Assembly (NCBI RefSeq): GCF_015864945.1
Contig: NZ_JADYWF010000001.1
Coordinates: 1,674,378-1,738,377 of the forward strand
Reading direction: 5' to 3'
Length of the DNA stretch: 64,000 nt
Origin: Salinibacterium sp. NG253
GTDB lineage: Bacteria > Actinomycetota > Actinomycetes > Actinomycetales > Microbacteriaceae
In this document: positions 1 through 64,000 of the stretch, piece after piece
Numbering within the stretch: the first letter of the stretch is position 1
How the letters are laid out: each line of letters begins with the position of its first letter
Notes under the pieces: model-generated
Seen by the model: only the letters and a program-made list of their open reading frames with translations
Told to the model about the DNA's origin: nothing
The model's database searches: none
Position numbers and translations under genes: made by a program

Positions 1-637
1 CACTCATCATGACCGCGATGAGCTTGGTGCGCAGCGCCGAGACTCCCATGGAGCGTGCGGTCACTTCGTCCTCGCGCAGCGCCCGCATCTGGAAGCCAAG
101 CTTGGAGTCGATCACGATGATCGCAGTCAATGTCGTGATGATGTAGAGGCCCAACGCCAGGTAGAGGTACGAGGTCTTCTCCTGGAAGATCAAGTCCATC
201 GGGCTGTTAGCGAAGGGCAAGCTGATTCCCTCGTCACCTCCCGTTACGCTGCCGAAGTTGGTGAGCAGAATCGTGACGATCACGGTGAAGGCGAGCGTTG
301 CCAAGGCGAAGTAGTGACCTCGCAGCCTGAGAGACATCGCGCCGATCAGCAGTGCCGCCAGAGTGGCAAAGACCGCGGCGAGCAGCACGCCCACGAGCGT
401 GGGAACCCCGAAGTACTCTCTCAACAGCACAGGCGTGTACGCACCGACGGCGAACAAACCACCGTGGCCGAGGGAGAAGAGTCCCGTCATGCCGCCCGCA
501 AAGTTCCACGCGGTAGCGAACCCCGCGAAGATGAGCGCCAGAATAACCGTGTCGATAAAGAAGCGGTTGTCTGAGGTGAGAGCGATGAGGATCGCGGCCG
601 CTGAGACCGCAGCAAGAATAATGAGTCGATTTTTCAT
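1..637 (-). CDS. livM: Branched-chain amino acid-type ABC permease LivM (partial, 3' end outside window)
   Basis: Inner-membrane permease of a HAAT-family importer that works with LivH and LivF/LivG ATPases. About 212 N-terminal residues are present, starting MKNRLI at an ATG (complement of 635-637); the C-terminal end lies outside the window. Visible family traits are the hydrophobic N-terminal helices, the conserved NFAGGMTGLFSLGHGG-type segment near residue 47, and the cytoplasmic loop with MRALREDE near residue 183 that contacts the ATPase. It starts 2 bases after the livH stop, so the two are translated from one message. The neighbouring hydrolase, dehydrogenases and LysR gene suggest the substrate is a carboxylic acid or amide rather than leucine, but this is inference. 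Confidence 0.88.
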   Translation of the reverse strand, partial: MKNRLIILAAVSAAAILIALTSDNRFFIDTVILALIFAGFATAWNFAGGMTGLFSLGHGGLFAVGAYTPVLLREYFGVPTLVGVLLAAVFATLAALLIGAMSLRLRGHYFALATLAFTVIVTILLTNFGSVTGGDEGISLPFANSPMDLIFQEKTSYLYLALGLYIITTLTAIIVIDSKLGFQMRALREDEVTARSMGVSALRTKLIAVMMS

Positions 638-639
638 GA

Positions 640-1524
640 CTATTCGTGCCCTCCTACGAGTGCGCTGTCCCCCGACTTACGCCCGAACAATCCCTGCGGA
701 CGCAGGAGTAGTACGAGTACGAAAATCACGAAGATTGACGCTTGCTGCCACTGGGTTCCGATGTAGACACCGGTGAAGGCTTGAACAAGACCGATCGAGA
801 GCCCCCCGACGAGCGCTCCGGGAACGGAGCCGAAGCCGCCCAACACAACAATCACGAAACTAATCAGTGTGAAAGTGGTGCCGCTATAGGCGTTCGCGAT
901 CTGCGAGGGAACGACGAGGCCGCCGGCGATGACCGCGAACACAACACCCACCGTAAAGATGATCACGTAGGCGCGGCCGGGACGAATGCCGACGACTCGC
1001 GCAGCGTAGGTGTCTTGAGCCACGGCACGAATCTCGCGGCCCTGACGAGTCTTGTTCAGCCAGAACCAGATCCCAATCACCAAGGCGATTCCGACAACAA
1101 ACGCGATGAGCTTGGCAGCCTCGACGTCAGTGCCGAAAATGTTGACGCGCGAGGAAGCAAGAGGATCATCGAGGGCGATGTACTTGGTGCCGAAGATCAT
1201 CGTTGCGATGGACTGCAGCAGAATGCTGAGGCCGAAGGTGGCGAACACCTGAACGTAGAGCGACTTGCCCAACGTCTGTTTGATGATGACGAAGTGGATG
1301 ACGACGCCCATCACAATGCCCGCGATCGCTACCAGCAAAACGGCAACGTAGGGGCTCACGCCCAGAGAGATAGACACCGTGGCCGTGCCGAGCATACCCA
1401 GCATCATGAACTCGCCGTGCGCGAAGTTCGTAATATCCATGATCCCGAAAATGAGAGTCAAACCAACCGCGACGAGAGACAGCACGCCGCCCGCGAGAAG
1501 GCCGTAGATGATTACATCAAGCAT
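640..1524 (-). CDS. livH: Branched-chain amino acid-type ABC permease LivH
   Basis: 294-residue integral membrane permease, usual length for LivH. It has about eight hydrophobic segments, the N-terminal YGLLAGGVLSLVAVGLTLIFG helix characteristic of LivH, the NFAHGEFMMLG segment near residue 33, and the C-terminal GGFGSVPGALVGG loop of this family. ATG start at 1524. It is the first gene of the livHM unit and is divergent from the LysR gene at 1721, with about 196 bases between; that gap probably holds both promoters and the LysR binding site. Substrate specificity cannot be read from a permease. Confidence 0.9.
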   Translation of the reverse strand: MLDVIIYGLLAGGVLSLVAVGLTLIFGIMDITNFAHGEFMMLGMLGTATVSISLGVSPYVAVLLVAIAGIVMGVVIHFVIIKQTLGKSLYVQVFATFGLSILLQSIATMIFGTKYIALDDPLASSRVNIFGTDVEAAKLIAFVVGIALVIGIWFWLNKTRQGREIRAVAQDTYAARVVGIRPGRAYVIIFTVGVVFAVIAGGLVVPSQIANAYSGTTFTLISFVIVVLGGFGSVPGALVGGLSIGLVQAFTGVYIGTQWQQASIFVIFVLVLLLRPQGLFGRKSGDSALVGGHE

Positions 1525-1720
1525 TCGGCCGCTCCAAACTTCTCTTCATTGAGACACTCTCCGTATGTGTGTGACTTGAGATACCCGACAAAATCTTTGA
1601 GCTTCTCAATCCTCACAATTAGCTTCTTTGCTAGCGCCAACATTCGCAGGCACCGCAGTAGGATTCAACCGTAGAGTGCACAGACCGCATGTGCATAAAC
1701 GCACAGGGAGGAAACGCTGG

Positions 1721-2623
1721 ATGATCGGTCAATCGACGCCCAAGGCTGACGACCTCATGGTCTTGCTCACTGTCGCGCGCCTCGGAAAGTTCAAAGCAGC
1801 GGCCAATGTCTTGAACACCACCCACACGACGGTCTCGCGGCGCATTAGCGAACTCGACAAGGCCCTGGGCGGCCGCACCCTCGTTCGCGGCCCTCAAGGA
1901 TGGGAGCTCACCCCACTCGGCGCCACGGCGCTCCGGATCGCTGAAGAAATCGAGCGGAGCCTGAGCCACCTGGCCGACTACACCGACGAAACTCCCGGGT
2001 TGCGAGGCATCGTGCGCGTCAGCACGCCCGACGGGATCGGTTCCCGCTTCGTGAGCCCCGCCGCTGTCAAACTCCAGCAAGACAACCCTTCGCTCAGCGT
2101 GGAGGTCGTGAGTTCAACGCGGCGTGCAAGTCAACACCGTTCGGGAGTGGACATCGAAGTTGTAATCGGTCGCCCCAGCATTCGACAGACCATGTTCGTT
2201 CCGCTCAGTGAGTACTACCTGCGTCTGTATGCCACGCCCCACTACCTTGAACGCAATGGAACTCCTGAAACGATCGAAGATCTGCGTCGTCACTCGTTCA
2301 TCTCCTACATCGAGGCCGAGTTACAAGTTACCGAAATTGGACGCATTGGCGCTGGATTGCCCGAACCCAAATCGTCGTTCAAGTCGACAGGAATCTTCTC
2401 GCAGGTCTCCGCGGTTAAAGGCCACGGTGGTATCGGGCTTTTGCCCTCGTTCCTTGTCGACCCCGACTCCGGCCTCGTACCCGTGCTGCGCACTCAGTTC
2501 GCCCGCAAGCACCTCATTGGCGCGGTAGTTCGCACCGATTCCGCAGCATCACCCAGCGTTCAGGCGCTCGTTGAATCACTCCGAACCGAGATGCGCGCGC
2601 GCGCAAAGGAACTAGCGCAGTAG
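1721..2623 (+). CDS. LysR-family transcriptional regulator
   Basis: About 300 residues. The N-terminal winged helix-turn-helix (roughly residues 8-65, with AANVLNTTHTTVSRRISELDK) is followed by a LysR substrate-binding domain. I chose ATG 1721 because AGGGAGGAAA sits about 6 bases upstream and the longer reading frame adds 31 residues of low-quality arginine-rich sequence. It is divergent from livH and convergent with the alpha/beta hydrolase gene, so it probably controls the adjacent transport/catabolic genes in response to a pathway intermediate. The effector is unknown. Confidence 0.88.
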   Translation: MIGQSTPKADDLMVLLTVARLGKFKAAANVLNTTHTTVSRRISELDKALGGRTLVRGPQGWELTPLGATALRIAEEIERSLSHLADYTDETPGLRGIVRVSTPDGIGSRFVSPAAVKLQQDNPSLSVEVVSSTRRASQHRSGVDIEVVIGRPSIRQTMFVPLSEYYLRLYATPHYLERNGTPETIEDLRRHSFISYIEAELQVTEIGRIGAGLPEPKSSFKSTGIFSQVSAVKGHGGIGLLPSFLVDPDSGLVPVLRTQFARKHLIGAVVRTDSAASPSVQALVESLRTEMRARAKELAQ

Positions 2624-2650
2624 CCGAAAGCCCGCCCGCTAGAACTCGGA

Positions 2651-3523
2651 TCACTCCACGGAGGTACCGAGCTTTCTCACCAACGCTGCTACCTCTAATG
2701 GGCTTTCCACGTGAGGAAAGTGGCCAATGCCCCGCAGCGAAACCATTTCCAACGAGCGAGCGTTGATCAGCCGAGTCGCAGTGTCATCGACCATCCGTCG
2801 AGACACCAGCCAGTCACGATCGCCGTGAGCCATGATCACGGGACACGTGACGTTTCGCATCAACTCACGGATATCGCACCGAGTGTAGGCGCGAAGGTCG
2901 CTCTGCTGGGCGAGCGGGCTGAGCGAACTCACTCCCCACTCGATAAACGAACGAGCGCCGTGGTGCGCACGCTCGCCCACGAGACTCAGACTGAAATCCA
3001 TATTCGAGTGCGGCAGTGACACTTGCGGATGGCTCATCAAATCGAGAGCCGTTTCTGAAATAGTCGGCGTAAGGTCAGCCCCTTGAAGGGCCAGAGTTCC
3101 CCGCACTCTCGCGGAACTCGCCGGCAACAGGAGCGCCAAATTGCCGCCGAGTGAAGTACCAGCTACCAAGAATGTCTCCTGGCCAACAGCCGACATGAAC
3201 TCAAGAAGCCAGTCGGCCATCTCGCTCACGTCATTGAGACACGGCTCGCCGTGCCGCGGCCAGCTCTTGCCATGACCAGGCAGGTCGGGTGCGTACAGCG
3301 TGAACTCATCGCGCAACAGGTCCATCACCCACTGCCATTGGCGATTATCGCGACCGGCGGTGTGCAGGAGCAATACTGCTGGCCCACTGCCGCAGCTCTC
3401 GAAATAGCTGCGCACTCCTGCGACTTCGACGTAGTTGCCAGCGATGTCACCCAGGGGCCACAGAGCTGCTGGCAATTCTTCTCTGCTCACGCGAACACCC
3501 GCGATAGGGCCGGCGTGAGCCAC
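2651..3523 (-). CDS. Alpha/beta hydrolase
   Basis: 290 residues with a full alpha/beta-hydrolase triad. The nucleophile is Ser124 in GTSLGG, the acid is probably Asp237 in HGDRD, and the base is His268 in GIGHFPH. The oxyanion-side LLLHTAG motif is near residue 52 and PDLPGHGKS near 79, typical of C-C bond hydrolases and epoxide/ester hydrolases. No signal peptide, so cytoplasmic. The start overlaps the end of the upstream 116-residue gene by 37 bases, and that gene overlaps the alcohol dehydrogenase stop, so the three form one tightly coupled operon. Likely role: hydrolysis of a ring-cleavage product, lactone or ester in the local pathway. Confidence 0.85.
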   Translation of the reverse strand: MAHAGPIAGVRVSREELPAALWPLGDIAGNYVEVAGVRSYFESCGSGPAVLLLHTAGRDNRQWQWVMDLLRDEFTLYAPDLPGHGKSWPRHGEPCLNDVSEMADWLLEFMSAVGQETFLVAGTSLGGNLALLLPASSARVRGTLALQGADLTPTISETALDLMSHPQVSLPHSNMDFSLSLVGERAHHGARSFIEWGVSSLSPLAQQSDLRAYTRCDIRELMRNVTCPVIMAHGDRDWLVSRRMVDDTATRLINARSLEMVSLRGIGHFPHVESPLEVAALVRKLGTSVE

Positions 3524-3837
3524 GCCCCCACAACGGCGTTTCCGGAGACCGTCAATCCGCCGTGATAGCCGTTAATCGCCGCGATATAAGGCATTTGTCT
3601 GGCCAGCAGAGCCGACCACGCCCAAGCTGGACCACTCACTCGCAAGCTCGGTTCGCCGGCATCCGCCGCTTCAGTCACACCCTCGGGCGAAAAACGTAAG
3701 AGCACTGCCTCGGCGCTGCCGCGTTCTTTGCAATCAAGCTGGATGACGTGGTCACCCACGCGAGAGACGAGTCCCGGAAGAATCGAGTCGCCCTCCATCA
3801 CAGAGATTCGGGCCAAGATTTCGCTGCGGAAGTCCAC
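3487..3837 (-). CDS. Small unknown protein, possibly SCP2-like lipid-binding fold
   Basis: 116 residues from a GTG start that shares its last base with the TAG stop of the alcohol dehydrogenase; its 3' end overlaps the hydrolase gene. This coupling makes it a real gene although I do not recognise the family with certainty. The composition (alternating beta segments, an RVSGPAWAWSALL stretch, then GLTVSGNAVVGAWL) is reminiscent of small sterol-carrier-protein-2-like domains that hold hydrophobic acyl substrates, but there is no diagnostic residue. No signal peptide or membrane segment. It may bind or shuttle the pathway substrate between the flanking enzymes. Confidence 0.6.
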   Translation of the reverse strand: MDFRSEILARISVMEGDSILPGLVSRVGDHVIQLDCKERGSAEAVLLRFSPEGVTEAADAGEPSLRVSGPAWAWSALLARQMPYIAAINGYHGGLTVSGNAVVGAWLTPALSRVFA

Positions 3838-5057
3838 TAGGACGACTGCTCCTCGAACACAACGATCGCTCGCCCCCTGATCTCGCCTGCACCGAGGGCG
3901 CGGTAGGCGTCATTAATTTCGTCAAGTCCAAAAGTATCGGTAACCAAGGTATCTAGCGCGAACCCGCCAGCGGCAGCCAACGAGACGACGGCGGGAAGAT
4001 CTACGCGAGTGCGAGCCCCAAAAGAACCCACCATGCTGTGCCCCCGGCGCACAAAGGTGGTGATCGGAACGGAGACTTCCGCCTCGCTGCCGGCTAAGCC
4101 GACTGCGACTGTTCGCCCGCCTTCACCGACCGAGCGAACGGCTTGGCCGAGGGTCTGCGCACTGCCGAGGGCCTCGAAGGCGAAGTCAACGCCGCGCCCA
4201 CCCGTTAGCTCTCGGATTCGCGCTGGCACATCGATTCCCATTCCGTTCACCGCATCGGTCGCACCGATCTCTCGCGCCAACGCCAGTTTGTTGTCATCGA
4301 TGTCAACCGCAATAACCTGCGATGCCCCCATGGCCGCAAGCATTTGTACTATCGAGAGACCAACGCCGCCCACGGCAATAACCGCTGCCGTTCGACCTTG
4401 AACATCACCAGCGGCACGAGAAACTGCACCGTAACCCGTCATACCGGCACACCCCAAGACAGCAGCCTGTGCGAGGTCGAGGCCGTCGGCGACGGCAGCC
4501 AACGCGCTAATTGGCGCGACGGCATACTCTGCGAATCCGGCGGCAGAATACATATTCAAGCGGGTTCCATCGTTGAGCGCGATGCGAGATTCTCCATCGA
4601 AGAGCGCACCATTCACTCGGTTCTGAGCGAAGAACTCGGAACAGATGTCATCGCGGCCACGCAGGCAGTTTTCGCATTTGGTGCACGGCATGATGAAGCC
4701 GGCAACCACGCGAGTGCCCAGCTCGAGCTCTTCGGTGTTAGGCCCGAGCGCGACGATGGTGCCGCTTAGCTCGTGGCCGAGCACGGCTGGCCGGGGAAAG
4801 GCGATTTGTCCACGGGCGACGTGGAGATCAGAGTGACACACGCCACACGCCGCTACCCGGATGAGCGCTTCACCACTTCGCGGTTGAGGAACTGCGATCA
4901 GCTCGACCGAATATTCGGGCGAGCCTTCCCTAAGAATTGCCGCCTTCATCTGAACAGGCAGATCGGCGATCGTTCGCAGTTGAGGGGAATCGTGTACTTC
5001 ATCGTTCACTGGCGGCACTCCGTTGTACTCATAATCAGAACAAATAGTCACGATCAT
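3837..5057 (-). CDS. Zinc-dependent alcohol dehydrogenase
   Basis: Medium-chain NAD(P)-dependent dehydrogenase. The catalytic zinc motif CGVCHSD, the GHE motif, all four structural-zinc cysteines (CTKCENC followed by a fourth Cys seven residues later) and a GGVG Rossmann loop are present. The class typically starts MKAAILREG, which here would be ATG 4949 (370 residues). I placed the start at ATG 5057 because GGGTGAGG lies 7 bases before it, giving 406 residues with an extra N-terminal stretch; a GTG at about 5009 is also possible. First gene of the operon that continues into the 116-residue protein and hydrolase. Probably oxidises an alcohol intermediate to aldehyde or ketone. Confidence 0.85.
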   Translation of the reverse strand: MIVTICSDYEYNGVPPVNDEVHDSPQLRTIADLPVQMKAAILREGSPEYSVELIAVPQPRSGEALIRVAACGVCHSDLHVARGQIAFPRPAVLGHELSGTIVALGPNTEELELGTRVVAGFIMPCTKCENCLRGRDDICSEFFAQNRVNGALFDGESRIALNDGTRLNMYSAAGFAEYAVAPISALAAVADGLDLAQAAVLGCAGMTGYGAVSRAAGDVQGRTAAVIAVGGVGLSIVQMLAAMGASQVIAVDIDDNKLALAREIGATDAVNGMGIDVPARIRELTGGRGVDFAFEALGSAQTLGQAVRSVGEGGRTVAVGLAGSEAEVSVPITTFVRRGHSMVGSFGARTRVDLPAVVSLAAAGGFALDTLVTDTFGLDEINDAYRALGAGEIRGRAIVVFEEQSS

Positions 5058-5105
5058 CATTTCCTCACCCCAAGGGAACGTCAACGTAAACTTACGTGCA
5101 AGGGA

Positions 5106-5121
5106 TGTGCACTCATGCACA
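5106..5121. promoter_or_regulatory. Inverted repeat TGTGCA-N4-TGCACA, candidate operator
   Basis: Perfect 6-base arms separated by CTCA, placed in the divergent region between the alcohol dehydrogenase operon and the 3-hydroxyacyl-CoA dehydrogenase operon. The position just upstream of both units makes it a plausible shared regulator site. Seen directly; the function is inferred. Confidence 0.45.
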
Positions 5122-5203
5122 CCTCAGTGTGCGTTAATCGAGCCTTCCTCGCAGTCGCTCGCCCCTGCTTGAATGCCCCGTCATCACGTCGCGAGCAGCC
5201 AAC

Positions 5204-5226
5204 TTGCACACACCCGCTGTGCGCAA
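5204..5226. promoter_or_regulatory. Second inverted repeat in the same divergent region (TTGCACACA / TGTGCGCAA)
   Basis: Nine-base arms with one mismatch and a 5-base centre (CCCGC). The half-site TGCACA recurs from the 5106 repeat, so the two sites may bind the same regulator about 100 bases apart. The regulator is not identified; the LysR protein at 1721 is a candidate but LysR sites usually have a T-N11-A core. Confidence 0.4.
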
Positions 5227-5321
5227 AAGACCATGCTGTCCCCGCGAGATCATTCGTTAGAGTGCCCTCATCACCCTGCGCGTCGCGGCGCACGTTCAGC
5301 CACCCTTGGGAGAGAACTGTC

Positions 5322-6242
5322 ATGTCGAATCCCGTCATTGGAGTCGTCGGCCTTGGCCTCATGGGTCGCGCTATCGCGGAGCGCAGTGCTGCAGCGGGCC
5401 TTCAGGTGCGCGGCTATGACTCGTCGGTCGACGCCCGCGAGGCAATCGCGAAGTGGGCCGCGTCCGTGGGCTCCGAAGAGCTCCTCATCGCTGGTCGCCT
5501 CAACGAGCTTGCCGACTGCGACTTCATCATCGAAGCCGTAAGCGAGTCGCTCGAGACAAAGCTCGCCGTAATGCGCGCGATCGGCAACCTCAACGAGTCC
5601 GCGACGATCATGACGAATTCGTCTACGTACATGGCGAGTGAGCTTGCGCCCGTTGTTCGCAACCCTTCTCGACTCATTGTTGGCCACTTCTTTAATCCGG
5701 CGCAGGTCGCGCCCCTCGTCGAGGTGATCCCTGGACCCGCGACCGACCCCGACACCGTCGCGCGCGCCGTTGACTACCTTACCCAAATCGGAAAAATTCC
5801 CATCGTGCTTTCTGCCGAAACACCGGGGTTCGTCGCGAATCGGCTGCAAGCTGCCTTGCTGCGCGAGTGCTTCGCCCTCATCGACCAGGGGGTCTGCACA
5901 CCGCAGCAGCTCGACGAAGTGGTGCGACTTAGCCTCGCCCCGCGGTGGGCAGCGCTCGGGCCCCTTGCTGTCGCCGATCTCGGTGGGCTCGATGTTTTCG
6001 CGGCATTGACCGCGCGCTTGTATCCACTACTGGATGCTCGCACCACCGTTTCTCCTCTGCTCGACTCTTTAGCCGAAACGAAACATTATGGGGCAAAGAC
6101 TGGTTCGGGAATCTACTGCTGGAATTCCGATCTCGAGCGAGGCGCGATCGAAGCCGCCTCCGCGGCGTTGCGCGCGGCTTCACCGCGAGCGCCCCTTATT
6201 TCAGCCACACCGCCCCGACCAGAGAACGAGGACATCGAATGA
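5322..6242 (+). CDS. 3-hydroxyacyl-CoA dehydrogenase
   Basis: 306 residues, the length of stand-alone 3-hydroxybutyryl/3-hydroxyacyl-CoA dehydrogenases (FadB2/PaaH type). The N-terminal Rossmann loop GVVGLGLMG (residues 7-15) binds NAD; His122 in GHFFNPAQ with Glu134 in LVEVIPG form the catalytic dyad; the C-terminal helical domain begins near residue 190 with ETPGFVANRLQ. ATG 5322 is preceded by GGGAGAGAA. The last four bases overlap the next gene (ATGA), so it is co-translated with the flavin oxidoreductase. It oxidises a 3-hydroxyacyl-CoA in a beta-oxidation-like sequence. Confidence 0.88.
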   Translation: MSNPVIGVVGLGLMGRAIAERSAAAGLQVRGYDSSVDAREAIAKWAASVGSEELLIAGRLNELADCDFIIEAVSESLETKLAVMRAIGNLNESATIMTNSSTYMASELAPVVRNPSRLIVGHFFNPAQVAPLVEVIPGPATDPDTVARAVDYLTQIGKIPIVLSAETPGFVANRLQAALLRECFALIDQGVCTPQQLDEVVRLSLAPRWAALGPLAVADLGGLDVFAALTARLYPLLDARTTVSPLLDSLAETKHYGAKTGSGIYCWNSDLERGAIEAASAALRAASPRAPLISATPPRPENEDIE

Positions 6243-7327
6243 TCGACAACAGCCACACCATCCACTCTCCGGTTTGGCTTGCCTCGGGAATCCGGTCGGC
6301 CAACCGGGTCGCGCTTGCGCCGATGACCAACCGATCGAGCAACGCGGATGGCACACTCAGCGCTTCCGAACGTTCGTGGCTCCTGCGCCGTGCGCGCGGT
6401 GGTTTCGGAATAGTCATTAGCTGCGGAGTGTACGTGAGTCTGGAGGGGCAGTCGTGGCCCGGGCAGCTTGGGCTGACTACCCAAGCCCACGCTGATTCAT
6501 TGCGGCCGATGGCTGCAGAGCTGCGCGCTGCCGGATCTCTCGGAATCGTGCAACTGTTCCACGGCGGGTTGCGGGCGAATCCGGACGCATCCGGCGTGGC
6601 CGCGCTCGCTCCCTCCGCGAACAGCGACGACGCGTGGTCCGAGGCCACCGAGGCTGACATTGCTCGCATCATCGCCGCCTATCGCGCGAGTGCAGCTCTC
6701 GCTGCCGCCGCCGGATTTGCTGGCGTCGAAGTGCACGGCGCTCACGGTTATCTACCCGCGCAGTTTCTCAGCGCGACAGAAAACGCTCGAACCGACCAGT
6801 GGGGCGGGAGCATCGAAAACCGCGCCCGCCTGCTGTGCGAGATCGTGCGCGCAGTGCGTGATGATCACCACGAAAACTTCGCTATCGGCGTTCGACTCTC
6901 GTCGGAAGACGCTCGGCAGTCACGCGGCATAGATATCGATGAAAGTGTTGCTGTCGCCAAGATGATGGTCGAAGCAGGCGCAGACTTTATTCACCTGTCA
7001 GTCTGGGATTGCGATCTCAATTCAGCAAAGCATCCCGAGATTCACCCGATAACCCTCTTTCGCGACGCCCTTCCGGCCAACGTGCCACTCATGGTCGCGG
7101 GGAAGATATGGACAGGCGCTGAAGCTCAGCGAGCACTCGCGCGCGGCGCCGACATCGTCGCGCTTGGCCGTGCCGGAATTCTCAATCCTGACTGGCCAGA
7201 ACGGGCGCTTTCAGAAGACTGGGCGCCGGAACGCGGCCCCCTCACAGAAGACGAGTTCGCCGAGATCTCCGTTGGTAACGCGTTCGTTTCCTATTTGCGG
7301 GAAAAGTGGCCGCAGTTGGTCAAATAG
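6239..7327 (+). CDS. NADH:flavin oxidoreductase, old yellow enzyme family
   Basis: 362-residue single-domain TIM-barrel FMN enzyme. Visible motifs: APMTNR near residue 27 (FMN-binding start of barrel), substrate-binding HGAHGYL at 166-172, SIENRARLL at about 191, and the C-terminal phosphate-binding segment around ADIVALGRAGILNPDW. No 4Fe-4S/FAD extension, so it resembles short OYE/YqjM-like ene-reductases rather than 2,4-dienoyl-CoA reductase. ATGA overlap with the dehydrogenase upstream indicates a shared pathway: likely reduction of an alpha,beta-unsaturated carbonyl. Confidence 0.87.
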   Translation: MIDNSHTIHSPVWLASGIRSANRVALAPMTNRSSNADGTLSASERSWLLRRARGGFGIVISCGVYVSLEGQSWPGQLGLTTQAHADSLRPMAAELRAAGSLGIVQLFHGGLRANPDASGVAALAPSANSDDAWSEATEADIARIIAAYRASAALAAAAGFAGVEVHGAHGYLPAQFLSATENARTDQWGGSIENRARLLCEIVRAVRDDHHENFAIGVRLSSEDARQSRGIDIDESVAVAKMMVEAGADFIHLSVWDCDLNSAKHPEIHPITLFRDALPANVPLMVAGKIWTGAEAQRALARGADIVALGRAGILNPDWPERALSEDWAPERGPLTEDEFAEISVGNAFVSYLREKWPQLVK

Positions 7328-7357
7328 TTCACTAGCGAAATATCTCATTAGTGAATT
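7328..7357. terminator. Hairpin between convergent genes, possible bidirectional terminator
   Basis: TTCACTA (7328-7334) pairs with TAGTGAA (7349-7355) around a 14-base loop, starting directly after the stop codon of the OYE gene and facing the convergent lipoprotein gene. A short A/T run follows, but there is no strong U-tract, so termination is plausible rather than certain. Confidence 0.4.
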
Positions 7358-7372
7358 ATGACGAACAAGGGG

Positions 7373-8017
7373 TTAGTAGCTGAGAGTGGGATTGGCGAGC
7401 CGCAGCTGCTCAAGGGCGGCATCCGCAAGTCTTGTCGAGAGCTGGTCATTATTTGCCGAGCCATGAATCCACACGTCATCAGCAAAATAGTGGGTGTCAT
7501 AAATGTCGTTCAACCCACCCAAAGTCAGCACGTTTAACACAGTCACACTTCCTAACGCTGTCTCCACTGCTCCTTCGTCGAGCAGGGCAGTAGACAGCGT
7601 CATGCGGTGGGTGGAATCGATATCGGTGACAGTGAGTCCGAAGGCTCCGTCGCCACGCGGTACTCCCCACCAGCAGTTCTTCGCCAGCGATGCATTCGAG
7701 ACCACGGCCGCTTCCTCTGGCATGAACCACTCTTCCGCCTCCAGAAGGCTCGAGTCCTCCAGAACGACCGTAGATTCAGCGAACCAGCTCTTCGCGACGT
7801 CCAGAGGCACCATCGTCGAGCACTCCGGAAGGACGAGAGGCTCGACCACAGGAGTTGGGGTGACCTCAGCTGGCGTGGTTGACGCGGTTGGCGCAGCCGC
7901 TGATGGTTCGGTCGCGGTCTGGGTTTCCGCTTGCACGCAGCCCGCCAGCGCAATCACGATCAGAGTCGCGGATGCCGCCGCGATAGAAGTTCGGACAGGT
8001 CGTAGTTGGTCACTCAC
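7373..8017 (-). CDS. Secreted lipoprotein of unknown function (paralogue of the 8113-8781 gene)
   Basis: 214 residues. A type II signal peptide ends in the lipobox LAGC (Cys27), followed by a Thr/Ala/Pro-rich linker to about residue 60 and a C-terminal domain of about 150 residues. GTG start at 8017 has GAGGGGG about 6 bases upstream. The mature domain shares PLVLPECST-, NASLAKNCWWGVP- and C-terminal LANPTLSY-type blocks with the next gene, including two conserved cysteines that could form a disulphide. Anchored to the outer face of the membrane. I do not recognise the family and the function is unknown. Confidence 0.75.
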   Translation of the reverse strand: MSDQLRPVRTSIAAASATLIVIALAGCVQAETQTATEPSAAAPTASTTPAEVTPTPVVEPLVLPECSTMVPLDVAKSWFAESTVVLEDSSLLEAEEWFMPEEAAVVSNASLAKNCWWGVPRGDGAFGLTVTDIDSTHRMTLSTALLDEGAVETALGSVTVLNVLTLGGLNDIYDTHYFADDVWIHGSANNDQLSTRLADAALEQLRLANPTLSY

Positions 8018-8112
8018 TGGGGTCCCCCTCGCATCCGTAGCAATGCCTGAAGGGTAGACCCATCTGTCTTCTTTTTACACAGTTGTAGCCGAACTGTGAG
8101 GATTACTGCCGA

Positions 8113-8781
8113 TCAGTAGGTGCGGGTGGGGTTTGCTGCTCGCACTTCGTCAAGCACAGCATCGGCGACGTTAACAGTCAGTTCAGTGCTCGTGCCGGAA
8201 ACATAAACCCAGAGGTCGCTCACCAAGTAGTGAGTTTGGGCGCTCACGCCCACCGCAGTTTCAAACTCCTTCTCAAGAGTCGTCACGGTTCCCGCGCTCG
8301 CGCCGGTGAATCCTGTTGCCAGCAGCGCGTCTTGCAGGTTTGTGGCATCCGCCTCTGAAATGTCGGTGACGATCACAGTGAAGCCACCGTCCGAATTGGG
8401 AACGCCCCAAATGCAGTGCTTGGCCACGGAGGCATTGCCCGCAGCAGTGTCAATCTCGGGCAGATCGTCGCCGCGGATCGGCACTGCGTCGTCTGCGCCC
8501 AAGACAACGGTTGACGGAGAGAACAGAGTCTTCGCTTCGGAGAGAGGCAGCAAAGTGTCGCAGCCGGGGATGATCAGCGGCTCCGGGGTAGGCAGCGGCG
8601 TAGAGCTGGGTGTTGACGAGGCGGTGGGAACGCTCGACGAACTCGATGATGAAGTGCTGGAGCCCGAAGGAACGCAGCCGGCGAGCGCCCCGAGTGCGAT
8701 CATTGCGGATGCCGCCGCTCCGGTCATCCGCGCACGCTCGCGCCGTGCAATCACCGAGCTTTCATCGCGTCCACTGTTCAT
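8113..8781 (-). CDS. Secreted lipoprotein of unknown function (paralogue of the 7373-8017 gene)
   Basis: 222 residues. Basic N-terminus, hydrophobic segment and lipobox ALAGC (Cys36), then a Ser/Thr/Pro-rich linker and a domain that aligns along its length with the product of 7373-8017, ending ANPTRTY. I chose ATG 8781 because TACTCT, a good -10 box, lies 6 bases before it, which fits a leaderless transcript; a TTG at 8802 is possible but has no ribosome-binding site. The tandem arrangement points to local duplication. Function unknown; the conserved Cys pair and C-terminal ANPT block are the traits to search with. Confidence 0.72.
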   Translation of the reverse strand: MNSGRDESSVIARRERARMTGAAASAMIALGALAGCVPSGSSTSSSSSSSVPTASSTPSSTPLPTPEPLIIPGCDTLLPLSEAKTLFSPSTVVLGADDAVPIRGDDLPEIDTAAGNASVAKHCIWGVPNSDGGFTVIVTDISEADATNLQDALLATGFTGASAGTVTTLEKEFETAVGVSAQTHYLVSDLWVYVSGTSTELTVNVADAVLDEVRAANPTRTY

Positions 8782-8862
8782 GTTTGAAGAGTAACCCCGC
8801 AACCTGCCCGGTGGAAGAGAGTAGTTCTTACTGGCGAGGTAGCTCGGCTGTGCCGCGCGCGA

Positions 8863-9558
8863 CTAGCTGGACTGGCGTGCTAGCTGACCCAGAGCATCCG
8901 CATCGAGAATGACGACGCGGGCGCGGCCCTGCCGGATGATGCCGCGGCTGGCGAGATCAGACATGGCCTTGCTCGTGGATTCGCGAGTCGCACCGAGGAG
9001 CCCGGCCAGCTGGTCGTGGCTGAGACGGATCGTGGGATGCGTGAAGCGCGAATTGGGGGCCGCCTCGGCGAGGCGCAACAGCGTGCTGCACACGCGCGAT
9101 TGCAGCGGGCGCAATGCAAGATCGGTGAGGCGCTCTTCGAGCCGAACAACTTGCTCGCCAAGGTGGCGCGAAATGCGGATCGCGATGCGCGGGTCGGCAA
9201 GAAGGTACCGCTCGACATCCGCCGTGTTGAGGAGACAGATTTCGACGTTGTCGATCGCTTCGGCGTAGTTGTCATACATGCGCTGGCCGACCATCATCAT
9301 TTCGCCAAAGACGGCGCCCGGCTCGAGGATCGCCATCGTGAGCGCCTTGCCGTCTTCGGTAACGCGGAAGATGCGGATGCGACCCTTTTTCAGAATGAAA
9401 AGAGCGGTGACGGGCTGGCTCTGACTGAAGACCATTTCGCCGAGCGAGTACGAGCGCGAGGGCGCCATGCGGTCCATCTGCTCGATCTCGGCAGGCGACA
9501 GGTCGGCGAACAGGTCGACTTCGCTGAGGCAGCTAAACGAACCGTTGTCGATCGGCAT
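8863..9558 (-). CDS. Crp/Fnr-family transcriptional regulator
   Basis: About 231 residues. An N-terminal cyclic-nucleotide-binding-type beta-roll (residues about 15-135, with GAVFGEMMMVGQ) is followed by a dimerisation helix and a C-terminal winged helix-turn-helix containing SHDQLAGLLGATRESTSKAMSDL. The N-terminal Fnr cysteine cluster is absent (only isolated Cys residues), so it is not an Fe-S oxygen sensor; the beta-roll residues differ enough from CRP that cAMP binding is uncertain. ATG 9558 precedes the conserved domain; the upstream 30 residues of open frame look spurious. Adjacent to the flavodoxin-like gene on the same strand. Confidence 0.82.
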   Translation of the reverse strand: MPIDNGSFSCLSEVDLFADLSPAEIEQMDRMAPSRSYSLGEMVFSQSQPVTALFILKKGRIRIFRVTEDGKALTMAILEPGAVFGEMMMVGQRMYDNYAEAIDNVEICLLNTADVERYLLADPRIAIRISRHLGEQVVRLEERLTDLALRPLQSRVCSTLLRLAEAAPNSRFTHPTIRLSHDQLAGLLGATRESTSKAMSDLASRGIIRQGRARVVILDADALGQLARQSS

Positions 9559-9666
9559 GAGTGGTTCAGGATCCCTTCGCTGCGGCGACCACGGGCGTTC
9601 GCCCGCCAGAGGGGCTGACGCCACTCTCTCGCCGCACGGATCCATCATGACATGCTCACTTGAGGG

Positions 9667-10416
9667 TTACCGGTACTCGGGGTTAGCTTCGAAGCCGAAG
9701 TGCTCGCCGTCGTTCCACGCCTTGCGGGTGTTTCCGTAAGCGGGGATACCGCCGGCGTTCTTGAGGATCGATGCCATATGCATGAGGTTCCACGACATGA
9801 AGGTCGTGTTGCGGTTCGTGAAGTCGTTCTCGAGACCGCCCGAGCCTTCGTCGAGGTAGCTGGGGCCGGGGCCGATTTCGCCGAGCCAGCCAGCATCCGC
9901 TGCGGGAGGAATGACGTAGCCAATGTGCTGAAGGCTGTAGAGCACCGACATGGCGGAGTGCTTCACGCCATCCTCGTTGCCGGTGAAGAGCGCGCCGCCG
10001 ACCTTGCCGTAGAACACGTACTGACCCTTGTCGTTGAACTCGCCACTCATCGCATAGAGACGCTCGATGAGCATCCGCGTGACAGAGGAGTTGTCGCCCA
10101 GCCAGATCGGTCCGCCGATGACGAGGATGTCGGCCGCTTCGATAAGGGGCCAGACTTCGTCCATCCAGGCATCCTTCTCCCAGCCGTGCTCGCGCATGTC
10201 GGGATAGACGCCGATGGCGATGTCGTGGTCGATGAAACGCACGTTGTCGACGTGCACTCCGGCACTGCGCATCAGCTGGATGCTGGAATCCATGAGGCCC
10301 TGGGTGTGGCTCATCTCAGGGCTCTTCTTGAGCGTGCAGTTGATGAAGACGGCTTTGAGCCCGTCGTAGCGGGGGGCGTCAGCAGGAACGGTGTTCGCGT
10401 TAGTTTCGGTAGCCAT
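9667..10416 (-). CDS. Flavodoxin-fold NAD(P)H-dependent FMN reductase-like protein
   Basis: 249 residues. The N-terminal FINCTLKKSPEMSHTQGL segment is the FMN-phosphate loop of the flavodoxin-like/NADPH-dependent FMN reductase family, and GGPIWLGDNSS near residue 110 is the second FMN loop. The C-terminal extension (PGPSYLDEGSGGLENDFTNR) is typical of the COG0655 group. A TAACAT hexamer 6 bases before ATG 10416 suggests a leaderless transcript. It is divergent from the disulphide-oxidoreductase-like flavoprotein at 10529; both may serve redox or quinone/aromatic reduction. Electron acceptor unknown. Confidence 0.82.
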   Translation of the reverse strand: MATETNANTVPADAPRYDGLKAVFINCTLKKSPEMSHTQGLMDSSIQLMRSAGVHVDNVRFIDHDIAIGVYPDMREHGWEKDAWMDEVWPLIEAADILVIGGPIWLGDNSSVTRMLIERLYAMSGEFNDKGQYVFYGKVGGALFTGNEDGVKHSAMSVLYSLQHIGYVIPPAADAGWLGEIGPGPSYLDEGSGGLENDFTNRNTTFMSWNLMHMASILKNAGGIPAYGNTRKAWNDGEHFGFEANPEYR

Positions 10417-10528
10417 GACCCGATGTTACGGGCCAGCCCTCCCTGCGAACTGTGATCTAGCGTACGGTTCGCTGAACAATGCGCTGCTAAACATGACTGG
10501 GGCAAACGCCCTCTCGAAAGGAATACGC

Positions 10529-11968
10529 ATGCCCGCTCAGTGGGATCTCATCGTCATCGGCTCCGGCAGCGCCGGAATTGTCGCCAGCAAGACCGCCGCC
10601 CGGTTTGGTGCACGGGTGTTGATGGTCGAACGCCACCGTCTCGGTGGGGATTGTCTCTGGACTGGCTGCGTTCCCTCGAAGTCACTGATCGCTACAGCGC
10701 ATGCCGCTCACGTCATGCGAACCTCCGAACGCTTCGGCATCACCGCCGACAACATAACAATCGACTTTGCGCGGGCGATGGGGCACGTGAAGGATGCGAT
10801 TGCCACGATCGAGCCGCACGATTCCGCCGAGGCTTTTGCCGAGTTCGGCATCGAGGTCATCCACGGGGATGCTCACTTTACTGGCCGCCACTCGTTAGAA
10901 ATCGATGGCACTCGCCACACGTTCGTGCAGGCCGTGATCGCGACGGGCACCGAACCGCGCCTCCCCAAGTTCGCCGGCACCGACAGCATCGAGATGCTCA
11001 CGAGCGACAGCATTTGGGAACTCGACGAACTACCACCGCGCCTCGTCGTGCTGGGCGGCGGTGCGATCGCAAGTGAACTCGGCCAAGCAATGGCCCGACT
11101 CGGTTCCGCCGTGACGATTGTGAACCGCCGCGACCGCATCCTTCCCACTGAGGATGAGCGTTCCAGCAGCATCCTGCAGACGACGTTCGGCGGCGACGGC
11201 ATCACCGTGCTCAACGGCCGCTCTGCCACCGAGGTCATCCCGACCGACGGACTGGCCGGAGAGCTCGTGCTCGACGACGGCACCCGTGTGCCCTTCGACC
11301 GCCTGCTGGCCGCGATCGGACGCTCAACCCGCGTGGGGACTCTCGCCCCCGAGGCCGCTGGCGTAAACATCACGGCCGAGGGATTCATCGATGTCGATGC
11401 CTCGCTGCGCAGCTCCAACCCGCACATCTGGTCGGCCGGCGACGCCGCCGGGTTGCCAAAGTTTAGCCACATCGCCGGAGTAAGCGGCAGCATTGCAGGC
11501 ACCAACGCGGCCCTGGGCCTACGCCGCAAGTTCAATGACCAGCTCGTGCCCCGCGTCACGTTCACCTCGCCCGAAATCGCAGCCGTCGGCATCACCGCGG
11601 CGGATGCCGTGCCCGGCAAGCACCGCGTTTACACGGGCGAACACCTCTCAACGGACCGCGCCATTGCCGAAGGTGAAGAAGAGGGTTTCGCGCAAATCGT
11701 CGTCGATACTCGCGGCCGGGTACTTGGCGGCACCATCGTCGGACCGCGCGCGGGCGAAAGCCTCGGAGAGCTCACACTCGCCGTCAGCGCGAAACTCTCC
11801 ACGAGCGCGCTCGCCTCGGCGACCCACGCCTACCCGACCTTCAGCGATGCCCTCTGGAATGCGGCCATTGCTGACGTTCAATTCCGTTTGAAGAGCGGCG
11901 TCGTGAAGTCAGCTATCCAACTGTTGGCTCGGGTTCGCCGGGCGACGTTGGGAAAGCCGAAGGACTAG
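10529..11968 (+). CDS. Mercuric-reductase-like FAD-dependent NAD(P)-disulphide oxidoreductase
   Basis: 479 residues: FAD Rossmann motif GSGSAG (residues 11-16), redox-active pair Cys42/Cys47 in GGDCLWTGCVPSK, NAD(P) motif GGGAIASELG near 178, second FAD motif around SAGDAAGLPKF, and C-terminal dimerisation domain. The catalytic His-Glu of lipoamide dehydrogenase is replaced by Tyr435 and Asp440 (HAYPTFSDALW), so it is not LpdA. There is no N-terminal heavy-metal domain and no C-terminal Cys pair, so true mercuric reductase activity is unlikely. Start ATG 10529 has GAAAGGAA upstream. The 3' end overlaps the convergent CDP-alcohol transferase gene by 4 bases. Confidence 0.85.
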   Translation: MPAQWDLIVIGSGSAGIVASKTAARFGARVLMVERHRLGGDCLWTGCVPSKSLIATAHAAHVMRTSERFGITADNITIDFARAMGHVKDAIATIEPHDSAEAFAEFGIEVIHGDAHFTGRHSLEIDGTRHTFVQAVIATGTEPRLPKFAGTDSIEMLTSDSIWELDELPPRLVVLGGGAIASELGQAMARLGSAVTIVNRRDRILPTEDERSSSILQTTFGGDGITVLNGRSATEVIPTDGLAGELVLDDGTRVPFDRLLAAIGRSTRVGTLAPEAAGVNITAEGFIDVDASLRSSNPHIWSAGDAAGLPKFSHIAGVSGSIAGTNAALGLRRKFNDQLVPRVTFTSPEIAAVGITAADAVPGKHRVYTGEHLSTDRAIAEGEEEGFAQIVVDTRGRVLGGTIVGPRAGESLGELTLAVSAKLSTSALASATHAYPTFSDALWNAAIADVQFRLKSGVVKSAIQLLARVRRATLGKPKD

Positions 11969-12633
11969 CGCAGCAGGCGGTAGCCGACGATCATCCGCTG
12001 GGTGGCGCTGACGAACACGATGATGCTCCACACAATCGCGATCTGCCAGGCAAAGAACGGCACGATCAGCCAGAGCGCGTGAGTGAATACCGTCTCGCCG
12101 CCTTCGGCAATACGACCGAGGAAGAAAAGCGAGCGGTTGTCTTCGTCTGAGACTGTTCGGCCGGTGCGTTCAGCGATCGAGGAGAACGCGAGAAACGCGG
12201 CGCCGTTGAGGTAGTAGCTGAACATGACGAGCAAGAACGGCCACCAGGGCGCCCCGAATGCGGTGGTCGCACCGATCGCAACACCGAGAACCGTCGCGCC
12301 GTAGACCACGAAGTCGGCGACGATATCGAGAAAACCACCCGCTTGGCTCGCGGCAGCGGAGCTCGAGGCATCCACGCCATCCCGACCCGAAGCGGATGCC
12401 GCAGCGAGCCGCCGTCGAGCAAGAGTTCCGTCGAGCCCATCCAGCACTCGCGACAGCAGCCACGCGATGAGCGCGAGGCTCCACCATTGCGTTGCGGCGA
12501 GCGCAGCACTACTCAGGCCGACAACGAGCCCGGCGATCGTGATGCGGTCGGGCGTGATCCAAGGCACGTCGAGGGCGGATGCCATGCCGTTGAGGGGTCG
12601 ACTGACCGCTCGACGCAGTTGGGCATCCAGCAC
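11965..12633 (-). CDS. CDP-alcohol phosphatidyltransferase family protein with insertion in the catalytic motif
   Basis: 222 residues, about six membrane segments. The family signature is present as Asp65-x2-Asp68-Gly-x2-Ala72-Arg73, then Gly99, Asp103 and Asp107. Canonical proteins have 8 residues between the Arg and the Gly; here there are 25, an Ala/Ser-rich stretch, so about 17 residues are inserted in the active-site loop. All catalytic aspartates remain. GTG start at 12633 lies 2 bases after the stop of the TVP38-like gene, so the two are co-transcribed. Predicted to transfer a phospho-alcohol from CDP-alcohol to an acceptor in the membrane; substrate unknown. Confidence 0.82.
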   Translation of the reverse strand: MLDAQLRRAVSRPLNGMASALDVPWITPDRITIAGLVVGLSSAALAATQWWSLALIAWLLSRVLDGLDGTLARRRLAAASASGRDGVDASSSAAASQAGGFLDIVADFVVYGATVLGVAIGATTAFGAPWWPFLLVMFSYYLNGAAFLAFSSIAERTGRTVSDEDNRSLFFLGRIAEGGETVFTHALWLIVPFFAWQIAIVWSIIVFVSATQRMIVGYRLLR

Positions 12634-12635
12634 GG

Positions 12636-13343
12636 CTAGTCGTTCTCCGCGTCGAGTTCTTTGGCGGCATCCTCGTCACCGGCGGCCGCTGCGGCGACAG
12701 CGTCTTTCTTGCGCAGTCGCGCGGCAACGATCCCGCCACCGATCGTGAGAACGCCGAGTGCTCCGAGTGCGATGAAGAACCCGGTGTTGAGTTCAGCGCC
12801 ATAGGCGCCGACCGCGACGAACGCCATGGTGCCGGGGATGATGCCGACGGTCGTGCCGATCATGTAGTCGCGCACTCGCACCGCGGTGAGGCCGGCCGCG
12901 TAGTTGATGACGGTGAAGGGGATGAGGGGGATGAGTCGCAACGCAATCATGGAGAGCAAGCCCCGTTTCTGCAGCATCTCGTCAACGGCGCGAACCTTGC
13001 CGCCCGTGTACTGCTCAACAGCTTCACGTCCGAGCAGGCGGCCGATCCAGAAGGAGAGCGCTGCCCCAATAACGGCACCTACAAGCACGAGTAGGGTGCC
13101 GATCCACAGACCCCACGCGAGCCCTGCGGCAATACTGATCACGGCTTTGGGCGCTGGAGTCAGGGTGAGGACCGCATAAATGAGGATGAAAATGACGGCG
13201 CCCAGCACGCCGGTGCCTTCTGCTGCCGCTTGAATCTCTTCAACGCTCGGAATCTCTACGGTGAACGCCACAATGACGATGGCCACGAGGAACACGACGA
13301 ACGCGCCAGCTTTCCAGAGCGCTGAGGCGCGTTTGTTTTTCAT
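12636..13343 (-). CDS. TVP38/TMEM64 (DedA-superfamily) membrane protein, copy 1
   Basis: 235 residues with about six hydrophobic segments. The family block FWIGRLLGREAVEQYTGGKVRAVDEML and RLIPLIPFTVINYAAGLT are clear. C-terminal tail is acidic and cytoplasmic (ends AKELDAEND). The start ATG 13343 has a -10 hexamer TAGCAT exactly 7 bases before it, indicating a leaderless transcript. A full-length paralogue of equal length lies at 17687-18394 beyond the ABC transporter. DedA-superfamily proteins are linked to lipid scrambling and membrane homeostasis; pairing with a CDP-alcohol phosphatidyltransferase supports a lipid-related role. Confidence 0.85.
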   Translation of the reverse strand: MKNKRASALWKAGAFVVFLVAIVIVAFTVEIPSVEEIQAAAEGTGVLGAVIFILIYAVLTLTPAPKAVISIAAGLAWGLWIGTLLVLVGAVIGAALSFWIGRLLGREAVEQYTGGKVRAVDEMLQKRGLLSMIALRLIPLIPFTVINYAAGLTAVRVRDYMIGTTVGIIPGTMAFVAVGAYGAELNTGFFIALGALGVLTIGGGIVAARLRKKDAVAAAAAGDEDAAKELDAEND

Positions 13344-13378
13344 TTCAGCAATGCTATGTCGGAGCTATGAAGTCCGTA

Positions 13379-13396
13379 TGTGATGTGGCTTACTGA
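13379..13396 (-). promoter_or_regulatory. Promoter element conserved between the two TVP38 paralogues (copy 1)
   Basis: The 18 bases TGTGATGTGGCTTACTGA match 15 of 18 with the element at 18430-18447, and both lie 36 bases upstream of the respective ATG. Read on the minus strand this is a TCAGTAAGCC-type sequence where a -35 region or operator would sit, followed by the shared TAGCAT -10 box. Confidence 0.5.
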
Positions 13397-13487
13397 AGTA
13401 ATAAGTTGTTCGCGCTTAATCTGGAGTGCGCTGTGCGGGGCATCTCGACAGTTCCCCGTGAGCCCTCAATTACTTAGGAGCACCTGC

Positions 13488-14768
13488 GTGCAGATCTGGT
13501 TACCGTTTCGTCGTGCGGCTTCCCCCACCACTGCCCGCCGCCGCATCCTTCCCGCGCTTGCTACTGCAGCAGTGACCGCGTTGGCCCTGAGCGCGTGCTC
13601 GGCACCGACAAACACTCCGAGTGGTCCTGAGTTCTTTGACTGGGCTGACGTGCAGATCGCTGCCGACGGCCAAACCGTGAAACTGTGGATGTGGGGCGGC
13701 GACGATCAGGGCAACGCCTACGTCGACGATGTACTAGCTCCGGCTGCGGCGGCGCAGGGCGTCACTCTTGAACGTGTACCGATTGCCGACACCAAGGATG
13801 CGCTCAACCGTGTCTTCACTGAGCTGCAGGCTGGCCGCAACACGGATGGCGCTGTTGATCTCGTCTGGATCAATGGCGACAACTTCCGCACTGGCAAACA
13901 GGCTGATGCCTGGTTCTGCGAGTGGACAGACCTGCTGCCCAACATGACCTTGGTCTCCGACTCTGACCCACTGCTCACCGAAGACTTCGGCACTCCTGTG
14001 GACGGCTGCGAGGCTCCCTGGCACAAGGCGCAATTCTCCTTCGTCTACAACGAGGCCACGGTGCCGAACCCACCAACCACCATTGAGGGCATCCTCGACT
14101 GGGCCGAAGATAACCCCGGTCGCTTCACCTACCCGGCTGCTCCCGACTTCACGGGATCCGCTTTCTTACGCGAGGTGCTCTACAGCGTCTCGGGCGGTTA
14201 TGAGAATGTTCCTTCGGTCTATAGCGATGACGCTTTCGCCGAACTTTCCCCTGCGCTCTATGAACGACTCGACCAGCTCGCGCCGTCACTGTGGCGCGAA
14301 GGCACCACCTATCCCGCAACCTCGGAACAACTGACGAAGTTGTTTGCCGATGGCGAGATCGACATGATGATGACGTATGGCCCCGCCACGCTCACCGCAC
14401 TCGTGGAGAACGGCACGCTCCCCGACACGACGCGAGTGCTGACCGTCGACGACGGAACGCTCGGCAACGCCAGCTTCTTCGGCATTCCCAGCAACTCCGG
14501 CAACATCGCTGGCGCCATGGTCGTCGCGAATGAAGCCCTCTCGGTTGAGCAGCAGGTCGCGAAGGCCGACCCTGCCGTGTGGGGCCAGTTCACTGTGCTG
14601 GATCTGGATGCGCTTTCCGCCGATGATCGCGCCCTGTTTGATGCCCTGCCGCAGTCGCCTGTTGTGCCAACCTTCGACATCCTCTCGCAGAATGCCAACC
14701 CCGAACTCTCGGCCGAATGGGTTCCTGCACTCGATGACGGTTGGCGCACTACGATCGCTGCTCGTTGA
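13488..14768 (+). CDS. ABC transporter substrate-binding lipoprotein, YnjB-like
   Basis: 426 residues. Signal peptide with twin-arginine-like RRR followed by a hydrophobic stretch and lipobox LSAC (Cys37). The mature domain begins KLWMWGGDDQGN and contains VDLVWINGDNFRTGKQA, the segment typical of YnjB-family periplasmic binding proteins, then WHKAQFSFVYN and MMMTYGPATL. GTG 13488 is chosen because AGGAG lies 7 bases upstream and the signal peptide begins there. Its TGA overlaps the permease ATG by one base. First gene of a four-gene importer; the ligand of the YnjBCD family is not established. Confidence 0.85.
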   Translation: MQIWLPFRRAASPTTARRRILPALATAAVTALALSACSAPTNTPSGPEFFDWADVQIAADGQTVKLWMWGGDDQGNAYVDDVLAPAAAAQGVTLERVPIADTKDALNRVFTELQAGRNTDGAVDLVWINGDNFRTGKQADAWFCEWTDLLPNMTLVSDSDPLLTEDFGTPVDGCEAPWHKAQFSFVYNEATVPNPPTTIEGILDWAEDNPGRFTYPAAPDFTGSAFLREVLYSVSGGYENVPSVYSDDAFAELSPALYERLDQLAPSLWREGTTYPATSEQLTKLFADGEIDMMMTYGPATLTALVENGTLPDTTRVLTVDDGTLGNASFFGIPSNSGNIAGAMVVANEALSVEQQVAKADPAVWGQFTVLDLDALSADDRALFDALPQSPVVPTFDILSQNANPELSAEWVPALDDGWRTTIAAR

Positions 14769-15628
14769 TGACGGCGGTGCAGAGTCGGCCGCGACGCCAC
14801 GGGATGCGTGCCACGCTTCTCGTGCTCCCGGCGATCATTCCGGTCGCGATCGTAGTGATCGGAGGCATCGGCACCACTGTGGTGCAAAGTCTCGGTCTCA
14901 TGCCACTCGTGGGCACGCCCGCGTTGAGCGTTGACGCCTTCGAAAGCACCGACAACCTGCTCGGCTCCGCGCTGCTTTCTCTGGGGATCGCCGTCGTGTC
15001 AACCGCGATCGCTGCGGTCGTCGGGTTCTTCACCGCCGTACTCATCATCTCGGGCAACTGGGGTGGCCGCATCGTGGGCGCCCTCAGCGCTGCGGCCGTC
15101 ACCGTGCCCCACCTCGTCGGAGCTGCGAGCGTCGGCCTTCTGCTCTCCGACTCTGGCGTGCTCGCCCGTATTCTCGGCATCCCGCCAGAATCGTGGCCCG
15201 CGCTCGTCGCCGGCCCCACCTGGTTTGCCGTGATCGCGGAGTACGCGTGGAAAGAATCCGCCTTCGTCGCGCTCATCATCGTCGGCACCCTCGCCACCCG
15301 CATCACGTCCTACGACGAAACCGCCGCCATGCTGGGCGCGAGCCGCGGGGCGAGACTACGACTCGTGCTGTTTCCGCTCGCCGCACCGTCGCTGCTCGTG
15401 GCATCCGCTATCGCGTTTGCGTACACGCTGGGTTCCTATGAGGTCGCGTGGTTGCTCGGCAAGACCTACCCCGAGCCGCTCTCGGTCATGGCGCTGCGGT
15501 TATTCAACTCGGCAAGCCTCACCGCTCGGCCCGAGGCTGCCGCCGTTGCCGTGATTACTCTGCTTCTCACGGCGGCGATCGTGGGCGTCGCCATGCTCGG
15601 GCTTCGGCGAATGCGAGCGTGGCAGTGA
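14768..15628 (+). CDS. ABC transporter permease (YnjC N-terminal half equivalent)
   Basis: 286 residues, about six membrane segments. The EAA loop is visible as ETAAMLGASRGARLRLVLFPLAAPSLL near residue 195. ATG 14768 overlaps the binding-protein stop and its own TGA overlaps the next GTG (GTGA), showing tight coupling. In E. coli YnjC the two permease halves are fused in one polypeptide; here they are separate genes. Confidence 0.83.
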   Translation: MTAVQSRPRRHGMRATLLVLPAIIPVAIVVIGGIGTTVVQSLGLMPLVGTPALSVDAFESTDNLLGSALLSLGIAVVSTAIAAVVGFFTAVLIISGNWGGRIVGALSAAAVTVPHLVGAASVGLLLSDSGVLARILGIPPESWPALVAGPTWFAVIAEYAWKESAFVALIIVGTLATRITSYDETAAMLGASRGARLRLVLFPLAAPSLLVASAIAFAYTLGSYEVAWLLGKTYPEPLSVMALRLFNSASLTARPEAAAVAVITLLLTAAIVGVAMLGLRRMRAWQ

Positions 15629-16509
15629 GCGCCGGCACCACGAGCGTCAGCCTCGATAAGCCGGTCGTGCACCCACCCCGGCGGATGCCCGGCGACCATG
15701 GCAGCCCGCTGACTCAGTCTCGCGGCGTTGCCCGTGTGCTGCGTATCGTCTCGACCGCGCTCATTGCGCTCTGGTTTGCGCTGCCCTTCCTGCCGCTCGT
15801 GCTGTGGTCGTTTGCGAACCAATGGATGCACCCCGCCGCGTTCCCGATGGAAGCCGGCACCGACGGTCTCACCGCCGCAATCGCCAACGGCGGCGGCCTC
15901 GCCTTCCTCCACTCGCTGCTGCTGTCGCTTGTGGTGGCCGTGATCGCCACCCCGCTCGGAGCGATGGCCGCCCGCGCTCTCTCGCGCGGTCACGTTCGCT
16001 TCGGTAAGGCGATTACCGTTCTGCTCTTCTCCCCCGTGTTGCTGCCTCCGTTCGCCGCAGTGCTCGGCCTCAATGTGCTGCTGCTGCGCGCGTGGGTGCC
16101 CCCGGCAGTCGGTGTCGTTCTCGTGCTCGTTGCGGTAGCGATTCCGTACACAACGTTCTCGATGCGCGCCGCGTACGCCGCCTACGACGATGGCTTCGAT
16201 GACGCTGCCCGCACGCTTGGGGCGAGTTCACGGCTGACGCTGTGGCGCATCCACCTCCCCCTGATCGCTCCGGCGTTGGCACGCTCTGCCTTCTTGGCGT
16301 TCTTGGTCGGCTGGAGCGATTACCTCATCACGCTCGTGGTGGGAGGCGGCCATATGATCACACTGCCGCTCATCATCGCGTCAAGCGCATCCGGTGTCGG
16401 CAACGAATCAAGCGTGGCGGTGTTGTCGCTCTCCGCGGTCATTCCACCCCTCATCCTGTTGGGCTTCATTGCTCGCACCCGCAATCTCGACCCAGGGAAG
16501 CAACGATGA
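15625..16509 (+). CDS. ABC transporter permease (YnjC C-terminal half equivalent)
   Basis: 294 residues. A cytoplasmic N-terminus of about 40 residues, then six membrane segments and an EAA loop, DDAARTLGASSRLTLWRIHLP, near residue 195. I placed the start at GTG 15625 for the GTGA overlap with the previous gene; GTG 15619 is two codons earlier and cannot be excluded. The last bases overlap the ATPase gene (ATGA). Pairs with the upstream permease to form the membrane channel. Confidence 0.82.
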   Translation: MSAGTTSVSLDKPVVHPPRRMPGDHGSPLTQSRGVARVLRIVSTALIALWFALPFLPLVLWSFANQWMHPAAFPMEAGTDGLTAAIANGGGLAFLHSLLLSLVVAVIATPLGAMAARALSRGHVRFGKAITVLLFSPVLLPPFAAVLGLNVLLLRAWVPPAVGVVLVLVAVAIPYTTFSMRAAYAAYDDGFDDAARTLGASSRLTLWRIHLPLIAPALARSAFLAFLVGWSDYLITLVVGGGHMITLPLIIASSASGVGNESSVAVLSLSAVIPPLILLGFIARTRNLDPGKQR

Positions 16510-17642
16510 CCACTCACACCCAGACCACTGACGTGGAGACTTCTGCGATCACCCTCACTGGCATCACGAAGAGCTATTCGGCCGCCTCCCCTGCCGCGCT
16601 GCGCGAGGTGAACCTCGATATTTTGCCGGGCACGAGCACCGCGATTGTGGGGCCGAGCGGTTCAGGCAAGAGCACGATTCTGCGCATCATTGCCGGTCTT
16701 GAGGATGCCGATGGTGGCCAAGTGCGCCTCAGCGGTCGGGATGTCACAGCGCTTCTGCCGGAGCAGCGCGGTATCTCGATGGTGTTCCAGCGCCCGCTGC
16801 TGTTTCCGCATCTGACGGTGCTCGACAATGTCGCGTTTGCCGATCGCGCGGCAGGACTCAGCCGCGGGCAGGCTCGGGAGCGCGCCCGCGAGCACCTAGA
16901 ACTGGTGCAGATGGGGGCATTCGCATCCCGCTCGCCACACTCGCTTTCGGGCGGCCAGCAGCAGAGAATCGCTGTGGCACGGGCTCTCGCCGCAAAGCCA
17001 TCCGTGCTGCTGCTCGACGAACCGTTCAGCGCCCTCGATCCCGGGCTGAAAGATGAGATGCACGCGATGATTGCGAGCATCCGGGAGGCCGTGAATCCGA
17101 CCATCCTCTTCGTCACCCATGACCGTGATGAGGCGAGCGCGATGGCCGAACGGATCGTTGTCCTTGAGAACGGTCAGTTGCTGCAACACGACACTGTCGA
17201 CAACGTTTTTCACCGGCCGGCATCGCTCGCGGTTGCTCGACTTCTTGGCGGCAAGAATGCGTTCGCTGGGGAGGTCAGGAACGGGGTGCATCATTCCGCG
17301 ATCGGCGCCGTCGCCATCAGTTCCACGGTTGAATCGGGCCCCGCAACGCTCGTCTTCCGCCAGGAAGCGGTCTCCGCTTCAGCGCGCGTCCCCGATAACC
17401 GAACGGATGCTTCGCCACCTGTCACTCGCGATTCAGATGCCACCGCGTGCCAGAGTCGCGGCCCGCGCGAGCTGCACGGCGTCGTCACCTCTGCCATTCA
17501 GCGCGGCCCGCGTCGCGAGCTTCTCGTTCGAGTCGGAGACGCCGAGATCCGCACCGAGGCAGCCCCCGGCGCGCTTCTCTCAGCTGGCGATTCCGTCACG
17601 GTTTCTCTGCCGTGCGAAGCGCTCTGGACGGTTCCCTCTTAG
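16506..17642 (+). CDS. ABC transporter ATP-binding protein with C-terminal regulatory domain
   Basis: 378 residues. Walker A GPSGSGKS (49-56), signature LSGGQ (147-151), Walker B LLLDEP (168-173) and switch His205 are all present, so it is a competent ATPase. After about residue 245 there is a TOBE-like beta-rich extension of about 130 residues, longer than in YnjD and typical of sugar, spermidine, iron or molybdate importers; it contains a low-complexity stretch around DNRTDASPPVTRDSD. ATG 16506 overlaps the permease TGA. Last gene of the transporter operon. Confidence 0.87.
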   Translation: MTTHTQTTDVETSAITLTGITKSYSAASPAALREVNLDILPGTSTAIVGPSGSGKSTILRIIAGLEDADGGQVRLSGRDVTALLPEQRGISMVFQRPLLFPHLTVLDNVAFADRAAGLSRGQARERAREHLELVQMGAFASRSPHSLSGGQQQRIAVARALAAKPSVLLLDEPFSALDPGLKDEMHAMIASIREAVNPTILFVTHDRDEASAMAERIVVLENGQLLQHDTVDNVFHRPASLAVARLLGGKNAFAGEVRNGVHHSAIGAVAISSTVESGPATLVFRQEAVSASARVPDNRTDASPPVTRDSDATACQSRGPRELHGVVTSAIQRGPRRELLVRVGDAEIRTEAAPGALLSAGDSVTVSLPCEALWTVPS

Positions 17643-17686
17643 CCGCGCAATTGCCGAAGCTGGCGACGCCGGGCAGCCATTGGGGG

Positions 17687-18394
17687 CTAGACCGGCTCGG
17701 GCGCAATCTGCTCGTCAGCTGGCGGCACGATCTGGTCGTTCTCTAAGACGGCATCATTTTTACGGATGCGCCTCACCACAAGTACACCAGCGACCGCGAG
17801 GACCCCGATGGCTCCGAGCGCGAAGTAAAAACCGTCATTGAGCTCTGCACCGTAAGCGCCCACCGCGACATACGCGAGCGTGCCCGGGATGATGCCGATG
17901 ACAGTACCGAGGGCGTAATCCCGCACGCGCACGGCGGTCAGCCCTGCGGCGTAGTTGATGAGAGTAAACGGGAGTACGGGGATGAGGCGAAGGGCAATCA
18001 CCGACAGCAGGCCCCGGCGCTGAAACATGTCATCGACAACGCGCACTCGCCCACCGGTGAAGTGCTCGACGGCATCCCGCCCCAAGTATCGTCCGAGCCA
18101 GAACGAAAGCGCAGCGCCGATCAGGGCGCCGATCAGCACGATGAGACTGCCGATCCAGAGCCCCCAGGCAACCCCGCCCGCGATACTGAGCACACTTTTC
18201 GGTATTGGGGTGAGCGTGAGAAGCGCATACCCAGCCACAAAGATGGCGATCCCCGGGCTTCCTGCGCTCTTCGTCCATTCGTGAATCTCATCCGTAGAGG
18301 GGATCTGCACGGTCAACGCGACGATCACGATCGCCACGAGGATTGCGAGAAGAACGCCAGCGCGCCACAGAGTTGAGGCGCGGGGCTTTGTCAT
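17687..18394 (-). CDS. TVP38/TMEM64 (DedA-superfamily) membrane protein, copy 2
   Basis: 235 residues, the same length as the copy at 12636-13343. The blocks FWLGRYLGRDAVEHFTGGRVRVVDDM and RLIPVLPFTLINYAAGLTAVRVRDY match copy 1 almost residue for residue; divergence is mainly in the termini. ATG 18394 is supported by the matching start of copy 1 (KNKRASALW versus TKPRASTLW), by the TAGCAT -10 box 7 bases upstream in both, and by the conserved 18-base element 36 bases upstream. Convergent with the ABC transporter. Confidence 0.85.
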   Translation of the reverse strand: MTKPRASTLWRAGVLLAILVAIVIVALTVQIPSTDEIHEWTKSAGSPGIAIFVAGYALLTLTPIPKSVLSIAGGVAWGLWIGSLIVLIGALIGAALSFWLGRYLGRDAVEHFTGGRVRVVDDMFQRRGLLSVIALRLIPVLPFTLINYAAGLTAVRVRDYALGTVIGIIPGTLAYVAVGAYGAELNDGFYFALGAIGVLAVAGVLVVRRIRKNDAVLENDQIVPPADEQIAPEPV

Positions 18395-18429
18395 GAGCCC
18401 AATGCTACGGCTCCCCTGGACCCGCGATG

Positions 18430-18447
18430 TGTGATCGGGCTTACTCA
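18430..18447 (-). promoter_or_regulatory. Promoter element conserved between the two TVP38 paralogues (copy 2)
   Basis: TGTGATCGGGCTTACTCA matches the element at 13379-13396 at 15 of 18 positions and has the identical 36-base distance to the start codon. The duplication therefore included the promoter, or both keep a common regulator site. Confidence 0.5.
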
Positions 18448-18518
18448 GCGGCACACTGGTGCCGATGAGGAACTCCCGTTCCCTGCTTTCGTGAGGAAAG
18501 TTATGGCAGCATTAGCGA

Positions 18519-19547
<1,029 letters not shown>

Positions 19548-19591
19548 CCCGCCACCGCACAACAGCTGCAGTCGCTGTGGGAGGGTAGAGC

Positions 19592-20359
19592 GTGAGCTCT
19601 CCCACGGCGCAGCAGCACCACGACGAAGTACTCGGTGCGCTTTCCGCGCTCGCTGCAGAGACGGGCATCTCGCTCGAACGCGGCAAACTCGTGCGGGCCG
19701 ATCGCCGCTCCCAGTTCGAGTACTTCGGTCTGCGCACGCCCGACCGACGTCGCCGAGTCGCGGCTGGGTTTTCGTTCACCGGCCAGGATTCGGCATCCGT
19801 CCTCGCTGCGTGGGATGAGATCTGGCACCTCGCCGACAACGGCGATGTGATGTTCGCAGCCCTCGATTTCTATCGGCGCCGGATCGGTTCACGCCGTTGG
19901 ACCGCGGCAGACAGCGCCGAGTTCTGGAGCACCGCCGTCGGCTGGATCGAGCGCATCGACAACTGGGCTCACGCCGACGACCTTGCCCGGCTGTATTCGT
20001 TCGCGCTAGCCGACCAGCCAGAACTCGTGTATCCGACGCTCGAGGAGTGGAGCCGCTCCGACAACGAACGGCAGCGCCGCATCGCAATGGTGAGCCTCAT
20101 CCACTACAGCGGCAAGAACGCCGTCTTCATGCCGATCGAGCCCTGCCTTAGCCTGCTCGCGAACTCCGTGACAGACCGGCGCGAGACCGTCTCGAGCGCG
20201 CTCGGTTGGGTACTGCGCGAACTGCTCGCCGTGCATCCGGATGCCGTACTCGCGTTTCTTACGACCCATGCTGCGAGCATGCCGCGGCCTGCCACTCGCC
20301 GCGCGACGGAGCGGCTGCCGCAACCCGAGCGCGACCGCGTGCGCGCTTCGCTCGCTTAG
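19592..20359 (+). CDS. DNA alkylation repair (AlkD-like) HEAT-repeat protein
   Basis: 255 residues from GTG 19592, all predicted helical. The segment FWSTAVGWIERIDNWAHADDLARLYS near residue 110 resembles the AlkC/AlkD-family core, where Trp and Asp residues line the DNA-binding concave face. AlkD-type enzymes remove positively charged N3/N7 alkyl purines. Length is close to the usual 220-240. The match is by pattern, and a non-catalytic HEAT-like protein of the same superfamily remains possible. Confidence 0.7.
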   Translation: MSSPTAQQHHDEVLGALSALAAETGISLERGKLVRADRRSQFEYFGLRTPDRRRRVAAGFSFTGQDSASVLAAWDEIWHLADNGDVMFAALDFYRRRIGSRRWTAADSAEFWSTAVGWIERIDNWAHADDLARLYSFALADQPELVYPTLEEWSRSDNERQRRIAMVSLIHYSGKNAVFMPIEPCLSLLANSVTDRRETVSSALGWVLRELLAVHPDAVLAFLTTHAASMPRPATRRATERLPQPERDRVRASLA

Positions 20360-20410
20360 CTCTGACCCGGTCGGCAAGACCTCCACGCTGTTCTTGTCAG
20401 ACGACGACGC

Positions 20411-21697
20411 CTACGGCACTGATCCCTGCGACCTCTGTCGCGAGCCCACAGCCATGGCCGTGCCGCCGATGCACAGCACCGCTGCACCAGCCGCAATTGC
20501 TACTGCGTACGCTCGAGAGTCCAAGCTCGCTCCCACAGCGGAAGCACGAAACGAAACCCACGAGAGAAGCTGCGACGTGACTATCGTCGCCAGCGTTGAC
20601 GAAAGTCCAAGAATAGGCACGCTCACTGCTGTGATGCGCCCCATGAATCCGGGCGGGGTGGCGGCCTGCAGGATGGGGCCCTGCGCCACCACATAGACGG
20701 CAAACGCGATTCCCGAAAGCAGCATCAGTAGTGATGCCGACCAGAAGTCACGGGTAAAGGCGTAGCCGAAATAGCTCACGCCGAGGAGAACAATCGCGAT
20801 CGGGAAGAGCCGTTCACTTCCGACCTTATGCAGAAGTGGGGTGGCGAAAACAGCACCAATGAGTCCGCCGAGCGAGAATGTCGCAGCAACGATGCCATAC
20901 TGCGCCGCGCTGAGCTGAAGCGTTTCGAGAGCGAAGAGCGACAACACGGCGTTGTTGATTCCCAACGAGACGCCATAGAGGCCAACACCCACGATCACCA
21001 GCCGCACCGATCGCACTCGCCATGCCGTTGCGAGCCCGTTTCGAAAGCGAGACCAGAACGCCGTGATCTCGGGATCGGAAACCGGTACCACCGCGAGCTT
21101 TCTCGTTTGGGTAATGACTAACGCCGACACCAAAAAGGTCAGCATGGTTATCGTGAGCGCAGGGATGGCACCGTAAAGCGCAAATAGGATGGGGCCAAGC
21201 GCAGCCGCGATGGTCGCGACACCCAGGCTTGCGAACATGCTCTTGCTCGACGCATCTACGCGCCGCGAAACAGGGATGACTACTTGCATGAGGGCCGCTC
21301 GTGCTGGATTGAAGAACTGCGAAAGCACCGAGATGCCCACCAGCAGACAGAGCAACGAGCCGATCGTCAGTCCTCTACTGGGCGTGGTCGCTGCGAGCAC
21401 AATGACCGGAGCTATCAGGACGGCACGCAACAGGTCGGCCTTGATCATGGTGGGCTTGGCCCTCCACCGATCTACCCATACCCCGGCGAACGGTGCCACA
21501 AAAAGTCGCGGGGCTGATGACGCAATCACCACGGCAGCCACGTAAGTCGGAAGTAGCGGGTCACCCTTAGCCAGGTCGAGGACAAGCCACACCGTCACGG
21601 TCGCTCCGAGAATGAATTCACCGAACGATGAGGTGGCTTGAGCGACCCACAGCAACGCAAAGTTTCTACTGACGAGAAATCGCGCTTCGCTGGTCAT
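20411..21697 (-). CDS. Major facilitator superfamily transporter, MefA/enterobactin-exporter-like
   Basis: 428 residues with twelve predicted membrane segments. N-terminal RNFALLWVAQATSSFGEF and the loop FAGVWVDRWRAKPTMIKADLLRA correspond to the MFS motif A region of MFS_3/MefA-type exporters. ATG 21697 is chosen over the preceding TTG. It lies 7 bases after a 63-residue gene on the same strand. Likely drug or metabolite efflux; substrate unknown. Confidence 0.83.
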   Translation of the reverse strand: MTSEARFLVSRNFALLWVAQATSSFGEFILGATVTVWLVLDLAKGDPLLPTYVAAVVIASSAPRLFVAPFAGVWVDRWRAKPTMIKADLLRAVLIAPVIVLAATTPSRGLTIGSLLCLLVGISVLSQFFNPARAALMQVVIPVSRRVDASSKSMFASLGVATIAAALGPILFALYGAIPALTITMLTFLVSALVITQTRKLAVVPVSDPEITAFWSRFRNGLATAWRVRSVRLVIVGVGLYGVSLGINNAVLSLFALETLQLSAAQYGIVAATFSLGGLIGAVFATPLLHKVGSERLFPIAIVLLGVSYFGYAFTRDFWSASLLMLLSGIAFAVYVVAQGPILQAATPPGFMGRITAVSVPILGLSSTLATIVTSQLLSWVSFRASAVGASLDSRAYAVAIAAGAAVLCIGGTAMAVGSRQRSQGSVP

Positions 21698-21704
21698 CAA
21701 TCGA

Positions 21705-21896
21705 CTACCGGTCGTGCCGCTTCTCGGAATCCTCGGACTCGTCCGCAGCGGTCACGACAGGCTTCGTGGCGCGCTTCGATGTCTCGTCGAAAACTTGGGG
21801 ATCGCCGTTACCGCCACCGTTGGCTTGCAGAACGCTCTGCGCGATATTCGCTGCCGTCGCGCCGAGGCGATAGAGGAACGTGGTGATTGCGGCCAT
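21705..21896 (-). CDS. Small hypothetical protein upstream of the MFS exporter
   Basis: 63 residues. Amphipathic N-terminal helix (AAITTFLYRLGATAANIAQSVL), then a charged Asp/Glu/Lys-rich tail. ATG 21896 has AGGG about 8 bases upstream and the frame ends 7 bases before the exporter, so coupling is plausible. No family recognised. Confidence 0.45.
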   Translation of the reverse strand: MAAITTFLYRLGATAANIAQSVLQANGGGNGDPQVFDETSKRATKPVVTAADESEDSEKRHDR

Positions 21897-21933
21897 GCTG
21901 CAACCCTAAGCGAATAAGCGAGAAAAGTTCCGT

Positions 21934-22671
21934 TCAGGCTGCGCCGAGCTCGGTCGAGATGTCGCGGGCGACTGAATGCAGCAGCGGCAGGTGAGCCTTG
22001 AGAGCGTTGAGATCGGCTGCCATCCGGATCGCTGTGATCGAGAGCGCGCCCACCACCCCGGCCGGTCCGTGGATCGGCACGGCGATACAGTTCACGAAGT
22101 CTTCGAACTCACCGTCGTCGACCGCCCAACCACGGGCAGCGACGGTGGTGAGTTCGGCATCCAGTTGGGAGCGCGACGTCAGGGTTTTGTCGGTGAACTT
22201 CTCCCACACGACGCCGGCGAGCACGGCATCCCGATCGTTAGTGGGTAGTTCGGCCAGAATCGTTTTGCCGACGCCGCTGCAATAAGGGCGCGCTGGGCTG
22301 CCGATGCGCGAATACATGCGCACCCCGCTGGTGTCTTCGACCTTGTCGACGTACACAATGCTGTGGTCAACGAGGGCGGCGAGATGGATGGTGTTTCCGA
22401 CGGTGCGGTGAAGTTTCAGCAGGCGGTCGTGGGCGATCTCGCGCAGATCAAGGCTGTCAGATGCCTGGTGGGCGAGCGCAATGAGGTGCAGGCCGAGCAC
22501 GTACTCGCCATTCTTTCGCTTGCGCAGGTAGCCAACTTCTTCGAGCGACTGTACTTCGCGGAACATCGTTGAGCGGTGCACTCCGAACTCCTCGGCGAGC
22601 TCACTGACGCTTGCAGGGCGCAGGGCGACCGAATCGATGATGCGTGCTGCACGACGAACGCTCTGCGACAT
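21934..22671 (-). CDS. IclR-family transcriptional regulator (KdgR-like)
   Basis: 245 residues. N-terminal winged helix-turn-helix (about 3-60) with SVSELAEEFGVHRSTMFREVQSLEEVGYLRK, then the IclR effector domain containing GSPARPYCSGVGKTILAELP and AVPIHGPAGVVGALSI. ATG 22671 has AGAGGAAG 5 bases upstream. It is divergent from the sugar-acid kinase gene with a perfect palindrome between them, so it most likely represses the KDG kinase/KDPG aldolase operon and itself until a keto-deoxy sugar acid binds. Confidence 0.88.
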   Translation of the reverse strand: MSQSVRRAARIIDSVALRPASVSELAEEFGVHRSTMFREVQSLEEVGYLRKRKNGEYVLGLHLIALAHQASDSLDLREIAHDRLLKLHRTVGNTIHLAALVDHSIVYVDKVEDTSGVRMYSRIGSPARPYCSGVGKTILAELPTNDRDAVLAGVVWEKFTDKTLTSRSQLDAELTTVAARGWAVDDGEFEDFVNCIAVPIHGPAGVVGALSITAIRMAADLNALKAHLPLLHSVARDISTELGAA

Positions 22672-22721
22672 CCGGGCTTCCTCTCGTTGCTGCACTGGCG
22701 GAGCTTTACCCCGCTCGCACA

Positions 22722-22740
22722 TGTTGCACTATATGCAACA
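22722..22740. promoter_or_regulatory. IclR-type operator, perfect palindrome TGTTGCA-N5-TGCAACA
   Basis: Seven-base arms with a 5-base A/T-rich centre (CTATA), in the 89-base gap between the IclR gene and the kinase gene. An additional half-site TGTTGCA follows at 22742-22748. IclR/KdgR-family operators are of this general size, so assignment to the adjacent regulator is a strong inference. Confidence 0.7.
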
Positions 22741-22760
22741 GTGTTGCACAGGATGCGCAC

Positions 22761-23669
22761 ATGGTCGATAGTGGAACTGTGCAGACGACGACGCAGCCGG
22801 AGATCATCACGATCGGCGAGACCATGGTGCTCATCGCACCCACGGTCGCCGAGCCCATCGAAACCGCCGAACTGTTCCACCTCGAAACGGGTGGCGCCGA
22901 GTCGAACGTTGCCGTGCACCTCTCGGCTCTCGGCCATCACGCCGCGTGGGCAAGCCACCTCGGCACCGATGCTTTCGGTCGCCGCGTTGAACGCCAATTG
23001 CGCGAGCGCGGTGTTGATACAAGTCTCGTGAAATTCACTCCGGATGCCCCCACCGGCTTTTACTTCAAGGATCCCGGCAACGGTGTGACCTACTATCGCG
23101 CGGGTTCTGCCGCATCAGCAATGACGCCGGATGATCTCGCCGAGGTTCCGTTCGAGCAGGCTGCCATCACCCACATCTCGGGCATCACGCCGTCGCTCTC
23201 GGCCTCCTGTGCCGCGCTCATCGAGTCAGTGCTCGATCGTGCGCAGCACCGCGACACCGTCGTGAGCTTCGATGTGAACTATCGCGCTGCCCTGTGGCCC
23301 GTCGCCGAAGCCGGCCCCACACTGCTGGCCCTCGCCCGCCGTGCGAACATCGTGCTCGTCGGTCTCGATGAAGCCGAAGTGCTCTGGGGCACGACGACTC
23401 CCGAAGAAGTGCGCGCGCTGCTCGAAGACCCTGACTTTCTCGTGATCAAAGACGGTGACGTCGGCGCTACTGAGTTCAATGCGGAGGGCCACGTGTTCGT
23501 GCCAGCCCACAAGGTGGATGTCGTCGAAGCCGTCGGTGCCGGAGATGCCTTCGCGGCTGGTTACCTCAGCGGCTACCTCACCGGGCTCACTCCGGAACAG
23601 CGCTTGGGACTCGGCCACGACCGCGCTGCCCTCGTGCTGCAATCGACAACCGACCTCCCCACGCTCTAA
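22761..23669 (+). CDS. kdgK: PfkB-family sugar kinase, probable 2-keto-3-deoxygluconate kinase
   Basis: 302 residues. The PfkB signature GAGDAFAAGY gives catalytic Asp262; GGAESNVAVHLSALG near residue 44 is the N-terminal PfkB signature; TYYRAGSAASAM (110-121) and DVNYRAALW (171-179) are the residues that read keto-deoxy sugar acids in KdgK. It phosphorylates KDG (or KDGal) to the 6-phospho form, feeding the aldolase 35 bases downstream. Start ATG 22761 is preferred; GTG 22779 is an alternative. Confidence 0.85.
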   Translation: MVDSGTVQTTTQPEIITIGETMVLIAPTVAEPIETAELFHLETGGAESNVAVHLSALGHHAAWASHLGTDAFGRRVERQLRERGVDTSLVKFTPDAPTGFYFKDPGNGVTYYRAGSAASAMTPDDLAEVPFEQAAITHISGITPSLSASCAALIESVLDRAQHRDTVVSFDVNYRAALWPVAEAGPTLLALARRANIVLVGLDEAEVLWGTTTPEEVRALLEDPDFLVIKDGDVGATEFNAEGHVFVPAHKVDVVEAVGAGDAFAAGYLSGYLTGLTPEQRLGLGHDRAALVLQSTTDLPTL

Positions 23670-23704
23670 CTCTTCTCCCCCATACCGCTGAAAGGCTCAC
23701 TCTC

Positions 23705-24322
23705 ATGGCTCAGATCTCTAACGCATCGCTCGACCAACTCTTCGACGGCCAGCCCCTCATGGCGATCCTTCGCGGCTTCGGCGTCGAACGCAGTGTTGCC
23801 CTCGCGCGCACCGCGTGGGAGCTCGGCATCGACTCCGTAGAAGTGCCCATCCAGAGCGACGAAGATGTTGAAGCACTGCGCGCCGTCGTTGCCGCCGGCA
23901 AGGAGCTCGGCAAGTCCGTCGGCGCCGGAACCGTCGTCACCCTCGAACACGTGCGTCAAGCTGCGGATGCCGGAGCGGCCTTCACCGTCAGCCCCGGCTT
24001 CGACCTCGACGTCGTTCGCGCCTCGTTCGAAGCGGGCATGCCGCCGCTGCCGGGCGTCGCCTCCGCCACCGAGGTTCAGACCGCACAAGCCGCTGGCCTC
24101 ACCTGGGTGAAAGCCTTCCCCGCATCACTTCTCGGCACGAGCTGGTTTGGCGCCATGCGTGGGCCGTTCCCCGCGATGCGTTTTGTTGCGACCGGAGGAA
24201 TGGATGCCGGCAACGCCGGCGAGTACCTCACCGCGGGCGCAAAGGTTGTTGCGGTCGGTTCGGCACTCGCCGACGAGACCCAGTTGCCGCGCCTCGCGGA
24301 ATTGCTCGCCGCACGCAACTAG
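23705..24322 (+). CDS. eda: 2-keto-3-deoxy-6-phosphogluconate aldolase
   Basis: 205 residues, the normal size for KDPG/KDPGal aldolase. The Schiff-base lysine is Lys136 in WVKAFPAS, with Glu46 in SVEVPIQS as general base and Arg23 in ILRGF for phosphate/carboxylate binding. Cleaves KDPG to pyruvate and glyceraldehyde 3-phosphate. Together with the kinase it completes the lower Entner-Doudoroff route for uronic acids; no hexuronate dehydratase is adjacent. Confidence 0.88.
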   Translation: MAQISNASLDQLFDGQPLMAILRGFGVERSVALARTAWELGIDSVEVPIQSDEDVEALRAVVAAGKELGKSVGAGTVVTLEHVRQAADAGAAFTVSPGFDLDVVRASFEAGMPPLPGVASATEVQTAQAAGLTWVKAFPASLLGTSWFGAMRGPFPAMRFVATGGMDAGNAGEYLTAGAKVVAVGSALADETQLPRLAELLAARN

Positions 24323-24336
24323 CGAGCTGAGCACCC

Positions 24337-24774
24337 TTAGTTTTCGACGGAGGGCTTCACGGCAACGATGGTGCCGTGCACGTTGGCTACCGCTGCGAGC
24401 GTGTTGTAGACAGTGCCGTAGTGGTTGAGGTTGCGATGCAACATCTCCACACGTCGGTCATCTTCGTTCGTGACGAGCCGAATCTCATACTCAAACTCAA
24501 CGAACTTCGGTGGCGCATCTTGGCGGCGTGAGCGCACATCAATCTCAGCACTCTCGTAGCTGAACGGGATCAGAGCTGCGGAGCGCTCCACATTCTTGAG
24601 CATGCACGCGGCCAGCGCTGACGCGAGCAACTCTGCCGGCCCGGGGAGCCCAGAAGGTTCGTCGGCATCCCAGAGTGCATCGATCGGGATCGTTTGGTTG
24701 CCAGCGTGAATCGATGCCTCTTCGCGCGCAACACTTCGCCCGTGAACTTCGTACGTCGTCGGTGCCGTTGTCAT
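24337..24774 (-). CDS. OsmC-family peroxidase-like protein
   Basis: 145 residues. The OsmC core is seen in GPAELLASALAACMLKNVERSA (first catalytic Cys in the long helix). The second family cysteine near the C-terminus is replaced (EMLHRNLNHYGTVYNTL has none), so the thiol peroxidase activity may be reduced or altered. ATG 24774 has AAGGAG 7 bases upstream. Convergent with the aldolase gene with only 14 bases between. Confidence 0.78.
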   Translation of the reverse strand: MTTAPTTYEVHGRSVAREEASIHAGNQTIPIDALWDADEPSGLPGPAELLASALAACMLKNVERSAALIPFSYESAEIDVRSRRQDAPPKFVEFEYEIRLVTNEDDRRVEMLHRNLNHYGTVYNTLAAVANVHGTIVAVKPSVEN

Positions 24775-24828
24775 GAGAGCTCCTTCATCGTTGTGCGGCG
24801 CCAGCCTCGCCAACGCCGCCGGAAAAGC

Positions 24829-25593
24829 CTAACGCCCCGCGATCTCCACGGGCTGCAGCGTCGCACTCTTCGGTTCTCGGTTGTCGCCCGAGGAACGCCC
24901 GGTGAGGCGGCGACCAATCCAGGGGAGCACGTATTCACGCCAGTAGGCCGCGGTGCGGGGCCGGGCGTCATCCGCGGGCCCTTCGTCTGCAGCAAAGTCG
25001 GGCACGGGAACTTCGAGCGCCGACAACACGTTGCTCGCCACCCGCGCATGACCGCGCGCGTTGAGGTGCAGCTTGTCGACCGACCAATACCGCAACTGCG
25101 TGAGTTCTTGGTCTGCCCAGTTATTCACGAAAGTCACGTTGTCTTTCGACGCCCGCGCCATGACCTCTTGGGCCAACCGGTCGCCGCGCGTGGCCATCAC
25201 CGAACCGAACGGCAAGTGCTTGCTGGGGTTGCCACCACTCAGCAGCAGAACATGGATGCCGCTAGCTGTCGCCGTATCGACTGCGGCCAGCAGCTGGTCG
25301 GTGATCGATTCCAGCGAAACTCGGGGGCGCATAATGTCGTTTCCGCCGCCGTTGATGCTCATCAGCTGGGGCCGGAGGGCGACCGCGGCCTGCAGCTGCT
25401 CCCCCGCGATGGGCGCCAAGAGCCGTCCGCGAATGGCGAGGTTCGCATAGGTGACCGGCTCAGGCGATGCGAGCGCAAGGCCGAGAGCAACTTGGTCTGC
25501 CCAACCGCGCACCCGGCCATCCGGCAGTTCATCTCCGACGCCCTCAGTGAAACTGTCACCGATGGCGACGTAGCTTGTGAACTGATGAGACAT
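24829..25593 (-). CDS. SGNH/GDSL hydrolase
   Basis: 254 residues. Block I GDSFTEG (Ser14), block II around LAIRGR, block III GGGND, and block V DKLHLNARGH (Asp and His) are all present, so it should be an active esterase or lipase-like hydrolase. No signal peptide, so cytoplasmic; natural substrate unknown. ATG 25593 has GGAAGG upstream; it follows a small membrane protein gene by 6 bases. Confidence 0.85.
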   Translation of the reverse strand: MSHQFTSYVAIGDSFTEGVGDELPDGRVRGWADQVALGLALASPEPVTYANLAIRGRLLAPIAGEQLQAAVALRPQLMSINGGGNDIMRPRVSLESITDQLLAAVDTATASGIHVLLLSGGNPSKHLPFGSVMATRGDRLAQEVMARASKDNVTFVNNWADQELTQLRYWSVDKLHLNARGHARVASNVLSALEVPVPDFAADEGPADDARPRTAAYWREYVLPWIGRRLTGRSSGDNREPKSATLQPVEIAGR

Positions 25594-25599
25594 ACAGCG

Positions 25600-25788
25600 T
25601 TACCTTCCGAAGGGGGAATCGGGGCGGCGCCAAATCACGACGAGCGCAGTGGCGATCGGCCCGAAGATGAGGGCGAGAAGAAACCACACCCAGCGCCGAC
25701 GATGCTTCATTTCCGCAAGGCCGGCGGTGACAATAGCGAGGGCAATCCACGCCCAACTGCCATCGAGAAGTGTTTGAGTTTCAATCAT
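25600..25788 (-). CDS. Small two-helix membrane protein
   Basis: 62 residues: hydrophobic segments at about 13-25 and 33-51 separated by the basic loop MKHRRR. TAGGCT lies 6 bases before ATG 25788, a leaderless arrangement. It precedes the GDSL gene closely, so the two are probably co-transcribed. Similar tiny proteins appear as PLD-nuclease-N-like or unknown membrane proteins; function not assigned. Confidence 0.55.
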   Translation of the reverse strand: MIETQTLLDGSWAWIALAIVTAGLAEMKHRRRWVWFLLALIFGPIATALVVIWRRPDSPFGR

Positions 25789-25855
25789 CCCGCCAGCCTA
25801 CGCCTGGGCCGGAGGACGGCGGCCACGCGCCAAAGATCGGCACGCGGCCAAGGGG

Positions 25856-26500
25856 CTAAAGAGCCTTGATCGCCTCAACAACATCGGAGGGCTCGGCACG
25901 CAACTTGTAGTCGGCCTGCACGAACGCGTACGCGATAGTGCCGTCTTGCGCGATCACGTAGGTTGCGGGAAGCGGCAGTTGCCAGCCGGTCGCGCCGTTG
26001 GACTTCACGAGGTCGTAGCCAGACTTCTCGTAGAACGCCTTGGTGCGGTCATCCACGGGGTGAAGGAGTCCGAAGCCGTTGATCGCTTCAAGCTCGCCGT
26101 CGGAGAGCACTGGGAATTCGAGGTTGTGCTTCTCTTCGAGCGAGAGGGATTCGTCAGGAGTTTGTGGCGAGATAGCTACCAGGGTTGCTCCGGCGGCACG
26201 GAACTGAGGCAGAGTCTCCTGCAGCGCCTTGAGCTCGAGGTTGCAGTAGGGGCACCAAGAGCCGCGGTAGAACGCGATTGCAACCGGGCCCTTGTTGAGT
26301 AGTTCGCTCAGGCGCACGGTGTTGCCTTCGGCATCCGGCAGCGCAAAGTCGGGAGCGGTGTCGCCGACCTTGAGCGCGTTGTTGACGATGCCAGCCTTTT
26401 CGACTTCGGTCACCGAGTTCGTGAGAGTCGCGCTGTCTTCGGCAGACTTTGTAGCCGCACTGTTGTCGGCACGTTCTTTGAGCTGCTGGGTGAGATTCAT
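25856..26500 (-). CDS. Peroxiredoxin (AhpC/TSA family)
   Basis: 214 residues. Thioredoxin fold with GDTAPDFALPDAEGN at 46 and peroxidatic/resolving pair Cys83-x2-Cys86 in GSWCPYCNLEL. The CxxC arrangement marks the BCP/PrxQ-like or AhpC-TSA 'redoxin' branch, reducing peroxides with thioredoxin. A 40-residue helical N-terminal extension precedes the fold. ATG 26500 has TTGGAG upstream. Confidence 0.86.
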   Translation of the reverse strand: MNLTQQLKERADNSAATKSAEDSATLTNSVTEVEKAGIVNNALKVGDTAPDFALPDAEGNTVRLSELLNKGPVAIAFYRGSWCPYCNLELKALQETLPQFRAAGATLVAISPQTPDESLSLEEKHNLEFPVLSDGELEAINGFGLLHPVDDRTKAFYEKSGYDLVKSNGATGWQLPLPATYVIAQDGTIAYAFVQADYKLRAEPSDVVEAIKAL

Positions 26501-26610
26501 GGCGCTCCAAAAAATTGGGGAAAATGTCGTTGCAGGAGTGAACCGCCCGCAACGCCACGCTATTCCGGGTGTCTGAATAGTTGCCGCGTGAATTTGGTGC
26601 GCTTGCTCCA

Positions 26611-27054
26611 CTATGCCCGAGCGCGAGCCGACATCTCTTCAATCAACTCCAGCGCCCGGCGTAGGCCGGTGCTCGACGTATTGACGGTGTACGGGAAGTA
26701 CACAACCTCCACCCCGACGGCAGCGAACTCACGCTCCAACTTCAGCCCCTTTTCGGTGCCGCGCCAGTCGTCGCCCTTGAAGAACAGAGTGAACTGCAAA
26801 CGACGCCACATCTCCAACTTGTCTGGCACCGTTTCGGCGACCGCCTCATCCACATAACAGATGCTGCGCACGATTTCTAAGCGCTCCTCAAGGGGAACTG
26901 TGGGGCGCATTTTCTTGGTCTGCTCCAGCATTTCGTCGGAGACAACACCGGCGATCAGGTAGTCGCACTGTTCTTTTGCGCGTTTGAGAATGTTGAGGTG
27001 GCCAACGTGAAAGAGGTCGTAGGCTCCTGCGGCGTATCCAATTCTTTGAGACAT
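26611..27054 (-). CDS. Glycerol-3-phosphate cytidylyltransferase-like protein (TagD family)
   Basis: 147 residues. Nucleotidyltransferase motif HVGH (16-19), RTVPLEERLEIVRSI-like block and KGDDW near residue 95 match the cytidylyltransferase family. The C-terminal ISTS-type signature appears as NTSSTGLRRAL. The enzyme makes CDP-glycerol or another CDP-polyol from CTP. It is the last gene of the wzz-wzy transcription unit (13 bases after wzy, start within the end of wzy sequence context), so its product probably decorates the polysaccharide or supplies the CDP-alcohol transferase at 42713. Confidence 0.83.
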   Translation of the reverse strand: MSQRIGYAAGAYDLFHVGHLNILKRAKEQCDYLIAGVVSDEMLEQTKKMRPTVPLEERLEIVRSICYVDEAVAETVPDKLEMWRRLQFTLFFKGDDWRGTEKGLKLEREFAAVGVEVVYFPYTVNTSSTGLRRALELIEEMSARARA

Positions 27055-27067
27055 ATGCTCACCGGGT

Positions 27068-28330
27068 TCAGGTCGGGGAAGGCGTGAGTTCTGTGGTGGG
27101 GGTAGGCAGCGGTGCCACGGCAAGCGCGAACCGCACGGAGCGGTCGTGCTCGAAGGGGTAGCGGTGCCCTCGCTCGAGGACGAGCGACGTGAGGAAGAAG
27201 AGCGTGAAGATCACACTCGACTCAATGAGGCCGTTCTCGAGCGCACTGCGCACGAGAAGCAGAACGAGCAGGGGAAGCGTGAGGGTGCGTAGTTCGCGAT
27301 TCTTGAGACTGTCCCTCAGGGTAAAGAGCACCCAGATGCCGACTGCGATCAGGCCGAGGATGCCAGCCTGCGACAGGATGGAGATCCAACTGCTGTCGAG
27401 CACTTGAACATCCCACCAGCGCTGATCGACCTCAATGGTCTTGGCGGCGAGGCCGACGCCGATCCACTTGTGCCAGGTGTCCATCGGGATGCTGAAGACG
27501 GCTTGCCACGCAATCGTGCGGGAACTGAGAGTGGCGAGTTCACTGACATCCTGCCCGCGAATAGCGACCTCAGACACCACATTCGTGAACGCGACCATCG
27601 CATAGGAGACAGGCACGAGCAGGATGAGGGCGATGCCCGTGGAGTGCGGAACCGGCCACGCCAGCACGACGGCCAGCACCATCGCGATGACGACAACGAT
27701 CAGGGTGGTGCGAGATCCGGTGGCCAACAGAATCGCTGCGAATGTCACGAGCAGCACCGACTTGCGCGGCGTGAGACCACGCCGCGCGATGTCGATCGCA
27801 ATCGCAAGCAGAGGCGGCGCGGCAAGCCCGGCGAGCTCGTTGGGCTTCATGGCGGGGATGCCACTCGGCAGTCGGCCGTCGCTCAGAAACTGGGGTAGCC
27901 CGCTCGCGGCGCCGATAAGAGTCAGGATGCCCATCGCAATGAACAGCGACGTCAACACCTCAAGCGGCGCAGCACTGCTCGCCAGCACGTAAACGGTTGC
28001 GGCGAGCAGCACGATGCGCACCGCGAGCACGAGCGACGGCATCGCGCTATCTGTTGCCAGTGCGCCAACGCACGAGAGCCCCACAACGATGAAGAGCAGG
28101 ATGACCGATCGCACGCCGACTCGCGCATGAACGCGAGCGCGCGAATGTATCGCTACCGCGCACAGAAAAGCTGTAAAGGCGACAAGGGCCTTTGCGATGA
28201 CCACGACGTCAAAGCCGCCATCAAAGAGGGCATCGGGTCGCCACGAGACAACGCTCAGAACAACGAGGAGCCACGTTCCGATCAAGGAACGTGAGACGGT
28301 ACTGCGCTCCCGCTGTTCTGTCGCGATCAT
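27068..28330 (-). CDS. O-antigen ligase/polymerase family protein (Wzy-like)
   Basis: 420 residues, about ten to eleven membrane segments with a large extracytoplasmic loop near residues 255-330 (around AFSIPMDTWHKWIGVGL), the hallmark of Wzy_C/O-antigen ligase proteins. ATG 28330 overlaps the wzz stop by one base (TAATG), so it is translationally coupled to the chain-length protein. Predicted to polymerise undecaprenyl-linked repeat units outside the membrane. Confidence 0.82.
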   Translation of the reverse strand: MIATEQRERSTVSRSLIGTWLLVVLSVVSWRPDALFDGGFDVVVIAKALVAFTAFLCAVAIHSRARVHARVGVRSVILLFIVVGLSCVGALATDSAMPSLVLAVRIVLLAATVYVLASSAAPLEVLTSLFIAMGILTLIGAASGLPQFLSDGRLPSGIPAMKPNELAGLAAPPLLAIAIDIARRGLTPRKSVLLVTFAAILLATGSRTTLIVVVIAMVLAVVLAWPVPHSTGIALILLVPVSYAMVAFTNVVSEVAIRGQDVSELATLSSRTIAWQAVFSIPMDTWHKWIGVGLAAKTIEVDQRWWDVQVLDSSWISILSQAGILGLIAVGIWVLFTLRDSLKNRELRTLTLPLLVLLLVRSALENGLIESSVIFTLFFLTSLVLERGHRYPFEHDRSVRFALAVAPLPTPTTELTPSPT

Positions 28331-29955
28331 TAGTCCACGACCACGCGTTCATTCTCGCTTGAGCGCTCGGCGGCAGAGGCAGCAGCAGTTTCGGTGCGTC
28401 CTGAGGGCGGGGCAGGCTTAGGCGGTGACGGCTTCGGTACGGGCGTCGGCGAAGATGAGGATTCGGATGCCATGTTCTTCTTCCTGTCGGGGCCAGCCTT
28501 GGTGACCGTTGAAGCGTCTGCGGTGGCAGTCGCGGTTGCGGTCGAGGTCAAGGGCGGGGTCGCGGTCGCGGCGGGAGCCACGGGCTTGCTGGCTTTGCGC
28601 CGCAAGTGCACGCGCGCTTTCGCCGGAACGCTCGCGAAGTCATCCGGGGTCCAGGTCGCCATTAGCTCGAAGTGGCGAGCATTAGGCACATCAGTCAGCA
28701 CGACGCCGAGGGGGCGAACTCCCGCAATGCGGAGTTGGCTAACAGTCTGGGCGAGTTCAGCCTCCGAGCTGCGGTTATAGCGAACAACGATGATGGCGAC
28801 CTCGACGAAGGGCGCGATGAGCGGAATGCTCAGCGGTCGAGTCTCGGATGTTGCTTGCGTGAGCACAACATCCGCTCGCGAGATAAGCCGCGTGAGCACC
28901 GATCGCAGGGTCTTGTCTGCGGCAACTTCGGTCGTTTCGGCTACCCCGGCGGATACGAAGAGTGCCTCTGAACCGTCGAGAGGTCGGGTGACCTCCGGCA
29001 GGGTGGTGGATTCGTTGAGGAGTTCGGCAAGTCCCGCAGTGCCGGCGAAGGAGGCAAGGGCGTTGTCGTCGCCGGAAGAGGGGTGCGCCTCGACGAAGAG
29101 GGCTTGTCTTCCGGTGGCGGCAACCGCAGCCACGACACCGAGCGAAACGGAGGCGTGGTTGGCGGCGTCACCGGCGGGGGCCAGCAGCAGGATGCGCGGC
29201 ACTGCGCCTCCGTTGGCTTGCGTGATGCGGGCGAACGCTTCCGCGTACGCGGCATCCACTGTCGATTCAGCGTCAGAACTGTTGCCCCGGGCGCGGCGAT
29301 GACCGCGCGGAACGGCCGCGAGCACGGGCAATCCGGTGACCCTTCGCACATCGCTCGGCTGACGCATCCGGTGATCGAAACGAGCTAAGAACAACGCCAG
29401 CACAGCACCGGCGGCAAGCCCAGAGATGAGTCCGAGACCGAGAATGACCGTCTTTTGCGGGGCGCTCGGTGCCGAGGGCGGCAGTGCAGGGATGAGGCGC
29501 TCAAGCGAGACCGAGAACGTGCCGAAGTCTTCGACCCGGGAGACGAGGCGCGACAGGCTGTCGGCGACAGCGTTGGCGATGCGGGCGGCATCCGCAGCAG
29601 TGCTTGCTTGGGCTGCGATGTTTATGTTGACGGTGCTGTTGGGGTTGGTCGCCGAGACTTGGCTGCGCAACTCTTGCACCGTGAGGTCGAGGCCGAGGTC
29701 AGAAATGACCGGCTCGAGAACCTCAGAACTGCGCACCAAATCGGTATACGAATTTACCCGGGCCAGCGAGAATTGCGAGCGTTCGGCGAGAGTCGCATTG
29801 ACGTCTTTGACGCTCAAAAAGAGGGTGGCCGTTGACGTGTAGGTTGGCGGAATGCTGAACGCAATGAGCGCAGCGGAAGCTACTCCGACCACGACAGCAA
29901 CTAGGATTGCACGCCATCGCTGCCGGAAAATCTCGAGATAACTCAAACTTTCCAC
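28330..29955 (-). CDS. Polysaccharide co-polymerase (Wzz/chain-length determinant) with degenerate kinase domain
   Basis: 541 residues from GTG 29955. Membrane segment at about 15-40, Wzz extracytoplasmic domain, second membrane segment at about 175-195, then a BY-kinase-like cytoplasmic domain. The P-loop is degenerate: LLLAPAGDAANHASVSLG lacks the GK[S/T] of Walker A, so kinase activity is improbable. The C-terminus has no Tyr cluster; it is a Ser/Thr/Pro/Ala-rich tail of about 95 residues. A TTG at 29985 is an upstream alternative; GTG has GGGGTT 8 bases before it. It sets polymer length for the adjacent Wzy. Confidence 0.82.
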   Translation of the reverse strand: MESLSYLEIFRQRWRAILVAVVVGVASAALIAFSIPPTYTSTATLFLSVKDVNATLAERSQFSLARVNSYTDLVRSSEVLEPVISDLGLDLTVQELRSQVSATNPNSTVNINIAAQASTAADAARIANAVADSLSRLVSRVEDFGTFSVSLERLIPALPPSAPSAPQKTVILGLGLISGLAAGAVLALFLARFDHRMRQPSDVRRVTGLPVLAAVPRGHRRARGNSSDAESTVDAAYAEAFARITQANGGAVPRILLLAPAGDAANHASVSLGVVAAVAATGRQALFVEAHPSSGDDNALASFAGTAGLAELLNESTTLPEVTRPLDGSEALFVSAGVAETTEVAADKTLRSVLTRLISRADVVLTQATSETRPLSIPLIAPFVEVAIIVVRYNRSSEAELAQTVSQLRIAGVRPLGVVLTDVPNARHFELMATWTPDDFASVPAKARVHLRRKASKPVAPAATATPPLTSTATATATADASTVTKAGPDRKKNMASESSSSPTPVPKPSPPKPAPPSGRTETAAASAAERSSENERVVVD

Positions 29956-29988
29956 GCGTTGAACCCCAATCGGGATGGGTAACAATCA

Positions 29989-30016
29989 GCACAGCATTGT
30001 GCCAAACAAGCGTTTG
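29989..30016. promoter_or_regulatory. Two abutting 14-base palindromes in the wzz/beta-helix divergent promoter region
   Basis: GCACA-GCAT-TGTGC (29989-30002) is followed without a gap by CAAAC-AAGC-GTTTG (30003-30016). Each has perfect 5-base arms and a 4-base centre. They sit 34 bases upstream of the wzz start and 110 bases upstream of the beta-helix gene. Seen directly; likely operators or a tandem hairpin in a leader. Confidence 0.5.
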
Positions 30017-30125
30017 CAGGTTTCCTTACCCTAGTAGCATTCGCGCGATTCTGGGAGAATAGATACCGGATCGATTCCACGGAGCACACCCGATACCGCG
30101 GAGTTTCGAACCGTGAGGAGCGCTG

Positions 30126-31892
30126 ATGAGCGTTGCGACGGGCACGACAAGTCGGCGTTTTCGACGTCGACAGGTCTTCGGTGCGGTCGCAATCGTGCTT
30201 GCTCTCGCCCTCGCCGCCAGCGCCCTCGTGGTCTCCTCGCTCGGCGGGAGCGCCAGCACAACGGTGCGCCCCGCTGTGCCGTTCGTTTCTGGTGTTGGCG
30301 CCCCCGAGAACGTTGCGACAGAGGCTGCGGATGCCGGTGCGGCCGAGCTCGGAACCACCGATTATGAGATCCAGGCCGGCGCTCTCTTCGTCTCGCCCAC
30401 CGGCGACAACGACGCGGACGGCAGCCTCGAGTCACCGCTCCGCACGATCAAGGCAGCACTGGCGCGGGTCTCCGCGGGCGGCATGATCGTGCTGCGGGCG
30501 GGCGAGTATCACGAGGCGTTCACGATTGCCGAGGGCACCCCCGTGACGGTGCAGTCGTACCCGGGTGAGGTTGTTTGGCTCGACGGCAGCGAGGTTGTGG
30601 AGGGCTGGCAAGCCGACGGCGAGCAGCCCGGCGACGCCGAGTACGACGGCGAGCTCTGGTCGGTGCCGTGGGGCACCGTCTTCGACTCGAGCCCCACCTA
30701 CGAACGGGGCGCTCCCGATAACACCGAGCAGTACTGGAACTTTGTGACCGCCGGGCATCCGCTCGCCGCCCATCCGGACCAACTGTGGCTGGATGACGCC
30801 CCACTCACGCAGGTCGGCTCGCGCGACGAGGTGACGGCGTCGAGCTTCTTCCACGACGAGAGCGCGGGCGTGCTGTACCTCGGCGAGAACCCCAGCGGCC
30901 ACACCGTGCGGGCAAGCACGCTGCAGCGTGCCCTGAGCATCCGGGCAGAAGGATCGACGATTCGCGGCATCGGCATTCGTCGCTTTGCGCCCTCGGTGCC
31001 CGACTTTGGCGCCGTCACGGTGGAGCGACCGGGCGTGACGATCGAGAACGTGGTGATCACCGAGTCGGCTACAACGGGCCTGTTCATCACGGCGGCCAAC
31101 ACGACGATCCGCCAAGTCACGGTTACCGAAAGCGGGATGATCGGAGTGGCCGCGAACTACGCCGATAACCTCCTGATCGACGGGCTGAAAGCATCCGGCA
31201 ATAACACGGAGTGGTTCAACCGCGCACCCGTCGCGGGCGGACTCAAACTCACCCGCTCGCGCACCGTCGAGATTCGCAACTCTGACTTCTCCGACAACAA
31301 CGCGACCGCCCTCTGGTTCGATCAGTCCTGTCGCGACCTGACCATCACCGGCAACACCTTCGTGGGCAATGCTGGGCACGGGCTCTTTCTCGAAATCTCC
31401 GCTCGCGCGCTCGTGGCCGACAACTACCTCGCCGACAACGGCATCTTCGGCATGAAGATCAATGACACGAGCAGCGTCGAGATTCGCGACAACGTCGTCG
31501 TGGGCAGCCGCAACGCCATCGCGGTGCTTCAAGACAACCGCCTCAAGAGCGACGAGAACGAAGCCGGTCACGACGAACGGTATCTGGATGACGCCGAGAT
31601 GACCTGGGTCGGCACCGACGTGAGCATCATCGGCAACACTCTCGTCGGTAGCAGTGAAGCTCTCCTCTGGATCGAGGACTACTCCCGCACCCGCAGCGCC
31701 CGCGACTTCGGCATCACCGTCGATAACAACCTCTACGTGCGCGCGACTGAACTCGAACCGCGAATCCTCATTGCCTGGCCGACCAACGCGATCGGGGTGA
31801 CCCCGTTTAGCTCGCTCGCCGACTTTGCGCGCTGCACCGGGCAAGAGCAGACCGGGCTCGAGCACCTCGGCGGCAGGGTGATCGAGCGCTAG
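30126..31892 (+). CDS. Right-handed parallel beta-helix protein, membrane-anchored or secreted
   Basis: 588 residues. Basic N-terminus then one membrane segment (about 17-42, AVAIVLALALAASALVVSSL), followed by an Ala/Val-rich linker. A DUF1565-type start FVSPTGDNDADGSLESPLRTIKAAL lies near residue 78. From about 260 onward there are repeated beta-helix coils with ITGN, IRDN, VEIRN and similar turns of 21-25 residues. Such proteins include polysaccharide lyases and mannuronan epimerases, but no catalytic motif is certain. Position inside the polysaccharide locus suggests it cuts or modifies the exported polymer. Confidence 0.78.
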   Translation: MSVATGTTSRRFRRRQVFGAVAIVLALALAASALVVSSLGGSASTTVRPAVPFVSGVGAPENVATEAADAGAAELGTTDYEIQAGALFVSPTGDNDADGSLESPLRTIKAALARVSAGGMIVLRAGEYHEAFTIAEGTPVTVQSYPGEVVWLDGSEVVEGWQADGEQPGDAEYDGELWSVPWGTVFDSSPTYERGAPDNTEQYWNFVTAGHPLAAHPDQLWLDDAPLTQVGSRDEVTASSFFHDESAGVLYLGENPSGHTVRASTLQRALSIRAEGSTIRGIGIRRFAPSVPDFGAVTVERPGVTIENVVITESATTGLFITAANTTIRQVTVTESGMIGVAANYADNLLIDGLKASGNNTEWFNRAPVAGGLKLTRSRTVEIRNSDFSDNNATALWFDQSCRDLTITGNTFVGNAGHGLFLEISARALVADNYLADNGIFGMKINDTSSVEIRDNVVVGSRNAIAVLQDNRLKSDENEAGHDERYLDDAEMTWVGTDVSIIGNTLVGSSEALLWIEDYSRTRSARDFGITVDNNLYVRATELEPRILIAWPTNAIGVTPFSSLADFARCTGQEQTGLEHLGGRVIER

Positions 31893-31963
31893 GTCGGTCG
31901 CTGGGCCGAGCGTTTCGCCGACCGAACCGCAGCACTCAGCGCCGAGCGCCAGCCCTCCGGGGT

Positions 31964-33169
31964 TCAGCCCGCCCGCACGAGCGGCACCAGAATCAGCCAC
32001 CGAATTGCCAAGCCGCCAAGAATGGATGCCGCGGCCAGCGCCGCCGGAACCCATTGCACGTCTCCCCCGGCCAGCAACACCGCGCTCACGATTCCGATAG
32101 CGAGAACGGTATCGGCCGCCCGGATCCCGAACACGACCGCTTGTTTTCCGCCGACCGCCGCGAGCGCACCATACGGTGTCACGGCGGCAATAGACGCGGT
32201 GTAGGCGATCCAGCCGATGACGGCGAGCAGATCGGGCGCGGTGCCAAAAAGTAGCGCCCCGGCCCACGGCAGCAGCGCGACGAGTAGCGCGCCGACGACC
32301 ACGGTGAGACCCACCAGGGTGGTTACCGCACGATCCGCTCGCCGTAGTTTCTCGGCCAGAGGCTTGCTGCTGTCTCGGGCGAAGGAGACGAAGAGATACG
32401 AGCTAAGGCCGCTGACCGCGAGGGTGGCCGGGGCGACGAAGACGCGACCCGCCTCGAGCAGTCCGGTCGCGGCGAGGCTCGCGAGCACGGTCACGAGAGT
32501 GCGCACGACGGTGAGCAGGGCGGGGCGGAGGAACTGTTGGCCCGCCCGCCAGATGCCGTAGCGAAAGACGGTGCCAACACCCCCGCGCACGAAGCCCACG
32601 ACGAAGCGTTCCTCCCGCGGCAGCAGCACTGCGCCGAGCCCGATAGCGGCGAGCTGGCCGGCAGCAACCGCACCGAGAAAGACGAAGAGGCTGAGGGCTC
32701 CGGCGAGCGCACTCAGCCCGATCACGGCGAGCGCGACCGCGAACGACGCGAAGTCGATCAGCATGACGCGCCAGAACCCGAAGCCGGCCATGAGCAGTCG
32801 ACGCATGAGTTCTTCGAGCGCGAAGAGGGCGACGCCTGCTCCGAACATGACGGCGGTGGCGACATCCAGAAGTCCGGATGCTCCAGCGATCGCTGCGGAA
32901 ACAACCGCGGTCACCGCTGCAATACCGAGAGCGAACTGCTGCAGCGCCGAGCGCACGGCCGGAGCACGCCGTTCCAGTACGACGAGCGAGTCGCCGACCA
33001 TCCCACTCGCAAGCCCGGCGACGAGCACCATCACGCCATACGCGATGGCGAAGGCGCCCAGCCCGTCGAAGCCGAGAGTGCGCGCGACAAGGACCTGAAT
33101 CGTGAAGCTCGAGAGAGCCTGCATTCCCTGAGAGCCGATTGCTCCCAGGGCCGACCGTCTGCCTGACAC
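31964..33169 (-). CDS. Polysaccharide flippase (Wzx-like, MATE/MOP superfamily)
   Basis: 401 residues with about eleven to twelve membrane segments. N-terminal GAIGSQGMQALSSFTIQVLVARTLG and the GLGAFAIAYGVMVL helix are Wzx-like. GTG start at 33169 is 12 bases after the stop of the giant secreted protein gene, so it shares that promoter (P1 at 38562-38606). Predicted to move lipid-linked repeat units across the membrane for Wzy. Confidence 0.8.
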   Translation of the reverse strand: MSGRRSALGAIGSQGMQALSSFTIQVLVARTLGFDGLGAFAIAYGVMVLVAGLASGMVGDSLVVLERRAPAVRSALQQFALGIAAVTAVVSAAIAGASGLLDVATAVMFGAGVALFALEELMRRLLMAGFGFWRVMLIDFASFAVALAVIGLSALAGALSLFVFLGAVAAGQLAAIGLGAVLLPREERFVVGFVRGGVGTVFRYGIWRAGQQFLRPALLTVVRTLVTVLASLAATGLLEAGRVFVAPATLAVSGLSSYLFVSFARDSSKPLAEKLRRADRAVTTLVGLTVVVGALLVALLPWAGALLFGTAPDLLAVIGWIAYTASIAAVTPYGALAAVGGKQAVVFGIRAADTVLAIGIVSAVLLAGGDVQWVPAALAAASILGGLAIRWLILVPLVRAG

Positions 33170-33180
33170 GCTCAGGCTGC

Positions 33181-36100
33181 CTACTGCACGGGCCGCGCGC
33201 TGAAGTTATCGAACCTCACAGTCACGGGGGCGTTGGGTGCCGAACCCGAGAGGTAACTCTCGAATCCGACCGAACCTGCCGCCTGCAGCGCTGCCGTGGA
33301 ATCGGTAGTCACGAGCTGCCAGGCGGCCGGCTCGGTGTCTCCCTCCTTCCACAACTTGGCCGAAATCGTAGTGGGGCTCGTGCCCTCCACCGTGGTCTTC
33401 AGGATGAAGGTGTCCCCGGCCGCGTACGTCATTCCCGGCACGTTCATGTTGGCGAGCACCACCGTGGAGCCCGACATGATTTGCAGACCGACGACTCCGC
33501 CGGTTTGCAGGCGCAGTCGTGCTTGATAGAACGCGGAGCCAACTTGACGACCGATCACGCCGACGACGATGTGGCCGGATTCGGCAACCTTGTCAGCGGT
33601 GATCTCCACTTGAGCTTCCACCGAGGTTTCACTCACGCCCTCGAGCAACGCCCGGCGAGTGGTTCCCGTGCTCGTATGCACGAAGGCGCCAGCACCGTTA
33701 CCCACGGTGTAGGTCGAGTTCGTATTCGACGACCACGCCCCACCCGTGTTCGCGGAGCCCCAACCGGCGGCAACTGTGCGCTCGAAGGTGTCTTCAGCAA
33801 AGGCTGCGCCGGGCGGTGCGGTCACGACGACATCGTGACTGACCGTGCCCGTCGCCCCGTCGTCATCCGTCACGGTGAGCACAACGGTGTAGGTGCCCGA
33901 ACTCGCGTAGCTGTGCGACGGCGTTGCGCCGGTGTCGCTCGCACCATCTCCGAAGTCCCAGGCGTAGCTCGCGACGCTGCCATCGGCGTCCGTCGATCCT
34001 GTCGCGTCGAACGCCACGGCGAGTTCAGTCGCGGACGACGTGAACGCGGCAGTGGGTGCCTGGTTCGCCGGAGTCGAGCTGACGGTGACGGGGTGCGTCA
34101 CGGTAGCCGTGGCGCCCTGATCATCCGTCACCGTCAGAGCTACCGAATAGGTACCCGCGGTCGCGTAGCTGTGATCGGGGCTCGTTGCGGTGCTTGACTG
34201 ACCATCACCGAAGTCCCACGATCGCGAAGCAATGCTGCCATCGGGATCGCTCGATGCGCTCGAATCGAAGCTCGCGGTCAAAAGGTTCGCCGTACTGGTG
34301 AAGGATGCCGTGGGCAGCAGATTCGTCGGCGTCACGGGCTCGTCGGCATGGCCTGCAGTCGCCACGAACGAGTCGTAGCTCACGTGCACGGGAGCATTCG
34401 TGGCCGAGCCAGACAGGTAGCTGTACTGGCCGACCGCTCCCGCGGTTTGCAGGTTGGCGACCGATGAGGTTGCGGTGAGGGTCCAGTCGCTGGGTTCACT
34501 TGTTCCCTGCTTCCAGACCTTGCCGCGAATGGTCGTCGGCGAGGTTCCGAAGGTTTGCGCTTTCACGAGCAGCACGTCGCCTGGACTGAAAGTGAGGCCC
34601 GCAACATCCGTGTAAGCAATGTTGGTCGAGCTGCCACTCAGCAGCTGGAAGGCGAGGGTGCCGTTGGAGAAGTAGCGCACACGGGCTTGGTAGAAGCCGT
34701 TGCCGACTTCGCGCATCGTGATGCCCGTGTAGGCGCCACCACCCGTGATCGCTTGGTCGACGGAGATGCTCGCGCTGACCGTCACGTCGTCCGTCGAGAC
34801 GCTCGGCAACCAGGCGTGCCGGGTGGTACCCGACGAACTATGGTTCACGACTCCGGCATCCGATTCGACCGAGAAGTTGCCGTTGCTGTTCGTCGACCAA
34901 TCACCACCGACGAGAGCTGTGCCCCAGCCAGAGGTTTCGGAGCGAGCGAATTCGTCGCGAGCCAGCACGGTCACGACGGGCGGATCGAGAGCGATCACGT
35001 CATGACTGACCGTTCCCGTTGCCCCCTGGTTATCGGTCACGGTGAGGGTCACGGTGTAGTCGCCGGCGGCAGCGTAGAGGTGCGAAGTGCTTTCTCCACT
35101 ACCGGATGCTCCGTCGCCGAAGTCCCACGCGTACGAGCTGATCGTGCCGTCGCTGTCGGCCGAGCCACTCGCGTCGAAGCTCACCACGTTGTCGGTGGTT
35201 TCGCTCGTAAAGGCTGCGGTCGGCGCCACATTCGGAGCCAACACCGTGACTGCGGCGGAGGCGGTTGCCGAGGCTCCCTTGTTGTCGGTAACCGTGAGGG
35301 TGACGTCGTAGGTTCCCGCGGCGGCATACGTGTGATCGACCACGGCATCCGTGCTCGACGCACCATCACCGAAGTCCCACGCGTAGGCGTCGATAGTGCC
35401 GTCGGGGTCGCTCGATCCGGTCGCGTCGAAACTGGCAACGAGGTCGCTCTCCGCATGCGTGAACTCGGCAAGCGGTGCTTCGTTCGCGGTCCCGATCAAG
35501 AAGTGCGAGCTGACTTCGCTCGGCGTCAACACCGTCTGGTACACCGCGAACTCATCGAGGTCACCGTTGAAGTAGTTCGACGATGCCACTCCGACCGTGT
35601 TGCCGCGGCCGAGTCGCCAGTAGCCCGAGAACGTCTGGGTCGGGGTTGCAGCACTGGATGCCACCACTGCACCATCGACGAACAGTTGCAACCCTGCTGA
35701 TCCCTGGGTCGCTACCGCCTGATGCCACTCGCCATCGTTGTAGGAGGCGGTACTCGAGACGGTGTTGCTGCCCGTGCCGAACACGAGTGTTCCGTCGTTG
35801 CGCATCATCACGTGGTCGCCATAGTTGCTGGCGGTCCCGGTGGCGGAGGATCCGAACTCCACGAGCTTGCCACCCGTGGCGCTCGTGGTTCTGAACCATA
35901 CTTCGCTCGAATACGTCGAAGGGTTCGGCAGCGAGGTCGTCGTTGCCGCGAGCGCCTGCGTGAACTGGGTTGCCGAGTCGCTCGTGCCGCCAAGCGCACC
36001 GGGCACGTTGCGCGTGTAGGTGCCGCTGAGTGCTCCATCGAGCCCCTGCAGTCCAGCGTCATTCACGACGGCACCGGACGCTTCACCGAGTCGCCAATAC

Positions 36101-38511
36101 AGCTGCGGGCTCGCGTTGTACACCGCAGCACCGTAGCTGTCAGTGGGTGCGGGCGGTCCGGAAAGCGACCGGCCCGAGAGCTCGAAGTGGTTCTGAATTT
36201 GGGCCGCGGTGAGGGGGTTCGGGTACACGGCCACTTCGTCGATGGCACCGTTGAAGTAGTCAGAGCCACTCCAACTGCGGTCTCCACCGATGCGCCAGTA
36301 GCCCCAGTAGTTCTGGCCCCACACCACGTCGGGATCTACGCCAACGCGCACTCCGTCGACGAACATTTCCATGCCATCGGCGCCCATGCTGGCGACGACC
36401 TGATGCCACTCGTTGTCGTTGTACGACTTCGCACTTTGCACGACGCGAGCGCTACCGGTGTACACACCGAAGTTCAGGCGGCCCGAACTGTCCATGTACA
36501 CATGGCGGTCGTAGTTGCTTGAGTTACCGGTTTGACGGTTACCGAAGCCGACGATCTTGCCGCCCGAGGTTGTACTGGTCTTGAACCAGGCTTCGACCGA
36601 GAATGTGTTGTCGCGCCAGATTTGGGTGTTCGATCCGGCGTAGCTATTCGAGCTTCCCGTGAAGGTCGCGGCGGTGTTGCTGTCGCCGATGATTGCTCCG
36701 GATGTTCCGAAGCCCACGTTGTTGGTCGCGGTCGCGTTGTCGCGAGCCACGCTGTCGACCACGGTGTTGCCGCTCTCGCCGAGGCGCCAGTAGTTGGAGG
36801 GTTGATCCTCCATCACGGCTGCCGCATAATCGCTCAACTCACCGGCGGCCCCCGCGGTGAACGACACGGTCGAACCCCAGCCATTGTTGCCATAGGGGTC
36901 GATCGCGCGCAGGCGATACGTGTAGGTCTGGCCCGGCGTGAGGCCGGTATCCAGGTAGGTCATGGTCGGGCGGTCATAGAACCGCGACGCTTGCTCGGTG
37001 ACGTAGATGGGTGATCCACTCTTGCCATCCCGGATGAGGTGGTACGTCAGGTTTTCGTTGTCACGATCCCAATCGGCGGTCCAGCTCAGCGCGATCGTTC
37101 CGGGCGCGGGAGAGCTCATCGTCGGGGCCAAGTTGGCACCAGTCAGGCGCGGGCCATCCGCATTGGGGGCGATCGCCGGAATCGCGAATCTCAGCAACCC
37201 CTGTTGGTTTTGACCGTTGACGCGCGTGAACTCGCCGCCGAAGACGGCGTACTCAGCGTTAGACGTGACATCCCACGGGCCTTGGTATTGGCCGGTGAAG
37301 GTTCCGAGGTTGATCTCGGGGAAGAAGTTCAGCAACGACGGGCTCGAGTTGCCCGACCAGTCGTGGTAGCCGTAAGGATCGCGGGAGATGCTGCCGGTTG
37401 CATCTTTCGAGAACGCGATTCCGCGGTTGAATGACCACGGGTTCGTCTGCGGGAAGGCATCGATATTGCCGCAGTAGTGCGAGTGACCAGCGGCATAGAT
37501 GGCTCCGCTGGGCGAGGGAGAAACCGAGTAGGTATCACCGTGGCAGTCGTTGACCCAGACAAGTTCGCCATCCGACCAGTTCGATCGGAAGACGCCCTCT
37601 AGGTTGCCGCCGGAGCCGAAGACATAGCCGGAACCGTAGAAGCTGTCGCCGTCAGACGCGAGCGAGAAAATGGCGGCGTTGAGGCCGGCGTTACGCACCT
37701 GATTGTTGGTGGCGAAGGGCGTGATGAGCTCTCCAACCGTGGAGTCGACCATGGCAAGGCCGTAGCCGGGATCGCTCGATCCGTTCACGGTCGTGAAATC
37801 TCCGCCAATCACAACTTTGGATTCGTCGGGGGAGACAACGATGCCGAAGGCACGACCGCCGGCGAGCTCGGGAGCCCAGGAGGTCACGCTGCCATTTGTG
37901 GCGAGAGCTGCAGCGCCGCCGAGGCGAGTGTTGCCACTGACCGAGGTGAATGGTCCCGAGAAGAAGACCTGAGTGTTCGTAGCTACGACCGCATAAACGC
38001 GATAGTTCGCGCCAGCATCGAAGCCGCCGTAGATTGCCCCCGTGGCGGTATTGAACGCAACGATGCGACTTTTCGAGACGCCGTTCACCGATGTAAAGTC
38101 GCCGACCGCATAGAGCCGGCTTCCGTCAGGAGAGGCGGCCAGAGCACGAACTTGCCCGTTGAACGTCGGAGCCCACGGCAGCAGGGCACCAGTCGTGAGG
38201 TTGTACGCGAGCACGTACGAGCGACTCTGCTCGTTGGTGCCCGCGGGCGAACCATACGGTCGGGCTGAGCTGAAATCGCCAGACGCGTAGACGGTGTTGC
38301 CCACGATGACCTGGTCCCAGACCACACCATTGATCTGGGGCGTGGGTAAGGGATCAGTAGACACAGTGGTGGGTACAGGCGGGGCAGCCGCAGTGTCGGC
38401 AACAGCTGCGGTGGGCAGCGTTACGGTGAGCAAAGTCGCAATTAATGTCATCGCCGCTGCGGCGGAAACAAGTCTCAGCGGGTTCGGTGGCATCTGGCGG
38501 GTTAAGCGCAT
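33181..38511 (-). CDS. Giant secreted PKD/LamG multidomain protein
   Basis: 1776 residues. Signal peptide with Ala-x-Ala-like cleavage near residue 39 (PTAAVADTAAA). Then: beta-propeller-like repeats (about 47-457, delta-60-type VYASGDFSSA, LYAVGDFTSVNG), a fibronectin-III-like domain (460-553), two LamG/concanavalin-like jellyrolls (577-783 and 794-1007), PKD pair 1 (about 1012-1170, YAWDFGDG twice), a jellyroll of unknown family (1179-1389), PKD pair 2 (1397-1565), and a second copy of that jellyroll (1570-1775). No LPxTG, no C-terminal anchor. It is probably shed or bound to the polysaccharide as an adhesin or matrix protein. ATG 38511 has GAAGG 8 bases upstream. Confidence 0.85.
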   Translation of the reverse strand: MRLTRQMPPNPLRLVSAAAAMTLIATLLTVTLPTAAVADTAAAPPVPTTVSTDPLPTPQINGVVWDQVIVGNTVYASGDFSSARPYGSPAGTNEQSRSYVLAYNLTTGALLPWAPTFNGQVRALAASPDGSRLYAVGDFTSVNGVSKSRIVAFNTATGAIYGGFDAGANYRVYAVVATNTQVFFSGPFTSVSGNTRLGGAAALATNGSVTSWAPELAGGRAFGIVVSPDESKVVIGGDFTTVNGSSDPGYGLAMVDSTVGELITPFATNNQVRNAGLNAAIFSLASDGDSFYGSGYVFGSGGNLEGVFRSNWSDGELVWVNDCHGDTYSVSPSPSGAIYAAGHSHYCGNIDAFPQTNPWSFNRGIAFSKDATGSISRDPYGYHDWSGNSSPSLLNFFPEINLGTFTGQYQGPWDVTSNAEYAVFGGEFTRVNGQNQQGLLRFAIPAIAPNADGPRLTGANLAPTMSSPAPGTIALSWTADWDRDNENLTYHLIRDGKSGSPIYVTEQASRFYDRPTMTYLDTGLTPGQTYTYRLRAIDPYGNNGWGSTVSFTAGAAGELSDYAAAVMEDQPSNYWRLGESGNTVVDSVARDNATATNNVGFGTSGAIIGDSNTAATFTGSSNSYAGSNTQIWRDNTFSVEAWFKTSTTSGGKIVGFGNRQTGNSSNYDRHVYMDSSGRLNFGVYTGSARVVQSAKSYNDNEWHQVVASMGADGMEMFVDGVRVGVDPDVVWGQNYWGYWRIGGDRSWSGSDYFNGAIDEVAVYPNPLTAAQIQNHFELSGRSLSGPPAPTDSYGAAVYNASPQLYWRLGEASGAVVNDAGLQGLDGALSGTYTRNVPGALGGTSDSATQFTQALAATTTSLPNPSTYSSEVWFRTTSATGGKLVEFGSSATGTASNYGDHVMMRNDGTLVFGTGSNTVSSTASYNDGEWHQAVATQGSAGLQLFVDGAVVASSAATPTQTFSGYWRLGRGNTVGVASSNYFNGDLDEFAVYQTVLTPSEVSSHFLIGTANEAPLAEFTHAESDLVASFDATGSSDPDGTIDAYAWDFGDGASSTDAVVDHTYAAAGTYDVTLTVTDNKGASATASAAVTVLAPNVAPTAAFTSETTDNVVSFDASGSADSDGTISSYAWDFGDGASGSGESTSHLYAAAGDYTVTLTVTDNQGATGTVSHDVIALDPPVVTVLARDEFARSETSGWGTALVGGDWSTNSNGNFSVESDAGVVNHSSSGTTRHAWLPSVSTDDVTVSASISVDQAITGGGAYTGITMREVGNGFYQARVRYFSNGTLAFQLLSGSSTNIAYTDVAGLTFSPGDVLLVKAQTFGTSPTTIRGKVWKQGTSEPSDWTLTATSSVANLQTAGAVGQYSYLSGSATNAPVHVSYDSFVATAGHADEPVTPTNLLPTASFTSTANLLTASFDSSASSDPDGSIASRSWDFGDGQSSTATSPDHSYATAGTYSVALTVTDDQGATATVTHPVTVSSTPANQAPTAAFTSSATELAVAFDATGSTDADGSVASYAWDFGDGASDTGATPSHSYASSGTYTVVLTVTDDDGATGTVSHDVVVTAPPGAAFAEDTFERTVAAGWGSANTGGAWSSNTNSTYTVGNGAGAFVHTSTGTTRRALLEGVSETSVEAQVEITADKVAESGHIVVGVIGRQVGSAFYQARLRLQTGGVVGLQIMSGSTVVLANMNVPGMTYAAGDTFILKTTVEGTSPTTISAKLWKEGDTEPAAWQLVTTDSTAALQAAGSVGFESYLSGSAPNAPVTVRFDNFSARPVQ

Positions 38512-38561
38512 GATGTGCCTTCTCGGGGGTTTGTGGCTATTCAGGTTCCACTTGGTGGGTC

Positions 38562-38606
38562 ACCATACTCCCCCTCCGCCCCGTTTGGGTGCCCCCCAAA
38601 AGGGGG
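38562..38606 (-). promoter_or_regulatory. Promoter P1 with C5-AAAA-G5 palindrome, drives the giant protein/wzx operon
   Basis: The palindrome CCCCC-AAAA-GGGGG spans 38593-38606. Read on the minus strand it is followed 24 bases later by GAGGGGGAG-TATGGT, a -10 box at 38567-38562, about 45 bases before the ATG. A further GACCCCC half-site lies at 38617-38623. The same layout recurs at P2, P3 and P4. Confidence 0.6.
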
Positions 38607-38648
38607 TCACGTTTCGGGGGTCGCCCGCCGAGGTGGGTAGACCGATCG

Positions 38649-39332
38649 TTACAGCAGGTCCGCAATATCCCCTTGGAAAACAACCGGTTGCACGTCGACG
38701 GAGTAGTCGACGAGAAGGGTGACATTGCCACGCTGATCAGCAGGAACAGTGAAAATGTATACGCCATCGATCACCGAATTTGCCGCGAGGGATGCCGGCA
38801 GCGGCGAGCCGCCCGGCTCACGAAGTTCGGGCGCCGGCGTGCGGTCGGCGCCAAAGTAACAACTGATCACGGTCGTGCGCAACGAGACCACTGACGAGGT
38901 CGAGTTTGTCATCGTGACCGTCACGCGCAACGACGGACCAGCGACTTCACCGGGGCCGCGAGCGGTGCCATCGACCTCCTCAACCTTGGTGACTTTTGCC
39001 ACGAGGCCGGGGGTAACATCCGCTGGCTCCTCGAGCGGAACGGGTGTGACATCGGGCACGGCTGGCCCGTCGACCGGTGCCGCTGTCTCTGTCGCTGTCC
39101 CTGTCGCTGCTGGCAACTCGGTTGACGCCCCAGCACTCGGCGTCGCCGCGGGCGCAGCGCCGGGAGTCGAGGTCGGTGCAAGCTGCCCAAACAGCACGAC
39201 CCCGAGCACCACGAGCAGCGCAATCACGATGCCGCCCGCGATCATGCGACGGGGGCGGGTGCCTAGCCACGACGGCGTGGCCGCCACAGCTTCAGGCTCT
39301 AACTCGGTTCCTGGGTGCTTCGACATAGTCAT
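38649..39332 (-). CDS. Membrane-anchored extracellular protein of unknown function in polysaccharide locus
   Basis: 227 residues. Cytoplasmic N-terminus of about 28 residues with TRPRRM, one membrane helix (about 29-51), then a Thr/Pro/Ala-rich linker and a C-terminal immunoglobulin-like domain (from about 105) of DUF4352-like appearance, with VTMTNSTSSVVSLR and a single Cys. ATG 39332 has CGGAG upstream. It is divergent from the glycosyltransferase at 39503 and appears to share the central palindrome with it (P4). Possibly a cell-surface scaffold for the polymer. Confidence 0.7.
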   Translation of the reverse strand: MTMSKHPGTELEPEAVAATPSWLGTRPRRMIAGGIVIALLVVLGVVLFGQLAPTSTPGAAPAATPSAGASTELPAATGTATETAAPVDGPAVPDVTPVPLEEPADVTPGLVAKVTKVEEVDGTARGPGEVAGPSLRVTVTMTNSTSSVVSLRTTVISCYFGADRTPAPELREPGGSPLPASLAANSVIDGVYIFTVPADQRGNVTLLVDYSVDVQPVVFQGDIADLL

Positions 39333-39365
39333 GGCAGCTCCGTGCCTCGGGAGTGGTCGGTACTG

Positions 39366-39440
39366 GACGGTACACCCGCGCCCTTCAGCACCGTACCCCC
39401 TGTTCTGGGGCCACGGCGAGAAACGTGAGCGGCGTACACT
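39366..39440. promoter_or_regulatory. Divergent promoters P3 (+) and P4 (-) sharing one C5-N6-G4 palindrome
   Basis: Central palindrome CCCCC-TGTTCT-GGGG at 39396-39410. On the plus strand TACACT (39435-39440) follows after 24 bases, leading to the TTG-start glycosyltransferase at 39503. On the minus strand TACCGT (39372-39367) follows after 23 bases, leading to the membrane protein starting at 39332. Spacing and the G-rich sequence before the -10 match P1 and P2. Confidence 0.55.
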
Positions 39441-39446
39441 TCCAAG

Positions 39447-39466
39447 CCAGACTGTGGGGAGTCTGG
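39447..39466 (+). promoter_or_regulatory. Hairpin in the 5' leader of the glycosyltransferase gene
   Basis: CCAGACT-GTGGGG-AGTCTGG, a perfect 7-base-pair stem with a 6-base loop, lies within the transcribed leader after P3, 37 bases before the TTG start. It may affect message stability or translation; not followed by a U-tract, so not a terminator. Confidence 0.45.
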
Positions 39467-39502
39467 TCGAAGTTCTTGAGTCCGTCAACGGAGGAGGGAA
39501 AG

Positions 39503-40693
39503 TTGAACGGCCCACGCCCCCCTGCCGAGCGCGAACCGATCGTTCGCCTCCTCGGAACCCACGGCATTCCTGCCGCCTACGGTGGCTTTGAAACTGCCGC
39601 CGAGAACGTCGCCATTTTTCTGCGTGACCACGGCTGGCGCCCTGTTGTTTACTGCCAAGTTCCGGGCACCGGCGCCATCACGACAGACCTGTGGCACGGC
39701 ATCGAACGGGTGCTGATTCCGGAACAACGCGAAGGATGGTTGGGCACCGCACGCTTCGACCTCACCTCGATCCGGCATGCGATTCGACACCGGGATATCT
39801 GCCTCACGTTTGGGTACAACACGGCCGTGTTCAACATCCTGCAGCGTCTCAAGCGCATCCCGAATGTCATCAACATGGATGGCATCGAGTGGTCTCGTTC
39901 GCGCTGGGGCAAGGGGCGGCAGGCAATTCTGTGGATAAACGAACGGATCGCCTGTTGGGTGGGCAATCGACTCATTGCCGATCATCCGGTCATCGAAACT
40001 TATCTGGCCACACGCGCTCGGCGCTCGAAACTCGTCACGATCACGTACGGCGCCCACGCTGTCGAAGCCGCTGACACTCTGCCGGTAACCAGTCGCGGCC
40101 TCACGCCCGGGCGCTATCTGACGCTCATCTGTCGGCCCATCCCCGAGAACACGATTCTCGAACTTGTCACCGCGTTTTCCCGAGAACGCCGCGATCACCA
40201 GTTGGCGATCTTCGGCACCTACGACGACAGCGATCCCTATGCGCGGGCGGTGCGCGAAGCCGCCAGCGATGAGGTGCTGTTCGTCGGCCCGATTTACGAA
40301 CCCGATGAGGTGTCTTCTTTGAGATTCCATTCCCTTGGCTACCTGCACGGTCATACCGTTGGCGGCACGAACCCCTCGCTCGTCGAAGCGATGGCCGCCG
40401 GCAATGCGGTGATCGCCCACGACAATCCCTACAACCGTTGGGTTGCCGGTGACGGTGCACTCTATTTTTCGGGCGTGGATGACGCAGCCGCCCACATCAC
40501 GACGCTGCTCGCGGCGCCCGATCGCCGGGCTTCGCTCGCGGCCGCCAGCCGCGCCAGGCATGCCGCCGAGTTCACGTGGGAACGCGTCGCGGGGCAGTAC
40601 GCGGAGCTCCTCGCCGAGCAGCTCCCCGCCGGCACGGCTCCCGTCGCCGCTCCGCGCTCGACCCCGTCGCCGCGACCCGGAGCGAACGCATGA
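39503..40693 (+). CDS. Glycosyltransferase, DUF1972/GT4-type rhamnosyltransferase-like, TTG start
   Basis: 396 residues. N-terminal VRLLGTHGIPAAYGGFETAAENVA is the DUF1972 signature of Wbb/Cps1-type transferases; TFGYNTAVFNILQR and NMDGIEWSRSRWGK follow, and the C-terminal GT4 fold shows YLHGHTVGGTNPSLVEAMAAGN. I set the start at TTG 39503 because GGAGGAGGGAAAG precedes it and the family start aligns there; longer frames lack a ribosome-binding site. The stop overlaps the next ATG (ATGA). Adds a sugar to the lipid-linked repeat unit. Confidence 0.84.
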   Translation: MNGPRPPAEREPIVRLLGTHGIPAAYGGFETAAENVAIFLRDHGWRPVVYCQVPGTGAITTDLWHGIERVLIPEQREGWLGTARFDLTSIRHAIRHRDICLTFGYNTAVFNILQRLKRIPNVINMDGIEWSRSRWGKGRQAILWINERIACWVGNRLIADHPVIETYLATRARRSKLVTITYGAHAVEAADTLPVTSRGLTPGRYLTLICRPIPENTILELVTAFSRERRDHQLAIFGTYDDSDPYARAVREAASDEVLFVGPIYEPDEVSSLRFHSLGYLHGHTVGGTNPSLVEAMAAGNAVIAHDNPYNRWVAGDGALYFSGVDDAAAHITTLLAAPDRRASLAAASRARHAAEFTWERVAGQYAELLAEQLPAGTAPVAAPRSTPSPRPGANA

Positions 40694-41793
40694 TCCGCGT
40701 GGGCGTGGTCGGGCTCGGCAAAATGGGGCTCTCGCACTTGTCGATGATTCGGGCGCATCCTCACGTCTCGGTGGACGCGGTTGTCGATTCGGCTGGCTAC
40801 ATCTTGGGGGTGCTGTCGAAGTACACGGGCCTGAAGACTTTTACTGATTTCGAGAAGATGCTCGACAGCGTTGAACTCGATGCGGTGCTCATCGCGACCC
40901 CGACCCGCTTTCATGCGGCGATGGTGCGCACGGCTCTCGACCGCGGGCTTCACGTGTTTTGCGAGAAGCCCCTCACGCTCACCGCAGCGGAATCCGCCGA
41001 GCTTGCGGGAGTCGCAGCTGTCCGTGGCCTTGTCACGCAAGTCGGATATCACAACCGTTTCGTCGGCACCTTCCGCGAGGCTAAGCGACTGTTGGAGGCA
41101 GGCGCGATCGGCCGGGTCACCCACTTGCAGGCCGAGTCGTATGGCCCGGTCGTGCTCAAGGCGAAGGGCACGACGTGGCGCAGCAAGCGCACCGAGGGCG
41201 GCGGCTGTCTCTATGACTATGCCGCGCATCCGCTCGACCTCGCGACGTGGTTTGTCGGCAACGCCACCGGCGTCGGCGGCACCATTCTGGGCAGCGTCTT
41301 TTCGGAGAATACCGAAGACGAGGTCTACAGCACGATCTACTTCGCCGACGGAGTCAGCGGGCAGCTCTCGGTGAACTGGTCGGATGAGTCGTACCGCAAG
41401 ATGACCACTCGGGTGAGCATCTTCGGCACGCAGGGCAAGATCATTGCCGACCGCCAAGAGATTCAGGTCTACCTGCGCAGCACCGCCCCCGAGCTCGAGG
41501 GCTACGAACCCGGCTGGACGATCAAGTCGACCACCGAGCTCACCGATGAGGTGTGGTTCTACCTCCGCGGCGAGGAATACAGCGCCCAACTCGATCACTT
41601 CGTGCAGCGCATCGGTGACCCCTCGCTGCCCGCCACCAACGACTTCGCGAGTGCTGCCATCACTGACCGCATCATCGAACTGCTGACAGCGGATGCCGCC
41701 GCCGGGCCCGCCACAACCACCCTCGTCGGCGAGACCACGGCTTCGACCGCACCCAAAGCCCGCCGCGGAAGCCTTCTAGGGAGACGCTCATGA
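40690..41793 (+). CDS. Gfo/Idh/MocA-family oxidoreductase
   Basis: 367 residues. N-terminal Rossmann GVVGLGKMGLSHL (5-17), the nicotinamide-adjacent motif CEKPL with Lys93, and a GGGCLYDYAAHPLDLATW segment near residue 175 that contributes the Asp/His pair of the family. A C-terminal Ala/Thr-rich tail of about 35 residues follows the fold. ATGA overlaps on both sides place it between the glycosyltransferase and the TIM-barrel gene. Probably a sugar-nucleotide or inositol/polyol dehydrogenase in polymer precursor synthesis. Confidence 0.83.
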   Translation: MIRVGVVGLGKMGLSHLSMIRAHPHVSVDAVVDSAGYILGVLSKYTGLKTFTDFEKMLDSVELDAVLIATPTRFHAAMVRTALDRGLHVFCEKPLTLTAAESAELAGVAAVRGLVTQVGYHNRFVGTFREAKRLLEAGAIGRVTHLQAESYGPVVLKAKGTTWRSKRTEGGGCLYDYAAHPLDLATWFVGNATGVGGTILGSVFSENTEDEVYSTIYFADGVSGQLSVNWSDESYRKMTTRVSIFGTQGKIIADRQEIQVYLRSTAPELEGYEPGWTIKSTTELTDEVWFYLRGEEYSAQLDHFVQRIGDPSLPATNDFASAAITDRIIELLTADAAAGPATTTLVGETTASTAPKARRGSLLGRRS

Positions 41794-42716
41794 GCACCAC
41801 CGCACCGCGCACCACCGACTCGGGCGGCCCGCTCACCACTCCCGGTTCGTCGAAACTCGACCCGGTGCTGTTTGGCGATAACCAGTTCTTTGGCATCAAC
41901 CATCGCTCGGAGGAAAAGGCTCGCGAGCAGGCGATGCGCTTTCAAGATCTCGACGCGATCATGGCGGTCATCGACGATGCCTACGCCAGCGGCATCCGCA
42001 CTCTCATGTGCACAACGCACGACCGCATTGCCGATGTGGTGGAGCGAGTGCGCGCTGACCCTGAGCGCTACGACGGGTTCTCGTTTTTCCCCTGCATGCC
42101 GTACGCGCACAAGTACGCCGACGCGGTCACCGAGAACGGAATCCTGGGGGCCCTCAATCGCTTCATGCCCGACGAAGGCATGCTCAACGCAATGATGCGC
42201 GGCGGCCGTTCGCTGGCCAAGAAAGACATCGAGGGCATCATCACCCTGCTGGTGGATGCCGAGATGGCCGGCTTCGCTGGCGTGCGCACCCCGGTGGTCT
42301 GGCTGCAGAACGTCGTCGTGGATCTGCTGCTGGGGCTCGGCTTTACCGATGCCTTTGCGATCTTCGCGGCCCACGTGCGCACCCGCTACGGCGCCGAGCC
42401 CGGCTTCATCACGATGAACCTGCCGATGCTGCTCGATCACCTCGATCAGGCCGGCATCGAGAATCCGCTCGTGTGTTCCAACATCAACAAGATCGGGTTC
42501 CGGATGTCGGGCGGCGTTGAGGCCTATCAGGATGCGTTGGCCAAGCGGCCGTTCCGTGCTGTCGCGATGTCGGTGTTTGCGTCGGGAGCGATCCCCCCGC
42601 GAGAGGCACTGGAGTGGATCTATGCGCAGCCCGGAATTGAATCAATCGTGTTCGGAGCATCCAGTCGCTCTCACATCGAAAGCACCGTTGCGCTCGTGCG
42701 CGAGTTCGAGAACTAA
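41790..42716 (+). CDS. TIM-barrel protein, aldo/keto reductase-like without the usual tetrad
   Basis: 308 residues. The start (VLFGDNQFFGINHRSEE), an IDDAYASGIRTLMCTTHDR strand-helix unit, and the final FRAVAMSVFASGAIPPREALEW and GIESIVFGASSRSHIESTV resemble the AKR barrel ends. The Asp-Tyr-Lys-His AKR tetrad is not recognisable, so activity could differ (lyase, isomerase or binding). ATGA overlap with the Gfo/Idh gene; the stop overlaps the convergent CDP-alcohol transferase stop. Probably cooperates with Gfo/Idh on a cyclic polyol or sugar. Confidence 0.65.
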   Translation: MSTTAPRTTDSGGPLTTPGSSKLDPVLFGDNQFFGINHRSEEKAREQAMRFQDLDAIMAVIDDAYASGIRTLMCTTHDRIADVVERVRADPERYDGFSFFPCMPYAHKYADAVTENGILGALNRFMPDEGMLNAMMRGGRSLAKKDIEGIITLLVDAEMAGFAGVRTPVVWLQNVVVDLLLGLGFTDAFAIFAAHVRTRYGAEPGFITMNLPMLLDHLDQAGIENPLVCSNINKIGFRMSGGVEAYQDALAKRPFRAVAMSVFASGAIPPREALEWIYAQPGIESIVFGASSRSHIESTVALVREFEN

Positions 42717-43477
42717 CTCGCGTCGATAGCGCGCAGCTGCCGAAACCAGCGCCCAAGCACAGCGAGCAGAATGAGCGCGTTGGCGAGAAACAGCAGGCCA
42801 TAAAACACCACGAAGCCGTCCATCCAGCCAAAGAGAACAAAGCTGAGGCACAACACGGCGTAGTCGGTGGGAATCGCGACAATCGTCTGCAGCCAGCCGC
42901 CACCACCACTGGGCTTGGCGTAGGCGCGCCCGCGCTCGGCGGAGGCAATGCGGCGCAACTGATCGGTGAGAATCATCGCGAAGAAGAACACCGACGACAC
43001 CACGATGAAGCCGAGCGGAATCAGCAAGATGCTGTCGGGCCATCCAGTGTCGAAACGGTACAGCGAGATCAGGATGACGCCGTGAAAGATCACGATCTTG
43101 AACGCGTCGACCACGTGGTCGAGCCACTCTCCCGCTTTCGTACCGCCGCCACGCAACCGCGCCAGTTGGCCGTCAGCAGAGTCGAGGGCGTACCCGAGCA
43201 GCAGCAGGAAGGCCACGAGGATGCCAAGCCACCAGCTCGGCTGCACGGTGGCCACGAGCACAAGCGCGATCGCCGTCATGAGGGCGCTGAGGCCGGTGAC
43301 TTGGTTGGGCGTGCGCCCGGCGAGGTAGGCGGCTGCTGCGAGCAGGCGCCCCAGGCGGCGGTTGATCCACCGCGAATACGGCGGAGCGCCCCGGCCAGGC
43401 TTCTGAGCAGACGCGAGCGAGCGGACAATCGCACCGAATGTTTCCGGCACTTCTGGGCGTTCCCCTGTGGCGGTCAT
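42713..43477 (-). CDS. CDP-alcohol phosphatidyltransferase family protein in polysaccharide locus
   Basis: 254 residues with about six membrane segments. The signature is canonical: Asp99-x2-Asp102-Gly-x2-Ala106-Arg107, eight residues, Gly116-x3-Asp120-x3-Asp124. A soluble N-terminal part of about 40 residues precedes the first helix. TATGGT lies 5 bases before the ATG, fitting a leaderless message. Location in the locus, plus the TagD-like enzyme at 26611, suggests transfer of a phospho-polyol (glycerol, inositol or similar) onto a lipid or glycan. Confidence 0.82.
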   Translation of the reverse strand: MTATGERPEVPETFGAIVRSLASAQKPGRGAPPYSRWINRRLGRLLAAAAYLAGRTPNQVTGLSALMTAIALVLVATVQPSWWLGILVAFLLLLGYALDSADGQLARLRGGGTKAGEWLDHVVDAFKIVIFHGVILISLYRFDTGWPDSILLIPLGFIVVSSVFFFAMILTDQLRRIASAERGRAYAKPSGGGGWLQTIVAIPTDYAVLCLSFVLFGWMDGFVVFYGLLFLANALILLAVLGRWFRQLRAIDAS

Positions 43478-43560
43478 GTTTCACCATAGCCCTAGGCTCC
43501 GGGCTGGGTCGAGAGTTCTCCCCGGTGGGCAGCGAAAGCGTCGGGTCTAGCATGGGGGTC

Positions 43561-44673
43561 ATGCGCGTTCTCTTCGACGGGTTCTGGTGGGTTCGAGGTC
43601 CGGCCTCGAATCGTCAAGTGCTGCGCGAGTTCGTGTGGGCCTGGCTGCGCGAGTTCCCCGAAGACGAAGTCACGGTGGCGGTGCCCCGAGCATCCATCGA
43701 TATTGCGCGCTCAGAACTGCCCGCGAGCGCGGACGTTGTCGGCACCCGCCTCCGACCTCAGGGTGTCAGTGCGATCGCCGAGCTGCCCTTCATCACGAAA
43801 CGGCTGAACGCGGATGTCACCATCACCCACAATTTCACGCCAGCATTCGGGCGGTCGGCGGTCTTCATCCACGACTACATGTTTCTCACGTCGCCCGAGT
43901 GGTTCACGCTCAAGGAACGTGCGTACTTTGCGCTAATGCCCTTGAGTTCTCGGCGGGCGACGTGGCTCTTCGCGTCGTCGGCAACGGAGGCTGCGCGAAT
44001 CAGTCGCCTGAGCCAGGGTCGCCCCGTCACGCCCATTGGGCTGGCCGTGGGGCGCGGGCTCACGGAGTCCGCTCCACGAAAGCCGCCGGGGCTCGACGAC
44101 TTAGCGGGCGATTTTCTGCTCTGTGTTGGCCGACTCAATGCCCGCAAGAATCTGGCGAACACCATCGAGGCAGCCCTCGCCTCGGGTCGGGCCACCGAGC
44201 GCACTCCGCTCGTGATCGTTGGCGAACCGCAAGGGCGCAGCGCTGAGCTGCCGGCTGCGGTAAACGCTGCCGCGGAGAGCGGCGCCATCCGATTTCTCGG
44301 CTTCATCGACGACGACGAATTGGCATGGCTCTACGCCCACACGGCGCTGCTGCTCTTTCTCACTCGTGACGAAGGCTTCGGGCTTCCCGTCATCGAGGCG
44401 CTCTCGTTCGGCGCACCGGTTGTCGTGAGCGACATCGTTGTCTTTCACGAACTAGCCGGAGCGCAGGCGACATTCGCCGACCCTGATGATGTGGCGGCTA
44501 TCGCTGCGGCAATCCGTTCGGCGCCCGCGCGCGAGCATCCGTCCATGGACGGCGTGACGCTAGCCTCGGATGCCCCTCTACAGCCAGCAGAAAGCACCCG
44601 CTATTCCTGGGCGGCCAGCGTTCGCGCCCTCCGCGCGCGCATCGTCGACGACCCACACCGGGCCTCACGCTAA
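43561..44673 (+). CDS. Glycosyltransferase family 4
   Basis: 370 residues. C-terminal GT-B nucleotide-sugar site: GDFLLCVGRLNARKNLANTIEA near residue 182, IRFLGFIDDDELAWLYAHTALLLFLTRDEGFGLPVIEALSFGAPVVVSD with the Glu-x7-Glu motif. N-terminal VLFDGFWWVRGPASNRQ is the acceptor domain. ATG 43561 is supported by TAGCAT exactly 7 bases upstream (leaderless). It adds a sugar, most likely mannose, rhamnose or galactose, to the repeat unit. Divergent from the CDP-alcohol transferase with 83 bases between. Confidence 0.86.
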   Translation: MRVLFDGFWWVRGPASNRQVLREFVWAWLREFPEDEVTVAVPRASIDIARSELPASADVVGTRLRPQGVSAIAELPFITKRLNADVTITHNFTPAFGRSAVFIHDYMFLTSPEWFTLKERAYFALMPLSSRRATWLFASSATEAARISRLSQGRPVTPIGLAVGRGLTESAPRKPPGLDDLAGDFLLCVGRLNARKNLANTIEAALASGRATERTPLVIVGEPQGRSAELPAAVNAAAESGAIRFLGFIDDDELAWLYAHTALLLFLTRDEGFGLPVIEALSFGAPVVVSDIVVFHELAGAQATFADPDDVAAIAAAIRSAPAREHPSMDGVTLASDAPLQPAESTRYSWAASVRALRARIVDDPHRASR

Positions 44674-45098
44674 CCGCTCCATTTCGAACCGAGCTAATCC
44701 TCTTAATAGGGGCACGCGCGCACGGCCGTCCCGACGAGGTTTCATTCCTCTTAATAGAGCAGCATTTCTGAGTCATGATCGGGCGCCCGCCGCTGACTGC
44801 GCAGTCCGCTTCGCGTGAGCTGGTGGACTTGCCGTGTGGCGGTAATGAGTGAGTGTCGGAGGGCGCCGAGGCCTCCCGAGCGTGCCATCGGTTCCGTTCA
44901 CGACAGCTCCTCTCATGTCGGCCTGCACGGGTACACGAAAATCCCACTTCTCGTGGCGCATATCAGCGACGGGTTTTGCCCTCACCGATCTCCCGATGAC
45001 AACAGTGAGGGCGTCTGGGGAGAGACATGCTGGTTGGGGTGAATGGTGGTGCGCGCCACAGCGTTCAGCGGCTCTGACTTCAGTGAGCGCGCACACGA
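44674..45098. other. 425-base intergenic region between convergent genes
   Basis: No convincing gene. It contains an exact 12-base direct repeat TCCTCTTAATAG at 44698-44709 and 44746-44757 (48 bases apart), and an inverted repeat GCCCTCAC (44978-44985) / GTGAGGGC (45005-45012) with a 19-base loop that could terminate or process either transcript. Small frames here have atypical composition and no ribosome-binding sites. Confidence 0.5.
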
Positions 45099-46637
45099 TT
45101 AGTAGGCTCCGACCGGGTTGACGAGCACTTTGAAGGTTCGCCACATGATGACAAGGTCACCGACGACCGACCAGTTTTCGACGTAGTAGAGGTCGAGGCG
45201 CATGCTGTCTTCCCAGTTCAGGTCGGAGCGGCCGTTGATCTGCCACATGCCGGTCAGCCCTGGCTTGATGTAGAGGCGACGATTGACCTTCCCTTTGTAG
45301 GCGCGCACTTCGCTAGGCAGGGGCGGTCGGGGACCTACGAGGCTCATGTCGCCCTTGAGTACGTTCCAGATCTGCGGCAGTTCGTCGAGAGAATATTTGC
45401 GGATGAAGCGTCCGACTCTGGTTACTCGGGGGTCGTTCTTCAGCTTGAAGAGCACACCGGAGCCTTCGTTTTCCGTTTGCAGTTCAGCCAACTTGGCGTC
45501 GGCATCCGAGACCATAGAACGGAACTTGAACATGCGGAACGTTTCGAGATCTCGACCCACCCGCACTTGGCTGTAAAACGCACCACCGGGGCTTTCGGCA
45601 CGGATGACGAGCGCCAAGAGTAGAAACAGCGGCGCCAGCACCAGAAGGGCAATGCTGGAGACCACGATGTCGAGCCCCCGCTTCACGACATGCTTGCCGC
45701 CCTCGAACTGCGGAATCTCAACGTGAATGAGCGGCAGGCCCTCCACTGGTCGAAAGTGGATGCGGGGTCCAGCCACATTGGCAAGGCATGACGCCAAAAT
45801 CAGCTCAGCAGCGGTGCCCTCTAGCCTCCAGGCGAGGTTGCGGATGAAGTCGTTGCCAAAGCCGTGATCGCCGGCGACGATGACCGCATCAGCCCCGAGA
45901 TCCGCTGCGGCCTCCACCACCTCTTCGGGAGTAAAGCTATAGGGGTGCGGAGTGCCTGCGGTTTTGGGGGCGTTGACTTCGGGGTCGGTGAGCACGCCGA
46001 CGAGCTTGAAGGCCGTGCTCAGGTTTCCCTTGATGCGGGACACCACGTAGTCGATCTCCGAACGAGTGCCGACAACGACAACGCGGGAGAGCGCATGCCC
46101 GTAACGACGTTGCGTCGTAAGCCACCGACGCCACGACCACCTACTGACGAGAAGGCCAACGACGCCCAACGCCATCGTGACCACAGTTGCTTTTCCGGGA
46201 AAGCCAACCTCGACGATGAGCACTGTGACAGACAGCAGCCCAAAGGCAGTCATGCACGCGGTGATGACACGCTTGTATTCGTTGGGCCCGGAACCAATGA
46301 TGCGCCAGTCGCGGGTATGGAAGGCCTCGAGCACCAGAATCCACACGAGCGCGATAGCGCCCAAACCCAGCCACACAATTGGCGGCAACTCTGACATGAC
46401 GCCGGGGGTGCTATCGACGGCCGCCCGCATGAAGACCGCGGCAATCATCGTGACGACGATAATGGCGGCATCCGAAATGAGCAGTCGTGTTTGGTAGGCA
46501 CGGGCCCAAGCCACCCCGGAGTCGGGGTGCGGAGTGCTCGGAGCGTGGGGCTCAAATTCCACACCATCAACTAATCGAAGGTGTGCTCGTTCTCTATCGT
46601 TGGGCTCTGATCCAGGAAGTTTTCGGAGCTGACTCAT
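45099..46637 (-). CDS. Undecaprenyl-phosphate sugar phosphotransferase (WcaJ/PglC-superfamily initiating transferase)
   Basis: 512 residues. Five hydrophobic helices (about 50-160 and 315-340), a CoA-binding-like Rossmann domain between (VVVVGTRSEIDYVV, AVIVAGDHGFG), and the C-terminal bacterial sugar transferase domain starting KRGLDIVVSSIALLVLAP. Key motifs: FKFRSMVSDADAK, KYSLDELPQIWNVLKGDMSLVGPRPP and the final GLTGMWQINGRS. It transfers a sugar-1-phosphate to undecaprenyl phosphate, starting the repeat unit that the glycosyltransferases, Wzx and Wzy complete. ATG 46637. Confidence 0.9.
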   Translation of the reverse strand: MSQLRKLPGSEPNDRERAHLRLVDGVEFEPHAPSTPHPDSGVAWARAYQTRLLISDAAIIVVTMIAAVFMRAAVDSTPGVMSELPPIVWLGLGAIALVWILVLEAFHTRDWRIIGSGPNEYKRVITACMTAFGLLSVTVLIVEVGFPGKATVVTMALGVVGLLVSRWSWRRWLTTQRRYGHALSRVVVVGTRSEIDYVVSRIKGNLSTAFKLVGVLTDPEVNAPKTAGTPHPYSFTPEEVVEAAADLGADAVIVAGDHGFGNDFIRNLAWRLEGTAAELILASCLANVAGPRIHFRPVEGLPLIHVEIPQFEGGKHVVKRGLDIVVSSIALLVLAPLFLLLALVIRAESPGGAFYSQVRVGRDLETFRMFKFRSMVSDADAKLAELQTENEGSGVLFKLKNDPRVTRVGRFIRKYSLDELPQIWNVLKGDMSLVGPRPPLPSEVRAYKGKVNRRLYIKPGLTGMWQINGRSDLNWEDSMRLDLYYVENWSVVGDLVIMWRTFKVLVNPVGAY

Positions 46638-46868
46638 CGGTCAACTTCCGCACTGGCACGCCTGAACATGCGGGCGTTGCACAGGCGTGTGGTGCAGCTG
46701 CTGAGCGGAGGACAGGGGAGATTCGGTTATAGCCTGCATCGGGATCACGACATTTCGGGTGTCGACATTGGGGACGCTAATAGGAGCGCTGCGGGGGCGC
46801 GCTCGGAGGTGGCGCGCTGATCGGCACGCACTGCGGGGCGGGTTGGTTAAACTGCTCTGGTACTGCTG

Positions 46869-46884
46869 ACCCCCCAAAGGGGGT
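46869..46884. promoter_or_regulatory. Palindrome ACCCCCC-AAA-GGGGGT at the predicted P2 start site
   Basis: Lies 8 bases downstream of the P2 -10 box, so it would overlap the transcription start. It could be a second site for the same factor, suggesting repression or looping with the upstream palindrome at 46920-46936. Confidence 0.5.
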
Positions 46885-46891
46885 AGTGGAG

Positions 46892-46936
46892 AACATACTC
46901 CCCTCACACCGCGACTCGTACCCCCATTTTGGGGGT
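46892..46936 (-). promoter_or_regulatory. Promoter P2 with C5-ATTTT-G5 palindrome upstream of the initiating transferase
   Basis: Palindrome ACCCCC-ATTTT-GGGGGT at 46920-46936. On the minus strand, 23 bases later, GAGGGGAG-TATGTT gives a -10 box at 46897-46892. The block around the -10 shares GAGGGG-AGTATG with P1 (CATACTCCCC on the plus strand at 46894 and 38564). Confidence 0.6.
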
Positions 46937-47098
46937 CACTCGGCGTGTCGGTTTGACGAAACCCGAGGTTGATTACACCTAAGTCCCGCGCAACTACTGG
47001 GGTGCGGGGCTCAATAAGCGAGCATTAATCGCCATGAGGGAGCGCGTGCAACTTACACAACTGGTCTACCGCGAAGCGCCCCAAAGGCTTCGAGAACG

Positions 47099-48415
47099 CT
47101 ACGACGCGACAGACGCAGCGACACCCGCCCAGTAGCTTCCTGCGGGGAACGAGAACTCGGCGACCGACGACTCGTGCATCTGCGCCGAGTAGCCCGGAGC
47201 CATCGGAACCCGGTAGGCGCCGTTCTCGACGATGCAGGGGTCAACGAAGTGTTCGTGCAGGTGGTCGACGAACTCGGTTACCCGGTTCTCGAGCGTGCCC
47301 GATACGGCGACGTAGTCGAAAATCGAGAGGTGCTGCACGAGCTCGCAGAGGCCAACGCCACCAGCGTGCGGGCACACCGGAACGCCAAACTTCTTGGCCA
47401 TCAAGTACACGGCAATGATCTCGTTCGGGCCGGCGAGGCGGGCCGAGTCGAGCTGGCAGAAGTCGATCGCTTCGGCTTGGAACATCTGCTTGAAGAGCAC
47501 ACGGTTCATGCCGTGCTCTCCCGTGGCGACACCGATCGGGGCAACAGCCTTACGAATCGTGGCGTGACCGAGCACGTCATCCGGGCTCGTCGGCTCTTCG
47601 ATCCAGAGCGGGTTGAACTCGGCGAGCGCCTTCACCCAGACAATCGCCTCATTGACATCCCACACCTGGTTGGCGTCGATCATGAGCTTCGCGTCGGCAC
47701 CGATCACGTCGCGAGCGATACCGCAGCGACGGATGTCCTCCTCTAAATTCGCTCCAACCTTCAGTTTGATGTGGCGGTAGCCGGCATCCACGGCCTCCTG
47801 GCAGAGACGGCGAAGCTTCTCGTCGGAGTAACCCAACCAGCCGGCACTCGTCGTGTAGCAGGGGTAGCCCGACTCGGTGAGCTCGGCAATGCGCTGCTCC
47901 TTGGTGGGAGCGAGTTCGTGCAGCATCGCGATCGCTTCCTCTTTAGTGAGGGCGTCGGTGAGGTACTGAAAGTCAGCCGTGTCGACGAGTTGCTCGGGAG
48001 TCATGTCGGCGAGCAAACGCCAGAGTGGTTTGTTGGCGCGACGCGCAGCGAGGTCCCACACGGCATTCATCACGGCGGCCATCGCCAAGTGCTCGACACC
48101 CTTTTCTGGCCCAAGCCAGCGCAGTTGCGAGTCAGACTTCAGCTCGCGGTAAATGCCACCGAGGTCGCCCACGATCTCGTCGACATCCCGGCCCACGAGA
48201 GGTGCGGCCCGCTGTTCAGCAGTGAGCGCACAGATGTCATTGCCTCGACCAATAGTGAAGGTGAAGCCGTAGCCCGCGACGCCCTCTTCGTCGGTGCGGA
48301 GTACAACGTAGGCGGCCGAGTAGTCGCCATCTTTGTTCATGGCGTCTGAGCCGTCGGCGGTGAGCGACGTCGGAAAACGCACGTCGTAGACGTCAACGCT
48401 GGTGATAGTAGTCAT
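47099..48415 (-). CDS. fucD: L-fuconate dehydratase (enolase superfamily)
   Basis: 438 residues, the normal size for the L-fuconate dehydratase/ENOSF1 subgroup. Active-site residues in expected positions: Lys217 and Lys219 (HIKLKVG), metal ligands Asp247 (MIDANQ), Glu273 (WIEEPT) and Glu300 (TGEHG), and His350 (CPHAGG). The [15 protein letters not shown] stretch and the [17 protein letters not shown] block are subgroup hallmarks. It dehydrates L-fuconate to 2-keto-3-deoxy-L-fuconate. Last gene of the LacI-regulated transport operon. Confidence 0.9.
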
Positions 48416-48517
48416 GCTGAAGAGTTCTCCTTGCTCAGAACCAATAAGAGGTATGTCTGCGCGGGTGAGGCGCGTCTGGTGCGCTGCAGTGCGCGGTATA
48501 GCTAGGTGGCTGGTCAG

Positions 48518-48841
48518 CTAGTCAACGTGGAAGACCTCGGGCAGCTCTTTCCACCACTCGCCTTCGGCACGATCATCCAGAGGCTGCTGCAGCGGTTCTT
48601 GAAGAGCCCACCACCGCTTCGTCTCGGGGTCCGCGGCAATCGCTGCCTGATCGGCTTCGTAGTCGTCCCCCGTGTATTCGAAGTACGAGAACAGCAGGTC
48701 GCCGTGACGATAGATCGAATAGTTGTGGATGTTGCTGGCCGCGAGTCGTTCGAGAATCGTTGGCCACACGGCGGCGTGGTATCGCTCGTACTCGTCTCGG
48801 TTCTCGGGTGGGAGGCCGATGACCTGGGCTACTCGTTTCAT
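48518..48841 (-). CDS. L-rhamnose/L-fucose-type mutarotase (RhaM family)
   Basis: 107 residues, full length for the family. Tyr18 and His22 (EYERYHAAVWP) correspond to the active-site pair of RhaM; WKELPEVFHVD is the usual C-terminal end. It interconverts alpha and beta anomers of an imported 6-deoxy sugar for the dehydrogenase. Two bases separate it from the permease gene, so it is in the operon. The sugar is more likely L-fucose than rhamnose because of the fuconate dehydratase next door. Confidence 0.85.
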   Translation of the reverse strand: MKRVAQVIGLPPENRDEYERYHAAVWPTILERLAASNIHNYSIYRHGDLLFSYFEYTGDDYEADQAAIAADPETKRWWALQEPLQQPLDDRAEGEWWKELPEVFHVD

Positions 48842-48843
48842 TG

Positions 48844-49773
48844 TTATCCCTTCACCGCACCAACGGTTTGTCCACGCATCAGGAAACGCTGGGCCGTGAG
48901 GAACACGATCAGCAGCGGGATCATGGAGATGAACGTGGCGAGCGCGAGCTGGGGCATATAGAGCTTCACGTCGAGGCCGGCCGCCACTGTTGCGTTGAAC
49001 AGTGGGCTGGCGCCGATGAGCTCTTGGATGCCGATTGAAATCGTCTTGTTTTCCTGGTTCGAGGTTAGTAGAGCCAGCGGCAGGAAGAAGTTCGTCCAGT
49101 TGGCCACGAAGGAGAAGAACGCGACGAGCGCGACGACTTGCTTCGAGATGGGCAGTGCCACGTAGAAGAAGGTGGAGATCTCGCTGAGGCCATCGATGCG
49201 GGCTGCTTCTACTAGCTCTTGCGGCATCGTCGTCATGAAGTGGATATAGACGAGGTAGGTGCCGAAGGGGAAGAAGCCCATGATGACAGCGACCGGCCAG
49301 AGCTGGCCGACAGCTCCGATCGCGTTCACTTCGAGGAACAGCGGGATGACGAGAACAGTGTTCGGCATCACCATGGCGAGCAGGGTGGCGAAGAGCAGCA
49401 CCTTGCGGCCACGGAATCGCAGTCGCGCTAGCGCATACCCCGCCGGAAGCGCCGCGATAAGGGCGAGCACCCCACCAACGATGGCAATCACGAGGGAGTT
49501 TCCTACCCAGCGGGTGAAGAGGCCACCGTCACCGGGGCCGAAGCCGTTGATCTGGCTCCAACTGAACACAACGTTGTCCCATGAGACACCGCCGAGACCA
49601 AGGAATCCGTCGGTGCCGGCAAGGACACCCTCTTGGCTGCGGAAGGCCATCGCAATGAAGCCAATGATGGGAAGGATGAAGGCGGCAGCAACGATCACCA
49701 TGACGGTGATGCGGGCAATTCGGCCGACGGTCCAGTGTTTGGCGCCGACGACGCCGGGAGCGCTGTTACTCAT
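48844..49773 (-). CDS. Carbohydrate ABC transporter permease (CUT1, MalG-like)
   Basis: 309 residues with six membrane segments and the MalG-type EAA loop ELVEAARIDGLSEISTFFYVALPIS near residue 190. Start ATG 49773 overlaps the stop of the first permease by 4 bases. Pairs with it as the channel of the sugar importer. No ATPase gene is present in the operon; a shared MsiK-like ATPase encoded elsewhere is the usual actinobacterial solution. Confidence 0.87.
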   Translation of the reverse strand: MSNSAPGVVGAKHWTVGRIARITVMVIVAAAFILPIIGFIAMAFRSQEGVLAGTDGFLGLGGVSWDNVVFSWSQINGFGPGDGGLFTRWVGNSLVIAIVGGVLALIAALPAGYALARLRFRGRKVLLFATLLAMVMPNTVLVIPLFLEVNAIGAVGQLWPVAVIMGFFPFGTYLVYIHFMTTMPQELVEAARIDGLSEISTFFYVALPISKQVVALVAFFSFVANWTNFFLPLALLTSNQENKTISIGIQELIGASPLFNATVAAGLDVKLYMPQLALATFISMIPLLIVFLTAQRFLMRGQTVGAVKG

Positions 49774-50750
49774 CGCTTCTTCTCCTTTTCGTCGCCGAAG
49801 AGTCCACTCTTCATCACGATGACGACTCCAATGCTGAGGGTGATTACGAGCAGAATGATGGAGAGTGCTGCTGCGGCCGGGAAGTTTCGGTTAGTGAAAG
49901 CGAAGGCGTAACCCAATTGGGTTGGTGCCCATTCGCCGGCGATCGCGCCAGACGAAATCTGTCGCAGCAGGTAGGGCTCCAAGAAGAGCTGGAATCCATA
50001 GGCAAGGTTCATGAGGGCGGCATAGCCAATCCAGGGGCGGATGAGCGGAAGCTTGATGTGCCAGGCCAGATCCCAGGCGCTCGCGCCGTCGATCTTGGCG
50101 GCTTCAAAGATTTCGTCGGGGATGCCGTTGAGACCACCGTTGACGACGATGATCCAGGTTCCGACACCTTGGAAGAACAACATTCCGGTGAGGATCATCG
50201 GCATGTTGCCGTCGGTCACGATCTCTTTCAGCGACCCGAACCCGACTTCTTGCCAGAGTGGCGCGAGCGGTGACTGGGTGGGGTGAAGGAGGTAAACCCA
50301 GAGCACGAAGTTCGCGATTCCGCTCAACGCTCCGGGGATGAAGTAGAAGAACCGCATTGTGTCGCCGAAGCGGCCGGGGCTGGCATGAACTAGCAGGGCC
50401 AAGCCGACGATGCCGACCATCATGAGCGGCAACCACACGATCATGACGGAGAAGATATTGATGAACGTTCCGGAGAACCGATAGTCGGTGATTACCGTGA
50501 TGAACGAGTCAAAGCCGCCGAATCCGCTGGAGGGATCGACGAGGGTTGGTGCTTTTTGCAGGGCGATCCAGAAGGCATAGCCAATGGGGATCGCTGCGGC
50601 AACAAGAAGCAGCGCGAGGTAGGGGGCAAGCAGAATCCAGGCGCCGCGTGATTCCGCGTGGCGTGTACGGTGACGCCGGGGTGTGGTGGATGCACGGGGG
50701 CCGGTGGCCGGTGGCTCCGTGCCTTTCGTGGCTAGCGTTGAGCTGCTCAT
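49770..50750 (-). CDS. Carbohydrate ABC transporter permease (CUT1, MalF-like)
   Basis: 326 residues. A basic N-terminus of about 40 residues, six membrane segments, and an EAA loop EIFEAAKIDGASAWDLAWHIKLPLI near residue 225. ATG 50750 is preceded by GGCGAGGA. Follows the binding-protein gene by about 90 bases, and overlaps the second permease. Confidence 0.87.
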   Translation of the reverse strand: MSSSTLATKGTEPPATGPRASTTPRRHRTRHAESRGAWILLAPYLALLLVAAAIPIGYAFWIALQKAPTLVDPSSGFGGFDSFITVITDYRFSGTFINIFSVMIVWLPLMMVGIVGLALLVHASPGRFGDTMRFFYFIPGALSGIANFVLWVYLLHPTQSPLAPLWQEVGFGSLKEIVTDGNMPMILTGMLFFQGVGTWIIVVNGGLNGIPDEIFEAAKIDGASAWDLAWHIKLPLIRPWIGYAALMNLAYGFQLFLEPYLLRQISSGAIAGEWAPTQLGYAFAFTNRNFPAAAALSIILLVITLSIGVVIVMKSGLFGDEKEKKR

Positions 50751-50842
50751 GTAGTCCTCGCCTATGAGTTCGGGAGTGGAACAGAGCGTGGGGGCCTCAA
50801 GGATCTGAAACCCCCACACCTGCTGTGCCTAGCTGGTTACTT

Positions 50843-52168
50843 CTATTCGGCGGTGACCGTGTAGCCGACCGAGTTGGCGCGGTTCACGAGTTCAGTACCG
50901 AAGGTGCTGAGTGCGTCGCTGATGGATCCGTCGGCGATCAGCGTGGGGCTGACCGTTTCGGTCCAGGCAGCACCGGTGTCGTAGAGCATGTACGAGTACG
51001 GAGCTACTGCGCCGGCGGCATCCTTGAATGCCTGCTGCACGGAGTCAACATCGGCGAAGTAGCCGTCTTCTGCGAGCTTCTCGAGCCAAGCATCCTGGAT
51101 CGGGCCGTAACCGGGGAGACCGGTTGAGAGCTCAACCTGCCATGCCGGGTCGGTCGCGACGAAGGTTGCGAAGGTCAGCGTGTTTTCGAGCTGCGTTCCG
51201 GTGATGTGCGAGGAGACGCCCCAGAGGCCGCCACCTTCGTTACCAGCGGTCGGGCTTGATTCGCCTTCCCAGGTCAACGGTGCGCTTGCACTCATCTCGC
51301 CGGCAGGAATCTTCCACGTGTCGCGGAAGAGGTAGTTGCCCCACCAAACAGCACCGGGGCTCATGACGAGGTTGACTCCAGCTGCTGCGGCGTCACCGTC
51401 GAAGATGCCCTGTGTGGTGAGTGCTCCACCGTCATACATCTGGGTGAGCAGTTCGTTGGCGCGAACACAGTTCGGGTCATCAAGGTTGATGTGAACTTCC
51501 GACTCGGAGAGACGGTCGTTCGTGGGGCAGTCCGCAGCCTGAAGGTAACGGTTGACGGCGTAAGCGTCGCCCAAGAATCCACTGATCTTGTCGGGGTGGT
51601 CTGCTGCAATCTCCACAGCCAGGTCGCCGTAGCCTTCCCACGTGGTGGGCAGCGTGTAGCCGTTTTCGTCGAAGAAGGCCTTGTTGTACCAGAACACGTC
51701 GGGCGCAGCGTCGTTGCGGAGGCAGCGAATCTGACCATCGATGTCGCAGAACGAAAGCACTGCGGGGTCGTAACCATCGATGACATCGGGAAGCAGATCG
51801 GTGAGGTCGGCAGCGTAGTTGCTGGCAGCACCAGTTGCCCACGCGATGTCGTCGTTGGAGGGGAAGAAGATGGCGTCAGGCCATCCTGATCCGGCAGAGT
51901 CGAAGTTGGCGAAGGCCTGCTTCACGGTCTGGCCACCAACGGTTCCATCGATCTGGACGACGTCGATTTCGATCTCAGGGTGTGCTTCCTGGAAAGCTTC
52001 TGCGGCGGGAACACGGGGCGGGTCAACCCACACCGTGATTTTTCCACCCGAGTCAGTCTGCTCGGGGGCGGTGGCGCCTCCGTCAGCTGAACAGCCGGAT
52101 AGAACGAGTGCAGCGGCGGAAATAATGGCCACTCCTGCACTGGCGGAAAGGAACCTCTTCGTCTTCAT
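50843..52168 (-). CDS. Sugar ABC transporter substrate-binding lipoprotein (CUT1)
   Basis: 441 residues. Signal peptide ending in LVLSGC (lipobox Cys26), then a family-1 extracellular solute-binding fold with KITVWVDPPRVPAAEAFQ, and DVFWYNKAFFDENGYTLPTTWEGYGDLA. ATG 52168 has AAGGAG 5 bases upstream; the preceding GTG at 52174 is less suitable. It binds the sugar (fucose or a fucose-containing glycan) at the cell surface. First gene of the operon controlled by the operator at 52273. Confidence 0.9.
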   Translation of the reverse strand: MKTKRFLSASAGVAIISAAALVLSGCSADGGATAPEQTDSGGKITVWVDPPRVPAAEAFQEAHPEIEIDVVQIDGTVGGQTVKQAFANFDSAGSGWPDAIFFPSNDDIAWATGAASNYAADLTDLLPDVIDGYDPAVLSFCDIDGQIRCLRNDAAPDVFWYNKAFFDENGYTLPTTWEGYGDLAVEIAADHPDKISGFLGDAYAVNRYLQAADCPTNDRLSESEVHINLDDPNCVRANELLTQMYDGGALTTQGIFDGDAAAAGVNLVMSPGAVWWGNYLFRDTWKIPAGEMSASAPLTWEGESSPTAGNEGGGLWGVSSHITGTQLENTLTFATFVATDPAWQVELSTGLPGYGPIQDAWLEKLAEDGYFADVDSVQQAFKDAAGAVAPYSYMLYDTGAAWTETVSPTLIADGSISDALSTFGTELVNRANSVGYTVTAE

Positions 52169-52272
52169 TGACACTCCTTGGTGGGGTTACTACTGCTTCG
52201 TAGTGGAGAGAAACAAGACGCTGGAACGGCTCGAATTCTCCGGTGCTCAAACGTTATACCAAGCGCGGAAGT

Positions 52273-52290
52273 TGTGCAAACGTTTGATCA
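52273..52290. promoter_or_regulatory. LacI-family operator L1 upstream of the sugar transport operon
   Basis: TGTGCAAACGTTTGATCA, central CG, matches the L2 and L3 sites in most positions. A second weaker copy centred on CG at 52252-52253 overlaps the predicted -10 box TATAAC (52258-52253, minus strand). The binding protein is predicted to be the LacI regulator at 56220. Confidence 0.7.
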
Positions 52291-52330
52291 AAGGTTTTTC
52301 AACTGTTATTTAGCGTGCGCGTTCGTTGCC

Positions 52331-53197
52331 CTATCGGCCAATACGTGCGGGATCGATGCCATAAAACTCCGCAGCCGTACGGCCAAGCAGCCGCTCGCGG
52401 TCCACGGGATCCACGCTGTCGAAGAGGGGCTGGAGGCCCTGCCACACGCGCGTGTAGCCGCCGGCAAGCACCGAAATAGGCCAGTCGCCGCCATACATCA
52501 GCCGCGATGGGCCAAACACCTCGAGGGCGCGATCGAAGAACGGGCGCACATATTCGGTCGTCCACTGCTGCGGATCTCCCGCTGCCGAATAAAGCCCGCT
52601 GATTTTCGCGTACACATTCGGGTTCTCAGCGGCCTCAGCAATTGCGGACCACCAGGGTTCATGGTCGGCAAGCCCGATGGGCGGCTTAGCCAAATGATCG
52701 ATAACCATGCGAAGTTCCGGATGCCGCCGCGACAGCTCCGGAATGATCGCCAAGTGTTCCGGGAGCACTGCGACCACGTCGAAGGTGAGCCCGGCGCGTT
52801 CCAGCACCGTGAGCCCCTCGTCAACGTTCGGGCGCAGCAGCCACTCCGGATCGTCCTGATTGTGGATGAGAGTGCGCACCCCGACCATGCGGGTGTCGCC
52901 TTCCCATGACTCCACCGTGCGGGCCGCCTGCTCGGGGCGATCGATGGGCGCGTAGCCCACGATCGCCGCGACTTCATGATTGGCGGCCGCGCACTCGGTC
53001 ATCAAGCGAGTGTCATCGAAGTTGTCGGCCGACTGCACTTGAACCGTGTAGTCGACACCGGCAGCCCGTAACTCGGGCAGGAGGTCGTCAAGCGTCATCA
53101 CCCGATTGATCGGGGCGAGGGATTCATCGAGCCAGTCATAGTGAGCCCGATTGGGGTTCCAAATGTGCTGATGGGCATCAATTATGGGAAAAGTCAC
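52331..53197 (-). CDS. Amidohydrolase-family sugar lactonase, probable L-fucono-1,4-lactonase
   Basis: 288 residues. Starts FPIIDAHQHIWNP with the metal-binding His9/His11 pair; MVIDHLAKPPIG gives another His, and MYGGDWPIS the catalytic Asp. This is the amidohydrolase_2/COG3618 group that includes L-fuconolactonase and L-rhamnonolactonase. It hydrolyses the lactone formed by the AKR-type dehydrogenase to the sugar acid, substrate of fucD. It is separated from the RraA-like gene by 27 bases and ends just before operator L1. Confidence 0.83.
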   Translation of the reverse strand: MTFPIIDAHQHIWNPNRAHYDWLDESLAPINRVMTLDDLLPELRAAGVDYTVQVQSADNFDDTRLMTECAAANHEVAAIVGYAPIDRPEQAARTVESWEGDTRMVGVRTLIHNQDDPEWLLRPNVDEGLTVLERAGLTFDVVAVLPEHLAIIPELSRRHPELRMVIDHLAKPPIGLADHEPWWSAIAEAAENPNVYAKISGLYSAAGDPQQWTTEYVRPFFDRALEVFGPSRLMYGGDWPISVLAGGYTRVWQGLQPLFDSVDPVDRERLLGRTAAEFYGIDPARIGR

Positions 53198-53224
53198 GAT
53201 AACTACCTCTCACTTGTGGCCAGT

Positions 53225-53959
53225 TTAGAGAATCCCGTGCCGTTCCCATACGGTGCGCAAAGAATCTCCGGCAAGCAGTTCAGCCAGAACCGTTGATTCG
53301 TTGGCGGCCCGCGTACGAGCACGAGTGAGAACTTCCTCTTCGTGCGCCCGCGGGATCACCACAGCACCATCGTCATCGGCCATCACAAGATCGCCAGGAG
53401 CAATGAGCACTCCGGCCAACTCGACGACAACATCCGACGCGATTACCCGCATGCGCGCACGGAAATCGATCGGGCGGCGCGAGCGCGAGAACGACGGAAA
53501 GCCGAGTTTGGCGATCTTGTCGGTGTCGCGCAGGTTGCCATCAGTGATGACGCCGGATGCTTTCGCTCCCAGTGCTGCCGCGCTGAACAGTTCGCCCCAG
53601 AACCCCGAGTCGTTGCTGTTGTCGGTAGCGATCACAATCATCTGGCCAGCACCGATGCCGTCAATGAAGTCGATCGACTCCTTGTACGGGTCATCGAGAT
53701 CTGATTCGAGAGCCGGCGCAAAACGCACCGTGCGTGCGCGACCGAACGCGCGCGAGCCGGGAGTGATTGGCGCGAAACGTTGGTTGAGCACTTGATTGCG
53801 CAGGCCGGATTCGTCGCACGAATCGCTAAGAATCGCGGTCGTGAGGCGCTCGTCGCCGGGCAACGGCGTGAAACCTGCGTTGCCGGCTTCGGGCGTGGGC
53901 GCTGCGGCTCCGGATGCTTCGGGCGCGGCGTTAGCGGATGCTGCGTTAGCGGATGACAT
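53225..53959 (-). CDS. RraA-family protein, possible keto-acid aldolase
   Basis: 244 residues. The family core is seen in TAILSDSCDESG, GELFSAAALGAKASGVITDGNLRDTDKI and GDLVMADDDGAVVIP. The Gly-x3-Asp-Gly-x2-Arg-Asp pattern is that of HMG/CHA-type pyruvate aldolases and related proteins rather than RNase E inhibitors alone. The Ala/Ser-rich first 30 residues are disordered. ATG 53959 has GGGAGG upstream and overlaps the dehydratase stop by 14 bases. It could split a 2-keto-3-deoxy acid to pyruvate and an aldehyde; this is inference. Confidence 0.78.
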   Translation of the reverse strand: MSSANAASANAAPEASGAAAPTPEAGNAGFTPLPGDERLTTAILSDSCDESGLRNQVLNQRFAPITPGSRAFGRARTVRFAPALESDLDDPYKESIDFIDGIGAGQMIVIATDNSNDSGFWGELFSAAALGAKASGVITDGNLRDTDKIAKLGFPSFSRSRRPIDFRARMRVIASDVVVELAGVLIAPGDLVMADDDGAVVIPRAHEEEVLTRARTRAANESTVLAELLAGDSLRTVWERHGIL

Positions 53960-55115
53960 GGCCGCCTCCCGGGCTGAACGGGAACTGCGCTTCGATTTCG
54001 GGAGTGAGCTGGATGCCGAGGCCGGGAGCCTTCGGAGCGACGATTCCGCCATCCTTGAATTCGACCTCTTCCACTCGCATCGCTTCGCGCAGCGGGTTGG
54101 GCAGGGTGCAGTACTCGAAGAGCTCAACGTAAGGGTTGGCGAGCACGGTGTGCAGGTTCGCGGCGAAGGTGACGCCACTGCCCCACACGTGGGGAACGGT
54201 CTTCACGCCGGTGGCGTGAGCGAGCTCAGCGACCTGCGCGAAAGCCTTGGGGCCTCCCACGAAAGTGACGTCGGGCTGGGCAACATCGAGCGCGTTCGCA
54301 TCGAGCAGTTGGGCGAAATCCCGCACGGTTCCGTTGGATTCGACACCGGAAATCGGCACGTCGACGGCGGCACGCACGGCGGCGTAGCCAGCCACGTCAT
54401 CCGCTTGGCAGGGCTCTTCGTACCAGCGGGCGCCGAGCTCAGCGGCCTTCTTGCCGACGCGAATTGCTTCGTCGACGGGCCACGGGTCAGAGGCACAGGC
54501 CTGCACGGCGTCGATGACGAACTGCACGCCCTCGGGCAGCAGCGCCGTCACATGGTCGAGCAGTTTGATGGTGGTGTCGGGGTCGGTCATGGCGCGGAAC
54601 TTCACGGTGCCGAAGCCGGCCTCGATCTGCGCGGCGGCCCAATCGGAAACCTCGCCGAACGTGGTGCCGAGTCCGCCACTGGCGTACGACTCGATCCAGT
54701 CGCGCTTGAGGCCACCGAGTACTTCGTAGGCGGGCACGCCAAGGCGCTTGCCGACGGCATCCACTGCAGCGGTTTCGATTGCTCCGGCAACGCCGTTGAG
54801 CATTCCGCCTCGCGCCCAGAAAGCGGTGTAGGCGCGGAGGTGGTCAGCGACTTCGAGCGGGTGAGCAAATTCGTGGTCAAGAACGTAGGGGCGGAAAGCG
54901 TCGACGATTCCGGGCACGGCGGCGGCGGCCATAATGCCGGCTCCGGCTTCTCCAACTCCGGTGGTTCCGTCAGAGAGGGTTACTTCGACGAGGGCGGCAT
55001 CCCATGACCAAATGGTGCCTCCTACCCACGTGAGTTCTTCTCCGGGCTGGTACCGGTGCGAAAGCAACACTGCGCGCACGGCGGTAATGGTTAGGGCTGT
55101 GTCAGTGGGTCCCAT
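53946..55115 (-). CDS. Mandelate racemase/enolase-superfamily sugar-acid dehydratase or racemase
   Basis: 389 residues. N-terminal capping domain then barrel with Lys in FGTVKFRAM, metal ligands in FVIDAVQA (Asp), RWYEEPCQ (Glu) and ISGVESNG (Glu), and the general base His in TVPHVWGSG. The K-x-R plus His pattern fits the mandelate racemase subgroup (galactonate, talarate or similar acids) and differs from the fuconate dehydratase at 47099. ATG 55115 lies about 48 bases downstream of operator L2. Overlaps the RraA-like gene. Confidence 0.83.
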   Translation of the reverse strand: MGPTDTALTITAVRAVLLSHRYQPGEELTWVGGTIWSWDAALVEVTLSDGTTGVGEAGAGIMAAAAVPGIVDAFRPYVLDHEFAHPLEVADHLRAYTAFWARGGMLNGVAGAIETAAVDAVGKRLGVPAYEVLGGLKRDWIESYASGGLGTTFGEVSDWAAAQIEAGFGTVKFRAMTDPDTTIKLLDHVTALLPEGVQFVIDAVQACASDPWPVDEAIRVGKKAAELGARWYEEPCQADDVAGYAAVRAAVDVPISGVESNGTVRDFAQLLDANALDVAQPDVTFVGGPKAFAQVAELAHATGVKTVPHVWGSGVTFAANLHTVLANPYVELFEYCTLPNPLREAMRVEEVEFKDGGIVAPKAPGLGIQLTPEIEAQFPFSPGGGHVIR

Positions 55116-55162
55116 GGAAGGGCGCCTCGTTTCTACTAGCGAGCGATAGTGGTTACGGTATC

Positions 55163-55180
55163 TGATCAATCGTTTGATCA
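55163..55180. promoter_or_regulatory. LacI-family operator L2, upstream of the second dehydratase operon
   Basis: TGATCAATCGTTTGATCA, near-perfect palindrome around CG. On the minus strand a -10 box TACCGT (55160-55155) follows after 2 bases, so bound repressor would block polymerase. It begins the operon dehydratase - RraA - lactonase. Confidence 0.75.
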
Positions 55181-55226
55181 CAAGCATGTAAGACCGCATC
55201 CGCGAAAGAGCGGTCGTTAAAGGCAG

Positions 55227-56198
55227 CTACAGCGCAGCAACCAGCCCGGCAGCTTCGAGGTCGCTCCAGAGACCGTCGGGCATCGTGGCGGCGTACCGCT
55301 CGATGTTCGACCGCACTTGGTCTCCGCCGCGAGCGCCGACGACCACCGAGACGACCGCCGGATGCCGCAGCACGTAGGCGATAGCGGCTTCGGGAAGCGT
55401 GACGCCGTGGGCTTCACACGCGTCGGCCACACGATTGGCCTGCTCAAGAATGGCCGGTGGGACAGGCCCGTAGTCGAAGGTGGCGTCGGGGCTGGGGCGG
55501 CTACGGCTCAGCAAGCCCGAGTTGTAGACGCCAGCGATGACGATGCCGACGTTGCGTTCGACGGCAAGGGGCAACAAGTCGGCGAGCGCCGTGTCGTCGA
55601 TGAGAGTGAAACGCCCCGCGCACATCACGAGGTCGACATCGGCGCGGCGGATGAGTTCCGCAAGCGGTTCCGCCGCGTTCATTCCGGCGCCGACGGCCTT
55701 CACCACGCCCTGTTCGCGCAGCTCGATGAGAGCCGCGATGCCCTCGGTCGACGCCTGCTCGAAGTGGTCATCGGGGTCGTGCATGTAGAGCACATCGAAG
55801 TGGTCGAGGCCGGCGCGGGCGAGAGATTCTTCGACTGAGCGAAAGATGCCGTCGCGGCTGAAATCCCATTGACGTTTGGTGACGGCGGGCACGGCGAAGC
55901 CCTGGTCATCCATCCGGTCTTCTCCACCGGGGTTGGGCACGAGGAGCTTGCCCACCTTGCTCGAGATCACGTATTCGTCGCGCGGGTGAGCGCGCAACTG
56001 TTCACCGAGGCGACGTTCGGAAAGGCCAAGACCATAGTGCGGTGCGGTGTCGAAATATCGAACCCCGGCGTCCCAGGCTGCAGCGACTCCCTCTTCAACT
56101 TCAGCGTCGGTGGTTTCGCGGTACAGGTTGCCGAGCTGGGCGGCACCGAGGCCGATCTCTGTCAGTTCAAGTCCACGCTGAGTTGATCTGGTCTTCAC
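55227..56198 (-). CDS. Aldo/keto reductase, probable L-fucose (aldose) dehydrogenase
   Basis: 323 residues of the AKR COG0667 group containing L-fucose and D-threo-aldose 1-dehydrogenases. Catalytic tetrad visible: Asp in RYFDTAPHYG, Tyr in HYGLGLSE, Lys in ISSKVGKLL, His in YMHDPDDH. Oxidises the aldose to its lactone with NAD(P). It follows the LacI gene on the same strand by 21 bases, so the regulator and dehydrogenase are co-transcribed. Confidence 0.85.
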   Translation of the reverse strand: MKTRSTQRGLELTEIGLGAAQLGNLYRETTDAEVEEGVAAAWDAGVRYFDTAPHYGLGLSERRLGEQLRAHPRDEYVISSKVGKLLVPNPGGEDRMDDQGFAVPAVTKRQWDFSRDGIFRSVEESLARAGLDHFDVLYMHDPDDHFEQASTEGIAALIELREQGVVKAVGAGMNAAEPLAELIRRADVDLVMCAGRFTLIDDTALADLLPLAVERNVGIVIAGVYNSGLLSRSRPSPDATFDYGPVPPAILEQANRVADACEAHGVTLPEAAIAYVLRHPAVVSVVVGARGGDQVRSNIERYAATMPDGLWSDLEAAGLVAAL

Positions 56199-56219
56199 TG
56201 TTGGCTTCTCCAGGGAGGG

Positions 56220-57233
56220 TTAGCGCGCCGGGGGCGCAGTAGATTCGCGCACGATCAGCTCCGGTGCTGGATCGGCGATAACGCGGTCTTCGGCAATGCC
56301 GGAGTTGATGTTGTCCCACAGGCTCGCCATGGCGGCGCGACCCAGTTCGTACAGCGGCAAGCGCACGCAAGTGAGCGGCGGCCACGCAATTTCGGCCGTC
56401 CACGTGTCGTGCATGGCGACGATCGACATGTCTTCAGGAACGCGGATGCCCAACCGTCGTGCCTCAGAGAGCACACCGTGAGCGGCGTTGATGTTGGCCA
56501 CCACAACCGCTGTGGGAGGGGTCGAGAGCTCGGCCATGGCATCCAGAGCCTGAGCGCCCTGCTTGGGGTAGTACCCAAAGTCAGTGACAAGTTCGGGTTC
56601 GACCGTGAGCTTCGCCGCAGCCATCGCCTCGAGGAATCCAGCAAGTCGACGTTGGCCCGACTCCGAGGTGGGCACACCGCCGGCGTAGCCGATGCGGGTG
56701 TGACCGAGTTCGATGAGGTGCTCGGTCGCGAGGCGCATCCCGGCCTCATCTTCAAGACGAACAGAGCCGCCGCTGCCGGGGTTGATCGTGTTGATCGAGA
56801 TCACGGGCAGGCCGCTGTCGGTCACGGTGCGCAGGTCGTCGCCACTCAAGTGGTCGCCGAACTGCACGAGCACGCCGTCGACGCGCCCCTCACCCATGAG
56901 GCGCGGGATCGACTCTTCGCCCTCGGGCAACCGTTCGGTGCTAGCGATCAGCACCATGTAGTCCTTCGTTCTGGCTTCTTCTTCGACGCCGCGCATCAGC
57001 TCGGCGAAGATGGCGTTCGTGACACCGGGCACGACAAGACCAACGGCATGAGTGCGCGACGACTTGAGCGCCCGCGCCGTGAAGTTGGGGCGATAGTTGA
57101 GTTCTTTCGCAGCGTCGTGAATACGTTGCCGCGTTGCTACGCTCACGCGCACACCGGGTTTTTCACTCAGCACACGCGAAACCGCCGACACCGAAACTCC
57201 GGCGCGGGTCGCAACATCACTCAAAGTAGCCAT
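56220..57233 (-). CDS. LacI-family transcriptional regulator of the sugar-acid island
   Basis: 337 residues. N-terminal HTH ATLSDVATRAGVSVSAVSRVLSEKPGVRVS (about 2-32) with hinge helix, then a periplasmic-binding-like effector domain. TACACT lies 7 bases before ATG 57233, indicating a leaderless transcript. It should bind the three TGATCAA-CG-type operators at 52273, 55163 and 60116, each upstream of an operon in this island. The effector is probably the sugar or its keto-deoxy acid. No operator is seen at its own promoter. Confidence 0.88.
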   Translation of the reverse strand: MATLSDVATRAGVSVSAVSRVLSEKPGVRVSVATRQRIHDAAKELNYRPNFTARALKSSRTHAVGLVVPGVTNAIFAELMRGVEEEARTKDYMVLIASTERLPEGEESIPRLMGEGRVDGVLVQFGDHLSGDDLRTVTDSGLPVISINTINPGSGGSVRLEDEAGMRLATEHLIELGHTRIGYAGGVPTSESGQRRLAGFLEAMAAAKLTVEPELVTDFGYYPKQGAQALDAMAELSTPPTAVVVANINAAHGVLSEARRLGIRVPEDMSIVAMHDTWTAEIAWPPLTCVRLPLYELGRAAMASLWDNINSGIAEDRVIADPAPELIVRESTAPPAR

Positions 57234-57255
57234 GAGAGCCAGTGTATTCGGGCAA

Positions 57256-57711
57256 CTACTCGCTGGTACGTCGATTGACCAAATACAGGTGCGTGAGCAC
57301 CATCACGGTATCGCCGTGTTGGTTGACCACCGTCACCAGCTCGTGCAGGTAGCCCGCCTCATCCGGTCGCTTGGCATGCAACGACATTTCGTTGATCTCC
57401 GCCGTCACGCGAATGGTGTCCCCAATGAAGACGGGGCGGATGAAGCGGATGCGGTCATAGCCATAACTCATGGCCTGCGGGTTGATGTCCCCTGCCGTCA
57501 TTCCCACCGCGACGGAGAGGATGAGCGTGCCGTGGGCGATGCGCTGACCGGCGGGCTGCGTTGCCATCCATTCGGCATCCATGTGGTGCGGAAAGAAGTC
57601 GCCGGTTTGGCCAGCGTGCAGCACGATGTCGGCTTCGGTGATGGTGCGGCCGACGGTTTCGCGGCGCTCCCCCACCTCGTGGTCGTCGTACCAGCGGTCT
57701 TTCGTGAGCAT
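57256..57711 (-). CDS. MaoC-family hydratase/dehydratase
   Basis: 151 residues, a single hot-dog fold. The motif around [18 protein letters not shown], with Asp and His, and the [14 protein letters not shown] block correspond to (R)-enoyl-CoA hydratases and mesaconyl-type hydratases. The start at 57711 overlaps the upstream stop (ATGA); an ATG 15 bases earlier is possible. Co-translated with the binding-protein homologue and CoA-transferase, so it probably acts on a CoA ester made by the latter. Confidence 0.8.
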
Positions 57712-58844
57712 CAGCGCACCAGCCATTCTGCGACGCCCGCATCGAGGCGTTCGCGTAGTTCAGCGATTGTGATCTCGCCGAGCAGGGCCGAGGTCACGAG
57801 CGGGGAGACCGCATTTTGGAGTTCGATATAGGTCGCGAACCGGGGGCGCATGTAGGCGCCTTCGAGGGTCGCGCGCGTACCGGTGAAGAAGTCGAGACTG
57901 TCGGCATTGGTGCGCGCGCTTTCCCACGCGACCGCGTTGCCGGGCTGGCCACCGCCGTCGTAGTACGACCCCTCTTGCACGGGGCCGGACGCGAGCCAGA
58001 AAGCGTGGGCGATCGCAACATCCATCACCTGACTGCGTGACGACACTGCGATACCGGCACCACCGAGGAGTGAACCGGCAACACCACGAGTCGAGCTCGG
58101 GATGTCGATGTACTGCACGCGGTTCGGGCGATAGCCGACACGCGAATAGTTGGTGTATCCGAAGAGCAGGGGCGAGTAGGCGAAGGTGTCGCTCTCAGCC
58201 AGCACATCGGCAACCTGAATCGGGTTGAAGCCAGCGTTGTCGGCGGGCACCAAGCGGGCCAAGCGCGTGAGCAACCCCATCGCGCGGGTCAAAGTCTCCT
58301 CCGACAAAAACCTGCCGGGCGTTGCCATCGGATCTTCGCCGAGTCCGGCCGCGATTGTGATGAGACTTGAGTACGAGTCGACGGGCTTGAACGGCCACAG
58401 CACGCGACCCTCCTCGGCGAGCGCCATCACCTCATCCCAGTTGCGGGGCGGTTCGTCGAGAAGGTCGGGGCGGTACGCGGCAACTTGCGCTGCAGCATCG
58501 AGCGCGAGGCCCCACTGCTGCCCGAGGTGCTGGTACGACTCGTGGGAGCGTCCGACCGACTGCGTGGCCAAGGTCTCGAGTTCTGCATCGAAGCCGCACC
58601 CGTTCAGGGGCGTGAAGAGTTTGTCTTCTGCCGCAATCGGAATGTGCGGATGATCGATCACAAGCAGGTCGTATTGCTCGACCAGACTCTCCAGATCTTG
58701 GTCGGCAAAAGCCTGCAGTGAGCGGTACTCCCACTGCACCTCAACATCGGGAGCAACCGAGCGATACGCTTCGGCGGCCTTCACGACGCTGCCGTAGCCG
58801 CGCTCGTGTTCCCAGGTCATTCCGCGAACGATCGTCGGGCTCAC
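57711..58844 (-). CDS. Extracellular solute-binding-protein homologue without a signal peptide
   Basis: 377 residues with the family-1 solute-binding fold ([32 protein letters not shown]). The N-terminus is [20 protein letters not shown] with no hydrophobic segment or lipobox, and it is not followed by permease genes. It overlaps both neighbours by 4 bases (CaiB upstream, MaoC downstream). A cytoplasmic role such as binding a sugar-acid or CoA-ester intermediate is the simplest inference; the frame is open with no sign of a truncated signal peptide upstream. Confidence 0.78.
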
Positions 58845-60088
58845 GCGGAGGCCTCCTGGGTCGCGGCGGCGCTGGCGGGTGCGGCACCGGCGGCGCTTGC
58901 AGCAGCACGCGACGGGAACTCTGCCCGGATCCGGTCGTTATCTTCGCCGAGAGTGGGCGCCGCTTTAGTGCTCGTGAGAATCTGGCCGTCAACGCGGATG
59001 GGGCTGCGAGTGGTGAGCAGTTCGTTGCCTCCGCGGTTCACGGGCTGCGTCATCCGAATCGCTTCGAATCCGCCCGAGTTCAACAGCTCGTCGAGCGTGA
59101 GCACGGGAGCGCACCACACGTCGCCGGCATCAAGAATGTCGAGCCACTGTTGGGTGGTGCCGGTCGCGAACCGCGCCGCGAGAATCTCTTCGACGTACTC
59201 TTGACGATCCCACGCCAGTTGCGGGTCGTGCATCGCACTCAGTTCGGGCATGCCGAGCAGGTCGCCCAGTTTCGGCAGCGCGTTCATCGCCATTGCGATG
59301 TAACCATCAGTGGTGGGATACGTTCCGTAGGGCGCCGCCAAGAAGGCGTGGGCCGAGTGTTCGCCGTGGCGCTGCACCGTGATGGTGTCGTCGTTGAGCT
59401 TGGTGCTCAGCAGTTCGAACTGCAGATCGAGCATCGCTTCGAGCAGGCTGGTCTGCACGAGCCCGCCCTTGCCGGTGCGGAACTTGCGCACGAGAAGTGC
59501 CGTCACGCCCTGGGCAATGTGGCAGCTCATCAGGTGGTCGGCGATCGAGAGCCCGACCGGCACGGGGCCGTCAGCCTTCGAGCCGTTGAGCCACGGGATG
59601 CCCGACATCGACTGAGCGAGCAGGTCTTGCCCGGGACGATCCTTCCACGGACCCTCTTCGCCGTAGCCGGTCGCGCTGGCGTAGACGATGCCGGGGTTGA
59701 TGGCGCGCACCGATTCGAAGTCGAGCCCGATGCGTTCCATCACGCCGGGGCGGAAGTTCTGGATGATCACGTCGGCACGCTCGACGAGCTCTTTCACGTA
59801 GGCGAGGTCGTCAGCGACCTTGAGGTCAGCGGTGATCGACTCTTTGTTGCGGTTCATCGCGTGGAAGGAAACGGTGTCGCCGTCGAACTCTCGACCGGCG
59901 AAAGCGAGGGTGCGACCGATGTCGCCCGTGCCGGGTCGTTCAACCTTGATGACGCGGGCGCCGAGGTCTGCGAGACGCATCGCGGCTACTGGTCCGGCCA
60001 AGAATTGGCTGAAGTCCAGAACCAGAATGCCCTCGAGGGGGCGGTCCATTGGCGCAGACTCCGTTGGTGCGCCGTTGTCGTCAGTCAT
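58841..60088 (-). CDS. CaiB/BaiF-family (type III) CoA-transferase
   Basis: 415 residues. Starts ILVLDFSQFLAGPVAAMRLADLGARVIKVE; nucleophile Asp155 in RPGQDLLAQSMSG; TSLLEAMLDLQFE and a C-terminal GEDNDRIRAEF end the fold. An Ala-rich tail of about 25 residues follows. It moves CoA between carboxylic acids, activating one for the MaoC hydratase. ATG 60088 has AGAAGG upstream. Divergent from the zinc dehydrogenase, with operator L3 between. Confidence 0.87.
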   Translation of the reverse strand: MTDDNGAPTESAPMDRPLEGILVLDFSQFLAGPVAAMRLADLGARVIKVERPGTGDIGRTLAFAGREFDGDTVSFHAMNRNKESITADLKVADDLAYVKELVERADVIIQNFRPGVMERIGLDFESVRAINPGIVYASATGYGEEGPWKDRPGQDLLAQSMSGIPWLNGSKADGPVPVGLSIADHLMSCHIAQGVTALLVRKFRTGKGGLVQTSLLEAMLDLQFELLSTKLNDDTITVQRHGEHSAHAFLAAPYGTYPTTDGYIAMAMNALPKLGDLLGMPELSAMHDPQLAWDRQEYVEEILAARFATGTTQQWLDILDAGDVWCAPVLTLDELLNSGGFEAIRMTQPVNRGGNELLTTRSPIRVDGQILTSTKAAPTLGEDNDRIRAEFPSRAAASAAGAAPASAAATQEASA

Positions 60089-60115
60089 TGCTGTTCAGCC
60101 TTCTGTTGATACTCG

Positions 60116-60133
60116 TGAACAATCGTTTGATCA
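60116..60133. promoter_or_regulatory. LacI-family operator L3 between divergent operons
   Basis: TGAACAATCGTTTGATCA matches L2 at 17 of 18 positions. On the plus strand a -10 box TAGTAT (60137-60142) follows after 3 bases. It is placed to control both the CaiB-SBP-MaoC operon and the dehydrogenase-SDR operon. Confidence 0.75.
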
Positions 60134-60248
60134 TGCTAGTATGACGCAGAAATACACGCAAGGGAACCAGGCCGCGACATCCGGTGCCGAGCACCGTCGT
60201 TGCCCCGCATCCACCCTTCGTGTCCACTAATCGCAAAGGAGCGCACCA

Positions 60249-61271
60249 GTGCTGAGCGTGAGTTACGTAGGCGAGCAACGCCTTGAGGTCAAAGAGTACG
60301 AACCGAAGCCTCCGGCCGCCGGTGAGGTTCAAATCGCCGTCGCTTACAACGGACTGTGCGGCACCGATATGCACATCCTGCACGGCAACATGGATGCCCG
60401 CGTGCAGCTGCCTTTGACCTTCGGTCACGAAATGAGCGGCACCATTTCCGCTCTCGGCAACGGCGTTGAGGGGTGGAACGTGGGCGACCACGTCACCGTC
60501 ATGCCGCTCTGGTGGGACAACACGTGCCCCGCCTGCCTCGCCGGCAACCAGCACATCTGCCAGAACCTCGACTTCATCGGCATCGACTCCCCCGGCGCCC
60601 TGCAGGGCAAGTGGAATGTGCCCGCCGAGACGCTCGTTGCCCTCCCGCCCGAGTTGCGCCTCGATCACGCCGCGCTCGTTGAACCTGCCGCGGTTGCGGT
60701 GCACGATGTACGCCGTTCGGAGTTGGTGCCCGGAGACAAGGCCGTGATCATCGGTGGTGGTCCTATTGGTGTTCTCATCGCATCCGTCGCCCGCGAATTT
60801 GGCGCTGAGGTCGCGGTCATCGAGATCGACGCCGGTCGTCGAGCTCAGATCGAAGCACTCGGCTTCACGACCATCAGCCCTCTCGAGGTCGACCAGGTTG
60901 CCTGGGTCAACGAGTGGACTGCGGATGCCGGTGCCGATGTGGTCTTCGAAGTCTCGGGTGCTGCGGCTGCCGTGCTCGGCGCCACCGACCTTGCGAAGGT
61001 TCGCGGAACTCTCGTGGTCGTCGCTATTCACCCCACGCCCCGCGAAATCAACCTGCAGCGCGTCTTCTGGCGCGAGCTCACCATTATGGGAGCGCGCGTT
61101 TACCAGCGCACCGACTTTGAAAAGGCCATCGAGCTGATCGATAGCGGCGTCATCCCGGCCGAGCTGTTGATCACGCGCATTGTGCCGCTGTCGCAAACCA
61201 GCGAGGCTTTTGCTGATCTTGCTGCGGGCAAAGCGATGAAGATTCTCGTGGATGTCGCGGGCCAGAAGTGA
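60249..61271 (+). CDS. Zinc-dependent sugar-alcohol/sugar-acid dehydrogenase (medium-chain family)
   Basis: 340 residues. Catalytic zinc: Cys37 in NGLCGTD, His60-Glu61 in GHEMSG. Structural-zinc site has Asp90, Cys93, Cys96 and Cys104, so the first of the four usual cysteines is Asp. NAD loop GGGPIGVLIASVA near residue 170. It resembles L-idonate/threonine/butanediol dehydrogenases. GTG 60249 has AAAGGAG 8 bases upstream. Oxidises a secondary hydroxyl in the pathway; exact position unknown. Confidence 0.85.
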   Translation: MLSVSYVGEQRLEVKEYEPKPPAAGEVQIAVAYNGLCGTDMHILHGNMDARVQLPLTFGHEMSGTISALGNGVEGWNVGDHVTVMPLWWDNTCPACLAGNQHICQNLDFIGIDSPGALQGKWNVPAETLVALPPELRLDHAALVEPAAVAVHDVRRSELVPGDKAVIIGGGPIGVLIASVAREFGAEVAVIEIDAGRRAQIEALGFTTISPLEVDQVAWVNEWTADAGADVVFEVSGAAAAVLGATDLAKVRGTLVVVAIHPTPREINLQRVFWRELTIMGARVYQRTDFEKAIELIDSGVIPAELLITRIVPLSQTSEAFADLAAGKAMKILVDVAGQK

Positions 61272-61309
61272 GCACGACAGAGACGATCACGTCAGAGAAG
61301 GGCAACCCC

Positions 61310-62068
61310 ATGAACGGCATGTTTGACCTCACCGGATCCACCGCGGTCGTCACGGGCGCACGTCGTGGAATCGGCTTCGCCATGGCCGAGGCACTCGCCG
61401 CTGCCGGCGCCAACATCATCGGCGTGAGCGCCACCATCGAGGCCTCGGGCAGCGACATCGAAAAGGCTGTCACCTCGTATGGCCGCACCTTTGAGGGCAT
61501 CGCGTGCGACTTTGCCGACCCGGATGCCGTAGCCGCGCTGGGCGAGACACTCTCGACCCGCAACGTGGACATCCTCGTCAACAACGCCGGAACCATCGAG
61601 CGCGCCCCCGCCGCCGAGCACCCCACCGAACTGTGGGATCGCGTGCTCCAGGTGAACCTGTCGAGCCAGTTCACGCTCACCCAGGCCATCGCTCGCTCGA
61701 TGATCGAGCGTGGCCGTGGCAAGATCATCTTCACCGCGTCGCTACTGAGCTTCCAGGGCGGCATCAACGTGCCCGGTTACACGGCAGCGAAGTCCGGCAT
61801 CGCCGGGCTCACCAAGGCACTCTCGAACGAGTGGGCTGGCAAGGGCATCACCGTGAACGCGATCGCCCCCGGCTACATCGCGACCGACAACACCCAGGCG
61901 TTGCAAGACGACCCCGACCGCTCGAAGGCGATCCTTGACCGCATCCCGGCCGGCCGCTGGGGAGTCGGCAGCGACCTCGCGGGCGCCACCGTGTTCCTCG
62001 CGTCGCGCTCCTCCGACTACGTCTCGGGCGCCATCCTCAATGTGGATGGCGGCTGGCTCGGCCGCTAG
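61310..62068 (+). CDS. SDR-family 2-keto-3-deoxy sugar-acid dehydrogenase (KduD-like)
   Basis: 252 residues. Cofactor loop TGARRGIG (15-22), NNAG (91-94), catalytic Ser144, Tyr157 and Lys161 (YTAAK). The closest pattern is KduD/2-deoxy-D-gluconate 3-dehydrogenase and the 2-keto-3-deoxy-L-fuconate dehydrogenase. I chose ATG 61310 (AGAAGGG upstream, length like KduD); a GTG at 61268 overlapping the previous stop would add 14 residues. It oxidises C4 or C5 of the 2-keto-3-deoxy acid. Confidence 0.84.
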   Translation: MNGMFDLTGSTAVVTGARRGIGFAMAEALAAAGANIIGVSATIEASGSDIEKAVTSYGRTFEGIACDFADPDAVAALGETLSTRNVDILVNNAGTIERAPAAEHPTELWDRVLQVNLSSQFTLTQAIARSMIERGRGKIIFTASLLSFQGGINVPGYTAAKSGIAGLTKALSNEWAGKGITVNAIAPGYIATDNTQALQDDPDRSKAILDRIPAGRWGVGSDLAGATVFLASRSSDYVSGAILNVDGGWLGR

Positions 62069-62791
62069 ACCTCACACGCAGACGCTGTTGGCATCCATCC
62101 TCGTCGGTGGGTGCCAACAGTTGTTTCTGGTTGTGCGCGTAGAAGTCGGATCACGTCAGTGGATGTCAAATAGCCATCTGAAGCTGTGAGACACGCTACA
62201 ACAGAAGCGAATGCGGGGCTCGACCGAGAGAGATTGAAGCTCATTGCAATGTCCTCGATGGGCTCGCTGCCTTGTTCGTATTGTTTCAGGTCGGCGGCAT
62301 CTTGGCGAGGGCTGAGCTTAGGCGGCTTCCCGCTCAATCGACCGCGAGCTTTGGCGACAGCGATTCCCGCTTTCGTTCGCTGGCTAGTGAGATCAGCCTC
62401 GAACTCCGCCATCATGCCGATAACGTTGAACATGAGCTTGCCAATGGGGGTGCGTGAACCATAAACCACTCCCCCAACGTTGAGCTGAGCCCCCTTGTCT
62501 TCAACCTGACGGGCGACGTCGCGGAGATCTACAAGCGATCACCCCCAGGCGATCGAGCTTGGAGAAAGCAAGAGCGGCGCCTTCGTGGCAGGCCGCCAGC
62601 GCTCCACGAAGTCTCGGACGTTCGCGTTTTCGGCCGCTCAGTCCCTGGTCGACATAGATCCGGCGAGGATCAACTCCGAGCTTTGGCTGCATGTCTTGCT
62701 CATTGGTGGACACGCGAGCGTATTTTTCCCTAGAGCGAGTTTCTCGCAGTTCAGGAATCCGTAGAAGCCTCTTGATCCGTTCGTAGCGCAA
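62065..62791 (-). pseudogene. Serine recombinase (resolvase/invertase) remnant
   Basis: The N-terminal part (YARVSTNEQD, GVDPRRIYVDQGLSGRKRERPRLRGALAACHEG, SKLDRLG) lies in one frame to about 62535. A +/-1 shift then gives LVDLRDVARQVEDKGAQLNVGG, continuing as VVYGSRTPIGKLMFNVIGMMAEFEADL. The segment after EQD is about 10 residues shorter than in intact proteins. The C-terminal DNA-binding part degenerates after IEDIAMSFNLSRS. The start is unclear. It marks a decayed mobile element at the island edge. Confidence 0.8.
62085..62126 (+). terminator. Rho-independent terminator after the SDR gene
   Basis: CTGTTGGCA (62085-62093) pairs with TGCCAACAG (62112-62120), with inner CC/GG pairing, followed by TTGTTTCT. 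Lies 17 bases after the SDR stop, closing the dehydrogenase-SDR operon. Confidence 0.65.
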
Positions 62792-63941
62792 ACGTCGACG
62801 CCTCCTTTAACAGGTATTTCGAATCATGCCCGCCAACCTTCACTGCCGTGATATCCACATCGTTGCCGAATGTCGCTTGGTCGAAATATGGAGGAGAGCC
62901 AAATCTTGCTTTAGGGAAAGCCGCTCCGTCCCCAAACGTCGCCTTGCTGAAAGATATTGAACGCCCGAACGTTGATTGCGTGAAATTGGCGTCGTCCCCA
63001 AATATCGCGGCTCGGAAAGACGTTAGGTTTCCAACCGCCGCCTCTGAGAAGGTCGCTCCGTCCCCAAACGTCGCTTCAGCGAACGATGCTCCGCCCTCAA
63101 ACGTTGCCTTCGAGAAATCTGCATCCTCCCCAAACTTCGCATCGAAGAAGGACACTCGATTCGCGAAAAAAGCCTTGGAAAAGTTCACGTCGTTGCTGAA
63201 CCTAGACCCAGAAAATTCCGCACCCGCTTTGAAAACAGCATTGTGGAAATCCGCACGATCAAAGGTCGCGCCTTCGAAGTCGAAGTCGCTGGTCGACCAG
63301 CTAACGCCAGCACCTCTAACGATACGATTCGCGATAACCGCAACTATGGTTTGTCTGACTTCACGGTCGTTGAGGCGATAGACGAAGTTTTCTTCCACTC
63401 GATCGGAGCCCTCGGAAACCGAAGTCTTGCTATAACCAATTTGATTGTCCAAGTTAAGTGCCGGGCTATAGGGCAGACGTAAATATGCGCAAAGCACATC
63501 GATACATTGCTGGCGCTTGGCAGAGTTGCTCTCGTCAGCCACTCCGGCCATTGCGTACACGCCAGCCAAACGTATCGCAGGATCAGAATTACCCAGCTGA
63601 GCTGCGGCCGCACCGAAGCGTTCAACGAACCGACCCTGTTCAAGATCATCCTGCCTGCGGTAGGCGACGACGAGAGCTACGAACCCGCCAACACCGGCGG
63701 CGATGTAGAGCGACAACCTAAGGAGGTCGCCCGTGGCGAGCTGGCCAGGGTCGCGCCCTAGAAGCCGCTCTAGAAGAATCCACGCAACGAACGCAACTGC
63801 CGCACCAACCGACAAAGCCACGACAACGGCGACGAGCAGCGGAAGCCGCCGACGGCGCCTAACTCTCTTAAAAAAAGAACTCCAACGCTCTTTCCCGCTT
63901 TTTTCCACGAGCAACCTCGGCTTCCGCGACGAGCACTTCAC
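62751..63941 (-). CDS. Membrane-anchored pentapeptide-repeat protein
   Basis: 396 residues. A basic N-terminus (RVRRRRR), two membrane helices (about 33-61 and 73-96), a middle region of about 120 residues, then pentapeptide repeats from about 218 to 375 (units such as ATFDR, ADFHN, AVFKA, AEFSG, ATFGD) with the usual F/A-x-F pattern, forming a quadrilateral beta-helix. GTG 63941 is the longest start; GTG 63908 is possible. Cytoplasmic side repeats suggest binding of a partner or DNA mimicry. The 3' end overlaps the recombinase remnant. Confidence 0.75.
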   Translation of the reverse strand: MKCSSRKPRLLVEKSGKERWSSFFKRVRRRRRLPLLVAVVVALSVGAAVAFVAWILLERLLGRDPGQLATGDLLRLSLYIAAGVGGFVALVVAYRRQDDLEQGRFVERFGAAAAQLGNSDPAIRLAGVYAMAGVADESNSAKRQQCIDVLCAYLRLPYSPALNLDNQIGYSKTSVSEGSDRVEENFVYRLNDREVRQTIVAVIANRIVRGAGVSWSTSDFDFEGATFDRADFHNAVFKAGAEFSGSRFSNDVNFSKAFFANRVSFFDAKFGEDADFSKATFEGGASFAEATFGDGATFSEAAVGNLTSFRAAIFGDDANFTQSTFGRSISFSKATFGDGAAFPKARFGSPPYFDQATFGNDVDITAVKVGGHDSKYLLKEASTFALRTDQEASTDS

Positions 63942-64000
63942 CCGCCAATCTCTTGCGATTTTAGAGGGCCGCTACACCGACTTCGGGCTATCAGCCAAAG

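Follow-up and report, generated by a model that had tools for sequence, protein, structure and literature searches.

Conserved C5-N-G5 palindromes phased to predicted -10 boxes at exopolysaccharide and secreted-protein genes in Salinibacterium and other Microbacteriaceae

The exopolysaccharide (EPS) locus in the 64,000-nucleotide stretch of DNA analysed here (the window) raises the question of what reads the C5-N-G5 palindromes ahead of its predicted promoters. The original prediction described three such palindromes with TANNNT boxes 23-24 bases past the G-run, and a box at this distance on both strands for the copy at 39396; direct reading of the sequence bore both statements out. Offsets are given throughout as the bases between the end of the G-run and the TANNNT box. 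The features of the three promoter regions, P1, P2 and P3, are as follows.

38592 to 38606, no strand: P1 palindrome CCCCCC-AAAA-GGGGG, read from the sequence; kept in 5/5 examined relatives with the giant gene
38562 to 38567, minus strand: P1 predicted -10 box TATGGT, 24 bases past the end of the G-run
33181 to 38511, minus strand: P1 target, giant LamG/PKD-domain protein of 1776 aa (domain matches)
46921 to 46935, no strand: P2 upstream palindrome CCCCC-ATTTT-GGGGG, in 8/8 aligned sequences (window and 7 relatives)
46892 to 46897, minus strand: P2 predicted -10 box TATGTT, 23 bases past the G-run; GAGGGGAG precedes the box
46870 to 46883, no strand: P2 downstream palindrome CCCCCC-AAA-GGGGG, in 8/8 aligned sequences (window and 7 relatives)
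45099 to 46637, minus strand: P2 target, sugar-phosphate (priming) transferase of 512 aa, Bac_transf PF02397, E 1.5e-68
39396 to 39410, no strand: P3 divergent palindrome CCCCC-TGTTCT-GGGG with a weaker core, kept in 4/4 relatives where the two flanking genes could both be located
39367 to 39372, minus strand: P3 predicted -10 box TACCGT, offset 23, likewise in 4 relatives
39435 to 39440, plus strand: P3 predicted -10 box TACACT, offset 24, likewise in 4 relatives
38649 to 39332, minus strand: P3 minus-strand target, 227-aa protein without Pfam family
39503 to 40693, plus strand: P3 plus-strand target, glycosyltransferase of 396 aa, DUF1972 / Glyco_trans_1_2 (domain matches)

With the geometry drawn from the predicted -10 boxes, the palindrome centres at P1-P3 lie at -43 to -44.5. 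If the start of the predicted P2 box is taken as -12, the upstream palindrome is centred at -43 and the downstream one spans +3 to +16 relative to this start, with 51.5 bp between the two centres in the window. The palindrome at 46870-46883, just beyond the P2 -10 box, was absent from the original prediction. In the P2 alignment of the window and 7 relatives, the palindromes and the box form conserved blocks. The P3 core ends in G4 and fails the strict pattern CCCCCN{3,6}GGGGG; its support is the conservation in 4 relatives. A G-rich block had also been listed as shared by P1 and P2. GGGGNGTATNNT has five matches in the 2.97-Mb genome, two of which read GGGGAGTAT, and these only two GGGGAGTAT matches are indeed P1 and P2; the P2 block is kept in just the two closest of 7 aligned relatives and is thus not a constant part of the element. 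The name wzx, given to the minus-strand gene at 39.4 kb, finds no backing in its product, which is without Pfam match.

Next, we examined how often the palindrome occurs. Matches were counted per register and strand, so that runs of six C or G were doubled, in the controls too. CCCCCN{3,6}GGGGG gave 5 register matches in the window at 3 places (P1 and both P2 palindromes), against an expected 0.21 (sd 0.54, maximum 2, 100 shuffles). Across 27 genomes of the genus Salinibacterium, TACCCCCN{3,6}GGGGG gave 129 register matches (92 places) and the reversed pattern 22; G010, a genome of the genus, showed no excess of the bare palindrome, 6 versus 10 in the control. The wider pattern C5-N(2-8)-G5 occupies 13 places in the host genome. 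Outside Microbacteriaceae, 111 genomes held 9 matches versus 4 in the control, near background, and the 7 other Microbacteriaceae genomes in the same draw held none; the motif is scattered across the family. Frequency inside genes and conservation had been proposed as checks, and both came out in favour of the prediction. The palindromes are kept in relatives sharing the locus, and only 16 of 123 unique genus sites lie deep within ORFs (107 do not), compared with 74-77% of random positions, these counts and the gene starts being approximate because ORFs were called with a home-made ORF chooser. The spacer is 4 bases in 44, 5 in 36, 6 in 18 and 3 in 9 of 107 sites. Ahead of C5 the arm consensus is GTcTA (214 arms), which gives a full consensus of roughly GTcTA-CCCCC-N(3-6)-GGGGG-TAgAC.

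We then compared box offsets among 77 ortholog-collapsed groups, the P2 groups being merged by hand. A TANNNT box was found at 23-25 in a mean of 12.3 groups (shuffled 1.7, maximum 7, 300 shuffles) and at 33-35 in 8.1 (shuffled 1.7, maximum 7). The values at 11-13 (4.1 groups; shuffled 1.7, maximum 6) and at 44-46 (4.0; shuffled 1.7, maximum 7) are within reach of the shuffles. In this ortholog-collapsed set the box clusters at 23-25 and 33-35, and perhaps a third time at 11-13; TANNNT is a short consensus, and the offset 23-25 accounts for about 12 of the 77 groups. The periodicity of the offsets was strongest (0.49) at 11 bp, the best among six periods tried. The boxes of P1, P2 and both sides of P3 stand at 23-25 in 11/11 P2 loci, 6 P1 loci and 5 P3 loci, window included. 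Two of the largest groups, DUF6459 and nuclease, are without a box at such offsets. The best -35 match at 13 promoters of the 23-25 type averaged 2.8/6 versus 2.3 at random positions, so that the -35 is poor, as it commonly is in genomes of high G+C content. One of the 13 (DUF1800) has TAGACA, a 5/6 match to -35; at DUF1800 promoters it is the palindrome arm that resembles a -35 box. An ECF-type factor had been suggested as one possible reader. An ECF sigma promoter needs a fixed distance from its upstream element to the -10 box, and here that distance peaks at 23-25 and 33-35 and more weakly at 11-13; control of this type is therefore unlikely.

The priming-transferase loci show how the site is distributed over EPS clusters. 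A strict site lies upstream of 14 of 50 Bac_transf loci, and 12 of these 14 have a box at 23-25 (the exceptions are L140 and L151). In the other 36, none of which belongs to the clade of the window, the 900 bp upstream contain no strict site. Among 23 further homolog loci (identity ≤48%), five carry a strict site, four of them with a box at 20 and one with none. Two palindromes flank the P2 -10 box in 8/8 aligned sequences with their centres 51.5-54 bp apart, about five helical turns; the spacing of the pair is not constant, since it is 58.5-62.5 bp in L114, L130 and L142. In L114 and L130, the Bac_transf gene, a GT homolog that is 32% identical to the P3 glycosyltransferase, and the giant gene are consecutive behind a two-palindrome promoter, as one apparent operon. 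In the window, transferase, GT and giant gene are split into separate units with one palindrome promoter per unit. A 21.5-kb locus of PAMC 21357 (L108) carries the P2 pair, and neither the giant gene nor either P3 gene has a match in it.

The genes behind the sites comprise EPS transferases, the giant LamG/PKD protein, DUF1800 proteins, a nuclease, and S8 and M28 peptidases. Signal-peptide-like starts were found in 23/61 target groups versus 25/180 control ORFs of the window plus nine EPS-type loci (Fisher p 1.5e-4); the other 38 of the 61 groups are without such a start. The names of a 69-aa putative pilin (L311) and a putative nuclease (L366) are our own reading, neither protein having a Pfam match. 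We concluded that the element is a genus-wide site, scattered in the family and often ahead of secreted-protein genes, whose reach goes beyond exopolysaccharide. The earlier remark that no regulator gene of known specificity for such a site adjoins the palindromes agrees with the window, where 0/10 scanned proteins around them match a regulator family. Among the loci listed, a few genes beside sites look, by our reading, like regulators (TetR-, XRE-, PaaX- or ECF-like), and none of these recurs tellingly.

The proposal of a distant factor coordinating the locus is thus partly supported: it stands for the giant protein, the glycosyltransferase and the initiating transferase, whose sites are conserved, mostly extragenic and phased to promoters, and its restriction to exopolysaccharide was too narrow. 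We consider it probable, on the basis of site geometry and conservation, that the palindromes are the operator of one regulator, which would activate EPS promoters from upstream in a class II-like manner and coordinate surface and secretome. A single transcription regulator, probably dimeric and old in Microbacteriaceae, would read the palindromes. At the EPS locus its binding would be centred some 43-44 bp ahead of the predicted start, over a poor -35, and its most likely effect would be to aid the binding of RNA polymerase, as a probable class II-like activator; at 39396 the same action may serve two divergent promoters. At other genes it would sit closer to the start or farther away by roughly one turn of the helix, and on the second P2 site, over the predicted start, it may restrain expression. 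Through a target set made up of EPS genes, secreted enzymes and the giant LamG/PKD protein, such a regulator would coordinate the cell surface and the secretome. Several points speak against this reading: a spacer varying from 3 to 6 is unusual for a rigid dimer, sites at 11-13 and over the predicted start suit a repressor equally, the 39396 core is degenerate, and many groups and Bac_transf loci lack the box or the strict site, as given above.

A broader version is possible and is offered tentatively. One protein may read GTcTACCCCC-N-GGGGGTAgAC on one helix face at about -31, -43 and -53 and over the start, as a hitherto undescribed master regulator of surface and secretome in Microbacteriaceae that activates from the upstream positions and brakes from the start. 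EPS synthesis, the giant LamG/PKD protein, pili, the secreted nuclease and proteases would then form one adhesion or biofilm programme, and when the EPS operon was split in the clade of the window, every piece would have kept or gained a copy of the site for itself. A literature search in CC-licensed PMC text gave nothing apt for the motif or regulon, so far as that text goes, and prior publication is possible; for Microbacteriaceae, searching the same text turned up no such adhesion/secretome regulon. The conserved and phased site might serve as bait for the regulator, with a target list ready for an adhesion/secretome regulon predicted in a large actinobacterial family, and P2, with palindromes on both sides of its -10 box, offers a direct test case for one protein that both activates and represses.

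The palindromes flanking the P2 -10 box in all eight aligned sequences would also suit a repressor, which from the -35 region or the start would block RNA polymerase, the two P2 dimers possibly forming a loop; boxes that end 4-10 bases ahead of the C-run, placing the site over the start, point the same way (raw count 10 among 78 groups). We regard this as rather unlikely, because the dominant offsets of 23-25 and 33-35 share one helical phase, often needed by activators, because the -35 at the 23-25 promoters is barely above random, and because the spacing of P2-type pairs varies in the three loci named above. That the palindromes bind no protein, being REP-like intergenic repeats, terminators or 5'-end RNA hairpins, is very unlikely. 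They are strong, short, extragenic inverted repeats, the second P2 site would fall within the transcript, a few sites (among the loci listed) directly follow the rplI stop codon, and GAAA or TTCG loops occur in some cores; however, just 13 genome places fit C5-N(2-8)-G5, with the same promoters in orthologs, and the phased sites lie upstream of -10 boxes in untranscribed sequence. The low copy number and the promoter phasing led us to reject a REP-like repeat.

Two protein families were weighed as readers of the site in place of the probable class II-like activator. CsoR-type operators read TACCCC..GGGGTA and look similar, but an operator of a CsoR/RcnR-family metal or sulfide sensor is scarcely credible here: none of 20 examined PF02583 loci (of 22 matches in the genus) has C5-N(0-7)-G5, 11 of the 20 have the shorter palindrome TACCCC-N2/3-GGGGTA, and no metal gene is among the named targets, with the possible exception, by our reading, of genes next to L271. 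The family was rejected on its different palindrome. The RamA-type GAF-LuxR protein encoded at G000:C1:1000055-1000906 (L179) is an improbable candidate for the regulator. It matches NCBIfam NF041673 RamA over its full length with 159.6 bits and has a CCCCC-N7-GGG stretch ahead of its gene; the sites also contain C4/G4 stretches, as do the C. glutamicum RamA motifs (PMC4847777). Its score is below the equivalog cut-off of 500, and in a search of 40 relatives, the best matches from three genomes that retain the P2 palindrome pair (G010, G015 and G017) covered its C-terminal part only; it was rejected for want of a full-length match in these site-carrying genomes. The LuxR family in general fared no better, as the loci of the 17 GerE matches in the genome (two of them sigma-factor-like) are without a strict C5-N-G5 site. 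G010, G015 and G017 together have 49 GerE matches, of which 30 were examined; nine of the 17 GerE proteins have a match of at least 75% among these 30, so that conservation singles out none.

Among known systems, class II activator sites (CRP, FNR, LuxR) have a palindrome in the low -40s and a weak -35. The sites at the EPS promoters share the weak -35 and, going by predicted starts, would be similarly placed, slightly further out at -43 to -44.5; they differ in that palindromes are also found at other positions. CsoR operators differ in their N2-3 spacer, C4/G4 arms and PF02583 neighbours in the genus. RamA of C. glutamicum (LuxR type) likewise binds short C4/G4 stretches, with the motifs A/T/C-GGGG-N and A/T/C-CCCC-N; unlike the present case, the available text of PMC4847777 names carbon-metabolism targets and describes no fixed palindromes. 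The Group I box of BldM, an orphan atypical response regulator of Streptomyces, is TCACcCgnncGgGTGA (PMC4125116). It differs from the present site, whose arms (GTcTA) lack the outer bases TCAC...GTGA; the sites here have GTcTA/TAgAC where BldM has TCA/TGA, with C5/G5 runs and a spacer of 3-6. A response-regulator-like LuxR protein of the host, which we label BldM-like (L177), is preceded by a separate TCACCC-N4-GGGTGA palindrome, and the same holds for the two orthologs examined. As a 16-bp palindrome with the core spacing C.C-N4-G.G, the BldM box may resemble the present site, whose spacer is 4 in 44 of 107 cases; the BldM box is bound by a dimer that coordinates developmental genes (PMC4125116).

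All three palindromes of the original prediction, and its four -10-like boxes (TANNNT), were confirmed by direct reading of the sequence; they belong to the following promoters.

P1: palindrome 38592-38606, box 38562-38567; giant LamG/PKD-domain protein gene (33181-38511, minus strand)
P2: palindromes 46921-46935 and 46870-46883; priming transferase gene (Bac_transf PF02397, 45099-46637, minus strand)
P3: palindrome 39396-39410; divergent genes for a 227-aa protein (minus strand) and a glycosyltransferase (plus strand)

The strict site CCCCCN{3,6}GGGGG gave five register matches (three places) in the window, against 0.21 expected. The palindrome at 46870-46883 had been overlooked; it and that at 46921-46935 stand on either side of the transferase -10. 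Assuming that the predicted box begins at -12, palindrome centres lie at -43 to -44.5. The G-rich block said to be shared by P1 and P2 held up in part: GGGGAGTAT followed by NNT occurs in the genome only at these two promoters (2 of the 5 whole-genome matches of GGGGNGTATNNT), and its conservation at P2 extends no further than the two closest relatives. The gene for which the name wzx was proposed, at the 39.4-kb site, has no Pfam match. A degenerate second palindrome, CCC-AAAC-GGGG (38579-38589), adjoins the P1 palindrome and is kept in the four orthologs compared. Directly upstream of the P2 palindrome, the block CCGACACGCCG (46938-46951, minus strand) is nearly invariant across eight aligned sequences and is a possible site for a second factor.

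In the window's genome (2.97-Mb assembly, with the window at C1:1674378-1738377; Salinibacterium genus group, family Microbacteriaceae), C5-N(2-8)-G5 gave 17 register matches on each strand, at 13 places, versus 8 for the reversed control pattern. C5-N(3-6)-G5 gave 69 versus 33 in six relatives, and genome G010 ran the opposite way (6 versus 10). When a TA flank was required, the 27 genomes of the genus yielded 129 register matches (55 + 74; 92 places in 26 genomes) versus 22 (15 + 7) for the control. Flanks were fetched and sites from both searches were collapsed to 123 unique sites, 16 of which lay deep in ORFs compared with 74-77% of random positions under the same rule; the palindromes are thus rarer inside genes, as the original prediction implied. 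The arm consensus is G-T-c-T-A-CCCCC, and 80 of 107 sites have a spacer of 4 or 5. Among 150 family genomes, 27 contained TCTACCCCCN{3,6}GGGGG, with 50 matches in total (9 of these 50 in the own genus) against 9 for the control; outside the family, 111 genomes of the order gave 9 versus 4.

The phase between palindrome and box was examined after joining orthologous downstream genes into 77 groups. TANNNT started 23-25 bases past the G-run in a mean of 12.3 of 77 groups, versus 1.7 after shuffling (maximum 7 in 300 shuffles); the values were 8.1 at 33-35 (shuffled 1.7, maximum 7) and 4.1 at 11-13 (1.7, maximum 6), the peaks being about one helical turn apart. Windows 15-21, 27-31 and 36-42 fell below the shuffled level. 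Boxes ending 4-10 bases ahead of the C-run, which place the site over the predicted start, numbered 10 as a raw count without shuffle comparison.

The priming transferase, 99% identical to that of Salinibacterium sp. SWN167 (nearest named record), was found at 72-100% identity in 7 of 40 genomes searched, the window's own included, and both palindromes lie upstream of it in all seven, bearing out the expected conservation in relatives with the same locus. S. amurskyense, from named records, was one further genome in this identity range. Across the eight aligned P2 sequences the two palindromes and the box are conserved blocks, the spacers drift, and the palindrome centres are 51.5-54 bp apart. 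A strict site was present within 900 bp upstream in 14 of 50 transferase loci scanned and absent in 36; 12 of the 14 have a box at 23-25, the exceptions being the Homoserinibacter pair L140 and L151. Four homologs in another branch of the genus (L032, L036, L037, L038) carry tandem palindromes 16-17 bp apart with a box at offset 20. The P1 site is kept in 5/5 examined relatives having the giant gene, and the P3 site in 4/4 where both flanking genes were found, boxes staying at 23-25 throughout; PHSC20C1 is among the four, though its P3 left protein is just 54% identical.

Loci L114 and L130 each have a promoter with a palindrome pair and TACTGT at 23, followed on a single strand by the transferase gene, a homolog of the P3 glycosyltransferase gene (32% identity) and, at about 50% identity, the giant gene. 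In the window's clade these genes form three separate units that each carry a palindrome of their own, as expected if a shared regulator was retained while the operon broke up.

From these sequence patterns, the palindrome is very probably a real, shared protein operator. At the exopolysaccharide promoters, we lean toward activation: a class II-like mode would fit the centres in the low -40s, the poor -35 elements and the single site serving two divergent predicted promoters. A brake or loop would fit the sites over the predicted start and the P2 palindrome pair, and pure repression at these promoters appears rather unlikely. The predicted target families are given below; for each of them Pfam confirmed one member and BLAST grouping assigned the others.

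DUF6459 protein and divergent neighbour: 11 and 12 unique sites
Extracellular nuclease: 7 unique sites
DUF1800 protein: 6 unique sites
S8 protease: 6 unique sites
Sigma-70/zf-HC2 fusion: 5 unique sites
VWA/solute-binding protein: 4 unique sites
Collagen-repeat protein, M28 peptidases, alpha/beta hydrolase: further targets

By a simple rule, signal-peptide-like starts were found in 23/61 target groups versus 25/180 control ORFs (p 1.5e-4). In other genera, the pattern stands ahead of three proteins identified by Pfam, namely an S8 protease, a trypsin-like protein and one that has a pilin-type methylation motif; by our own reading, it also precedes a nuclease and DUF6459 proteins. The conserved target at L015, L052, L077, L087 and L095 is a fusion of a sigma-70-like protein with zf-HC2 and a long C-terminal region, and its box offset is 23. 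In at least six genomes (L284, L288, L290, L296, L333, L338; genes named from sequence), a C5-N-G5 site with a TAGAC flank lies between rplI and dnaB, directly past the stop codon of rplI, and one family genome has a copy in an apparent dnaA-dnaN intergenic region (L351).

The regulator was not found among the RamA-like and CsoR-type candidates examined: three genomes with conserved sites lack a full-length match to the RamA-like protein, and the genus loci of the CsoR-type protein (PF02583) have a shorter palindrome. TACCCC-N2/3-GGGGTA occurs near these CsoR-type genes at 11 of 20 loci (L219, L220, L222-L226, L229-L231, L233). A first guess would be a NarL/FixJ-type orphan regulator, because the core spacing of the sites equals that of the BldM box (PMC4125116). 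Separately, a response-regulator-like LuxR protein gene (L177, G000:C1:52442, in the window's genome; L259; L267) is preceded in 3/3 genomes looked at by the palindrome TCACCC-N4-GGGTGA, which resembles the BldM box.
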